A DNA stretch of 64,000 nucleotides from a virus. The stretch lies in the IMG/VR virus record IMGVR_UViG_3300042923_000569, positions 124,001 through 188,000 of that record; one strand, written 5' to 3'. Shown piece by piece: positions 1 through 64,000 of the stretch (positions are counted from its first letter, which is position 1; each line of letters starts with the position of its first letter). The notes under the pieces are model-generated. The model did no database searches. It was not told where the DNA came from and saw nothing but the letters and a program-made list of their open reading frames with translations. The translations under genes were made by a program, and so were the position numbers.

Positions 1-328
1 GATAAGGTTCTAAGTTATTTCGAACGTGAAGTAGAGCTTCCGACCATTGTAATAGACTTCCGATTTCAAATAAAAGTACTTGTGGCTGAATACCACGCTT
101 GCATTTAAAATCAAACATCCAAATCTCACCACAGTCAAGATTGTAAAAATCAATTGGGTTAGATTGGAAAATTGTTTTCTTTAAAGGACCAACTTCAAAA
201 GCGTCATATCGATCAGTAAGTCGTGCTACGACTTTATGTAATTCTTCGGAGCTTGGCTCACACGCAAATTTTACACGATATGAATATTCTGGAGTAAGGT
301 CGGTTAATATTTTTTGTAATTTATTCAT
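1..328 (-). CDS. Hypothetical protein, N-terminal part (runs off left edge)
   Basis: An ATG at 328 opens a frame with no stop through base 1, giving about 109 residues that start MNKLQKILTDLTPEYSY. It has an ordinary mix of charged and hydrophobic residues, with no signal peptide or membrane segment. It follows the small-terminase-like gene by 27 bases in the same direction, so it may belong to the virion/packaging block. It does not look like the large terminase: no Walker motif is visible in this part. I do not recognise it. Confidence 0.6.
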   Translation of the reverse strand, partial: MNKLQKILTDLTPEYSYRVKFACEPSSEELHKVVARLTDRYDAFEVGPLKKTIFQSNPIDFYNLDCGEIWMFDFKCKRGIQPQVLLFEIGSLLQWSEALLHVRNNLEPY

Positions 329-355
329 GTTAACTCCGAGTCACAGTAATTTAAT

Positions 356-919
356 TTATTTATTACGTTTCATTGATGCAAGTAGCTCGTTGCGGGATTT
401 TACTGCCACAACCTTCTCACCTTCAATTGCGTTCGGGTCTGTTCCACCTAATGATACTGGTGTTTTGGATTTTTGATTTAATTCGATTTCCATTTTGTCT
501 TTTTTAATCTGCATATCAATTAACTTAATATCAGAATCGATTACTTTTGAATGTGCGTCTAAGGCAATCTTAAGCATAGCATTTGCAGCATTAATCATTT
601 CTGATGCAAATCTGTCTTCGCAATTAAAAGCACGGTCAAAAATATCTTCAAATTTATCTTCTGCCATTTTAGCCAAACGGTCTAAATGTGATTTACGACT
701 TGTAATATCAGGAATGTCTTTCAACTGTTCACGATATTCTTTCAGTTGTTGCATTGAACGTCTAGCTTTATCAACATCAACACCTGATATTTCAGTACTT
801 TCATCTTCGTCATCATCTGAATATAAGTCGTTCTCGTCATAGTCTTCACCAAGTAGTTTCTGTATATCTTCAGTACTAGCTAGACCTAGTGCTTCTTCAA
901 CACCACGTTTTACTTTCAT
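356..919 (-). CDS. Small terminase-like protein (gp16-like, tentative)
   Basis: The protein is 187 aa. It has an acidic N-terminal third rich in Asp/Glu (about residues 25-42), then a long predicted helical and coiled-coil stretch (about 50-145) and a lysine-rich tail. Length, the acidic start, the central helical region and the position beside the gp4-like and tail genes fit the small terminase subunit of T4-like phages, which forms a ring that loads genome ends onto the large terminase. Sequence identity to T4 gp16 is not obvious to me, so a scaffold or other head-assembly role remains possible. Confidence 0.45.
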   Translation of the reverse strand: MKVKRGVEEALGLASTEDIQKLLGEDYDENDLYSDDDEDESTEISGVDVDKARRSMQQLKEYREQLKDIPDITSRKSHLDRLAKMAEDKFEDIFDRAFNCEDRFASEMINAANAMLKIALDAHSKVIDSDIKLIDMQIKKDKMEIELNQKSKTPVSLGGTDPNAIEGEKVVAVKSRNELLASMKRNK

Positions 920-920
920 A

Positions 921-2470
<1,550 letters not shown>

Positions 2471-2480
2471 AATTTATTCC

Positions 2481-3254
2481 TTATAGTGTCGCACCACCAA
2501 ATATTCTATCAACAATATCCAATGCATTATCTACTTTATCTGGTAGTAATGAGCTGATACGATCAGAATACATTTCCTCAATCATGTCATACTGTACACA
2601 ATTGTCTGGTTTAATTGTTAATTTAATAGTTAAGTACTGAGATGAACCATAATCAAGTGAGTCCCATGCTATATCAGTAATGATACAGCCATAGCATACC
2701 CAACGATCTAACGTACTTATTGCATTATATCCTTTACCACCAACAAAATCGTCAATAGCATTTACAAGTCCTGCATTATTTGTTATTGCAGTTGCAGAAT
2801 CCACTGCGGTATCACGAATTAGATTATTAAGAGAATCATCAGGGTTTGCACCACCAGTTGTTTCTATCATCATGCGGAATTTATAACCAGCAAATGCTTG
2901 TTCTGATTTTGCTGAAATTCTGCGTTGAAAATCTAATTGTTTTTGTAGCTGGCGAATTATCGCCTTTGCTGAATTATTGTCCACTGAATCGCGAATAGTA
3001 ATAGTGATCGGTTTCCAATCCCAACGACCTACATATGATGTATTAGTGGCGAATTGGTATAACTGATGTGTTTCAAAAGAAATACTTGGACGGTCAACTG
3101 ACTCTACATCAAGGGCAATATGGTCTTTCTCATCTATGTCTATACCAAAATTATAAACAACCACTCTAAACTTATGTTTAATTTTAGGTTGACCCATTGT
3201 TTTGTTACGACCACTAGGTAGAGGAACGCCGTATTTATCCATCATATTTGCCAT
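2481..3254 (-). CDS. Tail tube-like protein, second paralogue
   Basis: The protein is 257 aa and shares its start with the tube gene upstream: MANMMDKYGVPLPSG here against MANLLDKYGAPIPGA. Both then have KxKxKFRVV, a GRWDWKPITITIRDSV segment (GKYTWSTIEVAFRDSV in the neighbour), YKFxM, and a GCIITDxxWDxxDYGSS motif near the end. This pattern is typical of T4 gp19-like tube subunits that stack as hexamers inside the sheath. It is about 30 residues longer than its neighbour. It is a duplicated tube gene, perhaps for a specialised ring. Confidence 0.7.
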   Translation of the reverse strand: MANMMDKYGVPLPSGRNKTMGQPKIKHKFRVVVYNFGIDIDEKDHIALDVESVDRPSISFETHQLYQFATNTSYVGRWDWKPITITIRDSVDNNSAKAIIRQLQKQLDFQRRISAKSEQAFAGYKFRMMIETTGGANPDDSLNNLIRDTAVDSATAITNNAGLVNAIDDFVGGKGYNAISTLDRWVCYGCIITDIAWDSLDYGSSQYLTIKLTIKPDNCVQYDMIEEMYSDRISSLLPDKVDNALDIVDRIFGGATL

Positions 3255-3290
3255 TATATTTTTCCCCTATTTAATATGGAATGTATAATT

Positions 3291-3298
3291 ATATTTAG
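3291..3298 (-). promoter_or_regulatory. Possible late promoter for the second tube-like gene
   Basis: The minus strand reads CTAAATATAATTATAC about 37 bases before the start at 3254. The TAAATA core resembles T4 late promoters, but the first bases differ from the better sites in this window. Confidence 0.3.
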
Positions 3299-3302
3299 CA
3301 AT

Positions 3303-3330
3303 AAAAAAGCCCTGAACAAGTCAGGGCGAT
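3303..3330 (-). terminator. Intrinsic terminator after the tube gene
   Basis: On the minus strand GCCCTGA and TCAGGGC pair around a 4-base loop and are followed by six T residues, just after the tube-gene stop at 3339. Confidence 0.8.
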
Positions 3331-3338
3331 TATTAGTT

Positions 3339-4028
3339 TTATTGACCAGTATAGAAGTTAGAATCAGGTAGAGTCTCTGAGTTAATTGGTGTTGGACTAG
3401 TTGTAATCGCAACAGAATTCTTAGGAGTACCGTTACCAGCAACTTCATCACCAAGAGCTTGACCTTCAGGTCCAACTAGCACACAACCATCTGGTTGTAG
3501 TGACATGGTAATAACTTGAGCTTCAGAACTTGAATAATCCCATTCACCGAAATTAGAATCAGTAATGAAACATCCTTGACAGATCCAAGTATGTAAAGTA
3601 CCTTCATAAAGGTTAGTTAAGTTCTCACTATTTGAACCATCAAGTGCTTGAATCCACATTTCGAATTTGTACTGTGAAGCAGAGGTACGTGATTCTTGTG
3701 AATAGTAGTTAAATTCTTTACGCATTTGGTTCCAAAGAGCTTTCAATGACATGTTACCAACGGAGTCACGGAATGCAACTTCAATTGTTGACCAAGTATA
3801 TTTGCCTTTGTAGTGTGCAGAACTGTTATAACTGTGAACAGTTATATTTTCATGTTCAACATGTGGTGTACCAACAGTATTCGTATCCAATGTAATATAA
3901 TTCCCGTCTTCGGTATTACCGAATCCAAAGAAAACTACACGAAAGCGATACTTTGGCTTCGGTTGCTTCATTGGTGCACGGCTTGCACCTGGAATTGGAG
4001 CACCATATTTATCCAGTAAATTTGCCAT
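3339..4028 (-). CDS. Tail tube protein (gp19-like)
   Basis: The 229-aa protein starts MANLLDKYGAPIPGA, continues with KYRFRVVFFGFG, then a GKYTWSTIEVAFRDSVGN segment and a QGCFITDSNFGEWDYSSSEAQVITMSLQPDGC strand. Tail-tube proteins of T4-like phages have this size and start. It lies directly downstream of the sheath gene, as gene 19 follows gene 18 in T4, with its own late promoter (4068-4075) and terminator, as expected for a protein needed in many copies. It is the best candidate for the main tube subunit among the three paralogues. Confidence 0.8.
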   Translation of the reverse strand: MANLLDKYGAPIPGASRAPMKQPKPKYRFRVVFFGFGNTEDGNYITLDTNTVGTPHVEHENITVHSYNSSAHYKGKYTWSTIEVAFRDSVGNMSLKALWNQMRKEFNYYSQESRTSASQYKFEMWIQALDGSNSENLTNLYEGTLHTWICQGCFITDSNFGEWDYSSSEAQVITMSLQPDGCVLVGPEGQALGDEVAGNGTPKNSVAITTSPTPINSETLPDSNFYTGQ

Positions 4029-4067
4029 TAGTAAATCTCCTAAAATTTAAGGGAGTAATCTTTAATG

Positions 4068-4075
4068 TATTTATA
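4068..4075 (-). promoter_or_regulatory. Late promoter of tail tube gene
   Basis: The minus strand reads TATAAATACATTA, an exact match to the T4 late consensus TATAAATA, about 40 bases upstream of the tube start codon. Confidence 0.75.
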
Positions 4076-4109
4076 AACTTTCGAAGCTTGTCCGTGCATT
4101 AGTACAAAT

Positions 4110-4139
4110 AAAAAAAAAGGAGCCAATAGGCTCCTTTTT
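4110..4139 (-). terminator. Intrinsic terminator after tail sheath
   Basis: On the minus strand AAGGAGCC-TATT-GGCTCCTT is followed by a run of T residues. It sits next to the sheath stop codon at 4141. Confidence 0.85.
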
Positions 4140-4140
4140 A

Positions 4141-6795
4141 TTATGAAGTTAAACTGTTTTCCAAACGGATTGGAATATAGATGAAGTTGATTGAACGAGT
4201 CGGAACAAGTGCAATATCCATCCACAATTCATTTGCGTCGATACGAGAAGTTGTGTTATTTGATTCATCACAAACTACTAGGAAGTCATAAAGACCATTT
4301 AGTTGAACAATTTCAGCTAGGAAGTTGTTAACAACTGAAGTGAACTCTTGACGAGTACTTGCTGTGTTCAAACGGAATAAGAACGGTTCAGCAAGAATTG
4401 CTAGTTGAGTACGGATGTATACAACAAGACGAGCAACGTTAACACGACTTAATGCAGAACTATCATCAGCAGCTAGTGTTTTATCACCATATACTAGAAG
4501 TCCACGGTTAGGACGCATTGCAATTGGGTTAATCTTGTTAACGTACATAGTGTCACGTTGACCTTGATTATATACTACTGGAGCATATTCACTTTCGTCA
4601 TTAATGTAACCTACAGATGCCGCATTTGTTACAACACCACGTTGTGTACCTGCTGGTGGATACCAAACATAACTTACGCTATCGCTATAAGCATATGTAC
4701 GCATCGCTACAGTACTACCAGGAACTGCAACTTCAGAACCATCAACGTTTGTACCTAAACACCATCCCATATACTGTGCCGCATATGAATAAGCAGTAGT
4801 ACGACCTACATCACCATTACTTGCAGCGTTGTTAGCATTGGTCGCCCAAGCTTGAACATCTGTAGCATTTGGTGCTAAACGTGCAGGAACATCAGTTACG
4901 ATGAAAGCAGTTTCTTTACGATCAGTATTAAGGGTAACTAGTTCGTCAAGTAGTTCAACATATCCAGGAGCACTCATTAGGTTGAATTGGATACTTTCAG
5001 CACGAATATCTTCGTTACTTACTACAACAGATGCTAGAGCTTCAACGATAATTTGACGTTGTGCTGCACGACCGAATAGGCCAGAACCATCTAGAGCTAC
5101 ACCACTTGCAACAGTCCAAACACCATCTTTCATCACTTTAACAACACCTTCAGTTGAACCCAAGTCCACTGCAAGCATTCCATTTTGATATAGTTCTGCA
5201 CTTGGAACATCACCAGTAGTGAAGTCTTCAAAGATTAGACCATTTAGTGTACTTTGGTCAGTACTATCAAGCTTAGTCCAAACACCACCTACGTTACGAT
5301 AGAATACATAACCATCGATGCCTTGTGATAGTGGTTGTACCCAAAAATCACGGTCAGCAGCAGGTTCATCTAACTGAACATACATGTTAGTTGTTGGGTC
5401 GATTAGATCCCAAGTTTCAGTAGAAACGTTAGCAACATATAATTTCACATCTAGTGAATCAGAGTTACTGAAGTTATACCAGTAAGTACCATTAGCTGCT
5501 TTAGCAGTTGGTGTACTTGAATCGACACGTAAATTTGCAACATTAACTAATGAATAGTTGCTGCTATCTACGGTTAGTTTTGCTAGTTCAACAGAACTAA
5601 AAATTTGTTGTCCAGAAGCAAGTGTTTTAAAACTGTAACCATTTTTATTAGTAACGATTAAAGAGTTAGTACCTGTAAAGGTAAATCCTGCGTTAATTAG
5701 GTCTGAACTTTTGTTAAGGTTAGTAATTAAAGATGCAACGTTAACAATCTCACCAGATTTAACTGCAACAACAGTTACTGATTTATTTAAGTACTTGATA
5801 GTTAGTGAACCATCAGCAGTAGCTACTGTACCAGCAGACTGACCAATTGGTGTTGCACCAGCACTGATTGCTGCGTCAGAACCAGACTGACGATAAAGTG
5901 AGAAGCTTTTGCTATCTTCATCAAATAGAGCACCGAAATATGTGTTACCGAAAGTACCAGATTTAGCTTCAATTTCATAGAAACTATTACCTGTCCAAAC
6001 ATTTACTTCAGTCCATACGGAAGTTAGTGAAGCGAAACGTTTTAGAACAAAGCGAGTACCAAAATAGGTAGAACCATTTTTAGTATAACCATCACGAATC
6101 CAAACATTACCTGCTTCGATTGTAGAACCGGTTGGAACTTTGTTGATTGGTGATAGATAAGTTTCAACTTGAACTAGACCAACTGCTTCGTATTTGTACA
6201 TAAGCATTTGACCAGTACTTGGAATATGACGTAGTACTAGGTCGTCTACATTTAATCCAGTGGTGATAACATCTTCAATTCTTTCGTTACTTACGATTGT
6301 TACTGGTTTAACAGCCCAATCATAGAAACTTGTTGGGTTTGCAATCTTAGCAACATATGCTTCGATTTGCGTTGCACTTGTGTCTAACCACAATGTACCG
6401 TTAGACACTGGACCAGTTGGCTCAGTTCCTGATGGTGCAAGTTGTGCTAGATCGATATCTGCACGAACAACGTATGCACGGTTTGCAATACCCATATAGC
6501 TATATAGAGCATGTAAACCATATTCGTTAAGTTCGTCGCCTTGAACTACAGAACCATTACTTGATTGAAATATTGGTGATCCGTAAGTTTCAAGAGCATT
6601 TCTTTGAGATGTAATAAGTTTAAGTGTACCTGCGTTAGCTTTAGTAGTACCGGTAGCAACTGAAGTGCTTCCAGTTACAAGCTTGTCTTGTGCAGTTGCT
6701 ATGAAAAACAAAGGCACGGTTCCGTTAGCACTTGTAGCACTAATAGTTTCATCGGTAACTGTTACACTAACACCAGGTGATTGTAAATCAGCCAT
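4141..6795 (-). CDS. Contractile tail sheath protein (gp18-like, enlarged)
   Basis: The protein is 884 aa, against about 660 for T4 gp18. The start MADLQSPGVSVTVTDET is the classic phage-sheath N-terminus. The C-terminal part holds the conserved sheath core: YVWYPPAG, a GxxxxxDxxYAP segment, the long GLLVYGDKTL stretch, INFIYI near the end and the helix with TRQEFTSVVNNFL. The middle (about 150-560) contains serine/threonine-rich beta-type insertions that explain the extra length. These are probably surface domains on the outside of the tail. An upstream late promoter and a downstream terminator make it a single-gene late unit. Confidence 0.9.
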   Translation of the reverse strand: MADLQSPGVSVTVTDETISATSANGTVPLFFIATAQDKLVTGSTSVATGTTKANAGTLKLITSQRNALETYGSPIFQSSNGSVVQGDELNEYGLHALYSYMGIANRAYVVRADIDLAQLAPSGTEPTGPVSNGTLWLDTSATQIEAYVAKIANPTSFYDWAVKPVTIVSNERIEDVITTGLNVDDLVLRHIPSTGQMLMYKYEAVGLVQVETYLSPINKVPTGSTIEAGNVWIRDGYTKNGSTYFGTRFVLKRFASLTSVWTEVNVWTGNSFYEIEAKSGTFGNTYFGALFDEDSKSFSLYRQSGSDAAISAGATPIGQSAGTVATADGSLTIKYLNKSVTVVAVKSGEIVNVASLITNLNKSSDLINAGFTFTGTNSLIVTNKNGYSFKTLASGQQIFSSVELAKLTVDSSNYSLVNVANLRVDSSTPTAKAANGTYWYNFSNSDSLDVKLYVANVSTETWDLIDPTTNMYVQLDEPAADRDFWVQPLSQGIDGYVFYRNVGGVWTKLDSTDQSTLNGLIFEDFTTGDVPSAELYQNGMLAVDLGSTEGVVKVMKDGVWTVASGVALDGSGLFGRAAQRQIIVEALASVVVSNEDIRAESIQFNLMSAPGYVELLDELVTLNTDRKETAFIVTDVPARLAPNATDVQAWATNANNAASNGDVGRTTAYSYAAQYMGWCLGTNVDGSEVAVPGSTVAMRTYAYSDSVSYVWYPPAGTQRGVVTNAASVGYINDESEYAPVVYNQGQRDTMYVNKINPIAMRPNRGLLVYGDKTLAADDSSALSRVNVARLVVYIRTQLAILAEPFLFRLNTASTRQEFTSVVNNFLAEIVQLNGLYDFLVVCDESNNTTSRIDANELWMDIALVPTRSINFIYIPIRLENSLTS

Positions 6796-6841
6796 TTAAT
6801 CCTCCAAAAATCTTGGGTTTATTCGAATATTCGTATAATGT

Positions 6842-6849
6842 TATTTATT
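6842..6849 (-). promoter_or_regulatory. Late promoter of tail sheath gene
   Basis: The minus strand reads AATAAATAACATTATAC about 47 bases before the sheath start. The core AATAAATA recurs at 38987 and 59562 upstream of other virion-type genes. Confidence 0.65.
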
Positions 6850-6885
6850 GGAGGATGAAGGGTATGGTCTTATAACGGGGGTTTA

Positions 6886-7521
6886 CTATTGGATAGAATC
6901 GATGATATTGTATGCTTGTTGATGTAATTGTTCTAACGTACCGTTATTATCTACAATGAAATCAGGCTTATTAATACCAACCCACCCATATTCAGAACTA
7001 TGAATATCAGTTAAAGATTTAGGTAAAATTAAATCACATGAGTCACGATGCAAATTATACTGATAAGCATCATAGTACCATGAAGGTAATACACGCTGAA
7101 CTTCAATAATAATTCCCGATTTATCACGAACTAGTTGTATTTCATTAGGGAAACGACAATCAGTAATGATAATTTTATCACTGTCTGAATTTAGAATACG
7201 TTTTTCTAAACTGAACAACCAGATATTGTCATGGAAATGTTTTCTAAGAACATCTGTACCCAAATTTTGTAATACCCATCGTGGAGTAACAGGGCGTCCC
7301 ATTTTATGGGACCAGAATTCATCTTCTTGTTCACGTATTGCACGAGATTCATCAGTGTTACCTTCTAACATTTCTCGATCCCAACCAAATATCACACTTA
7401 CTGCATCTTTTAATGATTCAGCAAATGATACTCGATGATAACCTTCATTGATAAAAACTTTAGCAAATGTATCTTTTCCTGAACCTATTGTTCCATTAAT
7501 TGCAACTATTTTACGTTCCAT
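6886..7521 (-). CDS. Deoxynucleoside monophosphate kinase (gp1-like)
   Basis: The protein is 211 aa. The P-loop is GTIGSGKDTF at about residues 10-19, and it has a basic RFPNE motif, FVDN near the end and the segment HKMGRPVTPRWVLQNLGTD. This is typical of phage dNMP kinases, which phosphorylate dNMPs, including modified ones, to feed dNTP synthesis. T4 gene 1 is 241 aa. It is placed between sheath and neck genes, away from the other nucleotide genes. Confidence 0.75.
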   Translation of the reverse strand: MERKIVAINGTIGSGKDTFAKVFINEGYHRVSFAESLKDAVSVIFGWDREMLEGNTDESRAIREQEDEFWSHKMGRPVTPRWVLQNLGTDVLRKHFHDNIWLFSLEKRILNSDSDKIIITDCRFPNEIQLVRDKSGIIIEVQRVLPSWYYDAYQYNLHRDSCDLILPKSLTDIHSSEYGWVGINKPDFIVDNNGTLEQLHQQAYNIIDSIQ

Positions 7522-7540
7522 GTTTATATTCCTTTAAACG

Positions 7541-7571
7541 AAAAAAGGAAGAACCTTATTCAGATTCTTCC
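7541..7571 (-). terminator. Intrinsic terminator
   Basis: On the minus strand GGAAGAA and TTCTTCC pair across an 11-base loop and are followed by six T residues. The hairpin overlaps the 3' end of the small gene ending at 7556. Confidence 0.6.
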
Positions 7572-7813
7572 AATAATTCCCAGCTATACTCATAAAATTG
7601 AATCAAAAACAAACCTTCAGCCCACGCTGGGAAGTGCACTGAGATAAAATACATATTACATGTGTTAATTACTTCTTCGATTATTTCAAATGTTCCAGTA
7701 CTTCCATTAGTATCAGCCACAGACATGAGAAAGTTATGAACTTTTTCACTTAGCTCACCAGATTCACCACTGTATAAAACATCTTCATTACCTAAAAAAG
7801 CCATATATTTCAT
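7556..7813 (-). CDS. Hypothetical acidic protein, 85 aa
   Basis: A short acidic protein with two aromatic-rich strands (YFISVHFPAWAEGLFLIQFY), starting MKYMAFLGNED. No motif is recognised. A perfect late-promoter core at 7844 lies about 31 bases upstream, which suggests late expression and possibly a structural or assembly role. Confidence 0.55.
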   Translation of the reverse strand: MKYMAFLGNEDVLYSGESGELSEKVHNFLMSVADTNGSTGTFEIIEEVINTCNMYFISVHFPAWAEGLFLIQFYEYSWELLEESE

Positions 7814-7843
7814 ATAATCACCACAACGTTTTTAATCATGGTG

Positions 7844-7851
7844 TATTTATA
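7844..7851 (-). promoter_or_regulatory. Late promoter
   Basis: The minus strand reads TATAAATACACC, directly after the neck gene stop and 31 bases before the start codon of the small gene at 7813. Confidence 0.7.
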
Positions 7852-8637
7852 TTAACCAATAATGAACCCTAAAGGTGTACTACCATCTTCATAACGACGA
7901 AGGCGATCACGAAGTTCCTGTTGCATACGAATTGCGTTAGTAAGCAAATCAGCACCATCAAGAGAGAATGAACCTTGTGGTCCAGGAAGTGTTGCGAATT
8001 TAGAACGGTTACGACCTAAAATCATCATGGCTTCAGATAAAGCCCAATCACGTAACCAAGGATAAGTACTTTGAGTTTTGAATAAAAGTGGTTCTGGTTT
8101 ATTGTGATAAACGTGTAGAAGTACTTCTTCTTCACCTCGAATATCACGTTCCAATGTTAGCTTCTTAGTTACAGAATTCCATAAGAACATAATTTCACGA
8201 CCGAACATACGACCAACAGTTTCATCAAATTGATGGTACAAGTCATAAGTTAATAGACCACCACCAGTACTTCCACGAACTGCACTTAATAGATATGTAT
8301 TACTGTATGCTAATGAGAATGGGTCAACTGTAGAACCTGAACCTGAAACAACACCATTACCACGGCGATATATTCTACGAACAATTTCTACTTCTGTAGG
8401 TAGTTCATAAACTGAGTCTGATTCATAAAACTTCATGTGTAAGAATGCTTCTTCTTTAGAGGCACCCGCCCATGCACGATAGTTTGCTACTGCATTATCA
8501 ATACAAATTTCAAGTTGTTCATCAGTGATTTCAACTTCGATTGCACCTGCACCTAACATTACTGTAATAACACGTTTCATTTCTTCACGGTGATCGTACT
8601 GTGGAGAATCTGGATTACCAGCATAATTGTATGACAT
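7852..8637 (-). CDS. Neck protein (gp13/gp14 type)
   Basis: The protein is 261 aa. The N-terminal segment (residues 15-60) has a hydrophobic helix and a DEQLEICIDNAVANYRAW pattern typical of T4-like neck proteins. It is followed by ELPTEVEIVRRIYRRG, a Gly/Ser loop, and a C-terminal helix with RMQQELRDRLRRY. In T4 gp13 and gp14 close the portal after packaging and form the tail attachment site. Length and context favour this family; whether it equals gp13 or gp14 cannot be decided by eye. Confidence 0.65.
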   Translation of the reverse strand: MSYNYAGNPDSPQYDHREEMKRVITVMLGAGAIEVEITDEQLEICIDNAVANYRAWAGASKEEAFLHMKFYESDSVYELPTEVEIVRRIYRRGNGVVSGSGSTVDPFSLAYSNTYLLSAVRGSTGGGLLTYDLYHQFDETVGRMFGREIMFLWNSVTKKLTLERDIRGEEEVLLHVYHNKPEPLLFKTQSTYPWLRDWALSEAMMILGRNRSKFATLPGPQGSFSLDGADLLTNAIRMQQELRDRLRRYEDGSTPLGFIIG

Positions 8638-8683
8638 AAAAAAATACCCCTAAACATGTTTATATATCATATTTAGGGGTATA
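8638..8683 (-). terminator. Intrinsic terminator
   Basis: On the minus strand TACCCCTAAA pairs with TTTAGGGGTA across a 17-base loop and is followed by seven T residues. It lies just past the stop of the gene ending at 8687. A weak late-promoter-like TAAATA lies inside the loop. Confidence 0.7.
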
Positions 8684-8686
8684 GTA

Positions 8687-9049
8687 TTAAAACGAAGTAC
8701 AGTTTTGAGTGAAGTACTTCAGACGTTCTGAATCAAATGGACCGATGACCATAATTTTAGTTTCAGTTTCACCAGAAATAAAATTAGTTGGTGCACCTTC
8801 TAAATTACAGTAGTATTCAATTTCGTCTAGTAGTTCTGAATTATCAGCTACGAATAGCTTTTGTTCACATTCTGAATCAACCCACTCATCAAAATCTTTC
8901 TTGAAAAGTTTGTGTTCGTTCGGCCCAGCATAAGCTGAACGCGTAGGGTCGAACTGATTCATAATTTCCATCCCAGCACGTACTGACATACGTACTAAAT
9001 CCATTGGTGATTGTCCTTTAACAACCACAATTGCCTGATGTACACTCAT
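8687..9049 (-). CDS. Peptidyl-tRNA hydrolase type 2-like protein (tentative)
   Basis: The protein is 120 aa, the usual PTH2 length. The first strand and helix (QAIVVVKGQSPMDLVRMSVRAG) and the later pattern LDEIEYYCNLEGAPTNFISG plus KIMVIGPFDSERLKYFT match the PTH2 layout. In PTH2 a helix about residue 70 is followed by GLPT and a TxxAIGP strand, then a helix near the end. PTH2 enzymes free tRNA from stalled peptidyl-tRNA. The N-terminal catalytic lysine region is not a clean match, so the fold call is firmer than the activity. It would fit the translation genes here. Confidence 0.5.
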   Translation of the reverse strand: MSVHQAIVVVKGQSPMDLVRMSVRAGMEIMNQFDPTRSAYAGPNEHKLFKKDFDEWVDSECEQKLFVADNSELLDEIEYYCNLEGAPTNFISGETETKIMVIGPFDSERLKYFTQNCTSF

Positions 9050-9059
9050 TAGTTACCTA

Positions 9060-9392
9060 TTATACGATGATTTTATTGCTAGGAACAAAGATCTGAGATT
9101 CAGTTGTTTTACTAGCTTCTAGTGCTTCAATTGCACTGACATATGCCTCTGCGATCTGGTCTGAAGGTACAGAAACAGAAACGATGTTGTATTTGAAGAA
9201 AATAGTATGTTCGTCTGCATTAGTGATACCTTCTAGATAATCACGAATGATCATTTCACCATTTTCATCTAGACCGAACTGGCATGGATTACTAACAACA
9301 GTTGCATCGCTAGTATCGCTTTGAATAGTTGTGATTAGTGGGCCAATGCCGTTAATGAAAATGATTTTTACATTACTTGCTACTTTTGACAT
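9060..9392 (-). CDS. Hypothetical protein, 110 aa
   Basis: Start set at the ATG of MSKVASNVKI, which has AAGGA at good spacing; an ATG three codons earlier lies on top of that site. It is a mixed alpha/beta-type sequence with an acidic C-terminal helix (SAIEALEASKTTESQ). No known motif is seen. It sits between the PTH2-like and macro-domain genes. Confidence 0.6.
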   Translation of the reverse strand: MSKVASNVKIIFINGIGPLITTIQSDTSDATVVSNPCQFGLDENGEMIIRDYLEGITNADEHTIFFKYNIVSVSVPSDQIAEAYVSAIEALEASKTTESQIFVPSNKIIV

Positions 9393-9416
9393 TTTTAACA
9401 TCCTTGTTATTTGAAC

Positions 9417-9911
9417 TTATAGTTCGTATAGATTCTTAGTTGCGTTTGTTACACGAGAGTCGATTATTTCAGCAATAACATTCCAGTTACCTCCGCCTAA
9501 ATCTGAGCCGATTTTAGGGAAGTGAAAATGTACGTCTCGAATTCCTGATAATTTCTTTAGTAGTGATGCTGTGTTATCTAAATCAATAAACACATTATCA
9601 ATTGCATCGTAACTTACATATTTAGCACCGTCTCGACCATAGTATTCTTGGGTCACTGCGTTGCAAATAATTAGATTTGTTGATTCTGCATGATAAATTA
9701 CCGAGCCAACCTTTAAATGATTGTTTCCATCTGAATATGCTTTATCATATTCATGATATGCGGAGGGAAAACGTCTCCGAAGTTCTTTAGCAAATCCAGT
9801 ACCCATTCTACCTTGAGCATTACAGCCATGAATAATAAAATGTACAGAACTTTCATCTTCCGTAATTGGAGTTAGGTAATCAAATAAGTTACCTTTAAAA
9901 ACTTGTATCAT
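9417..9911 (-). CDS. Macro domain protein (ADP-ribose binding/hydrolase)
   Basis: The protein is 164 aa. The macro-domain signature is clear: GNLFDY, then IIHGCNAQGRMGTGFAKELRRRFP (the Asn-Ala and Gly-rich loop that grips ADP-ribose), HFPKIGSDLGGGNW and a C-terminal helix. Members of this family remove ADP-ribose or the phosphate of ADP-ribose-1''-phosphate, the by-product of NAD-dependent RNA 2'-phosphotransferase. With the phage NAD salvage and RNA repair genes in this window, a role in cleaning up ADP-ribose compounds or reversing defensive ADP-ribosylation is plausible. Confidence 0.85.
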   Translation of the reverse strand: MIQVFKGNLFDYLTPITEDESSVHFIIHGCNAQGRMGTGFAKELRRRFPSAYHEYDKAYSDGNNHLKVGSVIYHAESTNLIICNAVTQEYYGRDGAKYVSYDAIDNVFIDLDNTASLLKKLSGIRDVHFHFPKIGSDLGGGNWNVIAEIIDSRVTNATKNLYEL

Positions 9912-9923
9912 AAAACCTCAGTG

Positions 9924-9946
9924 AAAAAGGACTTCCGAAGAAGTCC
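9924..9946 (-). terminator. Intrinsic terminator
   Basis: On the minus strand GGACTTC-TTCG-GAAGTCC is followed by five T residues, just after the stop at 9953. Confidence 0.8.
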
Positions 9947-9952
9947 TTTTAA

Positions 9953-10192
9953 TTATAATCCGAAACGGATTCGCTTTATCTCTTTACGACTTTTTCTTGC
10001 AGTATTACTTTGGTGAAGTCTTAATGCTCGTTTATGGTCTTTCGACAAATACCACGTATCTTCTGGTACATCAAAATCACAATAACCGTCTTCCGTAATT
10101 GTTCCTAAGAAAGCTGACTTTTTAGGAATATCCACAGATGATTTAACACTTTCAAAAATGCCTTTAGCTAATTTTTCTCTGAAACTAAGCAT
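9953..10192 (-). CDS. Hypothetical basic protein, 79 aa
   Basis: A small protein that starts MLSFREKLAKGIFESV and ends in a strongly basic stretch (residues 58-77 with KRALRLH and ARKSRKEIKRIRF), which suggests nucleic-acid contact. No family is recognised. A TAAATAACATT late-like site lies near 10241, about 50 bases upstream. Confidence 0.55.
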   Translation of the reverse strand: MLSFREKLAKGIFESVKSSVDIPKKSAFLGTITEDGYCDFDVPEDTWYLSKDHKRALRLHQSNTARKSRKEIKRIRFGL

Positions 10193-10239
10193 AATTTATC
10201 TCCCAAATTGTAATACGAAGGAATCTGTTTCCTTCAATG

Positions 10240-10584
10240 TTATTTAGGGTCGTTCAAATGTTCCGAAATAAATTGTAATACTTCTTCAGGAGTGCATACT
10301 GAAAGTACTTGACCAAGAATATTATCATAAAACTCTTTGTTTTCATGATACTTCTGAATAAGTTCAGTACGTTCAATAATAGACTCTGCCGTTGGGAGAC
10401 ATGGAGTATATTCAACTCCTAAGCTTGCAGCCAAATCTTTAACTTTTTGTAACCGTGCTGCATTACGATCATGCATTTCACGTAGTTTACGTTCACCTAA
10501 AGTAAAGTGAGATTTATTAACTTTAAAATGTGTTTCTTCATCTAAAATATAAGCATTAATCTCTGACGAATCCGGTCGTTTCAT
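10240..10584 (-). CDS. Hypothetical helical protein, 114 aa
   Basis: A mostly alpha-helical, charged protein (LGERKLREMHDRNAARLQKV; PEEVLQFISEHLND). It is followed closely by the basic protein gene and preceded by the YqeY-like gene with 1-base spacing. No known motif is seen. Confidence 0.6.
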   Translation of the reverse strand: MKRPDSSEINAYILDEETHFKVNKSHFTLGERKLREMHDRNAARLQKVKDLAASLGVEYTPCLPTAESIIERTELIQKYHENKEFYDNILGQVLSVCTPEEVLQFISEHLNDPK

Positions 10585-10585
10585 A

Positions 10586-10993
10586 TTAAGCTCCTAGCTG
10601 ACCGAAAATAACATTCGCATCTTTACCATTATACTGACCATCATAATTAGCTTTAAGGTAAGGGAACATATTTTTCTTTTCTGCCATTGCTGGATTTTCT
10701 GAAATAGCTGCTTGCATAATTGCAAGTAGTTCATCATTAGAAAGTTGCTTAGGTAGGAGATTTTCTAGAAGTACTTTTTCAGCTTCTAGTACTTCATTAG
10801 TACTGTACTTAATAGAGTCATTAACACTTTCAAGTAGTTTCTTGATAGATTGAAGTACTACAGTATCTTCAACATCTTGTGCAGTAGTTTTACGTTGGAT
10901 CTCAGCAATGATTACACCAAATAGGCTATATTTTACTTTATCATTACCTAATGCTTTTTGTCGTTCCGTTTGAATGGTCTGGTAAAGACTCAT
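10586..10993 (-). CDS. GatB/YqeY domain-like protein
   Basis: The protein is 135 aa, close to the roughly 150 aa of YqeY. Typical features are the start LYQTIQTERQKALGNDKVKYSLFGVIIAEIQRK, then VVLQSIKKLLESVNDSIKY, EVLEAEKVLLENLLPKQLS and a C-terminal helical pair with YLKANYDGQYNGKDA. The family shares the tail domain of the GatB tRNA-amidotransferase subunit, which binds tRNA. Such proteins recur in large T4-like phages. The actual role is unknown; tRNA binding is inferred. Confidence 0.75.
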   Translation of the reverse strand: MSLYQTIQTERQKALGNDKVKYSLFGVIIAEIQRKTTAQDVEDTVVLQSIKKLLESVNDSIKYSTNEVLEAEKVLLENLLPKQLSNDELLAIMQAAISENPAMAEKKNMFPYLKANYDGQYNGKDANVIFGQLGA

Positions 10994-10994
10994 A

Positions 10995-11231
10995 TTATTC
11001 TCCTTTTAGAAATGCTTCAAACTTATCACAGCCTCCTACATACTGTTCATCTACGAAAATTTGTGGTACTTGCCTTACGGGTTGTCCTACAATTTCTGCC
11101 AGATCAGCAGCAGTTAGACCTAGTGCGTCAATATCAATAAACTCTAATTCAAACCCATTGATTTCACAAATGAGTTTAGCACGATCACAAAATTTACATC
11201 CTTGTGCACGACCATACATTTTTACATTCAT
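10995..11231 (-). CDS. Glutaredoxin-like protein
   Basis: The protein is 78 aa with the redox site CKFCDRAK near residue 12, then the conserved cis-Pro segment RQVPQIFVDE and the C-terminal YVGGCDKFEAFL. Glutaredoxins of T4-like phages donate electrons to ribonucleotide reductase. The gene lies between the YqeY-like and Nudix genes with tight spacing. Confidence 0.9.
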   Translation of the reverse strand: MNVKMYGRAQGCKFCDRAKLICEINGFELEFIDIDALGLTAADLAEIVGQPVRQVPQIFVDEQYVGGCDKFEAFLKGE

Positions 11232-11251
11232 AATATTCCCTTATTATGTAA

Positions 11252-11683
11252 TTAATCTTGTTTTACTTCCATGAATTGCGTAACAGCTTTTACGATACTA
11301 TTACACATACGTTCAGTCAGGTATAATTCACAATCTTCTACATCAATATACATAAACTTATCTAGTTCAGGTTTTTCTTGACCATAACGATTTGTATAAG
11401 TACTGATACACTGCAAGTCATCGACTTCAGGTTTATCAGGTGCAGTATAAAAGAAAAGAACCAGCCGTTTACCCTTTCTGTAAGAAACTTCACCTATTAA
11501 AAGTAAATCTTCTTCACATATGGAGAAGCCGGTTTCTTCGTAGCATTCCCTAACTGCGGCCTCTTCATAAGTCTCTCCTTCCTCAGTTTTACCTTTAGGG
11601 AGATCCCAATGAGATTGACCAGTAGTATGTCCTATAAGTATCTGACCGTCGCGGTAAAAAATTATTCCACACGTATGACGCAT
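11252..11683 (-). CDS. Nudix hydrolase
   Basis: The protein is 143 aa. The Nudix box begins at about residue 30 (GKTEEGETYEEAAVRECYEETG) and keeps the REUXEEXGU core. The N-terminus (CGIIFYRDGQILIGHT) and HWDLPKGK resemble Ap4A/dNTP or RNA-cap hydrolases such as RppH. Candidate substrates are dinucleoside polyphosphates or the 5' ends of RNA; the sequence alone does not decide. An early-type promoter lies just upstream at 11717-11745. Confidence 0.85.
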   Translation of the reverse strand: MRHTCGIIFYRDGQILIGHTTGQSHWDLPKGKTEEGETYEEAAVRECYEETGFSICEEDLLLIGEVSYRKGKRLVLFFYTAPDKPEVDDLQCISTYTNRYGQEKPELDKFMYIDVEDCELYLTERMCNSIVKAVTQFMEVKQD

Positions 11684-11716
11684 ATGAATTTCCTACTAAA
11701 ATTATCAGATACCTAT

Positions 11717-11745
11717 AATATACCATATTTTTTTATTGCGTTTCA
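11717..11745 (-). promoter_or_regulatory. Early-type promoter
   Basis: The minus strand has TGAAAC (11740-11745), 17 bases, then TATATT (11717-11722) preceded by TGG. It belongs to a set of five sites with the same arrangement (also 17652, 25206, 50838 and 59415). It drives the Nudix gene and those after it. Confidence 0.6.
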
Positions 11746-11748
11746 GAT

Positions 11749-12864
11749 TTATGCAAACATCTTTTTGACTTCAGTTAATTGAATTCCTTTAACATAAGTC
11801 CTGATATTTGAAGATTCAAGTTTACCATTTTTAACCATCTCCTGAATGTCACCAACTGGTGCATCAGTAAACCGATCAAATACTTTGATAATTAGGTCTT
11901 CAAGCTCATTATCAATTTCACGACGAATAATAAAGTACTCGGTCAACTTATAAAGAAAATCTTCACCACCATTATTTTTGATATTCATAGTACTAAAAAG
12001 TTCTACCATATCTTCAGGTTTCTTCTTCCTGAATTTAATCAAACTTTCTGAATGCAATTTAACGAAATTGCTGAATTTAACCATCCGTGCAGGTAGTTTA
12101 ATTGAACCTGCTACATAATCTTTATCAGCAGTCATATTAGAAAGAATAACACTCCAGATAAATTCGTCTCGATGTTCAACAGTACTGTTATCTGCAATAG
12201 AATCAATTAGGTCTAATTCTTTTTGTGTTGCAGTAAAACCTGGAAGAAGAATAGCTAACGCACCAACACTTTTTAAGTACTTCAAAAAGATACTTGGCTT
12301 TTCTTCAGAGAATGCTTTTTCAAATTCTACATATACACGCTCTTTAGTAAGATGATTAATCTCACCAGCGGCAACCATCTGACGCACCATTGCATCAGTG
12401 TCTTTGTGTACGCTGAAATCAGCATAACGGGCCGCAAAACGTGCTAGACGAAGCACACGTAGCGGGTCTTCTTTAAACGCGTCAGAGACGTGTTTAAGCA
12501 CCTTATTTTTGAGATCTTCTTTACCATTATATGGGTCAACGTGTGTCTTTGTAATAATATCCCACGCAATGGCATTGATAGTTAGATCTCGACGAAATAG
12601 ATCCTGTTCTAAAGTTACACCCTGAGTTTCAACGGTGAAACCATCATAACCAGTACCAGTTTTTCTTTCAATACGTGCTAGTGCATACTCATCACCATCT
12701 GGTGATAGAAATACAGGGAAGTCTGCACCAACTTGTTTGTATCCAATACTCTCAAGATATGCAATATCTTTTGGTTTTGCACCAACAAGTACGTAATCTT
12801 TGTCTTTTGGTTTAAGACCTAAAAGTTTATCGCGAACAAAGCCGCCTACAATATATTTTTTCAT
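11749..12864 (-). CDS. CCA-adding tRNA nucleotidyltransferase
   Basis: The protein is 371 aa. The class II poly(A) polymerase/CCA-enzyme motifs are in order: YIVGGFVRDKLLG near residue 5, the metal-binding DKDY, the RIE-type strand, then FRRDLTINAIAWD near 112 and DPLRVLRLARFAARYADF near 158, followed by a helical C-terminal half. It adds or repairs the 3' CCA of tRNAs. It is slightly shorter than E. coli Cca (412 aa), with no HD phosphohydrolase domain visible. Confidence 0.92.
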   Translation of the reverse strand: MKKYIVGGFVRDKLLGLKPKDKDYVLVGAKPKDIAYLESIGYKQVGADFPVFLSPDGDEYALARIERKTGTGYDGFTVETQGVTLEQDLFRRDLTINAIAWDIITKTHVDPYNGKEDLKNKVLKHVSDAFKEDPLRVLRLARFAARYADFSVHKDTDAMVRQMVAAGEINHLTKERVYVEFEKAFSEEKPSIFLKYLKSVGALAILLPGFTATQKELDLIDSIADNSTVEHRDEFIWSVILSNMTADKDYVAGSIKLPARMVKFSNFVKLHSESLIKFRKKKPEDMVELFSTMNIKNNGGEDFLYKLTEYFIIRREIDNELEDLIIKVFDRFTDAPVGDIQEMVKNGKLESSNIRTYVKGIQLTEVKKMFA

Positions 12865-12865
12865 T

Positions 12866-13120
12866 TTACATCCTAGAGTATCGTGATGGGGGTGGTTCAG
12901 GCATTTTAGGTGGTTCAGGTATTGGTGGAAGGTTAATTATATCTTCTTTAATAATTTCTCCCCAAAAGCCCGTAAGTATTTCTGGTGTTTTTTCTGGTCT
13001 ATTTCCGATATCACCTTTTTGTCGGTGGCTCTGATGACGTAGTAATGCTACTTCTTCAGCAAGAGAATCTTCGCCAACCCAAAAACCATAATTCTCATCA
13101 TACAAATTAATCTCTTGCAT
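12866..13120 (-). CDS. Hypothetical protein with proline-rich tail, 84 aa
   Basis: A short protein containing TGFWGEIIKEDIIN, then a proline-rich tail of PEPP-type repeats. The FWG-x-II segment also occurs near the end of the neighbouring 132-aa protein (FWGNIIVGELL), so the two may share a short interaction motif. The start overlaps the end of that gene by 14 bases. Function unknown. Confidence 0.55.
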   Translation of the reverse strand: MQEINLYDENYGFWVGEDSLAEEVALLRHQSHRQKGDIGNRPEKTPEILTGFWGEIIKEDIINLPPIPEPPKMPEPPPSRYSRM

Positions 13121-13505
13121 TTAATAATTCACCTACTATTATATTACCCCAAAAGTTACTAGATAATGAATCTAAAAGTTCCTTTCTCTCAGCAGCTTCG
13201 GTAATTTGTTTAATACGGTCGGGGTAATCGCCTAGCGATCTATGCCGTGGAAGATTATTTTCAATATAATTTGAGCCGCCACCTTCTTCAAAAAAAGCCA
13301 TATTATATCCACTCTTTTTTAATTTTTGTAATATAAATTCATAAACTTTTAGTGGGTCATCTTGAATATTATTTTCAATGTATGTACGACAAAATCTAGC
13401 ATCATCCATTGTAATAGTATGGGTTCCATGTTCAATGAAAAACATATCATGGGGACTACCATAAAAACATGCTTTCAAACCATAAATTCTAAAAACCGAA
13501 CTCAT
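13107..13505 (-). CDS. Hypothetical protein, 132 aa
   Basis: A soluble mixed alpha/beta-type sequence that ends in SSNFWGNIIVGELLNARD, echoing the FWGEII segment of the next protein. No known domain. The sigma70-like promoter at 13562-13590 and the hairpin at 13528-13560 lie just upstream, so the gene may be read past an attenuator-like hairpin. Confidence 0.6.
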   Translation of the reverse strand: MSSVFRIYGLKACFYGSPHDMFFIEHGTHTITMDDARFCRTYIENNIQDDPLKVYEFILQKLKKSGYNMAFFEEGGGSNYIENNLPRHRSLGDYPDRIKQITEAAERKELLDSLSSNFWGNIIVGELLNARD

Positions 13506-13527
13506 ATTTAAATTCCAGTTAAAATAT

Positions 13528-13560
13528 AAAAAAAGGACAGTGCATTTCTGCCCGTCCTTA
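13528..13560 (-). terminator. Hairpin with T-tract directly after a promoter
   Basis: On the minus strand AAGGAC...GTCCTT closes a stem around an interior segment and is followed by seven T residues. It follows the lysozyme gene but also starts at the predicted +1 of the promoter at 13562-13590, so it could act as terminator and attenuator. Confidence 0.65.
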
Positions 13561-13561
13561 T

Positions 13562-13590
13562 AATGTATCAGATTTTTACTTAGCTGTCAA
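13562..13590 (-). promoter_or_regulatory. Sigma70-type promoter
   Basis: The minus strand has TTGACA (13585-13590), a 17-base spacer and TACATT (13562-13567). It lies just after the lysozyme stop codon. Confidence 0.6.
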
Positions 13591-13597
13591 GGGTTTA

Positions 13598-14530
13598 TTA
13601 AATGCTACTCAATAACATATCCACTCGGTTTCCACCTACTTGAGTATACCACAGAGAGTTTTTAATTTCCTTCTTGAAACGGTGTGAATTGCTGTTCTGC
13701 ACACTTTTCCACAGTTTATTGAACCTGGATAGTTTGTCACAGCCCATTGTATACGCCATTTCAAATAGGACACGTTGCTGATCTAATGTCAGGTCAACAG
13801 CCTTTTTCCGCTGTAAAAGTAGTACGAAGTCGTTTTTAGTACGCTCCATGTCTTGTAATAGCATATCATGTGCTTGCCTTTTGCTGATACCATTACGATA
13901 TTTTACTGCATCTCTTTCGCTCTTACCCAAGTAATGACCATATCCAATAGTGAAATGACCAGTACTGTCACGATACGGGTAGAACTTTCCATTTTTAAAA
14001 GATGGACCAACTTTACCGCCAAGTAACTTTCTCTTAATTGCTGATTGAGATTCACTTGTTCCTTCTGCTGTTTTGAGATGATCGATCATAGTTTGATCCC
14101 TAATATCTAACTCTTCAGTGATATTTGGAAGTACTATCTCTTTCAAATCAATATCGCTTGGAATGTCAAACATTGTACCCGGATGTAATACTACATCCTT
14201 ATTAACCATTTGAAGTATTTTGACATAATCTTTTACCTCAACATTGTCTGGTTTAATTTTAGTAGCTACGGTCCAGAGACTATCACCACTAAGTACTTTG
14301 TATTGCTTTCTGCTTACAGTTAGTTCAGTTTCACTCTGAACAACTGGCGGTTGCTTTTGAATTTTTATAACGGGTTCTGTTTGTACCACTGCCTCTTCGA
14401 CAGAGACTGATGATGTAGTACGATCATGTGAGTTTAAACCTAATCCAAATGCAGCGGCAAGCAACAGAAAACCTACTAAGATATATTTTAACTTAGCACG
14501 AGTCTTGAGTTCTTGTATCGCTTTATACAA
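13598..14530 (-). CDS. Membrane-anchored endolysin: LysM plus GH24 lysozyme
   Basis: The protein is 310 aa. An N-terminal hydrophobic segment (about residues 16-32) could be a signal anchor. A LysM cell-wall binding domain (about 76-122, YKVLSGDSLWTVATKI) and a T4-type lysozyme domain follow. The catalytic Glu is in TAEGTSES (about 153), with YRDSTGHFTIGYGH (Asp and Thr of the triad) about 35 residues later. It cleaves peptidoglycan at lysis. The start is TTG, chosen because AAGGAG lies 5 bases before it. The leader is unusually structured. Confidence 0.88.
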   Translation of the reverse strand: MYKAIQELKTRAKLKYILVGFLLLAAAFGLGLNSHDRTTSSVSVEEAVVQTEPVIKIQKQPPVVQSETELTVSRKQYKVLSGDSLWTVATKIKPDNVEVKDYVKILQMVNKDVVLHPGTMFDIPSDIDLKEIVLPNITEELDIRDQTMIDHLKTAEGTSESQSAIKRKLLGGKVGPSFKNGKFYPYRDSTGHFTIGYGHYLGKSERDAVKYRNGISKRQAHDMLLQDMERTKNDFVLLLQRKKAVDLTLDQQRVLFEMAYTMGCDKLSRFNKLWKSVQNSNSHRFKKEIKNSLWYTQVGGNRVDMLLSSI

Positions 14531-14643
14531 AATTTCTCCTTATTACACATTTTGGTGCTTCTTTTGCGTAATAAAGCTTACACTTTATGCGGCGGCTTTA
14601 TTTGCACAAAGTCGCTTTTGGACTTTCTACGTTAGTACGAATA
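14531..14643 (-). promoter_or_regulatory. Structured leader of the endolysin gene
   Basis: This 113-base gap holds no gene. On the minus strand it forms AAAGTC/GACTTT and an 8-bp AATAAAGC/GCTTTATT hairpin, then AAGGAG before the TTG start. The two stems and a possible TGTGC/GCAC long-range pairing suggest translational control of lysis timing. No clear promoter is seen. Confidence 0.4.
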
Positions 14644-15216
14644 CTACTTCGAAATTTTATTTTCTCTACTTCGAATCAACCCTTCAATGTCATACATTTT
14701 AAGTTGTTCAGTAGATGCTGTCAACGATATTGAACCTAAAGTATCTAGGTCACAGCCCTTGATACCGACACTCCTAAATTCTTCAATACTTTGAAGCATA
14801 TGAGGCGGTATCAACTCAGACAGTATAGGCTGATATTTATCATAAGTCAATATAAATTCAATAAATTCAGGCCGAACGATCATAAATCCATCAGAAACAC
14901 ACGTTTTTAAAATAACTCTGACATAATTCACATTTTCTTCAAGATCTGGATTAGCCATCACAGAATTTATTTGAAAGTTTTTAACAGGTGTTATATTATA
15001 TGGACATAGGCGATATTCTTCTATCACTAATCTTTCAACATCCACATAAAATCCAGCCTTAGTACACATACTTTGTGCATTGCAAATATAAGTAAGTGCT
15101 TCTGCATAGCTATAGTATTCAGAACCTAGAGTACTAGAAACCAAATCACCATTTGCCGAAATTACATATATAAACTGTCCGGTTATTCTATCACGAATCT
15201 TGAATTTTTCAATCAT
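14644..15216 (-). CDS. Hypothetical protein, 190 aa
   Basis: Start placed at the ATG of MIEKFKIRD, which has GGAAGAA upstream; the longer reading would need a TTG. It is a mixed alpha/beta-type protein with several cysteines (CNAQSMCTKAGFYVD; YRLCPYN; KTCVSDG). No family is recognised. It overlaps the 2H phosphoesterase gene by 8 bases, so it is probably co-translated. Confidence 0.6.
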   Translation of the reverse strand: MIEKFKIRDRITGQFIYVISANGDLVSSTLGSEYYSYAEALTYICNAQSMCTKAGFYVDVERLVIEEYRLCPYNITPVKNFQINSVMANPDLEENVNYVRVILKTCVSDGFMIVRPEFIEFILTYDKYQPILSELIPPHMLQSIEEFRSVGIKGCDLDTLGSISLTASTEQLKMYDIEGLIRSRENKISK

Positions 15217-15634
15217 AGTAGGTTCTTCCAATAGTTATGTGGAATTCAGGAAATACCGGAAGACCTAATTCACGACGAACTTCTACTAATTCTGGACATT
15301 CAAAGTTTATAATAAAGAAGCTGCCTGGTTTTTTTCTATCTTTTACTTCAATGATATTAGGATAGAATCTGAACGTAAATTTCTTTCTGTGATATTTTTT
15401 CCACAGATGAATGTGTTCTTCATCTGGTTTTTCCCCACGAATAATACTTACGTGAGCACCCCACGCAGGCATATCGAGTATAACATGTTTTTCTTTTTGT
15501 ACGAAGTACTGGTAGTATCTTACCAAATCGTTAGGTAATTGTAATACGCACCAGTACTCAGTTCGTTTCTTCATATCTTTCCGGTCAGGGTCATATTCAA
15601 GATACCCTTCCAGTTCAATATATTCGGTAGTCAC
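15209..15634 (-). CDS. 2H phosphoesterase-like protein
   Basis: The protein is 141 aa with a GTG start (GGTGAG upstream). It has two H-x-[ST]-x motifs in the right order and spacing for the 2H superfamily: AHVSIIRGEKP near residue 60 and FHITIGRTY near 132. This superfamily includes 2',3'-cyclic phosphodiesterases, RNA 2'-5' ligases and the phage anti-CBASS nuclease Acb1. Small stand-alone phage members can act on cyclic nucleotides or RNA ends. Which applies here is open. Confidence 0.7.
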   Translation of the reverse strand: MTTEYIELEGYLEYDPDRKDMKKRTEYWCVLQLPNDLVRYYQYFVQKEKHVILDMPAWGAHVSIIRGEKPDEEHIHLWKKYHRKKFTFRFYPNIIEVKDRKKPGSFFIINFECPELVEVRRELGLPVFPEFHITIGRTYYD

Positions 15635-15647
15635 AACTCACCTATTA

Positions 15648-15788
15648 TTATAATCCAAATATTTTAGCTACAGTTATTGCAAAAGCACCAACAATTACGG
15701 TCCCAATAGTAGTTAAAATAGGGTTCACTGCAAAAGATGTTTTATACATCAATACAGCACCAAAAATTTTGTTACGTATATCTTTCAT
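15648..15788 (-). CDS. Small membrane protein, 46 aa
   Basis: An ATG at 15788 opens a 46-codon frame starting MKDIRNKIFGAVLMY, with one hydrophobic segment (about residues 22-41, PILTTIGTVIVGAFAIT). It fills a gap between two coding regions in the same direction, just after the upstream gene's stop. Function unknown. Confidence 0.55.
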   Translation of the reverse strand: MKDIRNKIFGAVLMYKTSFAVNPILTTIGTVIVGAFAITVAKIFGL

Positions 15789-15789
15789 T

Positions 15790-15990
15790 TTATTCTTCCC
15801 AATAACTAATAGCTTCTTTTACTGCATCTGCTGGTGAAGTGGATTTCCAATCTAATAGTTCATCATCTACCCAAGGTGAAATTTCACCTTCAACAGTACT
15901 AAACCAATGTTCTGGTGGAGTATTAATTGATTTTAAAAATGTTATAAAATGAAAAGCAAAATGTAGTTTCCATTCTTCAAATGTATTCAT
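15790..15990 (-). CDS. Hypothetical protein, 66 aa
   Basis: Start set at the ATG of MNTFEEWKLHFAFHF, preceded by AAAGGAATT; the longer frame reads into the terminator of the vWA gene. It is an acidic, tryptophan-rich small protein ending AVKEAISYWEE. Function unknown. Confidence 0.55.
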   Translation of the reverse strand: MNTFEEWKLHFAFHFITFLKSINTPPEHWFSTVEGEISPWVDDELLDWKSTSPADAVKEAISYWEE

Positions 15991-16008
15991 AATAATTCCT
16001 TTTAAATG

Positions 16009-16031
16009 AAAAAACCCCACCGAAGTGAGGC
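16009..16031 (-). terminator. Intrinsic terminator after the TROVE-like gene
   Basis: On the minus strand CCTCAC-TTCG-GTGGGG pairs and is followed by TTTTTT, 14 bases past the stop. Confidence 0.8.
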
Positions 16032-16044
16032 TTTTGTGGTTATA

Positions 16045-17559
16045 TTAACCTAGTACTTGATAGCGTGGACTATCAATAGTACGTAACATTACTTGTACTG
16101 GATCTACATCCTCACCACTTAGTACTGCTTCTAATACACTTGGGCTGAATCCACTTACTAGTGCAACACCTGCGGTGTCAAACTTAACTGGATTGTTACC
16201 TGGACGTGCATTTAGATTCCAGAATACTACGGTTGGTAGTTCATATCCTGCACTTTCAAAGTCTGCTTTAGCAACTTCATATGCTGTACCATTCCAACCA
16301 CCATTACGAGCGTTAAACTCCATATCAGTTAGTACAATTAGGTTCTTTGGCATTTCGTCTGCTGGTACTTGTTGCTGAACACATACGCGTAGAATTTCTT
16401 TAAAAGCCAATTCAATGTTTGTGCTACCAGACCAGTACTGATTGCCCTGATAACGCTCAAGATCAAACTTCTTCTCAGCAATATTCGAACCTTTAAGTTC
16501 AAAGATTTGTGGACGAGTACTGAAGTTTAAGAATAGATCTTTGAAAGCACCTTCTTGTTTATCAGCAATGTACAAACCTAATGAAATAGCAACATCCATA
16601 CATGTCATACTGGTTGAACCAGCAGAAGTACCCATAGAGCCAGAGGTATCTACCATTGGGATTGATTTAGAATCACCCATGAAGTTACGTAAAGCTTCCC
16701 ATTGTGCCACAGCTAGTGCAGTACTTTCGGTGTTATAACGATTAAGCTTAGTGGTAATATCATATGGATACAATGCACCAGCATTTACCTTAGCTTCACC
16801 TTTTGCAAGAGATGCTAGATATTCACGATAACGACCTTCATCATGTTTCATGAATGCTGGTAGGTAACGTGAACTAGCAACTGATGGTAGTTTACCATAA
16901 TCAATTTCAGACCATTCACTTGCACACATTTTCTGTTCAACGGTGTTGCTCATTGAAGATAGTAGTTTGCGGTACTGACGTTCATTGATATTCATCACAG
17001 CCATTAAATCTCGTGCAATTTTGTTGTTACTTGCACGGTTTTGGTTTGCTACGGTATTCATGTCAACTTTGCCTTGTGCGTTCTTTTTGAACTTATAGAC
17101 GCGAGGCATCCATTTAGCACATAGACCATTACCGGACTTTAGTGCTTCCGCAATAGTCTGGTACGCAAGAGTTTTGGACTCTGGATTTTTAAAGATTAAC
17201 AGATCGTCCCAACGACCGAATTCTGCAAGTACAGGGATAATACGTAAAACTTCTTCTGGATGTTTAGACTCAACATACTTTAGTAATTCGCGTGGGGTAT
17301 TACGTTCACCAGCACCACCGCGAATATCCCTAGCCCAAAGGATCATCTGCAATGCTAATGTTGAATTAGCTGCATATGCCGCGTCAAAAGATGCTTTGTA
17401 CGCGTTGATGTTTTTGTTACGTAGAGAACCAATCATAAAGAACAGATCTACTAACGGATTTAGGGTACTTTTTAAGGATTCCCCACCATTCGCGGTGCGA
17501 GAGCGGTTATCAGATACTGTGGTGTTTAAATTGTTTACTGCGTTTTTAAATGCTGACAT
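16045..17559 (-). CDS. DUF2828/TROVE-like protein with C-terminal vWA domain
   Basis: The protein is 504 aa. The N-terminal part (about 30-290) is helical and repeat-like, with LWARDIRGGAGERNTPRELL near 75-95, as in TROVE/DUF2828 proteins. The C-terminal part is a von Willebrand A domain with an intact MIDAS (DTSGS at 304-308), a threonine in the GSTNIE loop and VLTDMEF. Ro60/Rsr relatives bind the ends of misfolded RNAs and Y RNAs and help degradation or repair. The gene has an early-type promoter with a 90-base leader and follows an RNA ligase gene, which supports an RNA role. Confidence 0.8.
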   Translation of the reverse strand: MSAFKNAVNNLNTTVSDNRSRTANGGESLKSTLNPLVDLFFMIGSLRNKNINAYKASFDAAYAANSTLALQMILWARDIRGGAGERNTPRELLKYVESKHPEEVLRIIPVLAEFGRWDDLLIFKNPESKTLAYQTIAEALKSGNGLCAKWMPRVYKFKKNAQGKVDMNTVANQNRASNNKIARDLMAVMNINERQYRKLLSSMSNTVEQKMCASEWSEIDYGKLPSVASSRYLPAFMKHDEGRYREYLASLAKGEAKVNAGALYPYDITTKLNRYNTESTALAVAQWEALRNFMGDSKSIPMVDTSGSMGTSAGSTSMTCMDVAISLGLYIADKQEGAFKDLFLNFSTRPQIFELKGSNIAEKKFDLERYQGNQYWSGSTNIELAFKEILRVCVQQQVPADEMPKNLIVLTDMEFNARNGGWNGTAYEVAKADFESAGYELPTVVFWNLNARPGNNPVKFDTAGVALVSGFSPSVLEAVLSGEDVDPVQVMLRTIDSPRYQVLG

Positions 17560-17651
17560 TATATCTTCCTTTCAGAAATGGTTTAATTATGTTGTTGACA
17601 CACTTCTCTTAAAACTTATTGATTGTGCATACATTGCTTATCAATAAGACT

Positions 17652-17680
17652 ATTATACCACAATTTTAAATCTTGTTTCA
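17652..17680 (-). promoter_or_regulatory. Early-type promoter of the TROVE-like gene
   Basis: The minus strand has TGAAAC (17675-17680), 17 bases, then TATAAT (17652-17657) with an extended TGTGG. Over 29 bases it differs from the promoter of the large RNA at 25206-25234 at about three positions. The predicted transcript starts with CTTATTGATAAG, a short hairpin. Confidence 0.75.
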
Positions 17681-17692
17681 TTTTTCTCAATT

Positions 17693-17715
17693 AAAAACAG
17701 CACCTTGCAGTGCTG
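17693..17715 (-). terminator. Intrinsic terminator after RNA ligase gene
   Basis: On the minus strand CAGCAC and GTGCTG pair around a 6-base loop and are followed by TTTTT. Confidence 0.8.
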
Positions 17716-17722
17716 TATAATA

Positions 17723-25511: not shown

Positions 25512-25901
25512 TTATAGAAAAATACGTTTAAGTTTGTCATCAGTTCTATTAAAAAATGTTTCTACAAAGTTTAAATCTTCAAAGATGCTTGGTTCTAATT
25601 CCCGGTCGAAAAACACCTTCTTGGAGTAACGTTCATCTCCATTTCGGTAAGCTACTTTGATTGGCAAAGTAATCTGTTCGTTTTCATTTTGAGTGTAAGA
25701 ACAACTAAGTTTAATATGTTTACCTGTATCAAAAAGAATAATTTCTTGTGCTAACTTTTCAATACCAGTTAAATGTGAAAAAGAATCTGATTCTTTAATC
25801 ATGGTAATTGTCACGATTACATCTTTAGTGTTACCTAAATCATTAATATTCTTAGTTGCACTGATAACTTCCAGATTACCAAAATCAATATCTTTAAGCA
25901 T
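25512..25901 (-). CDS. Hypothetical protein, 129 aa
   Basis: Start set at the ATG of MLKDIDFGNLEVIS, which has TTGGAG at good spacing; the longer frame reads through the promoter-hairpin region upstream. Strand-rich soluble protein (KDVIVTITMIKES; KHIKLSCSYTQNEN). Function unknown. Confidence 0.6.
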   Translation of the reverse strand: MLKDIDFGNLEVISATKNINDLGNTKDVIVTITMIKESDSFSHLTGIEKLAQEIILFDTGKHIKLSCSYTQNENEQITLPIKVAYRNGDERYSKKVFFDRELEPSIFEDLNFVETFFNRTDDKLKRIFL

Positions 25902-25923
25902 TAAAAACTCCAAAAACAAAAAA

Positions 25924-25973
25924 AGGAAATCTCTCGATTTCCTATATTCTACTCTTTGTGCCTGAAAAGTCAA
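25924..25973 (-). promoter_or_regulatory. Sigma70-type promoter followed at +1 by a hairpin
   Basis: The minus strand has TTGACT (25968-25973), a 16-base spacer and TAGAAT (25946-25951). The next bases form GGAAATC-GAGA-GATTTCC followed by TTTTTTT, so the promoter fires straight into a terminator-like hairpin before the gene at 25901. It may be an attenuator or a 5' stabiliser, and may also end the spanin transcript. Confidence 0.6.
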
Positions 25974-25974
25974 G

Positions 25975-26289
25975 CTATTTTTTAGGTACAGACTTAATTT
26001 GCTCAAGACCAGTGATGGTTTCTACAAGCTTGTTGTGCATTCCTGCACACTTATTGTAAAACGTCTGCCAATCTCTTAGTACTGTGTATAGTTCTTTACC
26101 ATCATACACTTTTTCACCATTTTCATTCAACGTGAAATTGACAGGAATTGGTGTATCAGTACTGCAAAGTTGTAGTAAAGTAGTCTGTTCGATAATAGGT
26201 TTGTTATTAACGGGAACAGTACTACATCCTGTGATCGCGAACGAAACCGCAAGAATCGTTGCAATGAAAAACATTTTAATCTTTTTCAT
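25975..26289 (-). CDS. Outer-membrane spanin lipoprotein (o-spanin)
   Basis: The protein is 104 aa. A lipoprotein signal peptide ends in FAITGC with Cys22 as the likely lipidation site. The rest is a short periplasmic part rich in polar residues, ending LEQIKSVPKK. It directly follows the membrane-anchored i-spanin gene (2-base gap), the usual Rz/Rz1 order. With the partner it would fuse inner and outer membranes at the last step of lysis of a Gram-negative host. Confidence 0.75.
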   Translation of the reverse strand: MKKIKMFFIATILAVSFAITGCSTVPVNNKPIIEQTTLLQLCSTDTPIPVNFTLNENGEKVYDGKELYTVLRDWQTFYNKCAGMHNKLVETITGLEQIKSVPKK

Positions 26290-26291
26290 GA

Positions 26292-26657
26292 TTACTTTTT
26301 CTTCCCATTGATGATTAAAGCAGATTCTTGTTTGTATCGAGTTAATTCATCAACCCCATCCTGATCCATACATTTCTGTAGGTAGATTGGTTTTTCTAGG
26401 ATTGTTTTTTCTCGGATAATGGTATTAGTGGCTGCACCGGCTAATAGGGCTTTCTGGTCTTCAAAACCTTGTGCCTGTTTGCGTTGATAGTCACTGATAC
26501 CATCGTTCACAATCTTTTCTACTTTTTGATTTAAACTATCTTGATACCCATTGTAGTAGGTATGGACTTGCCATCCAGCAAAAACTGTCAGTACTGTGTA
26601 CAAAAAGAACGCAACAATTCCTATTGGAAGTTTGTATAACTTAATAAAATTTAACAT
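26292..26657 (-). CDS. Inner-membrane spanin (i-spanin)
   Basis: The protein is 121 aa. It has one N-terminal membrane segment (about residues 7-29, LPIGIVAFFLYTVLTVFAGW), then a helical periplasmic domain with a coiled-coil pattern (SLNQKVEKIVNDGISDYQRKQ) and a Cys near residue 95. This is the Rz-type layout. It forms a pair with the lipoprotein gene downstream. The endolysin is 12 kb away, so lysis genes are not clustered. Confidence 0.75.
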   Translation of the reverse strand: MLNFIKLYKLPIGIVAFFLYTVLTVFAGWQVHTYYNGYQDSLNQKVEKIVNDGISDYQRKQAQGFEDQKALLAGAATNTIIREKTILEKPIYLQKCMDQDGVDELTRYKQESALIINGKKK

Positions 26658-26727
26658 GGTAGCACCTCTCGAAATGCTTGGGTATATACCATATTTAATA
26701 CAACTATTAAGTTTTTCAGCTTATATT

Positions 26728-27192
26728 TTAGCCTTTTTTAGTAACTAAATCTATCAGACATTGTATTGTTGTACAACTTTCAGCAGCATCATCCGAAATT
26801 TCAATCTCGAATTCTTCTTCAAGTGCCATTACAGTTTCAACCATATCAAGTGAGTCAAAACCAAAATCATCATAAACAACCTTTAAAAGAATATTATTTT
26901 TAATAACTTCAGAAACATACTCAGTTGAAAGACCAGATTGCCATGACACAATAGTAATAATACGATTCAATGCATCTTTAGCAACCACTTCTGAAATATT
27001 ATCAGTGACCGTATTAGTAACTGTATCAGTACTTTTATCGAATAAATCAATATTATTGATAGTTGATTGACGTAGTTCTTTTACAAGTTCTTCGACTTCA
27101 TTAAGTATCTGAAAGCGTTCAATTGTATTATTAGATTTGTTATATACACGTGAAAGTGCATTACGAACTAGATATAGATCTGGATTTGACAT
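26728..27192 (-). CDS. Protein with C-terminal acyl carrier domain
   Basis: The protein is 154 aa counted from the ATG of [10 protein letters not shown]. Residues 1-65 are a helical part of unknown role. Residues about 70-154 read as a full acyl carrier protein, with the 4'-phosphopantetheine serine S114 in [19 protein letters not shown] followed by [10 protein letters not shown]. This closely follows bacterial AcpP around its DSL site. It should be modified by host AcpS/phosphopantetheinyl transferase. An ACP fused to a phage-specific N-terminus suggests it redirects host fatty-acid or acyl-transfer enzymes; the partner is unknown. Confidence 0.85.
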
Positions 27193-27739
27193 TTGCAATT
27201 CTCTCTTTAAATCCAGCAGTAACACGTATTAGTAAACGCTGGCAGTTGGTTTCAACTAGTGGACAATTGTGTAGTACTTTACTGGTATATTTGTGTGCAA
27301 CACCAGGAGCACCAACTTTCTCTACTAGTACTTCATTAGTAAGAATATCTTGAATTAAAGTATAGTCTTTAATGTTTATTGGGTTAGTAATGAAACTCGT
27401 ACCTTGGACAGTACCAAAAATGATATGTGTCTCAGGTTCAAAATCGTCATGAATATCATTACAACAGTCAAGATGATAACCGTAAATCTGAGAACCACTA
27501 TCACCAGCCGATAATTCTCTCACGCGGTAATCAACTACAATTGAACGGTCATCGTACTTTTTAATTTCTTCTATCATCCGATTTAGTAATTCTGCCATAT
27601 CGGACGGTATGCTGTCAAGTACTTTTTGAGGTGCTGCGTATTTAAATTCCTGTATTGGAAGGTTCGCTGGAACCTCCCAACTAAACAGATTCATCTCAAT
27701 ACTACCCACTGGATTTAGTGTGTTAGTATCCACTTTCAT
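27161..27739 (-). CDS. Hypothetical protein, possible 2OG oxygenase-like
   Basis: The protein is 192 aa. A motif-like HLD (in [13 protein letters not shown]), a strand [13 protein letters not shown] and a late HKYTS plus RLLIRVT are spaced as in Fe(II)/2-oxoglutarate enzymes (HxD...H...R), but the fit is loose. It overlaps the acyl-carrier gene by 32 bases, so the two are co-translated. The function is unproven. Confidence 0.35.
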
Positions 27740-28196
27740 ACGGGTTTACAGTTACCTTAATTTCATCAGCTAATTCAATAACAATTTGGAAGTTAGTTTC
27801 AAAAACTGTTTCCAGACAATCTTCAAAATCAGCAGTTCTAAGAATTTGATGGATTTCCTGTCCTTCGCTCTCTGTCAAGTTTGTATTAACTGTTAAGAAA
27901 TCGTCAGGAACTTGTTCTTCATCCCAATACATACGATCCACATATTCATACATGTCATCACAACGAGACTCAGGAAAGTTTGTAATATATACATTTGAAG
28001 AGTGCAAGCACTCTTCGCCATCATTCCATTCTGGAGTACTGCCAATTACGAAAATAGCATCAAGATTTGGGAATTTATTTTTAAGTTCTTTCATATCCAA
28101 TTTTAATTGAGAGATGAAAATATTTTGTATTTCCTTTTTCATTTTCTCAATTTCATTAAGATAATCTTTTACTGCATTCTTTGTATTAGTAAACAT
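27723..28196 (-). CDS. Hypothetical protein, tandem paralogue family member 1
   Basis: The protein is 157 aa from the ATG of MFTNTKNAVKDYL (TAATATG junction with the gene before). It contains GSTPEWNDGEECLHSSN, equal in pattern to GYTPSFNNGDACTHSS and GYTPSFNDGEPCEHW in the next two proteins, preceded by a charged helix. The end lacks the YYDCG tail of the others. Likely a local duplication; function unknown. Confidence 0.65.
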   Translation of the reverse strand: MFTNTKNAVKDYLNEIEKMKKEIQNIFISQLKLDMKELKNKFPNLDAIFVIGSTPEWNDGEECLHSSNVYITNFPESRCDDMYEYVDRMYWDEEQVPDDFLTVNTNLTESEGQEIHQILRTADFEDCLETVFETNFQIVIELADEIKVTVNPYESGY

Positions 28197-28197
28197 A

Positions 28198-28710
28198 TTA
28201 GTGTCCACAATCGTAATATTCATGATCAATTTTAGGTTCATCACCAGTTAAATCGATATAAACGATATAATCAGTGTGATAAATTTCTTCAATTAGGTAA
28301 TCAATTTGACTAACTAGGTAATCAACTTTTTCATTATCTTCAACTGAATAGGTATTGATTATATCGAAACCATCCCAATCACGTAGTTCTTCATCTTCTT
28401 CAATTTCACCATCAGTAAGAAAATATGCAATACCAATTCCGTATTCAGATAGCTCACTGAAATCATTCCATTTACTACGTTGTGTACATGAGTAATATGG
28501 TTCACTTGAATGAGTACATGCATCTCCATTATTGAAGCTTGGAGTATAACCTTTGATGATTAGTTTATTAAATCCTTCAACTGTTTTAAGTTCATCTACA
28601 GCAGTCTTAAGTAAATCTTTCTTATGAAGGTGAATGAAATTTCCGAGTTCACTCTCTGCTTTATAAGCAGTATCTTTTAGTACTTTGTATTGTTCGAATA
28701 GTGTAGTCAT
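28198..28710 (-). CDS. Hypothetical protein, tandem paralogue family member 2
   Basis: The protein is 170 aa from the ATG of MTTLFEQYKVLKD, at a TAATATG junction. It contains GYTPSFNNGDACTHSSEPYYSC and ends HEYYDCGH. The fixed Cys and His near the TPSFN motif could bind a metal. It is coupled to both neighbours. Confidence 0.65.
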   Translation of the reverse strand: MTTLFEQYKVLKDTAYKAESELGNFIHLHKKDLLKTAVDELKTVEGFNKLIIKGYTPSFNNGDACTHSSEPYYSCTQRSKWNDFSELSEYGIGIAYFLTDGEIEEDEELRDWDGFDIINTYSVEDNEKVDYLVSQIDYLIEEIYHTDYIVYIDLTGDEPKIDHEYYDCGH

Positions 28711-28711
28711 A

Positions 28712-29140
28712 TTAGTATCCACAGTCGTAATAGCCAGTTTTAAATGTAATTGTTCCATCAACGATAACGAAAGCGAATTGGTAATTTGTACCTTCTTTTT
28801 CTTCTAAAATAACATCAACAAGACCTAGCTCAGTTTCGATAGCACGTGCTTCTTCACTAGTAAGATTATTAGTTTCGAAATCACTTTCTTCAATATCTAA
28901 GCTATCAAGTACTTGACCTAATGCTTCTTCATTCATATCTAGTACTTCGATATTGGTCCAGTGCTCACAAGGTTCTCCATCATTAAAAGATGGTGTATAT
29001 CCTACGATAGTACCACAAGTTAGACCTGGATAACGGATACCAAGGTCTTTAATAATTTCCTTGATAATAGCATCAGAATGCTGATTGACCATACCAAGAT
29101 ATACTTCACGTGCCGTTTTAAATTGTTCTAGAATATTCAT
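28712..29140 (-). CDS. Hypothetical protein, tandem paralogue family member 3
   Basis: The protein is 142 aa from the ATG of MNILEQFKTAREVY. It contains GYTPSFNDGEPCEHWTN and ends TGYYDCGY, as member 2. It is the first gene of the three-gene tandem, right after the RlaP gene. Confidence 0.65.
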   Translation of the reverse strand: MNILEQFKTAREVYLGMVNQHSDAIIKEIIKDLGIRYPGLTCGTIVGYTPSFNDGEPCEHWTNIEVLDMNEEALGQVLDSLDIEESDFETNNLTSEEARAIETELGLVDVILEEKEGTNYQFAFVIVDGTITFKTGYYDCGY

Positions 29141-29142
29141 AA

Positions 29143-30384
29143 TTATTTCCCATACCATTGCATTTCACGAAGTTCAATTAGTAGCTTAGCTGCTTTATGA
29201 ATATCTGGTGCACGTGGTAAATCAGTTTGTTTATATAGTACTTCTCGGATATAGATATCTTTTTCTGTCCAGTAAGCCATCATCTCATCAAATGACCATG
29301 AACCATTTCTGATCGCTAATAGTTCAGCAGCATCAGGACGTTTAACATGAACTTCACCGGTAGTTAATGCTTCTTCGGCAGTTCGTAGTAAACGTACAAC
29401 ATGCATTGCATGTTTTGTATCATAACCGTTGAGTTGCTCTAATTCAGAACGAGCCTCATTACGGTTTTCTTTCCAGCTATGATAGTTATGACGGTTATCA
29501 GAACTCTTCTCGTATTCTTCTTTGTTGAATTTTACAATAAGTTTTGGCTGTTCTTTCACTTCTTCTAATGTCATAACAGAGGTGTCAATACGATTGATAC
29601 TACCATCATAATTGATAGTTTTAGCACCTTCTTTTGGAACTAGACCAAAGATGTTATCACCATATGGAACAAGCTGATAATCATCCCTGTAATTAAGAAT
29701 GTTGAAATCACGATCTAGTACTTGATGTTCGAAATAGTTATGTACCAATTTAACAAAATGATATTGTTTAAGTGGTAAAGTACTGATCATTTGTAATGAA
29801 GCATTACGCATGAATTTTTCGAAATCAATAATAGTTTTTATGTACTGACCTTTCGCCGCTTCAACATTAACAAGATTCATAATGTATGAAGGGAATGAAT
29901 CACCAATCCATTGAACCATTTGCTCACATGGATATTGGTCAATTAGTTCCTGAAGAATACGAACTCCAGTACGTTCTTTATCCATCCAGCCGTGATGATT
30001 TTTCATACGTTTAGCTTGGTTATGAGCATAACCAGTGTATGTAAATGCAATTTTTGAGGATAGAAGGTCGGAACGTGCTGCACGAAGATGATCATACATT
30101 TCAGTTTTGAAAGTAATATCACCTTCATCAACCCATAGTGATTCAAGAATATTTGGGTTAGCAGTAAGATAGAGTTGCATGTAGTTATTCAACTCATAGT
30201 ACTTTGTATCTTCTTCTTTGACGTCACTTACTTCATTAACTTTGAAGAAAGGAGTAATGATGAATTCTTTATCAGCAACAAAGATTCCGCGAAAGTCGGT
30301 ATCAGATGTTGGAGTACTAGTTCCGTAAGCCTGGCTACCTGCCAAGTGTCGGACAATTAAATTGTCTAAATGATTATTTTTCAA
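29143..30384 (-). CDS. RlaP-type nucleotidyltransferase
   Basis: The protein is 413 aa. The pol-beta-type catalytic site is GSQAYGTSTPTSDTDFRGIF at residues 16-35 (G-S and the D-x-D pair). It is followed by an RlaP pattern: NPNILESLW near 83, a helical region with HNQAKRMKNHHG and ELLAIRNGSWSFDEMMAY near the end. RlaP proteins are predicted nucleotidyltransferases that co-occur with RNA ligases and may extend or repair RNA ends. It supports the RNA repair theme. Confidence 0.8.
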   Translation of the reverse strand: MKNNHLDNLIVRHLAGSQAYGTSTPTSDTDFRGIFVADKEFIITPFFKVNEVSDVKEEDTKYYELNNYMQLYLTANPNILESLWVDEGDITFKTEMYDHLRAARSDLLSSKIAFTYTGYAHNQAKRMKNHHGWMDKERTGVRILQELIDQYPCEQMVQWIGDSFPSYIMNLVNVEAAKGQYIKTIIDFEKFMRNASLQMISTLPLKQYHFVKLVHNYFEHQVLDRDFNILNYRDDYQLVPYGDNIFGLVPKEGAKTINYDGSINRIDTSVMTLEEVKEQPKLIVKFNKEEYEKSSDNRHNYHSWKENRNEARSELEQLNGYDTKHAMHVVRLLRTAEEALTTGEVHVKRPDAAELLAIRNGSWSFDEMMAYWTEKDIYIREVLYKQTDLPRAPDIHKAAKLLIELREMQWYGK

Positions 30385-30403
30385 GTTATCCCTTTATTAT
30401 TTT

Positions 30404-30970
30404 TTACGTATAATACTTCGCTAGAAGAGTCTCCTTACGATTTAATATACGTTGTTTTTCTTCATGTACTCTTTGCATTTCTAACAGCTTTTCTTCTGCG
30501 TCTTTTGCTTCACGCAGGGAAAGATATACTCCTTTAAACCATTCGTGGTCGGCACCTTCAAATAAAACAATATCATCAACTATTGTTACATCTCTAGTAA
30601 GGATGAAATAGATCCCATGAATTTTATCGAAAATAACTTCAGGATCTACTTCTTTTGAGTTTGCCCCGTACTTTTGCGAGTCAGGTAAGCATTCCATGAT
30701 TACTTTATCATTAATTACCAAACTTACATCGTCCGAACCCTTTTTAAATTTACGGGTTGCTTCTATGATTTCAAAGCGATGTAATTCAGTAGCAATAGTT
30801 TTGACCAACATAAATTGAGAATGCTTTAAAGATGAAAGCTTTCTCTTAACATCAATTATCTGTTTCCTTCTGCGTGTCTTTACGTCAGGAGTTTTTATAT
30901 CGTTAACAAACTCTTTAAGCATTTTGCTGTTTTTACGTAAGAGTAAAAACATCATAGTATTTTCATTCAT
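30404..30970 (-). CDS. Hypothetical protein of a four-copy local family (A)
   Basis: The protein is 188 aa. It starts MNENTMMFLLLRKNSKMLKEF and has a helical segment ending in LVKTIATELHRFEIIEA, comparable to LMRIMATDIDRFETVYG in the next protein. A predicted coiled coil lies at the C-terminus (AKDAEEKLLEMQRVHEEKQR). Function unknown. Confidence 0.65.
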   Translation of the reverse strand: MNENTMMFLLLRKNSKMLKEFVNDIKTPDVKTRRRKQIIDVKRKLSSLKHSQFMLVKTIATELHRFEIIEATRKFKKGSDDVSLVINDKVIMECLPDSQKYGANSKEVDPEVIFDKIHGIYFILTRDVTIVDDIVLFEGADHEWFKGVYLSLREAKDAEEKLLEMQRVHEEKQRILNRKETLLAKYYT

Positions 30971-31422
30971 TAACGATACTCCGTTAAAATATCAAGACGT
31001 TCTTGTTCTTTTGTATGTTTGATCATTGTTTCCTCAAGGTGTTTTTTAGCCCTGATTAGGCAATGAAATGCTACAGCAAAGCCCTTATGGTTGGTATCAT
31101 TAAACACAGTAATAGAGTCAACATCAATCGAATTTTGTTTGATTGTAAATGTTGTACCAGTTTTAGTATCAATCAATTTAGGTTCGAGCGTTCCTGTACC
31201 GAGTAATACTTTACTCAGTACTTCATCTGAACCATATACTGTTTCAAAGCGATCAATATCAGTTGCCATGATACGCATAAGATTACGCAAACTACTGTCG
31301 AGTTTAGAGTACTCGTACTTAATATTAATTAAGAATTTACGATCATTATTAGTAGTAATGCCATCCTTTAGTACCGTGCGACTTTTACGAAGCAAAGCAA
31401 ACAGCATATCTGACTTGTTCAT
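30970..31422 (-). CDS. Hypothetical protein of a four-copy local family (B)
   Basis: The protein is 150 aa. It starts MNKSDMLFALLRKSRTVLKDG and has NIKYEYSKLDSSLRNLMRI and MATDIDRFETVYG, the family pattern, then a strand-rich middle and a C-terminal helix LIRAKKHLEETMIKH. The start codon overlaps the next gene (TAATG). Confidence 0.65.
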   Translation of the reverse strand: MNKSDMLFALLRKSRTVLKDGITTNNDRKFLINIKYEYSKLDSSLRNLMRIMATDIDRFETVYGSDEVLSKVLLGTGTLEPKLIDTKTGTTFTIKQNSIDVDSITVFNDTNHKGFAVAFHCLIRAKKHLEETMIKHTKEQERLDILTEYR

Positions 31423-31427
31423 TATTA

Positions 31428-31730
31428 TTAGCCTTTTATCATTTCAACTATTTCGTTGAACACTTCAATAATCACATTTCCATGACATGGAAGAGGTGTA
31501 CACGAGCACCCAATTCTTTTACCGGAAAGACTTAAAATATCATTTATTGTAATTCTACCATCTTCGATACATTCATACAAATGTTCGCGGTACATTTCAA
31601 TAGAAACAAGTCGAGAAATCCCCTGTCCTAAATCAATAGGATGAGGATTTCCCCAAATAGTACCACGACCGATATAAATGTCAAATTCACCTTTATGTCT
31701 ATTGACAAGTACTGGTGTGATATATTCCAT
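31428..31730 (-). CDS. DUF4326 protein
   Basis: The protein is 100 aa. The features are DIYIGRGTIWGNPH at 17-30, a helix with MYREHLYECI, and GKRIGCSCTPLPCHGNVI near the end, the conserved Cys/His cluster of the DUF4326 family. The family is widespread in phages and bacteria and is related to nucleotide- or nucleic-acid-associated proteins, but its activity is not known. Confidence 0.85.
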   Translation of the reverse strand: MEYITPVLVNRHKGEFDIYIGRGTIWGNPHPIDLGQGISRLVSIEMYREHLYECIEDGRITINDILSLSGKRIGCSCTPLPCHGNVIIEVFNEIVEMIKG

Positions 31731-32221
31731 CAGTTATATGCTGCCTCTACTTTCGATTTCATTACTTGATTTTCACGTTCACGCTCGAACTTTTGAATAT
31801 TATTTTTAATGTACATAATTCCTTTCACTGCCATTATGAACATCTTATAATCTACTAATAGTTTAGAAATATTAGTACCGTCACTTAGCTCAATATTGTG
31901 ATTAGAATCATAGCTATGAGACTCAAATTTGTAATTAGTACTTTTATCATGTACTTTATAATAAAGATAGTCTTCACCAAGCATATCATCTATCCATACA
32001 TCAAATGTTTCCATTTGCTTATACATCTTGATAATAATAGTTCTTACCAGATTACTACAACGACTTAATGCATACTTAATATCGATTATATCTTTTCTTG
32101 CAGCATCTTTGCCTTGTGGATGTTCATTTATATAACTATTAAGGGAAGCAATGCTTCCCTTCATCAAAAATGCTATAATATAATCTGATTCTGTTGGTCT
32201 ATAATGTCGTTTTAGAATCAT
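31730..32221 (-). CDS. Hypothetical protein of a four-copy local family (C)
   Basis: The protein is 163 aa from the ATG of MILKRHYRPTESDYI, with GGAG six bases before it. DIIDIKYALSRCSNLVRTIII and the following helix with METFDVW correspond to the family helix. A C-terminal helix NNIQKFERERENQ follows. The gene overlaps the 3' end of the Thg1 gene by 23 bases. Confidence 0.6.
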   Translation of the reverse strand: MILKRHYRPTESDYIIAFLMKGSIASLNSYINEHPQGKDAARKDIIDIKYALSRCSNLVRTIIIKMYKQMETFDVWIDDMLGEDYLYYKVHDKSTNYKFESHSYDSNHNIELSDGTNISKLLVDYKMFIMAVKGIMYIKNNIQKFERERENQVMKSKVEAAYN

Positions 32222-32966
32222 CAGTATCTCCAAAAATTAACTGTACTTTTTCTTCAGTACTCAAATCTGAAAACTTACGATCTGGAATAACTTCGTCAAT
32301 CTTAGAACGGGTAACTTCATTTCCTTCGTGTTCTTTAATATAAGTTACACGTTGGAAGAAAGTACCTTCTTTGAATAATTTAGGATATTCATTCCAGTTG
32401 ATACCCTTCTCAATTAGAAGCATATCTAATTTTTCATTAGTACTTTTACCCTGCAATGAACTGTGGCTGAAGTTCGCATATGCAGCCATCGAAATACTAT
32501 TACGCACTGCATCCTGATTACGCCATACGAAACAGTTCACAGCTTCAATTTTAGAAGGAACCTGGAACATTCGGCAATCAAATACAGGAAGACTTTTTGA
32601 ACATTCTTCGGGATATGCTTTAAGTGCAAGTTCAATAAACTTTGCAGTTGCAAGAGCAGACAGTACTGAAACCATCTTTTGTTTCTTACCACTGAAGAAA
32701 ACATCACTTTCCATACTTTTCTGCAAATACACAAGACTGATTTCATCAGACTGAGTATACCCAATACATGCACCAGTTTCTTTTACAAGATACTTAGTTA
32801 CTTCCTGCATGATGATGGACATATCCATATCAAAAGGTTTCTTCATTGTACGTGTAAAATTACTGAAAGAACGCCCATCAATACGAGCGTAGATTGGCAG
32901 TAACGGCATGAATTTATCTGAAGTTTCAGCCTTTTCATAAAGCTTAATACGATCACCAAGTTGCAT
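32199..32966 (-). CDS. tRNA-His guanylyltransferase (Thg1)-like
   Basis: The protein is 255 aa from the ATG of MQLGDRIKLYEK; the longer frame needs a TTG. The 3'-5' polymerase core motifs are DGRSFSNFTRT near residue 30 and GYTQSDEISLVY near 72, and a conserved C-terminal segment with GKSTNEKLDMLL and NEYP is present. Such enzymes add nucleotides to the 5' end of tRNAs, either G-1 of tRNA-His or missing bases in 5'-truncated tRNAs. It lies between unknown paralogues and near RlaP and DUF4326. Confidence 0.92.
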   Translation of the reverse strand: MQLGDRIKLYEKAETSDKFMPLLPIYARIDGRSFSNFTRTMKKPFDMDMSIIMQEVTKYLVKETGACIGYTQSDEISLVYLQKSMESDVFFSGKKQKMVSVLSALATAKFIELALKAYPEECSKSLPVFDCRMFQVPSKIEAVNCFVWRNQDAVRNSISMAAYANFSHSSLQGKSTNEKLDMLLIEKGINWNEYPKLFKEGTFFQRVTYIKEHEGNEVTRSKIDEVIPDRKFSDLSTEEKVQLIFGDTDDSKTTL

Positions 32967-33216
32967 GAATTTTTCCAATTAATTTGTTAGGTAGTTCAAT
33001 ATCGATATAAAACATCGTCCGGCTTGTTAACGCCTTGATGTTTGCAAATACACGTTCGCCTGAATTAACTATCATCTCAACTGAGACAATATGTGTAATT
33101 CCATCAGCGTTTGTTTGAACATGATGTACTAATACATCATCAACACCTGAGAAATTTCTTTTAATATGACTACTAAACAGAGCACTATAAAGTTCGTCAG
33201 CCTTGTAGTTTTTCAT
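32953..33216 (-). CDS. Hypothetical protein, 87 aa
   Basis: Start set at the ATG of MKNYKADELYS, inside the 3' end of the next upstream gene; the longer frame lies in that gene. Strand-rich sequence (GITHIVSVEMIVNSGERVFANI). It overlaps Thg1 by 14 bases. Function unknown. Confidence 0.5.
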   Translation of the reverse strand: MKNYKADELYSALFSSHIKRNFSGVDDVLVHHVQTNADGITHIVSVEMIVNSGERVFANIKALTSRTMFYIDIELPNKLIGKIHATW

Positions 33217-33772
33217 TCGTGTAGATTTGAAAGACACGATTTTGTTCCTCAAGTGATTTAAGTTCTTCTTGTAGCTCGTATTCATTCTTTTTCATTATCT
33301 TCAAAGATTGAAATACCCTAGCCATCATTAATGTTTCATTGGGATTAAGAAATTTTTCACCATTTATATAAACTGATGGATTTCTTATTCTATTTTCCTG
33401 GCCAAAATCTGAATTGAAATTGTAATAGTTAAACCTTACCTTTGTAACCGTATCTACAATATGAGTAGAAGAAGTTAAAGATTCTTTTATTTCAAAACGT
33501 TTTGGGTCTTTTGCCATAGAGAATAGCATAGCAATGACTTCAGCCCTGCATTTACTAATATCATATTTCAATGTAATTAATTCACGTACTGCATCTTTTG
33601 AGTTCACAAAACAATCACAGTACTGCTGAAGTTTACGAGAACTCTTGCGTATCATAAGTACCGGAAGATGCATGACAATTTCTTCATGCTTATCAGGATT
33701 GCTAATCTTTATTTCCGGTTCTTTGTGTACGCGAGTCATTTTTGGTATGTATCCCATCAACTTTTCCCACAT
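33197..33772 (-). CDS. Hypothetical protein of a four-copy local family (D)
   Basis: The protein is 191 aa from the ATG of MWEKLMGYIPKMTRV; an upstream TTG at 33799 is also possible. LMIRKSSRKLQQYCDCF, LKYDISKCRAEVIAMLFSM and KDPKRFEIKES match the family helix pattern (LRKS, KYxxSK, MxxxxxRFE). A C-terminal coiled coil (ELQEELKSLEEQ) follows. The GGAGG site is about 15 bases from the ATG. Confidence 0.6.
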   Translation of the reverse strand: MWEKLMGYIPKMTRVHKEPEIKISNPDKHEEIVMHLPVLMIRKSSRKLQQYCDCFVNSKDAVRELITLKYDISKCRAEVIAMLFSMAKDPKRFEIKESLTSSTHIVDTVTKVRFNYYNFNSDFGQENRIRNPSVYINGEKFLNPNETLMMARVFQSLKIMKKNEYELQEELKSLEEQNRVFQIYTNEKLQG

Positions 33773-33846
33773 GGTATATAAAAATCCCTCCGTTGTCAAG
33801 GACTTTTTTGTTTTATTTTAAAAGTTTAAATTTCTCACTGAGAGAC

Positions 33847-33875
33847 ATTGTAACAGACGAAAAAAAAGCGGTCAA
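33847..33875 (-). promoter_or_regulatory. Sigma70-type promoter overlapping a terminator
   Basis: The minus strand has TTGACC (33870-33875), a 17-base spacer and TACAAT (33847-33852). The -35 box lies inside the 3' arm of the terminator hairpin of the fibre gene, and the T-tract forms the spacer. Confidence 0.6.
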
Positions 33876-33885
33876 GTGACCGCTT
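33859..33885 (-). terminator. Intrinsic terminator of the fibre-like operon
   Basis: On the minus strand AAGCGGTCA-CT-TGACCGCTT is followed by TTTTTT. Confidence 0.85.
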
Positions 33886-33889
33886 AAAA

Positions 33890-35596
33890 TTAATTCCAAC
33901 GTGTGCCAGGAGCAGACGGAACGCCTGTGCTGGTGGGTATAGCCGAACCTTTCTTAGTCGTACTGGTACGATAAGTTAAGAATCTAGTGACCTTTTCAAT
34001 GGAAATAGTACTGATAGAACTTGCTCCAGTAACAACAGTACCAATATATACTCTCCATAATTCTTCAGAAAGTAATGTAGTACTGATAAAGTAATTAGCT
34101 TCTCCTTCCAAATTAACAACATAAACGTAAAATGTTTTGTTTGCTGGCGACGAATCAATTGTAGTTAAATCTACAATAGTCTTAGACAACTGATAAAAAG
34201 AACCATTTATTAAAACTGGCATATCCTGATTAAAAAACAGTTTAAAACCAATTGGTTCGTTATTAGATTCAACAACTATATTTGAATTAATAATATCTGA
34301 AAGAGTTCTATCGTTTACATTTAAACTATTATATAAAGTTGTGAAATTATCTATTTTACCTCTAATAACACTGTAATAATCATAATCAACATACCTTGCA
34401 TTAGAACTAAAGACTATCCCATCGTCGGTTTGGAATAATGAAGTACCTGCATTGATATTAGAATTATAGCCATTATAATTCTCTAAATCAAAGCTATATG
34501 GATTATCTATTTCTATTACATTATTTGTTGATTCAATTTTTATAGAACCATTATTCAATGTATCAAATGAATATGATTTAGTATCTATGTTATATGTAAA
34601 ACTAATACCATACGTATCTGACTTGGAACCAAAACTAGCTTCCGCGTAAAATCTATGAACTATTGAAACTCTAACATCAGAGTTAGACTCATTGCACTCT
34701 GCATTTAATAAACCATAACTTGTTATATAAAATGGGTTAGCATTGGTGTTGTCATCTTCCAATATTAAGGGTGAATCAGTCGAAGACTTGCTAACAATAG
34801 TGTTAACTACATTAATATGATTTGAATTAGATACCACGCTTCCAAATAAATTATTACCAGATATTCCTGAAACTGCATTTAATGAGGCAGTACTACCATT
34901 AATAACATCAGATGTGTTTAACGTGTATAAACTTATATTAAATGCATCATCTTTGTTGTATGAATCTATACACCATATATAGATCAAATCCCCTACAATG
35001 TGTATGTAATTGGGATTGGTATTTGGTATCAACGATCTATCAAATTCTAGAAAAGAGTGATAGTCTTGGTCAAATGTTCCATTAGTTAATGCAATAGCAT
35101 ATGTTAAGTTACTGCCATTGATGATTTTCATCATTAGTACTTGATCTGATTTACTAGCTATGAAATCATCAATCTGATATGAGCTTGTAAAAAAACTTGG
35201 TCTATATTCTAAATTAGTGTTGATGGGAGTAAGATCATCCGCAATTCTGGCGTTTTTCAAATATGAGTAGTAAAAACGTTCAGTACTTCCATTATTAGTA
35301 GGTCGAATAATAACTAACGTCCCATTATTTTCCAATATTGTAGGGAAACTGTTTTTGGATGTTGATGTTGTCGGAACTGCTGCTGAACTCACATTTATTG
35401 GTAGATAATCTTGAGTCCCTACGCGAGTAAGTGGAGACATAGAGATCATATTTTCGATGTAAAGCTTATCATAATAGGGGATATTAATATCCCCTGTTGA
35501 GTCTGCTTGGAGATCATTAATCTCTCTGATAGTGTTCAAACCATTGATTTGAATATTACCAGATGAGCTTAAATCACCGTATATTTTTTTTGCCAT
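33890..35596 (-). CDS. Fibre-like structural protein, paralogue 1
   Basis: The protein is 568 aa. The N-terminus MAKKIYGDLSSSGNIQING is a strand-rich attachment-like start. The middle is Ser/Thr/Asn-rich beta-type sequence, including NNGSTERFYYSYLKNA, which also occurs in the next protein as TNGSTINYYYTYINN. The last about 120 residues (FKLFFNQDMPVLINGSFYQL...GSAIPTSTGVPSAPGTRWN) form a C-terminal module shared by all three genes of this block. Probably part of a virion fibre or surface protein. Confidence 0.65.
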   Translation of the reverse strand: MAKKIYGDLSSSGNIQINGLNTIREINDLQADSTGDINIPYYDKLYIENMISMSPLTRVGTQDYLPINVSSAAVPTTSTSKNSFPTILENNGTLVIIRPTNNGSTERFYYSYLKNARIADDLTPINTNLEYRPSFFTSSYQIDDFIASKSDQVLMMKIINGSNLTYAIALTNGTFDQDYHSFLEFDRSLIPNTNPNYIHIVGDLIYIWCIDSYNKDDAFNISLYTLNTSDVINGSTASLNAVSGISGNNLFGSVVSNSNHINVVNTIVSKSSTDSPLILEDDNTNANPFYITSYGLLNAECNESNSDVRVSIVHRFYAEASFGSKSDTYGISFTYNIDTKSYSFDTLNNGSIKIESTNNVIEIDNPYSFDLENYNGYNSNINAGTSLFQTDDGIVFSSNARYVDYDYYSVIRGKIDNFTTLYNSLNVNDRTLSDIINSNIVVESNNEPIGFKLFFNQDMPVLINGSFYQLSKTIVDLTTIDSSPANKTFYVYVVNLEGEANYFISTTLLSEELWRVYIGTVVTGASSISTISIEKVTRFLTYRTSTTKKGSAIPTSTGVPSAPGTRWN

Positions 35597-35605
35597 AAGT
35601 TATCC

Positions 35606-38362
35606 TTACCAATTTATTGTTCCGGTTTGTGCTGGGTTACCAGTACTAACAGGGAATGCAGAACCAATTTGTGTCTCACTTGGTCGGTAAATTCCGAAGC
35701 GTGAAACCTTGCTAATATTTAGGTCAGAAACTTTTGTACCATCAGTCTGAATATTACCAATGTACATATTAGTTAGACTTTCAGGAATTTCAGTTAAACT
35801 AACTTTATATTGTGGTGTCCCTGAACTTGAATCAACGTAAACGTAGAACTTTGTATTGCCGGGATTACTTTTAATTGTGCTTAAATCAATTGAAGTTATT
35901 GGCATTTCAAAGAATTTACCATTCATTAGTACTGGAGTGACTTCAGTGAAATATAAGTAAAATCCTTGAACAACATCCTGTGCTAGTATAACAGTAGGTG
36001 TAGAAGTTCCTATTGAAGCATCATTACCAGCAGGCATATTATTTTGGAATTCTGCCAAGGTTTTTCCTCTGTAATCAAATACCAATTTAGTACCTCTGTC
36101 TGTTTTCTCAAACATATAAAACCCAAATCCATAATTAGGAATATAGCTATATTCTCTTGCAGTAGGATATAAATCAGGAGCATGATAACTGTTACTTTGT
36201 TTAAGGGAAGTTAAAGTACTACCAGATTTTACACCTGCATATGAATATTCTTGGCTGTCTCCAGGAACGGTCACATTTATTGCATGTGGTAAAGAAACGT
36301 ATGTAAAATCACTATAAACAGCAACACACATGCCTCCATGTCGTACCATTTCAGATGTAAATTTACCATTACCAGTTACTGTAGTAATATCATTATTCAC
36401 ATAATTATTAATTATTGTATTCAATGAAATTGCAGTAATTGCATCACCAGTTAACGTAACATTAACTGACGCAATAATTTGATTTCCACCTAAACCAGAG
36501 GTATTAACAGTACTGATACATAAAATACTATTGAAATATGAAGTATCTGGTGAAAAATACAAACCTGCCAAACTAGCAGAAACACTTAAACCCAATGACG
36601 ATATAATTGAATTTTTGATATTTGTTAGTAGTTGGTTAGATACTGTTATAGTTCTATCGTATGTTAAAGTCGATGGATTTAATTTATATCCACATGATAG
36701 AATATCATTCTCAATAAACAAAGTACCATAAAATGATACATTACCAGAAGCATCACAATAAGAAACTCCGCCATATGTATTCGGCATTAAAGGAACTCTA
36801 TCAATTTGTGGAGCATAACCAGTCATCGTACCGCTTGTAAACGAATTATAATTATAAGTTCTGGTAGTTCCAATCTCGGAAACACCTTTTTTGTATTTTG
36901 TGTATGGTATTCCTTCATATGTTCCAGTCCCACTAAAAATAATTTTAGAGGTATCAATAGGAATTCCACCCATCAATTGGTCACCAACACGTGATGCATA
37001 ATCAGAAGATACTATATATACACTAGGATTATTAAATGTTCTATTTCTGAAATTATACGCATCCACCTTATTTGTAAATGAAGCAATTTTACCAGAGTAC
37101 ACATTATAATTATCACTTAAAACATATTTCTCTCTAATATAGTACTGTGTACCGTTGCTAGTTATGTAAATTGTTCCATGTAAACTATCAGAAAATGCAT
37201 TATCAAATCCATATAAATTCTGACTTGTTATTGAATATGGATTAGTGTAAGTAATAGCACCGGTATTCCCACCTATACTAGTAATAGGTGTGTTTGATAA
37301 ATCTGTTGTAAATGTGTTAGTACTAATATTATATTTCGTGACAAATGAATAATATGTATCATATCTATTTGTTTCATTGGTACAAAACATATTTGTTGAG
37401 AAGTTAATATTAATATTTGTCCCATCAAAAATACACTTAGCCATTCCTGGCATAGAATAAGTATATGGTGATATATTTGAAAACACCGAATTATATTTTA
37501 TAAATGAATTTGATGAAGTACCAATAGTACTAGCCCATGCATCTGCAATTCTTATAAATGGCTGAGAACCCTGTGCACCGTACATAGTATTACCGTTTAT
37601 TCCAGTAACACGTTCTACTGTATTAATAGTCCCAGCATTTATTTCAGAAACTGGAATTCTATAAAGAATGAATTCAAATGGATCTGAAATATTATATTGT
37701 ACATTGTATGGAAAGTTGGAATTAAAAACCGAACTATATAAACACACAATGTATACATACGAACCAGCAACAGTTGCAGTTAGAATGCTATACGGAGTGA
37801 GTGACCGTGTATAAGTGGCTGATTTATGTAAATCTTTATCCATAGTTCCATTAGTAAGAACAACATGAACTACATTATTACCAACTTCTTCATATACTAA
37901 ACAATTTGATGTATCTGAATCATTGAAAAGAATATTATTCCATGAACCTTCATAGTACTTATTGATTGTAGTATAAGGTCGCATAGATGAATCTGGATTA
38001 TTGATATAAGTATAGTAGTAGTTAATAGTACTACCGTTTGTACCGGGACGTAAGTACACCAATGAACCATCATTTTCAAGAAGAACTGGCATAGCTGCAT
38101 AATATGAAACTGTACTACCACCATCAAATGTACCAGCAACACCAGGGCTGTTATTATTCAATGCACCATATTGTGAAAATGGTAACTGGTCGAATACATT
38201 ATCAATACTATCTTTGAGATCGATAGGCAATTCAATAACACCATCAGTTTCAGGTGTATATGTAATATTGTTGCCGGTTAATTTAACATTTAAACCAGGT
38301 TGTTTACCTTGAACTATCATAGTTCCGGTGGTTTTAACGTCACCTTTAATATTATAAGACAT
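35606..38362 (-). CDS. Fibre-like structural protein, paralogue 2 (large)
   Basis: The protein is 918 aa. The N-terminus MSYNIKGDVKTTGTMIVQG has the same layout as its neighbours. A long Asn/Ser/Tyr-rich middle is expected to be beta-structured. The C-terminal module begins around residue 795 (VTPVLMNGKFFEMPITSIDL) and ends GSAFPVSTGNPAQTGTINW. The genes are 9 bases apart and share a terminator. Its size and variable centre suggest a receptor-facing role. Confidence 0.65.
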   Translation of the reverse strand: MSYNIKGDVKTTGTMIVQGKQPGLNVKLTGNNITYTPETDGVIELPIDLKDSIDNVFDQLPFSQYGALNNNSPGVAGTFDGGSTVSYYAAMPVLLENDGSLVYLRPGTNGSTINYYYTYINNPDSSMRPYTTINKYYEGSWNNILFNDSDTSNCLVYEEVGNNVVHVVLTNGTMDKDLHKSATYTRSLTPYSILTATVAGSYVYIVCLYSSVFNSNFPYNVQYNISDPFEFILYRIPVSEINAGTINTVERVTGINGNTMYGAQGSQPFIRIADAWASTIGTSSNSFIKYNSVFSNISPYTYSMPGMAKCIFDGTNININFSTNMFCTNETNRYDTYYSFVTKYNISTNTFTTDLSNTPITSIGGNTGAITYTNPYSITSQNLYGFDNAFSDSLHGTIYITSNGTQYYIREKYVLSDNYNVYSGKIASFTNKVDAYNFRNRTFNNPSVYIVSSDYASRVGDQLMGGIPIDTSKIIFSGTGTYEGIPYTKYKKGVSEIGTTRTYNYNSFTSGTMTGYAPQIDRVPLMPNTYGGVSYCDASGNVSFYGTLFIENDILSCGYKLNPSTLTYDRTITVSNQLLTNIKNSIISSLGLSVSASLAGLYFSPDTSYFNSILCISTVNTSGLGGNQIIASVNVTLTGDAITAISLNTIINNYVNNDITTVTGNGKFTSEMVRHGGMCVAVYSDFTYVSLPHAINVTVPGDSQEYSYAGVKSGSTLTSLKQSNSYHAPDLYPTAREYSYIPNYGFGFYMFEKTDRGTKLVFDYRGKTLAEFQNNMPAGNDASIGTSTPTVILAQDVVQGFYLYFTEVTPVLMNGKFFEMPITSIDLSTIKSNPGNTKFYVYVDSSSGTPQYKVSLTEIPESLTNMYIGNIQTDGTKVSDLNISKVSRFGIYRPSETQIGSAFPVSTGNPAQTGTINW

Positions 38363-38371
38363 TATTTTCCC

Positions 38372-38953
38372 TTACCACGTAATATTCCCTGTTTGTGATG
38401 GCAATCCAGTACTTACAGGGAACGAAGCTCCTGCTGCTGTAGTGCTTGGACTAAACACATCTAATCTAGAACGTGAAATTATGTTTGTTGCTGAAATTCC
38501 AGAAATGTTTGTTGTAATCGTTCCAATCCAGAATATATTGTATGCATTAGCCCCTTCTTCAGCAATTACTGATGTAGTAATCAAGTACTTTGGAAGCCCT
38601 TGTGACATAGTTACATATACATAGAATGTACTACTTGCTGGATTGGTTTTTATTTTTGTTAAATCAATGGTTGTAATTGGAAGCATTAGGAAATTACCAC
38701 TTAACAGTGCTGGGTTAGCAGAGTTAAATGTTACATTGTATCCCGTATACGTAACAAGACCTGAATTGGGTACAAAGTTAGAAACAGGTAAAACACTAAT
38801 CATCTCAATTAATTGGTCTGATGTATAAGCGTCTACTGTGAAACCATTTGTTGCTGTATCACGTGCAGTTCCGTTTATCGATGTAATTACTGCTTTACCA
38901 TCCGAATATGCGGTTTTTCCAACGTTTAACGTCCCTTTAATTATTTTCGACAT
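38372..38953 (-). CDS. Fibre-like structural protein, paralogue 3 (short)
   Basis: The protein is 193 aa: only the N-terminal attachment-like part (MSKIIKGTLNVGKTAYSDG) and the C-terminal module (NPALLSGNFLMLPITTIDL ... GASFPVSTGLPSQTGNITW), without the large centre. This shows the common module on its own. The late promoter at 38987 lies 34 bases upstream of its start and drives the three-gene block. Confidence 0.7.
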   Translation of the reverse strand: MSKIIKGTLNVGKTAYSDGKAVITSINGTARDTATNGFTVDAYTSDQLIEMISVLPVSNFVPNSGLVTYTGYNVTFNSANPALLSGNFLMLPITTIDLTKIKTNPASSTFYVYVTMSQGLPKYLITTSVIAEEGANAYNIFWIGTITTNISGISATNIISRSRLDVFSPSTTAAGASFPVSTGLPSQTGNITW

Positions 38954-38986
38954 AATATATCCCTTTATTTAAGATATGCGTTAATG

Positions 38987-38994
38987 TATTTATT
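38987..38994 (-). promoter_or_regulatory. Late promoter of the fibre-like block
   Basis: The minus strand reads AATAAATACATTAACG; the same AATAAATACAT occurs on the plus strand at 59562 before the Ig-domain gene. Confidence 0.7.
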
Positions 38995-39006
38995 GGGGGT
39001 ATAAAC

Positions 39007-39036
39007 AAAAAAGGCACCCATGAAGGGTGCCTTTTT
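39007..39036 (-). terminator. Intrinsic terminator after nrdG
   Basis: On the minus strand GGCACCC-TTCA-TGGGTGCC is followed by TTTTTT; the other strand also has a T-run, so it may act in both directions. Confidence 0.85.
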
Positions 39037-39039
39037 CTA

Positions 39040-39510
39040 CTAATAATCTTTAGTTTTTATCAATATTCTCTGATTTTCCGAACCACGGAATGGGAGATTT
39101 AGATTTTTAAACTCTTCCATAAATTTACCATCAACCAATACATCAATGTAATTGAGAATATCTTTTGCATGATTTTCCAAAACTTCTTCCAATGTATATC
39201 CTGTCCAGCACCAAATATTTTTATTAGGAAATTTACCTTTTACTATCTTGCATAGTTCATAAACAGTACTAATATTTTTCGGCATCAATGCGTCTCCACC
39301 GAGTAAGGTTAAACCTTCAACGTAAGGTTTTGATAATTCCGTCAGTATAATATCTATTTGCTCTTTACCAAAAACAGATCCAGAACGATAATCCCAAGCT
39401 TCTTCGTTAAAGCAACCAGGACATCCATGACTACATCCTGATACATATAGCGTCACTCTAACACCAGTTCCGTTTATTAAATCATCTTTTACAATAGTTT
39501 GATAATTCAT
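39040..39510 (-). CDS. nrdG: Anaerobic ribonucleotide reductase activating protein
   Basis: The protein is 156 aa, the length of T4 NrdG, when counted from the ATG of MNYQTIVKDDLING, which follows the nrdD stop (TAATATG). The radical-SAM cluster is SGCSHGCPGCF (CxxxCxxC) near residue 27, followed by the GGDALMP SAM-binding turn. It forms the glycyl radical on NrdD. nrdD and nrdG are translationally coupled. Confidence 0.93.
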   Translation of the reverse strand: MNYQTIVKDDLINGTGVRVTLYVSGCSHGCPGCFNEEAWDYRSGSVFGKEQIDIILTELSKPYVEGLTLLGGDALMPKNISTVYELCKIVKGKFPNKNIWCWTGYTLEEVLENHAKDILNYIDVLVDGKFMEEFKNLNLPFRGSENQRILIKTKDY

Positions 39511-39511
39511 A

Positions 39512-41329
39512 TTACGACTCGATTTTGGTATGTTTGGTTCGTTCAATCACTTCAGCTTGTTTTCCAGAATTAAATGAACGACTGTTTGGTGCACTTAGAT
39601 AACCTGACACTCGTCGAATAACTGACATAGTACCTTCTTCCCGGTTATCACAAGACGGACAGTGGAATCCAATTTTATCAACAGAAAACTCACCTTCAAA
39701 ATTGCATTTATAACATTTATCTACCGGTTGGTTAATACCAAAATACGGAATTCTATTATATGCATAGTCGATTAATGTTTCAAGACCCTTGATATTATTG
39801 GATAGATTTGGTGTTTCGATATAACTTATATTACCGCCATTACTCAAATAAGCAAAGCTTTCCTCATAATCCCATTTACTGAATGGAGTACTTTCTATCC
39901 ATACTGGTTGGTGGAATGAGTTGGTAATATAGTTTCGCTTAAGAATATTTGGGAATTTTAATTCAATACATCTTGCAAATTTATAACATAAACTTTCAGC
40001 AGGAGTACCATATAGACTAAAAGCTATTTTACTGTCTTCCTTAAACTGTTCACATTTATATTTCATGTAATGAAGAATTGATTTGCAATAGTCTTTATTA
40101 AGATTACCTTTCATAATTTCTGAACATTCTGCTAATCCGACAAATCCAATACTAATACTTGCATATCCATTGTAAAATAGAGTATCAATTGTTTGATTTG
40201 CGTCCAATCGAGATATAGCACCTTCCATAAACATAGTAGGATTTTGTCTTGCTTTCATCGATTTAAGACGCTCAACACGGTTCATTTGTGCTCTATATGC
40301 CATATTCATATGATGATCTATTTTGTCAAAGAAATCACCATCAGATTCAGATTCTAATGCAATAAGTGGTAAATTAATTGACACTACTCCAAGATTGAAC
40401 CGACCATCATATTGTTCATTTCCGTTTTCATCTTCCCATCTACTTAAGAAAGATCTGCATCCCATTGGAGAAACTGCAATAGTATTCGAACCAGTTACTT
40501 TACTGTTTAATGGAACCGAAACAAAATCAGGATAAATTCGTTTTGATGCAGTAATCATTGCCTGTTCTTTCAAGAAATAGTTAGGATCAGTTGGTTTAAG
40601 ATTAACCCCATCTTCAAGGAAGAAAACAACCTTTGGAAATACTGGAGTACTTTTATCAATACCTAATCCATTTTCATGAACTTTTAAGTATGATTGAGTT
40701 ATCATTTGTCCAAATTTAGATTGGTTTAAACCCATTGATATTGTTACGAATGGAGTTTGACCATTACTTGAAGTGATTGTATTAACCTGATATAAAAGGG
40801 CTTGCATTGCATCGTAAACCTCCTTCTGTAAAGACTTTTCAACATATTCATCTGGTAGGTTAAATTCTTTTTGAAGCTCTTGAAGCTTCTCGTAGGACTT
40901 CTGAACATATGGTTCTAGACCAAAATCTATATGTGCTAGTGTTTGTCCACCGTACTGACTTGCAGAGACTGCTAGTACTATTTGAGTTAGAATGGTACTA
41001 GCAACACCTATGCTATTTGGTGTTCCAACCTGTGCATTACCAATTTTAAATCCATTTTCTAACATATCTCTGTAATTTACTAAACAGCAATTGGTCAATG
41101 GGCTTATAAAATAATCTAAGTCATGTATATGACCATATCCATTATTATGCCATTGCATTAGATCTTCCGACAGTTCATCTTCCGACCAATTTTTTGAAAG
41201 TATTCCTGCAAGTAAATCACGATGTGTATTAACTATCTTCGCATCTTTATTGGCATTTTCATTAAGAAGATCTTTATTACTCTGATTCAGAAAATCAGTA
41301 ATTTCACTATAAAGTTTATTAGTATTCAT
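39512..41329 (-). CDS. nrdD: Anaerobic ribonucleoside-triphosphate reductase
   Basis: The protein is 605 aa (T4 NrdD also 605). It has the N-terminal NrdD start, HIHDLDYFISPLTNCCLVNYRDML near 90-113, the cysteine-bearing CR-type segments, a zinc site near the C-terminus (CYKCNFEG and CPSCDNR), and the glycyl-radical region RRVSGYLSAP. It makes dNTPs without oxygen. The presence with NrdG implies infection of facultatively anaerobic hosts. No aerobic reductase lies in this window. Confidence 0.95.
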   Translation of the reverse strand: MNTNKLYSEITDFLNQSNKDLLNENANKDAKIVNTHRDLLAGILSKNWSEDELSEDLMQWHNNGYGHIHDLDYFISPLTNCCLVNYRDMLENGFKIGNAQVGTPNSIGVASTILTQIVLAVSASQYGGQTLAHIDFGLEPYVQKSYEKLQELQKEFNLPDEYVEKSLQKEVYDAMQALLYQVNTITSSNGQTPFVTISMGLNQSKFGQMITQSYLKVHENGLGIDKSTPVFPKVVFFLEDGVNLKPTDPNYFLKEQAMITASKRIYPDFVSVPLNSKVTGSNTIAVSPMGCRSFLSRWEDENGNEQYDGRFNLGVVSINLPLIALESESDGDFFDKIDHHMNMAYRAQMNRVERLKSMKARQNPTMFMEGAISRLDANQTIDTLFYNGYASISIGFVGLAECSEIMKGNLNKDYCKSILHYMKYKCEQFKEDSKIAFSLYGTPAESLCYKFARCIELKFPNILKRNYITNSFHQPVWIESTPFSKWDYEESFAYLSNGGNISYIETPNLSNNIKGLETLIDYAYNRIPYFGINQPVDKCYKCNFEGEFSVDKIGFHCPSCDNREEGTMSVIRRVSGYLSAPNSRSFNSGKQAEVIERTKHTKIES

Positions 41330-41375
41330 TGACGCTCCATGTCTTATTATGTGATTTATTTACAGACTTAAAAAT

Positions 41376-41398
41376 GAAAAAACCCCAAATAATGGGGT
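41376..41398 (-). terminator. Intrinsic terminator
   Basis: On the minus strand ACCCC-ATTATTT-GGGGT is followed by TTTTTT, between the 137-aa gene stop (41436) and nrdD. Confidence 0.75.
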
Positions 41399-41435
41399 AA
41401 ATTAATTGATATAAATCAATATAAAGTGAGAAAAG

Positions 41436-41849
41436 TTAACCAAACTTCTCTTTTAGTTTTTCCAAATCGATACTGTATCTTTTACCTTCCCACTGAACAG
41501 GGTCGTCACCGTGTGGGTCAAGTCGAGTATGCATAGCACCTCCCCAATAATGGGTATTCCAAAGTTTACGCTTTGAGCAGCATCCTTTAAGATTTAATTT
41601 ATGAAGTACTTGTCTGACTAAATTGATATGTACGTTGCATTCAACTGAAAGTTTTTCTGCGTACCAGATATAATCAACTGATGGATGTAAACCTTTACCA
41701 TCCAGAAGACCGGCAACTATTACATCAAACGCTTTTTCCAAACTCATTTTCTTACCATCTGGAAAATGCATTTTTGGTCGTTTCTGACCTTTATAGTTGT
41801 TACCGTCAAAAATCCATCGACGGTAACACTTTTCGTTCTCCCTACTCAT
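41436..41849 (-). CDS. Hypothetical protein, possible endonuclease-like, 137 aa
   Basis: A basic protein with Trp/His/Cys-rich segments (CYRRWIFDGNNYKGQKRPKMHF; LWNTHYWGGAMHTRLDPHGDD), suggestive of a phage nuclease or DNA-binding protein of the homing type, but no HNH or GIY-YIG core is evident. It lies between nrdD and a P-loop kinase, a common place for homing genes. Identity not established. Confidence 0.5.
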   Translation of the reverse strand: MSRENEKCYRRWIFDGNNYKGQKRPKMHFPDGKKMSLEKAFDVIVAGLLDGKGLHPSVDYIWYAEKLSVECNVHINLVRQVLHKLNLKGCCSKRKLWNTHYWGGAMHTRLDPHGDDPVQWEGKRYSIDLEKLKEKFG

Positions 41850-41974
41850 TATTTTTCCTTACTAATAAAAATTTCATTAAAGATAAAAATAAAAAATGAA
41901 ATAGCAATTAATCCAATACCAGCAAGTGCTATTCCATAGAACCAAGCTAGAAAAATTAAAATATCATGTAACAT
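41849..41974 (-). CDS. Small membrane protein, 41 aa
   Basis: An ATG overlapping the upstream stop (TGATG at 41974) opens a 41-codon frame that ends on the next gene's start (TAATG). It is almost wholly hydrophobic (LIFLAWFYGIALAGIGLIAI), one or two membrane passes, with a charged end SKEK. The coupling on both sides supports a real gene. Confidence 0.6.
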   Translation of the reverse strand: MLHDILIFLAWFYGIALAGIGLIAISFFIFIFNEIFISKEK

Positions 41975-42525
41975 CAGTGTGTCTCAAAAATGAATTTTCG
42001 GCTAAGTACTTCTAAAATACGTTCAGGCATTTCTTCATGTGTGTACTGACGCATATCGATAAATGGAATATTCATATCTACTAGAGTTTGAACGAATAGA
42101 TCATCAATGACCTTTGCTTCTTCTAGTGTTTGTGTGCGTCCATATGCATCATATTCTGGTTTACGTGGTAGTAGAAATACAATATTATCATACTGGCGGT
42201 AAAGCTCAAATGCTATTTCTGTACTGATATTATCGGGATCTTCATAAAATTCGTTGTAGATGATACCATTTAGTAATGATGCATCAGATACAACAAAATC
42301 CACCTTACCAGCTAAACGGAAAAGGCGGTGATTTTGTTGTGCAGTGATTAGTACCTGATCCTGCATTGCCATTTTGTTTTCATCGTATACATAATCTTTA
42401 ATGACTTCTGTTACGATTTCAACTTTCTTATTGGTGTGCAACTTCATTTTAGCAAATAGACCTGCTGCTGTGGTGCTTTTACCACAGCATGGACCGCCAA
42501 CTAAATTAATTATTACTGTATCCAT
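41974..42525 (-). CDS. P-loop nucleotide kinase/ATPase (AAA_28-like)
   Basis: The protein is 183 aa. Walker A GGPCCGKSTTAAG lies at residues 10-22, with a Walker B-like VDFVVSDASLLNG near 75 and a basic LLPRKPEYDAYGR lid. This pattern resembles the NadR-type/AAA_28 small kinases carried by many large phages. A nucleoside or nicotinamide-riboside kinase role is possible; the NAD salvage genes here make the latter worth testing, but nothing in the sequence proves it. Confidence 0.65.
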   Translation of the reverse strand: MDTVIINLVGGPCCGKSTTAAGLFAKMKLHTNKKVEIVTEVIKDYVYDENKMAMQDQVLITAQQNHRLFRLAGKVDFVVSDASLLNGIIYNEFYEDPDNISTEIAFELYRQYDNIVFLLPRKPEYDAYGRTQTLEEAKVIDDLFVQTLVDMNIPFIDMRQYTHEEMPERILEVLSRKFIFETH

Positions 42526-42545
42526 ATATTATCCTTATATTTTTA

Positions 42546-43595
42546 TTAATACCGGTTCGCTTCTGTAATCGTATAATTCTTTCGGTCAGCGTGTTGAGTA
42601 AGTCCTAATAGTTCTACTAGTACTTTGTCAATTTCTGGACCCCAAGCTGGACCTAATGCAACATTACCAGTATAGGTATTAATGTTAGTAATATTAGATG
42701 GTAATGCAATTAGCATAGGATCAAAAATATCCCATTGAATTTGTGCACGAGCTTCTTGAAATTGCTGTTCCATTTGTCGTTCACGTGCTGCTTGTTCTGC
42801 AATTTGAATACGTTGCTGTGTTAATTCTTCTTGTAACCGATCAATTTGTTGCTGCTGTTGTACTAGAGTTTGGCGAATATTATTCAACTCAGTACTCATA
42901 TTATCAACTTTTTTACTTAAGCTTTCAATCTGCGTAATCATACCAATTAACATAGGTAGAATAATTTTGATTGAAGTGAAGGCTTGTCTAACAGAAGAGG
43001 GAACAAAAAACTCATATGTCAAATCTTTAGCATGTCGTTCAATGTTGTAGTACTGGATAGGACACACCAACCATGCATTCATATGGTTACTTTTAGTATG
43101 AGAGACGAATCTATCATAAAAGTTAATTACTTGTCGTGAGTATCCATTATCATCATAACGGTCACGCTCAACTAATGTTTTATTGACATATTGTTCAGGA
43201 ATAATAAGAAGACCTAGTTTCTCTGCCACTTCAATAATATTTTCCATTTTTGCACGAGGTGCATTATGAATTTTAGGATTATATAGTTTATGTCGAAAAG
43301 TGGTATCATACGTTGAGAACTCAATATTCTGGATAGCTTTAGATACTTTCATATCTAAAAAATCAGTACCTTTACGATTTTCAAGTAATGTGTTATTGAA
43401 TTTTTCAACTAACTCTTCAACCGCACTGTTCACAGCTCTTCGAGAATTTTGGTCACCATGAGTTTTAACCAAATCCAAAAATTGTTTAGTAGTGGATTCA
43501 AATGACTCAACTTGATTTCGTATCTCTTCTTCGTACTTTGATGCTTTCTTACTGTTTCCATATGAAATATCTTTTACTAAATCTACTAAAATCAT
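42546..43595 (-). CDS. Coiled-coil protein, 349 aa
   Basis: A helical N-terminal region is followed by a central region with many charged residues. A long glutamine/arginine-rich coiled coil lies at about 225-285 (MSTELNNIRQTLVQQQQQID and following heptads). No catalytic motif. Perhaps a structural scaffold or host-interaction factor. It overlaps the next gene by 4 bases. Confidence 0.6.
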   Translation of the reverse strand: MILVDLVKDISYGNSKKASKYEEEIRNQVESFESTTKQFLDLVKTHGDQNSRRAVNSAVEELVEKFNNTLLENRKGTDFLDMKVSKAIQNIEFSTYDTTFRHKLYNPKIHNAPRAKMENIIEVAEKLGLLIIPEQYVNKTLVERDRYDDNGYSRQVINFYDRFVSHTKSNHMNAWLVCPIQYYNIERHAKDLTYEFFVPSSVRQAFTSIKIILPMLIGMITQIESLSKKVDNMSTELNNIRQTLVQQQQQIDRLQEELTQQRIQIAEQAARERQMEQQFQEARAQIQWDIFDPMLIALPSNITNINTYTGNVALGPAWGPEIDKVLVELLGLTQHADRKNYTITEANRY

Positions 43596-43861
43596 TCTTT
43601 ATCTCCATGTAATCCAATGAAACGGCGATACCACGAAAGTAGTGGTCCATTAAAATCTGCATTGTATCTTGATGAACGCAAGCGTGCATGAATTGAAATA
43701 GCACTTTGAAAGTACTTTGTCATTTCGAATGTTTCATTTGCTTTTTCTTCAAGAATCTGTTTGAATAGAAACTTCACGGTATCAATGTAAAGTTCAGATT
43801 CATTACCTTGTTCAAATATATCTACAATCTGTTTTAGATAAACATCTTCAAGTGTACTCAA
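43592..43861 (-). CDS. Hypothetical helical protein, 89 aa
   Basis: A mostly helical small protein (KFLFKQILEEKANETFEMTKYF; LSWYRRFIGLHGDKE). It overlaps the deaminase-like gene by 14 bases and the coiled-coil gene by 4. Function unknown. Confidence 0.6.
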   Translation of the reverse strand: MSTLEDVYLKQIVDIFEQGNESELYIDTVKFLFKQILEEKANETFEMTKYFQSAISIHARLRSSRYNADFNGPLLSWYRRFIGLHGDKE

Positions 43862-44213
43862 CTTCTTTTACTCCAAAAGCTTCAATAGCTTTTTCACAAA
43901 TAGGGCATGGTTTAGCTGGAAGTGGATTACCTTCACAATCTACCCTAGCGATTAACAACTTATGTACTACTTTTTTTGCTGCAATCAGTGTTGCAATCTC
44001 TGCATGAAGAAAGATTGCCTCTGGTCGTCCAACTTGAACTGCGAAATGTTTTTGCAGGGGATGTGAACAATCATAATCATTAGTTTTCATTGAAAGTACT
44101 TTACCTTTTTTATCTAAAGCACATGCAATGATTTTATACTTCTTTCGAGTATTCTTTACCTGTAATAAGGACGGCATATCCTTCAATATGCCGATTAACT
44201 TTTTCATTTTCAT
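43848..44213 (-). CDS. Cytidine deaminase-like zinc protein
   Basis: The protein is 121 aa. The zinc and catalytic core is present: HAEIATLIAA near residue 72 (His plus catalytic Glu) and PCPICEKAIEAFGVKEVEY near 103 (two Cys). This is the deaminase superfamily pattern. It differs from the canonical dCMP deaminase at 60814. Substrate may be free nucleoside/nucleotide or nucleic acid; the basic N-terminal part (KNTRKKYKI) leaves either open. Confidence 0.75.
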   Translation of the reverse strand: MKMKKLIGILKDMPSLLQVKNTRKKYKIIACALDKKGKVLSMKTNDYDCSHPLQKHFAVQVGRPEAIFLHAEIATLIAAKKVVHKLLIARVDCEGNPLPAKPCPICEKAIEAFGVKEVEYT

Positions 44214-44851
44214 TTTGGAAAGCCGTAGCGATCCACATCATATCCAGCTTCCAATGAAGCTCGTGCAATCTTGAGGTCGTGGTCTAGGGCAAAATGCTCA
44301 CATTCAATTTCGTAATACTCTGTCATTGAAATTGATTTATCCGAACCTTTTTCACGCAAAACTTCTTCATACTTTTTCATTGTATCAATTTCGTTACGAA
44401 GTTCTACGATTTCTTCCATTGTGTACATTACTGGTTCTGCATATTCATAATCTGCATCACCTACTGGAATTGTTTTAACCGAAGCCATGAATGCATCTAA
44501 GTTGAAACCTTTCATTGATTCTTCACGATGTTTATCTAAATCTTCTTTTGTATAATCACCGTATGCAGCCAACACACCTTGATATAGTGCTTCTACTGCT
44601 TCTTCCCATGAATCACCACCACAATCTAATTTCCATTCATGTGCGTGATTTTCCATTTCGAATTGTTCATCGTAATTTGGAACCATCAACTCAACCCAAA
44701 ATTGTAATTTGGTGTTCACTGACTGGATACGTTCAACACGATTTGTTTCTGGACAAACCATGTGTGGGGTGATTTCAATGATTGCATCACGACCGAATGG
44801 TACATATGCTGGATGGTTTGTAATCCAATAATACTTATCACAGATGTTCAT
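44210..44851 (-). CDS. Hypothetical protein, 213 aa
   Basis: An acidic protein with an N-terminal strand-rich segment (YVPFGRDAIIEITPHMVCPE), then WKLDCGGDSWEEAVEALYQGV and a helical C-terminal half with MEEIVELRNEIDTMKKYEE. No family is recognised. It overlaps the deaminase-like gene by 4 bases. Confidence 0.6.
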   Translation of the reverse strand: MNICDKYYWITNHPAYVPFGRDAIIEITPHMVCPETNRVERIQSVNTKLQFWVELMVPNYDEQFEMENHAHEWKLDCGGDSWEEAVEALYQGVLAAYGDYTKEDLDKHREESMKGFNLDAFMASVKTIPVGDADYEYAEPVMYTMEEIVELRNEIDTMKKYEEVLREKGSDKSISMTEYYEIECEHFALDHDLKIARASLEAGYDVDRYGFPK

Positions 44852-44863
44852 TTAATTTCCTCT

Positions 44864-45097
44864 TTACCATTGACCTGGTAAGCCAATGTTTTCGCCTGAT
44901 TCTTGATAGTAATCCCAATCTTGGGTATTACCAGAATAGTAATCGCTTTGTTCCTGAGTACGGACTTTGTTTTTAATCTTTTTAGTTTGTTTTTTAGAAA
45001 AAAGGCAAGTACCGTCAGTCAATCGACCAACGGCTTGTTCACCACTTTTTACTTGACGCCCTTTATTCTTCCACTGTTTGTATGTACGATAACTCAT
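44864..45097 (-). CDS. Small basic protein, 77 aa
   Basis: It starts MSYRTYKQWKNKGRQVKSGEQAVGRLTDG, which resembles the start of ArdC-type N-terminal domains (GRQVKxGExA), and has a lysine-rich middle. Too short to be a full ArdC. It could be a domain-only relative; evidence is weak. Confidence 0.5.
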   Translation of the reverse strand: MSYRTYKQWKNKGRQVKSGEQAVGRLTDGTCLFSKKQTKKIKNKVRTQEQSDYYSGNTQDWDYYQESGENIGLPGQW

Positions 45098-45514
45098 TTA
45101 TTTCCTTCGTTTATCTGGCTTAATTCCAAAGAAGTAAATGGACTCGCCAACATTAATCGTACTTTTGTCATACCTTGCACGATCTTCCGGTGATAATTTA
45201 TTATATCCATCTTCATATTCACTACTGTTTTCAATGCCAGTTAGATTGAATAATTCAATTGCGAAGCGACCTTGACCATAGCTGAATGGGATATGGCGGC
45301 TTTTTCCTGGAGATATGGTATTTTTTGAAAGATATTCATCACAAATCTTGCGACCATGTTCACGTAGTATCAAGTCACGTTCTTCATATGAGGATGCTAG
45401 CATTTGGTTAGCTTGTTTAGAAGCATCACGAATTTCATTTGTAATGAGTTTTTCCTTATATCCTTTAGAACGAGTTCCAGCCCATACAATATTACCACCG
45501 TTACTGAATGACAT
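45098..45514 (-). CDS. Hypothetical protein, 138 aa
   Basis: Start set at the ATG of MSFSNGGNIVWAG, with AGAGAGG before it; the longer frame needs a TTG. It contains LILREHGRKICDEYLSKNT and FSYGQGRFAIELFNLTG. It directly follows the structured gap after TyrRS. Function unknown. Confidence 0.6.
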   Translation of the reverse strand: MSFSNGGNIVWAGTRSKGYKEKLITNEIRDASKQANQMLASSYEERDLILREHGRKICDEYLSKNTISPGKSRHIPFSYGQGRFAIELFNLTGIENSSEYEDGYNKLSPEDRARYDKSTINVGESIYFFGIKPDKRRK

Positions 45515-45536
45515 TTTCAACCTCTCTTCTCTCAAT

Positions 45537-45672
45537 TAAAAAGAAATACAACGCCCTGGAATTTTGGTAGTTACGTTGAGTAGGGATATTCCAGTACTAG
45601 CATTGCAGCGTAAACGGTCTTACATCTGGTTTTTGCCAGAAAGCACGGCTTTATATTTCTCAGTTCTTTATT
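45537..45672 (-). ncRNA. Structured gap after TyrRS, candidate small RNA or leader
   Basis: A 136-base gap without a gene. On the minus strand it holds AAAGC-CGT-GCTTT and TCTGG-CAAAAA-CCAGA hairpins. CTGGAAT/ATTCCAG then encloses CAACG, which can pair with CGTTG downstream, so a pseudoknot is possible. A T-rich tail (TATTTCTTTTT) follows. It could be a leader of the 138-aa gene, a terminator of TyrRS, or a small RNA. No clear promoter is seen. Confidence 0.4.
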
Positions 45673-46938
45673 TTACCGACGACGATTCTCAATAATGATA
45701 AATGTGTTTTTACCACGTTGTAGAACAAAATACTTGTCATCGATAATATTAACATCTTCAGTGAAGACTAACTCTTTAGTATCATAAAATTCATTTGCCT
45801 TGCGACCATTAATTTTAATCGCACCGTTATCAATGAATTCACGAGCCATTTTACGAGACGTGGCAATACCAGAATCTACCAATAATGATACTAATTCTAG
45901 TGAATCAGTACTGCCCTCTACTTCAAAGCCACTATCAATCATCATCTTAACAGCTTCTTCTGTTAAGTCAATAGTATCGCCAAATAAAAATGAACTAATA
46001 TCACGAGCCAGATCCGCAGCAAGTTCACCATGAATAGTTTCGGTCATTTTGTAGGCGAACTGAAGTTTAACGAAATTTGGGTTAACTTTCATTTCACGTT
46101 CAATATCTTTTACATCAAATCCAAATGGTTTAAAGTACTGGTACAACTTCGGTACTTCTGCATCATCCACATTACGCCAGAACTGGAAGAAATGGAATGG
46201 TGAAGTACGCTTTGAACCTAACCAAATAGTACCAGATTCTGATTTACCGAATTTAGTACCGTCAGCTTTAGTTACCAAAGGTAGAGTAATAACACCACAC
46301 TGAGCATCATTTCCATGAAGTTTATGAATCAAGTCAGTTCCTGCAATCATATTACCCCATTGATCCGATCCACCGATTTGAATTTTACAATTAAGCATAT
46401 CATACAGTAATTCGAAATCCATTCCCTGAAGAATTGGATAGGCGAACTCAGTAAATGAAATTCCCTGATCTGGTCGTTCAATACGAGAACGTACTGATTC
46501 TTTATTAATCATGTTATTCACAGTAAATGCCTTACCGTAATCACGTAGGAAGTCTAACATATTAATGTCTTTCATCCAACTTTGATTGTTTACGATCTGA
46601 ACATCATTACCAAGAATGGAATTGATTACAGAAATGATACCTGCGATATTTTTGTCAATTGTATCCCAATCCATCATAGAACGTTCTTCGGATTTAAAGC
46701 TTGGATCGCCAATTGAACCGGTAGCTCCACCGACCAACGCAATAACATTTACACCGTGTTTCTTGAACACTTTCATTACTGTAAGTGGAAGGAGACTACC
46801 AATATGCAATGAATCAGCAGTTGGATCGAACCCACAATAAACTGCGGAACCTTCATCTAATAGTTTAGAAAGTACTTCAATATCAGTACTTTGATTAATA
46901 AGACCACGTTCTTTTAATTCTACCAATGCTGAATGCAT
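45673..46938 (-). CDS. tyrS: Tyrosyl-tRNA synthetase
   Basis: The protein is 421 aa, the bacterial TyrRS length. Class I signatures are HIGS (residues 45-48) and KFGKS (about 232). ALVGGATGSIGDPS and GGSDQWGNMIAG bind substrate, and a C-terminal S4 tRNA-binding domain is present (about 355-421). It seems complete, so it can charge tRNA-Tyr. Phage synthetases of this kind are found in some very large phages. No tRNA-Tyr gene is seen in this window. Confidence 0.95.
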   Translation of the reverse strand: MHSALVELKERGLINQSTDIEVLSKLLDEGSAVYCGFDPTADSLHIGSLLPLTVMKVFKKHGVNVIALVGGATGSIGDPSFKSEERSMMDWDTIDKNIAGIISVINSILGNDVQIVNNQSWMKDINMLDFLRDYGKAFTVNNMINKESVRSRIERPDQGISFTEFAYPILQGMDFELLYDMLNCKIQIGGSDQWGNMIAGTDLIHKLHGNDAQCGVITLPLVTKADGTKFGKSESGTIWLGSKRTSPFHFFQFWRNVDDAEVPKLYQYFKPFGFDVKDIEREMKVNPNFVKLQFAYKMTETIHGELAADLARDISSFLFGDTIDLTEEAVKMMIDSGFEVEGSTDSLELVSLLVDSGIATSRKMAREFIDNGAIKINGRKANEFYDTKELVFTEDVNIIDDKYFVLQRGKNTFIIIENRRR

Positions 46939-46949
46939 ATTATTAAACC

Positions 46950-47234
46950 TTATTCTTCTGAGTTATCTTCAACAATACCAAGAATACATTCTTCTGGCAT
47001 TATCATAATATATTCACCATCAATCTTTTCACGATGAATACGACTGTCACCTTCAATATAGGTAACAATATCACCTTGATTGATTTGGGCTTGAACACCG
47101 GGACCAACAGAAACAACTTCTGCATGGGTAGTGTTGTCTTCACCAGTTGCAGTAAGGATGATTCCACCTGCACTTTTAGCTTCACGAATTACTTTTTTCA
47201 CAATTAAGTGGAAATGTACTGGACGAATGTTCAT
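46950..47234 (-). CDS. GroES-like co-chaperonin
   Basis: The protein is 94 aa counted from the ATG of MNIRPVHFHLIVKK, with a GAGGAA site; an upstream frame overlaps another gene. The GroES pattern is clear: LIVKKVIREAKSAGGIIL, AEVVSVGPG, a short mobile loop, GDIV and MIMPEECILGIVE at the end. It is closer in length to host GroES (97) than to T4 gp31 (111). It may pair with host GroEL to fold the capsid protein, replacing GroES. Confidence 0.85.
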   Translation of the reverse strand: MNIRPVHFHLIVKKVIREAKSAGGIILTATGEDNTTHAEVVSVGPGVQAQINQGDIVTYIEGDSRIHREKIDGEYIMIMPEECILGIVEDNSEE

Positions 47235-47238
47235 TATA

Positions 47239-47850
47239 TTATTCCTCAATCTTACGGAATTCAACAGTAAGTCCTGCTGCTTCAGCAGCTTTAATGCCGT
47301 ATTCCATCCCTTTACTAATACCACGATCAATATAAACTACTGAACCTTGTGCAACTTCTTTCCATGCTAGACCTGCATCAATTCCCCATTGACGTTCTTC
47401 TGGAATATCATCATCCAAAATCCCATCTTGGGTATAAAGTAAATGGCTAGCAATTGGTGCTTCACCTAAAGAAAGAGAATGTCTTACACATTTACGAGCG
47501 TATTCAATATTTTCTTCTACTGTGTACTCATTGGTTGCAGCAAATGGGGATTCTAGAATAACTAATTTCTTCTCAACATTTGTATACTCAACCGAACTAA
47601 GTCTATCATACTGTTCAATAAATTGCAAGGCTACCGCCGCAACTTGAATCAATTCTTCTCGTGCCGTGCCTGCGTGAGAGCCACCAAATTCATCGTGAAG
47701 AATCGCTTGACAAACCTCGCCAACCTCTTCACCTAAAATTGTGTTCCATACGAAAGGATGTTGGTCACGATCTGCTCCCCATTTTTCATCCTGGCTATTC
47801 ATTTCTGCAATAACGTCCTGTAACGCTTTTGTTTTTGCATGTTTTGTCAT
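47239..47850 (-). CDS. MazG-like N-domain fused to a DUF7768/SLOG-type domain
   Basis: The protein is 203 aa. Residues 1-85 have the MazG-like helical pattern with GEEVGEVCQAILHDEF and EELIQVAAVALQFIEQY. Residues about 90-203 (VILESPFAATNEYTVEENIE, HLLYTQDGILDDDIPEERQWGID and GMEYGIKAAEAAG) match the DUF4406/DUF7768 type related to nucleoside 2-deoxyribosyltransferase folds. A nucleotide-cleaning fusion is likely; substrate unknown. Confidence 0.7.
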   Translation of the reverse strand: MTKHAKTKALQDVIAEMNSQDEKWGADRDQHPFVWNTILGEEVGEVCQAILHDEFGGSHAGTAREELIQVAAVALQFIEQYDRLSSVEYTNVEKKLVILESPFAATNEYTVEENIEYARKCVRHSLSLGEAPIASHLLYTQDGILDDDIPEERQWGIDAGLAWKEVAQGSVVYIDRGISKGMEYGIKAAEAAGLTVEFRKIEE

Positions 47851-47852
47851 TT

Positions 47853-48173
47853 TTAATTCCCTTTAATAAAAGTACTGGCACGTTCCCTTCGTGCAGTTGG
47901 TACAAAGTTCCAGTACCCATCTTTGCAATTTTTATTTTTACGTGTTCTTCCATTAGAACAGAACACTTTATTGTAAGTACTTTTCACAATAGCTTTATTA
48001 CAGAACGGACAACGAATAGTAGTACCAGTTTCTGCGTTTTTAGCATCATTATAACGCTTACACATTTCTGTTCTTTTATTCTCAGTATATAAAAATTTCT
48101 GTTCTGCTTCTTGTTCTTCGAAATGATCTTCAGCTTGTCTGCCCCAATCTTCGTCATCCATTCCATAACCCAT
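47853..48173 (-). CDS. Zinc-ribbon protein, 106 aa
   Basis: The N-terminal half is acidic and helical. The C-terminal half has a zinc-ribbon (RCPFCNKAIVKSTYNKVFCS, then a Cys about 10 residues on) with basic NGRTRKNKNCKDG and WNF. Nucleic-acid binding is plausible. It lies between two MazG-type genes. Confidence 0.6.
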   Translation of the reverse strand: MGYGMDDEDWGRQAEDHFEEQEAEQKFLYTENKRTEMCKRYNDAKNAETGTTIRCPFCNKAIVKSTYNKVFCSNGRTRKNKNCKDGYWNFVPTARRERASTFIKGN

Positions 48174-48174
48174 A

Positions 48175-48993
48175 TTACTTACCTACAATAGTACGCCACT
48201 TTTGTAACTTCTTATTCATGTACTTAATAAATTCAATTTCAATTTCTTTTGCTGATGATCCTGGGAATTGAAGTGCAAACATATCCATTGCACAAATTGC
48301 CAAATCCACGGCTTCTCCAGCAACACCATCAGAACCAGCATCTTTATAAGAAAGACCTAATTCAATTTGGTCTTCAAGGGCCATTTCGCCTAGTTCTTCC
48401 ATGCATTTTTTGAATACATAATCATTAGTTCTAAACTGGTTTTCACCGTTAGTACCTAATTCAACAGATAATTCAAACATTGGTGCTAGTGTAATATCAA
48501 GAACATTATTATCGGTAGTATTTTCATATGTTGCATTTTTAACTGTCTGCAACGCCCAAATCTGTGTTTTGTAATAATGTTGATATGCTTCTTGTTCTTC
48601 TGCTGTTAGTAGTTTTACAAGTGGATCAATTTCATTTTCATCGTAACGTTTTAGAATGGTATAAATGTTAGAACCTTGTGCAACAAAATCGGCTTCATCT
48701 GAAATACCATTATTCCATAGTTCTGCTAGTGTTTGGCATTGAGCCAGTACTGAACCTAATTCGGTTAGCTTAATAAAATATACTTCATTATCAACAGTGA
48801 ATTGATGAATGTCATATGAAATAATTAATCCAGTCTGAATTAAATTTTCAATTACATTTCCATTAAATTTTTGAAATCCTAAACATTCATTATCAAGGTA
48901 CTGTACTGTAATAGTAGATAATTTTTCGTACATTAGTTTCAGTAATTCACGTGCCAAACCGACTTCGGATGAATCAAGTTTAATATTTTCCAT
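48175..48993 (-). CDS. Protein with C-terminal MazG-like domain
   Basis: The protein is 272 aa. Residues about 1-185 are a helical and strand-rich region of unknown type. The last about 85 residues (FKKCMEELGEMALEDQIELG ... DGVAGEAVDLAICAMDMF ... YMNKKLQKWRTIVG) carry the EExxE and ExxD acid pairs of MazG-like dNTP pyrophosphohydrolases. Its leader matches that of the gene starting at 22966. Confidence 0.7.
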   Translation of the reverse strand: MENIKLDSSEVGLARELLKLMYEKLSTITVQYLDNECLGFQKFNGNVIENLIQTGLIISYDIHQFTVDNEVYFIKLTELGSVLAQCQTLAELWNNGISDEADFVAQGSNIYTILKRYDENEIDPLVKLLTAEEQEAYQHYYKTQIWALQTVKNATYENTTDNNVLDITLAPMFELSVELGTNGENQFRTNDYVFKKCMEELGEMALEDQIELGLSYKDAGSDGVAGEAVDLAICAMDMFALQFPGSSAKEIEIEFIKYMNKKLQKWRTIVGK

Positions 48994-49032
48994 TTTGTAC
49001 CAATAAAAGAAAAGGAAGCATTAGCTTCCTTT
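48993..49032 (-). repeat. Terminator-leader unit, copy B
   Basis: The minus strand has AAGGAAGC-TAAT-GCTTCCTT, TTCTTTTAT, then T-GGTACAAAATG. The flanks match copy A (22966-23004) while the stems differ by paired changes. The hairpin probably terminates the gene ending at 49021. Confidence 0.65.
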
Positions 49033-49569
49033 GTGTTGACGTTTACGTTTTGTGCAATCTTTCCATGAAAGGCTTCGGCGGGTAATGATATCATCCCACG
49101 GATTAGGAATGCAGCGACGGCGACCGCGAAATTCTGGTTCACCTTCTTCTTTAACGACTCCAGCAATAGCCCTACGTTCAGCCATAGTTTCCATACGACG
49201 ATCATATGTAGTACTGTGACTTTTACCGCCACGATTACAACGCCAAGCCAAACTATACGGATAAATGTACGATCTATCGAAGTGCTTTTCATTATGACTT
49301 TTATATTCACCTTTGAATAACTCTGGTGAAATCATCATATTATTTTCAGTATAAAGATAGAAACTACGATGCAAGATAGTATCATTGTACTTATTGTAGT
49401 AGTGATAATTCCAGAAAGGAGTTTTCTCGTAATTACATAACCACTTCATACGATAATAGAATTCTTGTACACCACCATAAAAATTAGTACTGATCCAGTT
49501 TAATAAATCACTAGTTTCTACTATTTTACCATCATCAAAGAAGATTTTAAAAGTTTGTTTAAAGAACAT
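49021..49569 (-). CDS. Hypothetical protein, 182 aa
   Basis: An aromatic-rich protein with WLCNYEKTPFWNYHYYNKY and a basic C-terminal end (FRGRRRCIPNPWDD; SWKDCTKRKRQHKGS). No family is recognised. The start has AAGGAGGA upstream. Confidence 0.6.
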   Translation of the reverse strand: MFFKQTFKIFFDDGKIVETSDLLNWISTNFYGGVQEFYYRMKWLCNYEKTPFWNYHYYNKYNDTILHRSFYLYTENNMMISPELFKGEYKSHNEKHFDRSYIYPYSLAWRCNRGGKSHSTTYDRRMETMAERRAIAGVVKEEGEPEFRGRRRCIPNPWDDIITRRSLSWKDCTKRKRQHKGS

Positions 49570-49644
49570 ATGTTCCTCCTTATTATGTTAATATCATAAT
49601 CGGAAAGTCATACGCCCCTTTATTAGTTTAATCATTTTATTTCC

Positions 49645-49791
49645 TTAACAAATATAAGCCCAATATCCAAATGCTGCTAAACATACCAGTACTAAAAAGA
49701 TGATAAGAATAGTACAACCAGTTGCACTCATTGCCATCAGCTCAATAATAATTTCTAATGCAGCAAAAATAATTTCAGCAATAATTTCCAT
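49645..49791 (-). CDS. Small membrane protein, 48 aa
   Basis: An ATG three bases past the upstream stop opens a 48-codon frame starting MEIIAEIIFAALEIIIE, with a hydrophobic run GCTILIIFLVLVCLAAFGYW. Probably a single membrane pass. It is tightly joined to the next membrane gene. Confidence 0.55.
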   Translation of the reverse strand: MEIIAEIIFAALEIIIELMAMSATGCTILIIFLVLVCLAAFGYWAYIC

Positions 49792-49794
49792 CAG

Positions 49795-49992
49795 TTAACT
49801 CACAATAACAGTAAATGGTGCATAAGTGAATGCTAACCATAACAAGAAACCACCAATAGCAAACTGTGAAATTGGGAACAACCAACCACCGTTTCCGAAA
49901 GCTGCAACCATACGACATACGAATAGTCCAGTGATTATCATTCCTAAACCGACAATACTAAGTATTACAAATCCAATCCATGCTAAAATCAT
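49795..49992 (-). CDS. Small membrane protein, 65 aa
   Basis: Start set at the ATG of MILAWIGFVILSIVG; the longer frame reads into the nucleotidyltransferase gene. Two hydrophobic segments (ILAWIGFVILSIVGLGMIIT and FPISQFAIGGFLLWLAFTYA). Function unknown. Confidence 0.6.
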   Translation of the reverse strand: MILAWIGFVILSIVGLGMIITGLFVCRMVAAFGNGGWLFPISQFAIGGFLLWLAFTYAPFTVIVS

Positions 49993-49993
49993 T

Positions 49994-50689
49994 TTAAACC
50001 TTCTTAGGGAAATCAATACGGAACTGAGTCATTAGTGAATTATGCAGTGGTTTGAACATTTCAATCATCTCTGCACAACGTTCTTCGATAGTACCAGTAG
50101 TTTCTTCGTACTTCGTTACTATTAGATTATGAATTTCATTGAGAGTTAAAATATCAATCTCTTTTTCAGTTTCGGAAACAGTTTTAATATAAAACCAGCG
50201 TGCATACAAAGGAAACTTGAAAGCGTGGAATAGATTTTTTAATCCAAGTACTTTATCGTAATCTTCAACTACTTGTAATTTCTTTTTACCTTTATCAAAG
50301 GCTTTAGATGTAATAGAACTAATACACGAACGAACTTCATGTAGTTCTTTACTTGATAATGCAAAATCAATATCTTTTTGCATTCCTGGGTTAGCCAGAC
50401 ATATAAAGTACTTAGGCTGAAGACTATTAAGTTCAGCTTCAAACGACTTACGTTGCATGAACTCTACATTAATAGTTAGTCCAGTAAATCCTAAAAAGAA
50501 GGACTTGTGACGCGGTTCAGGAGGTTCTTCATCTACGACAATGGTAACGTCAATATCATTAGGAACAACGTCAAAACCATGCATACGTTCGACATATGAG
50601 CCATATATGATGATATTATGGAAGCCTAATTCGTTGAAGTAATCAAAGATATGGTCAATAACAAACTGCTCTGATGGGTTAATCTTCAT
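49994..50689 (-). CDS. Nucleotidyltransferase-fold protein
   Basis: The protein is 231 aa. The N-terminal part has IIIYGSYVERMHGFDVVPNDIDVTIVVDE at about 24-52, the G-S and D-x-D pattern of pol-beta-type nucleotidyltransferases, and the rest is helical. It may act on RNA ends, a small molecule or a protein. The gene is preceded by an early-type promoter and the small RNA candidate. It overlaps no neighbour. Confidence 0.65.
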   Translation of the reverse strand: MKINPSEQFVIDHIFDYFNELGFHNIIIYGSYVERMHGFDVVPNDIDVTIVVDEEPPEPRHKSFFLGFTGLTINVEFMQRKSFEAELNSLQPKYFICLANPGMQKDIDFALSSKELHEVRSCISSITSKAFDKGKKKLQVVEDYDKVLGLKNLFHAFKFPLYARWFYIKTVSETEKEIDILTLNEIHNLIVTKYEETTGTIEERCAEMIEMFKPLHNSLMTQFRIDFPKKV

Positions 50690-50703
50690 TTTATTTTTCC
50701 AAT

Positions 50704-50725
50704 AAAAAAGGCCGCAGAAGCGGCC
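50704..50725 (-). terminator. Strong intrinsic terminator
   Basis: GGCCGC-TTCT-GCGGCC plus six T residues on the minus strand. Confidence 0.85.
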
Positions 50726-50831
50726 TAGTAAAGAGTAAACAACATGGAGTCAAATATTGTTATTATTATGACTTATTTATGCTGTTTAGAATCTACTGAG
50801 CCGGAAATGGAGAGCCATTTAGCTAGTTAAT
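50704..50831 (-). ncRNA. Small RNA candidate, about 128 nt
   Basis: The minus strand has an early-type promoter (50838-50866) and an intrinsic terminator (GGCCGC-TTCT-GCGGCC followed by TTTTTT, 50704-50725). Between them lies AAATGG-CTCT-CCATTT and an AT-rich segment, with no frame that has a ribosome-binding site. A late-promoter-like CATAAATAAG occurs inside. It could be a stand-alone RNA or a leader of the nucleotidyltransferase gene with an attenuator. Confidence 0.55.
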
Positions 50832-50837
50832 ACTCGT

Positions 50838-50866
50838 ATTATACCATAAATTAATTTTGTGTTTCA
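50838..50866 (-). promoter_or_regulatory. Early-type promoter
   Basis: The minus strand has TGAAAC (50861-50866), 17 bases, then TATAAT (50838-50843) with TATGG before it. Confidence 0.7.
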
Positions 50867-51048
50867 AGTATTTTATTCAAATTATCACACAAAGTATTCA
50901 TTTCTTTTTGCAATCCATAATGGATACGCTTGTAGTACGTAATAAAGAACCACTGCTTTACTTCATATAGTGTATAGAAAACAAATTCCCCATCACCAAG
51001 CTGAAGATCGCATTCTGTTTCGTATCTTATAGTTTTTGAATTAAACAT
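50851..51048 (-). CDS. Hypothetical protein, 65 aa
   Basis: It starts MFNSKTIRYETECDLQLGDG and ends MNTLCDNLNKILETQN. A short mixed alpha/beta-type sequence (VFYTLYEVKQWFFITYYKRI). The early promoter overlaps its 3' end. Function unknown. Confidence 0.55.
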   Translation of the reverse strand: MFNSKTIRYETECDLQLGDGEFVFYTLYEVKQWFFITYYKRIHYGLQKEMNTLCDNLNKILETQN

Positions 51049-51467
51049 TATTTTTTACTAACTTTACAAATTCGGTCAACCTTATCACCATCGAATGGAA
51101 CTACATCAATTGAAATAATTTCAAGACCCGTAACAGTTTCGTCTGGTAGTAAGGTAACAGTACCTTTAAGGCTGAACATTAGCTTAATATCACTCGCTAA
51201 TTCTTTTACCTTTTTACCGTTGATGGTATCAATAACATTAACTTCAGCATAAACAGTTTCATCTTGAACATAAAGACTAGTCACTACACCACCGATATTA
51301 TCAAGATTAACTTGAATAGTACGTTCAAGTGGTAGAAACTCTGATAGTTTTGTTGGTTTCTTATTGAATTTTTCGATAGCTGCTAGAGTAGATTCTCTGT
51401 CATATATTCTACCGTTTGCATTTGGTTTATCAAGGTAAAGTACTTTACCAGTTATCATAGTATCCAT
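51048..51467 (-). CDS. Prohead-protease-like fragment or relative, 139 aa
   Basis: The start has ITGKVLYLDKPNANGRIYDR, close to the NxNGRxY start of T4-like prohead proteases (gp21), followed by NIGGVVTSLYVQD and strands. It lacks a clear Ser/His catalytic pair in the rest and is shorter than gp21 (about 210 aa). A protease-fold remnant or regulatory relative is possible. Confidence 0.45.
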   Translation of the reverse strand: MDTMITGKVLYLDKPNANGRIYDRESTLAAIEKFNKKPTKLSEFLPLERTIQVNLDNIGGVVTSLYVQDETVYAEVNVIDTINGKKVKELASDIKLMFSLKGTVTLLPDETVTGLEIISIDVVPFDGDKVDRICKVSKK

Positions 51468-51468
51468 G

Positions 51469-51684
51469 TTATTCCTTATATTTTGAACACAGTTGTCTTA
51501 ACTTCCTATTCAATTCTTCCGATGTACTGGCTGTAATTGAACCTATCTTTTTTGATTCAGATATTGTTCCCATTCGCACATCGAATTTATTATTATCAAA
51601 TGAATCAACAAACACGTACTTATTACTTGTGGTTGATTTAAATGAAGCAGAGTTATGTTCAATGCACATATCAAATTTAAACAT
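51469..51684 (-). CDS. Hypothetical protein, 71 aa
   Basis: Start set at the ATG of MFKFDMCIEHNSASFK, with GAGAAAATA before it; the longer frame overlaps the terminator. Soluble strand-rich protein. Function unknown. Confidence 0.55.
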   Translation of the reverse strand: MFKFDMCIEHNSASFKSTTSNKYVFVDSFDNNKFDVRMGTISESKKIGSITASTSEELNRKLRQLCSKYKE

Positions 51685-51696
51685 TATTTTCTCAAT

Positions 51697-51722
51697 TAAA
51701 AAGGGGAACATAAAGTTCCCCT
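51697..51722 (-). terminator. Intrinsic terminator after PhoH gene
   Basis: On the minus strand AGGGGAAC-TTTAT-GTTCCCCT is followed by TTTT. Confidence 0.8.
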
Positions 51723-51727
51723 AACTG

Positions 51728-53149
51728 TTATAGATTTTCTTCTGCGAATGCAGCTAGAGGTGAACGTACTACACCTTCTAATTCAATGATACGACAACCT
51801 TCCCAATCTTTGAACTTTTCAGTTACATAAGTCAAACCACTATTAGTAGGACTGATGAACTTATTATCAATCTGAGATAAGTTACCCATGATGATCACTT
51901 TACAGTTTTCACCAGCACGAGTTAAAATAGTCTTTGCTTGAGCTGGCGTAATGTTCTGGAATTCATCAACAATCAAAATTGTATTAATGAAACTACGACC
52001 ACGAACAAAGTTCAATGCTTTAAACTGGAAGACATTACGTTTCATAATTTCTTCAATTGAACCTTGTGGATTTGCATCATCTTTATGCAAGTACTCTAAT
52101 GCATCAACTGCTGCACCACAGAATGGCATAACTTTTTCCATCTCTGAACCAGGTAAGAAACCAATTTCTTCAAATTGTGAATCCTGAGTTTTGGAGAAGA
52201 TAATGCGGTCATATTTCTTCTTCTCTAGAATTAACTCTAAAGAAGTTGCGATAGCGATTAATGTTTTACCTGTACCTGCTGAACCAAGAAGAATTGTAAT
52301 ATGTACATCTTTGTCCATGATACTGTTAATTGCCATTGCTTGCTGAATGTTCTTGGCTTTAATACCCCAAACTTTACGCGACAATGCTTTAGTCTGACCA
52401 ATGTCGTTTAAACAAACCATATCTCGGTCATCGTCATGTTCTAGTACTGAAGCATAACCTTCAAATACAAACAGACCATCAGCTTCATCATATAGATAAT
52501 CGCCAATACAAATATTATCTGGAAGAAGATGTTTGATATTTTCTTCTGGAATCATTTGTAGTAGCTTGTGACTATCCTGATTAGCATAGACTGTGCCACC
52601 GATTTGATCCCATAGTTTACCAGTAATTTCATGGTGTCCAGTATGGATTAGATCCGAATCTTCGATTGTTACATCATGACGATAATCCTGAACTTCTACA
52701 CCATATGCTAGTGCCTTGATACGCATGTTAATATCACGTGTTACAAGTACAGCTTGGGATAGTCGAGCAACTAGAATAATCTTGTCATCAGGTACAGTAC
52801 TTTTTACTAGAGTATCAAGCTTGTCATCATAGTTTTCACTTAGATGTGCAATTGCTTGAAGTTCCTCAACAGTTAGTACAAATAACTTTGTTTCGGGATT
52901 AATGTGAGGGTGAGTTTTGAAAATTTCAACACCAGTAGTTGAAATTTCTTCATGTGTTGCGTTTTCAAGAATAGTACTAATATTGCGGATTGCAACACGA
53001 GCATCACGTGAAATATCAACTTTACGACTCTTAATGGAATCTAATTCTTCAAGTACAGTGAACGGAAGAATTACATGTGCTCCATCAAATGCTAGGATTG
53101 CATGTGGATCACCAAGAATCACGTTTGTGTCAAGAACATATTTTTTCAT
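51728..53149 (-). CDS. PIN-PhoH protein (PhoH2-like ATPase/ribonuclease)
   Basis: The protein is 473 aa from the ATG of MKKYVLDTNVILGDP; an ATG two codons before sits on the AAGGA site. The N-terminal PIN domain (about 1-155) has DTNVILGDP, LEELD and DINMRIKA, and the C-terminal PhoH ATPase starts around 270. Walker A is LLGSAGTGKTLIA, with Walker B ILIVDEFQN and NFVRGRSF. PhoH2 proteins unwind and cleave RNA in bacteria. In a phage it may remodel mRNA. Confidence 0.85.
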   Translation of the reverse strand: MKKYVLDTNVILGDPHAILAFDGAHVILPFTVLEELDSIKSRKVDISRDARVAIRNISTILENATHEEISTTGVEIFKTHPHINPETKLFVLTVEELQAIAHLSENYDDKLDTLVKSTVPDDKIILVARLSQAVLVTRDINMRIKALAYGVEVQDYRHDVTIEDSDLIHTGHHEITGKLWDQIGGTVYANQDSHKLLQMIPEENIKHLLPDNICIGDYLYDEADGLFVFEGYASVLEHDDDRDMVCLNDIGQTKALSRKVWGIKAKNIQQAMAINSIMDKDVHITILLGSAGTGKTLIAIATSLELILEKKKYDRIIFSKTQDSQFEEIGFLPGSEMEKVMPFCGAAVDALEYLHKDDANPQGSIEEIMKRNVFQFKALNFVRGRSFINTILIVDEFQNITPAQAKTILTRAGENCKVIIMGNLSQIDNKFISPTNSGLTYVTEKFKDWEGCRIIELEGVVRSPLAAFAEENL

Positions 53150-53220
53150 AAACATCCTTTTTTTTGTTGAGTGTTAAAACACTTTGTTTTCCTAACAGTA
53201 TTTAATGTTCCTTTAAACTG

Positions 53221-53520
53221 TTAGTTTGAGCTGGGTTCGTAATTAACGTAGCAGCGATTACCTTTCGCTTCTTCGTACCAGCATTCTTGATAAACCAATT
53301 GGCCTATGCTAACTGGTTTATCGGTAGTACCATACTTCAGTTCATTGTTTTTGTCAGTGTATTGGTATGAACATTCACTCCCTTTACACTGACCCGTTGC
53401 AACAACCCGACCAACGTTATACGTCACATTGGTATGTTTACCACTTGGTATTTGCATTAACCCATACATGAATGATGTAAATACTACCGCATAGATTACA
53501 GACCAAATGAGACGTTTCAT
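53221..53520 (-). CDS. Hypothetical exported or membrane-tethered protein, 99 aa
   Basis: The N-terminus MKRLIWSVIYAVVFTSFMYGLM is a signal peptide or anchor. The rest (NVGRVVATGQCKGSECSYQY; VYQECWYEEAKGNRCYV) has four cysteines suitable for disulfides in the periplasm. Function unknown; possibly superinfection exclusion or lysis control. Confidence 0.6.
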   Translation of the reverse strand: MKRLIWSVIYAVVFTSFMYGLMQIPSGKHTNVTYNVGRVVATGQCKGSECSYQYTDKNNELKYGTTDKPVSIGQLVYQECWYEEAKGNRCYVNYEPSSN

Positions 53521-53523
53521 AAC

Positions 53524-54417
53524 TTACAAACTCCGAATAAAATTAAAGGCATTATCTAAGTACGAAGAAATGTTCTTCGCACCAACAGGATTAGCACTAT
53601 GGACATTATATCCAAATACTTTTGCAATCTGTCGATCCATCATATAATCGATAAGATACTTACAGAATGTATAACCAGTTTCTTCATTTTCATTATCGGT
53701 ATCACCCAAATCATGGTCAAAAGAAACAAATTCAGGTAAACCATGTTGTTCAACGTACTTAACAGCTTCCTGATGAGTACGACAAACAACGAAACCTTCA
53801 CCTGGATAGTACTGTTCAACATCACGCAAATCATCCAAAAACATTTTGTATGACTGCTGTGTTTCACCAGTATAATCAATAAGAAGATTATTATCTTCTA
53901 CAAGTTTAATAAGTTCTTTCTTGGAGGTTCCTACGAAGTTCTGCTCCATAAGAACATTCCAGCCACATTCTACTTTACTCGCCTTAAGATAACGACAAAT
54001 ATGTAGTAAATTCACTCCAGCATTTTCAGCAGGAAAATGTTCACCGGTTACTGCGTTATTACGAATTTCCAGAAGTTCTTCATAAGATACCTCTAAAGAA
54101 AATGCATGATTGTGTACGTTAGTTGCCATGTTTTTATAGCTAACTAATGGTTTTAAACGTTCGATAGGAAGGTCATAGTTAATTTCTTCCTTAGCTTCTC
54201 GAACTACGGCAATTTCTAAACTTGGGTCATCTTTTTCTACTAAACCACCAACTGCACCTAATAAACCATCGAACCGTAATTCTGCAAGTACTAGACTTAC
54301 GTTAGGAATATCATTGTATGGATAATTTTTATATGGATTACAGTTCTTAGAAAAGATCCATACAAAGGCACAATCATAACGATTAGAGCGGGTGCCGAAA
54401 GGAATTTCCTGGTACAT
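53524..54417 (-). CDS. Nudix hydrolase fused to a cREC (cyclic-phosphate processing receiver) domain
   Basis: The protein is 297 aa. Residues about 1-160 form a Nudix domain with the box starting GGLVEKDDPSLEIAVVREAK and continuing EEINYD. Residues about 195-297 match the cREC family: KMFLDDLRDVEQYYPG, then VSFDHDLGDTD, ETGYTFCKYLIDYM and a final strand. cREC domains are predicted to process cyclic phosphate ends in RNA repair. A Nudix-cREC joining suggests RNA 5'- and 3'-end processing, or a linear step in NAD/ADP-ribose removal. The two readings are not settled. Confidence 0.75.
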   Translation of the reverse strand: MYQEIPFGTRSNRYDCAFVWIFSKNCNPYKNYPYNDIPNVSLVLAELRFDGLLGAVGGLVEKDDPSLEIAVVREAKEEINYDLPIERLKPLVSYKNMATNVHNHAFSLEVSYEELLEIRNNAVTGEHFPAENAGVNLLHICRYLKASKVECGWNVLMEQNFVGTSKKELIKLVEDNNLLIDYTGETQQSYKMFLDDLRDVEQYYPGEGFVVCRTHQEAVKYVEQHGLPEFVSFDHDLGDTDNENEETGYTFCKYLIDYMMDRQIAKVFGYNVHSANPVGAKNISSYLDNAFNFIRSL

Positions 54418-54425
54418 ATATTGCC

Positions 54426-55199
54426 TTAATTATTTGTTGACATACGAGCAGTTACGTAGTCATTTAATGTTCCAAGAACATCACCAATTGGACTGTAAAG
54501 ATTGTAACTGAAATGATCGTCTTTATCATGTGGTTCTGGATTAATATTAACAGTTTGTGAAGCTGTTGCTAATCCTGCATATACTGACCACGGAATTACA
54601 CTATCAGATGAACCGATAATAATGAAAGTATCGCGTGCATTTGCACTATCAAGTACTTTATAAAGTTCGTTATAGATTGGTTTACGAACACCATTGTCAA
54701 ACCAGAATGTTTCACCAAACATTACAATATTAGGTTTAGAAACAATACCTGGGGTTGGTGTAAATTCAGTATAACCAATATCAGTCACTTCATAATCTTC
54801 AGAGTTTACTGAAAACGGACTAACTACCTCAGTTAAACGACCATGAACATGCATTGCAGATCCACCAGCACGTTCAGCTAAGTCATCAACATTAGCAGTA
54901 ATATGAATTACTCGGTCATCACCATATAGTTTCTGCATACGTTCAATGAAATAATGTCCTGGGTTTGGTTCAAAATTTTGAAGGCCAACACGCATTTTAT
55001 TATAAAAGTTATGTACTGCATCGTAGTGAGTCATGAAGTGTGCAATATTACAAACAATATCAACACTTACGTTATCCCACAATCCATCACCTGCTGCATC
55101 ACGGAAAGTAGGGATACCAGATTCTTTTGACAGACCCGCTCCAGTACAGAAAATCAGTCGTGGCGTTTCATTATTTTGCAAAAAACTATTGAGATTCAT
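54426..55199 (-). CDS. Sirtuin (SIR2-family NAD-dependent deacylase)
   Basis: The protein is 257 aa. The Rossmann NAD site is FCTGAGLSKESGIPTFRDA at about 18-36, with TANVDDLAERAGG, the catalytic HGRLTEV (His), IVMFGE and IIGSSDSVIPW. The zinc cysteines usual in bacterial CobB are not obvious. It would remove acyl groups from lysines or deplete NAD. It lies 9 bases from the Nudix-cREC gene and near NAMPT. Confidence 0.88.
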   Translation of the reverse strand: MNLNSFLQNNETPRLIFCTGAGLSKESGIPTFRDAAGDGLWDNVSVDIVCNIAHFMTHYDAVHNFYNKMRVGLQNFEPNPGHYFIERMQKLYGDDRVIHITANVDDLAERAGGSAMHVHGRLTEVVSPFSVNSEDYEVTDIGYTEFTPTPGIVSKPNIVMFGETFWFDNGVRKPIYNELYKVLDSANARDTFIIIGSSDSVIPWSVYAGLATASQTVNINPEPHDKDDHFSYNLYSPIGDVLGTLNDYVTARMSTNN

Positions 55200-55207
55200 T
55201 GTTTACC

Positions 55208-55426
55208 TTAAAGGTGTGAAAAGTAAAGTCGGCAACCACAGTTTGGACATTGTGGTTCCTTAATATAATATCCGTCAGTACCGGGTACGGAACGCGGAGC
55301 ATCTTTTATTACATAAACTTTGAAGCACTTAAAACAAGTAACTTCTTTATCGGCTTGGGGATGATCATCAACCCAATCACCACTATAAAGCCATTTCTGA
55401 TGTTCCGTTAAATCCCCATACTTCAT
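55208..55426 (-). CDS. Small zinc-ribbon protein, 72 aa
   Basis: It has two Cys pairs (TCFKCFKVYV and QCPNCGCRLYF), a compact zinc-ribbon, and an N-terminal HQKWLYSGDW. Its start is 12 bases from the 2H phosphoesterase stop. Function unknown. Confidence 0.65.
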   Translation of the reverse strand: MKYGDLTEHQKWLYSGDWVDDHPQADKEVTCFKCFKVYVIKDAPRSVPGTDGYYIKEPQCPNCGCRLYFSHL

Positions 55427-55437
55427 TATAAGCTCAC

Positions 55438-55884
55438 TTAAATTGTAGTCTTATTATATTCATTACCAAAGATTAGTTCTTCTGGTAATACGCCAAGTTT
55501 ATAAATTAGTTCAATTAAATCTTCGTCAGTATCTTTTGGTTGGTACACAATACTCATATGGCATTTGTAACCGGGAAATTTATGTGTAAATCCAGCATTA
55601 AGTAATTCTTTATGACGCTGTTCAATTTCAGGTGAATCAAGAAGTAGTACTATTGCTTCCCATTCCCCACCGGGTTTTCCCAACCTTTCAATTCCAGTAA
55701 TCTTCGCTTTATATGTACTATCATTTTGAAGTAAATTTATTTGAGGATTGCTTTCATCTTGCATTAAGGTAACATGAAATTTAGCTGCTGTCAAGCAATC
55801 AATGCCCGCTAGTTTAAATATTTTTCTGATTTCTTTAGCCTGATCAATATCAAGCTTTAGGCTTACAAATCCTTTTCCAGCCAT
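55438..55884 (-). CDS. 2H phosphoesterase-like protein (second)
   Basis: The protein is 148 aa with two H-x-[TS]-hydrophobic motifs: FHVTLMQDE near residue 37 and CHMSIVYQP near 107, in the 2H superfamily arrangement. Its length, near 150, is like that of the T4 Acb1 anti-CBASS phosphodiesterase, and it is closer to that length than the copy at 15209. It may break cyclic oligonucleotides or RNA cyclic phosphates. The family call is firm, the substrate not. Confidence 0.72.
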   Translation of the reverse strand: MAGKGFVSLKLDIDQAKEIRKIFKLAGIDCLTAAKFHVTLMQDESNPQINLLQNDSTYKAKITGIERLGKPGGEWEAIVLLLDSPEIEQRHKELLNAGFTHKFPGYKCHMSIVYQPKDTDEDLIELIYKLGVLPEELIFGNEYNKTTI

Positions 55885-55896
55885 GAGTAATATCCT

Positions 55897-56091
55897 TTAC
55901 ATAGTTAAAATTAAATAACCTAACAATACTACAAGGATACCTGCAATAATTGCAAGTAAAACTGCACTAACTACATATAGTACTTTTTTATTTTTAGTAA
56001 ATGTAGAACGCTTAGCTTTATATTCAGAGAATGTAAGCCAAAGTATAATTACATACGTAATAACAGATACAACTAGCATTGTGGTTAACAT
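55897..56091 (-). CDS. Small membrane protein, 64 aa
   Basis: Two hydrophobic segments (TMLVVSVITYVIILWLTF and VVSAVLLAIIAGILVVLLGY) join through a basic loop (YKAKRSTFTKNKK). Probably an inner-membrane helical hairpin. Function unknown. Confidence 0.65.
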   Translation of the reverse strand: MLTTMLVVSVITYVIILWLTFSEYKAKRSTFTKNKKVLYVVSAVLLAIIAGILVVLLGYLILTM

Positions 56092-56116
56092 ATTTAATAG
56101 TCTCGTCTAAGTTAAA

Positions 56117-56138
56117 AAGAAGGGGGCATAAGCCCCCT
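56117..56138 (-). terminator. Intrinsic terminator after NAMPT gene
   Basis: On the minus strand AGGGGGC-TTAT-GCCCCCT is followed by TCTTTTT. Confidence 0.8.
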
Positions 56139-56143
56139 AAAAA

Positions 56144-57628
56144 TTACAAACCTTTGTTTGCACGTTCACGTACTTCATCGAAGTTACTGAGATTCATAAT
56201 CTCACCATTAACGTACACATCAACCATCATATCACGTAGGAATGGGTTGACTTCTTGTAGTTCAATACGCTCTGCAATAATCTTGTGAGTATTAGTACAC
56301 TCATAAGTAGTGACACGACCACGTAAAGAACGCTTGCCTACATCAGTGATCGGATCTTTGAATAAATCTTCCCAAACACCAGTGTTTAGCTGTTGTGCTG
56401 AACCTTTCATTGCGAAGCTGTAAGTATCGCGACCTTTTTCTGGATGTACTAACTTACCACCCATACCAAATACGATGTTAGAAAGACAAATCTTTTTAGC
56501 TTCAATATTTGCAACAATCTGACGGATACTGTCTTCGTTGATACCATCACCCTGAATCACTCCAATGAATGAAGGTAATTCTTTATAACCATTTGCGTTT
56601 ACAGTAGAACCAAACTTCTCCATCAAAATCTCAGTGATTTCAATTGGCATTGTTAGTGGATCACCGCTATCTGGACGAAGAACTAACTTAGCTCCAGGGC
56701 AAAGTGCTGCGATTTCCATAATGGTAGCTTTCAAACGAGTACCAATGTATTCGCGGGTAAAACGATATGCATCATAGGTATCAATCACTACTGATACGAT
56801 TGGTGGAACACCAATTGAACCTTTAGCAATATATGCACGTACTTTCATTTCCCACAAACGAACCATCTTAACTGCCATATTAAAGTCGTCGCGTTTGTCT
56901 GCGTCTGAGTTAGAACATGTTGCACTATGCTCACTCGCAGTAACTGAACTCAAATATGCATTAGTTGTGTGGTAGTATTGTTTAATGTAACGGTTAGCAC
57001 TTAGACAATCAGAACCGTTGAACAATGCCGCATGTGCCATACCTGCAATAATTGCAGATTCGAAGCTTGAAGCTCCGCGATCACCGAAGTTATGCAAGTG
57101 ATAGTCCACAAAGCGAGAGCCAGTATGACGCTCCATTGTATCAGCTAAGAATTCTTTAATGCTACGTGCATTACTAGCAACTGTAGTTGGGAACCAAACA
57201 CCACGCTGAAGCTGAGTTTCAATGTAGCTTGCAATTACACAAACACGCGGATCAGTACTGAAAGAACGTACTAATGGACTACCAACAGGAACTAACGTAC
57301 CTTCTGGAATTGCACGAATATGTAATGGAATTTTACCTCCATGTACTTCTACAATGTGTTCCCAAAAACCGCGATCAAAATCATCGCCACGTTGTTCAGT
57401 TTCTAGCTGTGCTTCGTCAATGTCATCAGTAGTGATGCTAATATCTAAGTACTCTTGTAGATAGTACTGTAGACCCATCATCACAACATGTGTTGCGTAC
57501 TTACTTGGTTTACGTGCAATGATATTTGATTCAAGAGCTACAACACCCTCTTTCATCATAAAACCGTGACCAGTTTTGTACGAATCGACATTTAAAATAA
57601 AGTTTACATTTTTGTTAATTTTGTTCAT
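56144..57628 (-). CDS. Nicotinamide phosphoribosyltransferase (NAMPT)
   Basis: The protein is 494 aa, as human and phage KVP40-type NAMPT (about 490). Recognisable parts are NVDSYKTGH near residue 14, YLHNFGDRGASSFESA-type YHLHNFGDRGASS near 180, VVIDTYDAYRFT near 286, LRPDSGDP near 317, and IVFGMGGKLV. It joins nicotinamide and PRPP to form NMN. With the NMNAT-Nudix gene 600 bases away, this makes a two-step NAD+ salvage path. Both genes share a specific 5' leader. Confidence 0.95.
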   Translation of the reverse strand: MNKINKNVNFILNVDSYKTGHGFMMKEGVVALESNIIARKPSKYATHVVMMGLQYYLQEYLDISITTDDIDEAQLETEQRGDDFDRGFWEHIVEVHGGKIPLHIRAIPEGTLVPVGSPLVRSFSTDPRVCVIASYIETQLQRGVWFPTTVASNARSIKEFLADTMERHTGSRFVDYHLHNFGDRGASSFESAIIAGMAHAALFNGSDCLSANRYIKQYYHTTNAYLSSVTASEHSATCSNSDADKRDDFNMAVKMVRLWEMKVRAYIAKGSIGVPPIVSVVIDTYDAYRFTREYIGTRLKATIMEIAALCPGAKLVLRPDSGDPLTMPIEITEILMEKFGSTVNANGYKELPSFIGVIQGDGINEDSIRQIVANIEAKKICLSNIVFGMGGKLVHPEKGRDTYSFAMKGSAQQLNTGVWEDLFKDPITDVGKRSLRGRVTTYECTNTHKIIAERIELQEVNPFLRDMMVDVYVNGEIMNLSNFDEVRERANKGL

Positions 57629-57685
57629 ACTAAGACTCCCTTAGATATTAAGTGTTGAAAGCTACATCGCTTTCGATTATTTTGG
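57629..57685 (-). promoter_or_regulatory. NAD-salvage leader element, copy 1
   Basis: On the minus strand the 5' leader of NAMPT holds hairpin GAAAGC-GATGTA-GCTTTC. About 15 bases later comes CTAAG-GGAGT-CTTAG, which has the ribosome-binding site in its loop, then T and ATG. The NMNAT-Nudix leader has the same order, loop and second hairpin, with a different first stem. A TTGGTATAAACCAA palindrome precedes it. Confidence 0.65.
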
Positions 57686-57686
57686 T

Positions 57687-58202
57687 TTATACCAAATTCT
57701 GTACTAAAATTTTTGGAATTAATGCCATTAGATTGTGTGGTTCAAACATATACTCACCAAATCTTACGTAAGAATACATTGCATATGGATTAATCTTTTC
57801 AATTGCGATTTCATCAATAGAAAAAGCATATGTATCACCAAACTCATCATAAGTAGTGAATAACATTTCATCATCGACAAAAATTATATCGCTTCGTCGA
57901 GGTTTTGCGATGTATACAAAAGCACTATCTGAAAATGCAAAGTAAACCTGCATAAATTTATGTTCTTTACTTACTTCAAGTGAGTTGTAAACACCATATG
58001 TTCTAATAGCAAATATTTTATTATCTTCATTATCTGCCGGTTGATTAACTATCATCTGCAACAGATATGAAATTGGTTCTATGTGTGTAATACCAGTTGG
58101 TAGTTTATATTCAGACAAAGATAACTTTTGTAAAAAAGTTTGCTGATTATCTGAAATGTACTTCATTTCATGATAAAAACTATCTGGCTGGCAGTACAAC
58201 AT
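57687..58202 (-). CDS. Hypothetical protein, 171 aa
   Basis: A mixed alpha/beta-type, acidic protein between the two NAD salvage genes. Distinct stretches are YKLPTGITHIEPISYLLQM, AFVYIAKPRRSDIIFVDDE and TTYDEFGDTYAF. No family is recognised. Its place in a block with two NAD enzymes hints at a linked role only. Confidence 0.6.
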   Translation of the reverse strand: MLYCQPDSFYHEMKYISDNQQTFLQKLSLSEYKLPTGITHIEPISYLLQMIVNQPADNEDNKIFAIRTYGVYNSLEVSKEHKFMQVYFAFSDSAFVYIAKPRRSDIIFVDDEMLFTTYDEFGDTYAFSIDEIAIEKINPYAMYSYVRFGEYMFEPHNLMALIPKILVQNLV

Positions 58203-58216
58203 AAAAACCTCTTAAT

Positions 58217-58239
58217 TAAAAGGAGTACCGAAGTACTCC
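58217..58239 (-). terminator. Intrinsic terminator after NMNAT-Nudix gene
   Basis: On the minus strand GGAGTAC-TTCG-GTACTCC is followed by TTTTAATT. Confidence 0.8.
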
Positions 58240-58245
58240 GATAAC

Positions 58246-59361
58246 TTAAAGAATACCTAAGAAAGTATCAATAATACTTAAATGATCTTCAAAGAACTTA
58301 TCACGGTTCTGAACTAATTCACCAAGTGGCATCCAGAATGCTTTTTCAGCATCATCTGCACCTTTAACTTTAGGTAATGTATTATCCTGAAGTTGAATGT
58401 ATGCACATTTAGTAATGATACGCCAGCGTTGGGAACGATTGAAATCACCAAACTCCATACTTTCACGGATTGAACCTTCAAGTACTTTCATTGGAACATC
58501 AATCTTTGTTTCTTCTTTTAATTCACGTAAAGCAGTTTGAATTTGATCTTTATCCTGCCAAGCGTCAAAGAACCCACCGGGTAGAGCATATAAACCTTTA
58601 CCTGGGAAAGTGCGGCGTTTAACAAGAAGAATGTGACCTGCACTGATTACCATTGCGTCACCCGTTAAGAACGGAATGTTGTTATATGGTAAACGTTCAT
58701 TCATCTCTGCACGATAACGTTGAACAAAGTTAAACTCGCCAATTAGATTATCAAAAATTACTGGTTTAGTTTGCATGAACTTACCAAGAAATTCTTGTGT
58801 TTCTTCTGGTAATGATTCAGGAATCTGTTTAGTACTGAAAAATTGATTACGAACTTCGGTACTATTAATCGTAATAGGATTTGATTCTGCGTCCTTCTCA
58901 CGATATTGCTGAGGAATACCAGCTTGCGATTTCTTAACTTCACCAATGAAATCCTGTTGCCATTGTGGGAAGAAGTTAAGATAAAAAGTACTTTCATCTG
59001 CTTCTTTCTGACAACCAGTAATTACAATGTTATCGCTTGAAGTAACGGACTTAACTTGTTCGTGTACTTCCATCAACCATTTGCTGTTGTTATATACATA
59101 ATCGTGGATTGGTAAGATATTAATCTTAACCGAACGCCCTTTAGCCCACTCTTCTTGAACTAAACGATTAGACATAGCATCCAGTACCTGACGGCGTTCT
59201 TCAAACGAAAACGGATTTTTTGAATCACGTGCAAGCTCCGAACTACCAACAAGAATTACCAAACGGTCTGCATTTTCTAATGCATGTTTAATGGTTGCTT
59301 CATGACCTGTGTGTGCCATTTGGAAACGACCAATATACACATATACTTTTTCTTTACTCAT
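58246..59361 (-). CDS. Bifunctional NMN adenylyltransferase / Nudix hydrolase (NadM-like)
   Basis: The protein is 371 aa. The N-terminal NMNAT domain has GRFQMAHTGHEATI near residue 8 (the HxGH-type site as HTGH) and NSTEVRNQF near 165. The C-terminal Nudix domain has GGFFDAWQDKDQIQTALREL followed by KEETKIDV. The NMNAT half makes NAD+ from NMN and ATP; the Nudix half breaks ADP-ribose or similar. It completes the NAMPT pathway. The same pair is known in KVP40-like phages and as phage NAD+ reconstitution against NAD-depleting defence. Confidence 0.93.
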   Translation of the reverse strand: MSKEKVYVYIGRFQMAHTGHEATIKHALENADRLVILVGSSELARDSKNPFSFEERRQVLDAMSNRLVQEEWAKGRSVKINILPIHDYVYNNSKWLMEVHEQVKSVTSSDNIVITGCQKEADESTFYLNFFPQWQQDFIGEVKKSQAGIPQQYREKDAESNPITINSTEVRNQFFSTKQIPESLPEETQEFLGKFMQTKPVIFDNLIGEFNFVQRYRAEMNERLPYNNIPFLTGDAMVISAGHILLVKRRTFPGKGLYALPGGFFDAWQDKDQIQTALRELKEETKIDVPMKVLEGSIRESMEFGDFNRSQRWRIITKCAYIQLQDNTLPKVKGADDAEKAFWMPLGELVQNRDKFFEDHLSIIDTFLGIL

Positions 59362-59410
59362 TCTAAGACTCCCTTAGCTATTTGTTATTCAAGGCTACAT
59401 CACCTTGTAT
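59362..59410 (-). promoter_or_regulatory. NAD-salvage leader element, copy 2
   Basis: The minus strand has CAAGG-TGATGTAG-CCTTG, a spacer, then CTAAG-GGAGT-CTTAG and A before the ATG. It matches copy 1 in the GATGTAG loop, the spacer length and the second hairpin, while the first stem differs by compensated pairs. It begins about at +1 of the early-type promoter. Confidence 0.7.
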
Positions 59411-59414
59411 TCAT

Positions 59415-59443
59415 ATTATATCACAAAAAAGTTCAATGTTTCA
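59415..59443 (-). promoter_or_regulatory. Early-type promoter of NMNAT-Nudix gene
   Basis: The minus strand has TGAAAC (59438-59443), 17 bases, then TATAAT (59415-59420) with TGTGA before it. Confidence 0.75.
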
Positions 59444-59561
59444 TTTTTTATTTTGTGTATAAACTCGTTAAGTACAGAAATCATAACAGAAATTTTCAAT
59501 TTTGCAAGTACTTTTTGTTAAAAAGTAAATATTAATAGAGGTGCCTAATTTTTAACATCTC

Positions 59562-59569
59562 AATAAATA
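59562..59569 (+). promoter_or_regulatory. Late promoter of the Ig-domain gene
   Basis: The plus strand reads CAATAAATACATAATATA, 30 bases before the start at 59599, with TTAGGAGACT as ribosome-binding site in between. The bases from about 59445 to 59561 show no gene. Confidence 0.7.
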
Positions 59570-59598
59570 CATAATATAACTTTCTTAGGAGACTAAAA

Positions 59599-64000: not shown

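Follow-up and report, generated by a model that had tools for sequence, protein, structure and literature searches.

A Nudix-cREC fusion protein encoded next to a sirtuin in a giant phage, and its possible place in RNA repair

The DNA analysed here (the window) is a stretch of 64,000 nucleotides, positions 124,001 to 188,000 of IMG/VR record IMGVR_UViG_3300042923_000569. The source is a 357,873-base record of a giant bacterial virus, with Pectobacterium phage CBB, Cronobacter phage GAP32, Xanthomonas phage XbC2, Erwinia phage Kaldavass and Serratia phage BF as its phage relatives. The gene discussed in this paper is a single intact ORF on the minus strand which begins with ATG and encodes a protein of 297 amino acid residues (Table 1; window coordinates throughout). 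It belongs to a unit of genes bounded at both edges by intrinsic-terminator-like hairpins, within which the sirtuin, 2H phosphoesterase, Nudix, cREC and PIN coding regions all lie on one strand between 51728 and 55884. The sirtuin, which the initial annotation had placed beside the fusion, is indeed its immediate upstream neighbour.

Table 1. Positions of the genes, domains, motifs and hairpins discussed in the text
Feature	Position	Strand	Evidence or remark
Nudix-cREC fusion gene, 297 aa	53524..54417	-	ORF, Pfam, orthologues
NUDT16-like Nudix domain, residues 1-183	53869..54417	-	Pfam, PHROGs, phmmer to human NUDT16 family, fold
Catalytic Nudix-box residues R73-E74 and E77-E78	54184-54201	-	Invariant among orthologues
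cREC domain, residues 190-289	53551..53850	-	PF20274, conservation in 154 unique cRECs, model and fold
cREC motif DD.R	53824-53835	-	
cREC motif FDHDL	53707-53721	-	
cREC motif HSANPVG	53581-53601	-	
Small predicted membrane protein	55897..56091	-	First gene of the terminator-bounded unit
2H phosphoesterase, Acb1 family	55438..55884	-	H37VT39 and H109MS111 both kept
Small zinc-ribbon protein (Phage_zn_bind_2)	55208..55426	-	Pfam
Sirtuin (Sir2 family)	54426..55199	-	8 nt upstream of the fusion gene
99-aa protein, N-terminal hydrophobic segment	53221..53520	-	3 nt downstream of the fusion gene
PIN nuclease-PhoH ATPase fusion	51728..53155	-	Last gene of the unit
Intrinsic-terminator-like hairpin after NadV	56121..56138	-	Upstream edge of the unit; 7 pairs, 6 GC
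Intrinsic-terminator-like hairpin after PIN-PhoH	51702..51722	-	Downstream edge of the unit
NadV nicotinamide phosphoribosyltransferase	56144..57628	-	NAD salvage, neighbouring unit
NadM-type adenylyltransferase fused to Nudix	58246..59361	-	NAD salvage, neighbouring unit
OB-fold RNA-ligase-family protein	17723-19033		
CCA/polyA polymerase	11749-12864		
RlaP protein, nucleotidyltransferase-like	29143-30384	-	PF10127

A terminator has been annotated in phage Munch at the place matching the hairpin after NadV. Since hairpins follow directly upon both NadV and the PIN-PhoH gene, the sirtuin-Nudix-cREC unit is probably apart from the NAD salvage genes. NARP2 NAD salvage is defined by NadV plus an adenylyltransferase; both are present here, and this NARP2-like pair falls into a separate unit by the terminator scan. 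We also considered cREC, Nudix and NAD salvage as one unit, a proposal weakened by the terminator-like hairpin between them and by phage 121Q, which has no NadV. Downstream of PIN-PhoH, a nucleotidyltransferase-like gene (49994-50689, minus strand) gives a weak match to Polbeta/DUF6932.

The initial annotation described the protein as a Nudix domain joined to a receiver-like cREC domain, and profile searches bear out both halves. Pfam assigns residues 31-179 to the Nudt16-like family (PF22327, E 4.9e-18), with a further match to NUDIX (PF00293, E 3.1e-6), both above their curated cut-offs. Residues 190-289 match the whole 88-position profile of cREC_REC (PF20274, E 7.5e-23) with 81.5 bits, the curated cut-off being 27. 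The PHROGs families split the protein in agreement with this, phrog_9999 (nudix) covering residues 1-183 and phrog_1479 residues 187-292. The DDLR, FDHDL and ETGY motifs are located where they had been read, as D195-D196-L-R198, F233-D234-H235-D236-L237 and E246-T247-G248-Y249. The annotation had staked its reading on the C-terminal part being cREC, and this part matches cREC in the profile search as well as giving the receiver-fold model described below.

By sequence and by fold, the nearest solved relatives of the Nudix half are human NUDT16 and Xenopus X29 (phmmer E 5e-10 to the human NUDT16 family). The R-E-x-x-E-E helix is present, and R73, E74, E77 and E78 do not vary among the 11 phage orthologues compared. 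While sequence and fold of this half and the catalytic glutamates are shared with NUDT16 and X29, identity in the fold alignment is 16%, and the phage protein adds a cREC tail. F36 of NUDT16 aligns with Y34 of the fusion protein and F61 with A55; in view of the latter replacement the substrate preference of human NUDT16 ought not to be assumed for the phage enzyme.

Conservation in the cREC half was assessed across 154 unique cRECs from phages and bacteria. Near-invariant residues are D195, D196, R198, R213, G226, P228, S232, F233, D234, H235, D236, L237, D239, T247, G248, K253, H273, S274, N276, P277, G279, N282 and I283, every one of which is retained in the window protein, in this set and in a 33-sequence alignment too. 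The motifs DD.R, FDHDL, TG and HSxNPxG are all kept, as in members of PF20274. The window version thus agrees with that family in its full-length match and its near-invariant residues, and differs in having a Nudix domain at the N-terminus, whereas sampled cRECs from beyond this phage clade stand alone as proteins of about 100-170 aa.

An AlphaFold model of the cREC part, built from 33 sequences (pLDDT 91.8, pTM 0.85), has four strands and a long final helix. The matches listed in a comparison with the PDB are receiver-domain proteins, the best having Z 9.5 and rmsd 2.3 over 89 residues; the best E value in Foldseek was 2.4e-3. From this model the cREC half appears to adopt the receiver fold. 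It has, like the receivers CheY, NtrC1 and LuxO, an acidic pair after strand 1 and an Asp after strand 3, at the usual receiver positions. Unlike them, it is without the fifth strand and the switch lysine which that strand carries, and so departs from a canonical two-component receiver; the invariant HSxNPxG motif comes after strand 4, and no histidine-kinase partner was found in the loci examined. Many of the structural alignments end near chain residue 100 of the about 120 in PDB receivers. To judge by topology rather than by coordinates, D195, D196, D234 and H273 may face one pocket. The sequence search matched no solved cREC structure, absence from these lists not being proof. An AlphaFold run on the whole fusion with 9 close sequences was poor (pLDDT 64) and its domain arrangement is not interpretable; the match of its Nudix part to NUDT16 agrees with the sequence result.

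A search for the same fusion, which the initial annotation had suggested, found the fused frame in CBB, GAP32, XbC2, Kaldavass and BF as well as in other IMG/VR contigs, identities ranging over 69-80%. In RaK2, 121Q, Munch, fENko and Hallingskeid, Nudix and cREC are separate adjacent genes in unchanged order. For the pairs that allowed an estimate of dS, dN/dS is about 0.03-0.16 in the Nudix part and 0.01-0.15 in the cREC part, figures that are indicative only because dS is often close to saturation or beyond it; the linker is poorly constrained. By these comparisons both domains are under purifying selection. We rejected a frame or assembly artefact, as other independent records carry the fusion and both domains are constrained. 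In a tree of 10 fused systems (the window and nine other records) and 7 split ones, one branch (support 91/96, recovered in 93% of bootstrap trees) has all the fused systems on the same side. This shared placement makes a single fusion event likely, though not certain, probably by the joining of two genes that had been separate neighbours.

Whether the phage has the fused or the split arrangement, cREC is followed by a protein of 99-105 aa that has conserved cysteines and a hydrophobic segment at its N-terminal end; the window version is 42% identical to that of RaK2 and gave no family match. Phage XaC1 was dropped as a further carrier of the small downstream membrane protein, since BLASTP gave no match there.

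The joining of Nudix and cREC, pointed out in the initial annotation, is not a new observation and had been published before. The cREC domain was named in a 2021 jumbo-phage survey (PMC7824862), and the fusion with its gene neighbourhood was described in Serratia phage BF by Iyer et al. 2022 (PMC9503650); neither is a discovery of the present work. The BF protein (AQW88638) is 72% identical to ours, with the same fusion and the same order of genes in its sirtuin-2H-Nudix-cREC-PIN neighbourhood, and the two differ in sequence divergence only, nothing in architecture or order being new. The window neighbourhood corresponds to type 1 of Iyer et al., in which a sirtuin is linked to 2H, Nudix, cREC and PIN.

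The sirtuin matches CobB-type deacylases, and N103, D105 and H119 are kept in 11 of 11 relatives; the zinc-binding cysteines of CobB are absent from the phage protein in the alignment. In class M (SirTM-type) sirtuins the catalytic His is replaced, and with H119 invariant in the 11 phage sirtuins these do not belong to that class. The RaK2 sirtuin (L006:6261-6998) has lost a portion of its cofactor loop near the N-terminus (the FRDA-GLW stretch) and for this reason may be altered or inactive, the adjoining Nudix and cREC being retained.

Gene co-occurrence was scored in 18 cREC-bearing phage records, a NUDT16-like Nudix being counted when over the cut-off. The NUDT16-like Nudix and the sirtuin are found in exactly the same 11 of the 18, including 121Q. 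NadV occurs in 15, among them 5 of the 7 that have no sirtuin, and is absent from 121Q, which has the sirtuin-Nudix-cREC trio. NAD salvage and the 2H enzyme track Nudix and sirtuin less well than those two track each other. That the Nudix gene tracks the sirtuin is as expected if the Nudix enzyme processes a product of the sirtuin; the 11 shared occurrences are not independent, because they descend from one syntenic ancestor.

Genes of RNA repair recur around cREC. The genes lying at most two places away from 26 non-redundant viral cRECs include RNA ligases (phrog_968 in L142 and L151) and RtcB (L137), along with polynucleotide kinases, RlaP and a phosphatase of PNKP type. In the phage under study an Rnl1-type ligase and a P-loop kinase-like gene are about 1 kb apart, and three further genes inside the window are listed in Table 1 (RNA-ligase-family protein, CCA/polyA polymerase and RlaP). 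Rnl1 RNA ligase is present in 17 of the 18 cREC phages, a count taken from cREC phages alone that may reflect a general trait of large myoviruses.

We tentatively favour, as quite possible, an explanation in which the fusion works within phage RNA repair and clears away, in two steps, an ADP-ribose derivative that the sirtuin has produced. Host nucleases would cut RNA and leave 2',3'-cyclic ends, to be opened by the 2H enzyme or cREC. The sirtuin would then use NAD+ to strip the 2'-phosphate from the RNA, yielding ADP-ribose 1''-2'' cyclic phosphate, which cREC (through D195, D196, D234 and H273 at its strand ends) and/or the 2H enzyme would open. The NUDT16-like Nudix domain would next cleave the pyrophosphate to give AMP and ribose phosphate, and a kinase and RNA ligases whose genes lie at other places in the genome would reseal the RNA. 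Observed here are the domains with their intact catalytic or invariant residues, the gene unit, the co-occurrence of sirtuin and Nudix, and the RNA ligases and kinase-like gene. The substrates and reaction steps would all be as predicted after Iyer et al. 2022 (PMC9503650), a paper that arrives independently at the RNA-repair and ADP-ribose reading of the initial annotation. Processing of cyclic phosphates by cREC is a prediction in both PMC7824862 and PMC9503650, and removal of 2'-phosphate from RNA by the sirtuin was proposed by analogy with KptA (PMC9503650); our literature search found no experimental paper or assay on cREC. The RNA-repair explanation follows the same predicted logic as the KptA/Tpt1-2H-macro tRNA 2'-phosphate pathway, that is NAD-dependent phosphate removal and then opening of cyclic ADP-ribose phosphate, and departs from it in that KptA was not detected in this phage and a sirtuin is proposed as its substitute.

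In favour of RNA repair are the gaps of only 8 and 3 nt around the fusion gene within a terminator-bounded unit, and the sirtuin-Nudix-cREC order retained by the split relatives. The co-occurrence of NUDT16-like Nudix and sirtuin, the RNA-repair genes around cREC and in this phage, and the retained Nudix catalytic and near-invariant cREC residues also speak for it, as does the matching neighbourhood and proposal in PMC9503650. Against it, 7 of the 18 cREC phages have neither a sirtuin nor a NUDT16-like Nudix. T4-type polynucleotide kinase/phosphatase can remove a 2',3'-cyclic phosphate by itself, so that another way of doing so would be redundant in part. KptA is the known enzyme for removal of the 2'-phosphate, and we know of no demonstration of a sirtuin performing its chemistry, as the second step requires. 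Because the phage sirtuin retains the canonical deacylase histidine, plain deacylation fits as well; it would yield O-acetyl-ADP-ribose, which is likewise cleaved by Nudix enzymes. The stronger proposal that in cREC the receiver fold has been put to a new, enzymatic use, as a phosphodiesterase, seems to us conceivable though rather doubtful. On that proposal the D195/D196/D234 pocket would have been kept and the switch-lysine strand lost, HSxNPxG would give the catalytic acid, the fusion with Nudix would allow a single protein to convert ADP-ribose cyclic phosphate to AMP, and the paired sirtuin would act on RNA.

The unit might instead destroy ADP-ribose-derived or cyclic-nucleotide messengers of the host, with the Acb1-like 2H enzyme acting on CBASS signals and Nudix-cREC cleaving the cyclic ADP-ribose products of TIR or related NADases. 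Consistent with such counter-defence, the anti-CBASS Acb1 model picks out the 2H gene, whose similarity to solved Acb1 proteins is weak (E 4e-5), NadV and NadM are encoded just upstream, and processing of cADPr by cREC was proposed in the 2021 paper (PMC7824862). We nevertheless consider it unlikely, given that no Acb1-type 2H gene was detected in RaK2 and 121Q, which both retain sirtuin-Nudix-cREC, that a terminator-like hairpin sets the NAD salvage genes apart, and that RNA-repair genes adjoin free-standing cRECs. Remodelling of RNA ends that involves no sirtuin product would have Nudix removing NAD or other 5' caps, cREC trimming 2',3'-cyclic 3' ends, and PIN-PhoH degrading or unwinding RNA. 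This strikes us as rather unlikely: NUDT16 and X29 are U8 snoRNA decapping enzymes and the PIN-PhoH gene is part of the same unit, but the Nudix gene tracks the sirtuin and not cREC or PhoH (XaC1 has the latter two and neither of the former), and the F61 to A55 replacement speaks against transferring substrate preference from NUDT16.

Human NUDT16 trims ADP-ribose from protein, and the phage Nudix could do the same on protein or RNA, leaving cREC to handle the leftover phosphate. Reversal of ADP-ribosylation in this manner is improbable in our estimation, as Pfam found no ADP-ribosyltransferase, macro or NADAR genes in the unit and the specificity residues are kept only in part; membership in the NUDT16 family, the presence of solved NUDT16-ADP-ribose complexes among the fold matches, and the existence of a defence based on an mRNA ADP-ribosyltransferase (PMC11618068) speak for it. 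The near-total conservation of D195, D196, R198, D234, H235, D236, G248, H273 and N276 in the 154 phage and bacterial sequences, and the absence of the final receiver strand together with its switch lysine, make it very improbable that cREC is a ligand-binding or regulatory module with the Nudix half alone catalytic. Ordinary receivers act as switches and not as hydrolases, and what would favour a regulatory cREC is its receiver fold, the lack of an enzyme assay in the literature searched, and tandem paralogues in the same genome that keep DD.R, one Asp, TG and HS and have lost the His-Asp of FDHDL and NPxG.

The fusion offers a natural hint at the substrate of cREC, a domain widespread in hundreds of viral contigs as well as in bacteria, and its remaining interest is biochemical rather than architectural. 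Since the trio exists in fused and split versions in laboratory-accessible phages, the published prediction is testable with two or three purified proteins.

The paralogues just mentioned are two tandem cREC-like genes on the minus strand (C1:299955-300245 and C1:300317-300607; L002: 1432-1791 and 1788-2153). Among the 18 records, extra tandem cRECs are found only in the fused-gene phages, which have three cRECs each, the split-gene phages having one. The cREC gene also occurs in many Chryseobacterium species (L036-L115, mostly Chryseobacterium genomes), some of the contigs being chromosome-sized.
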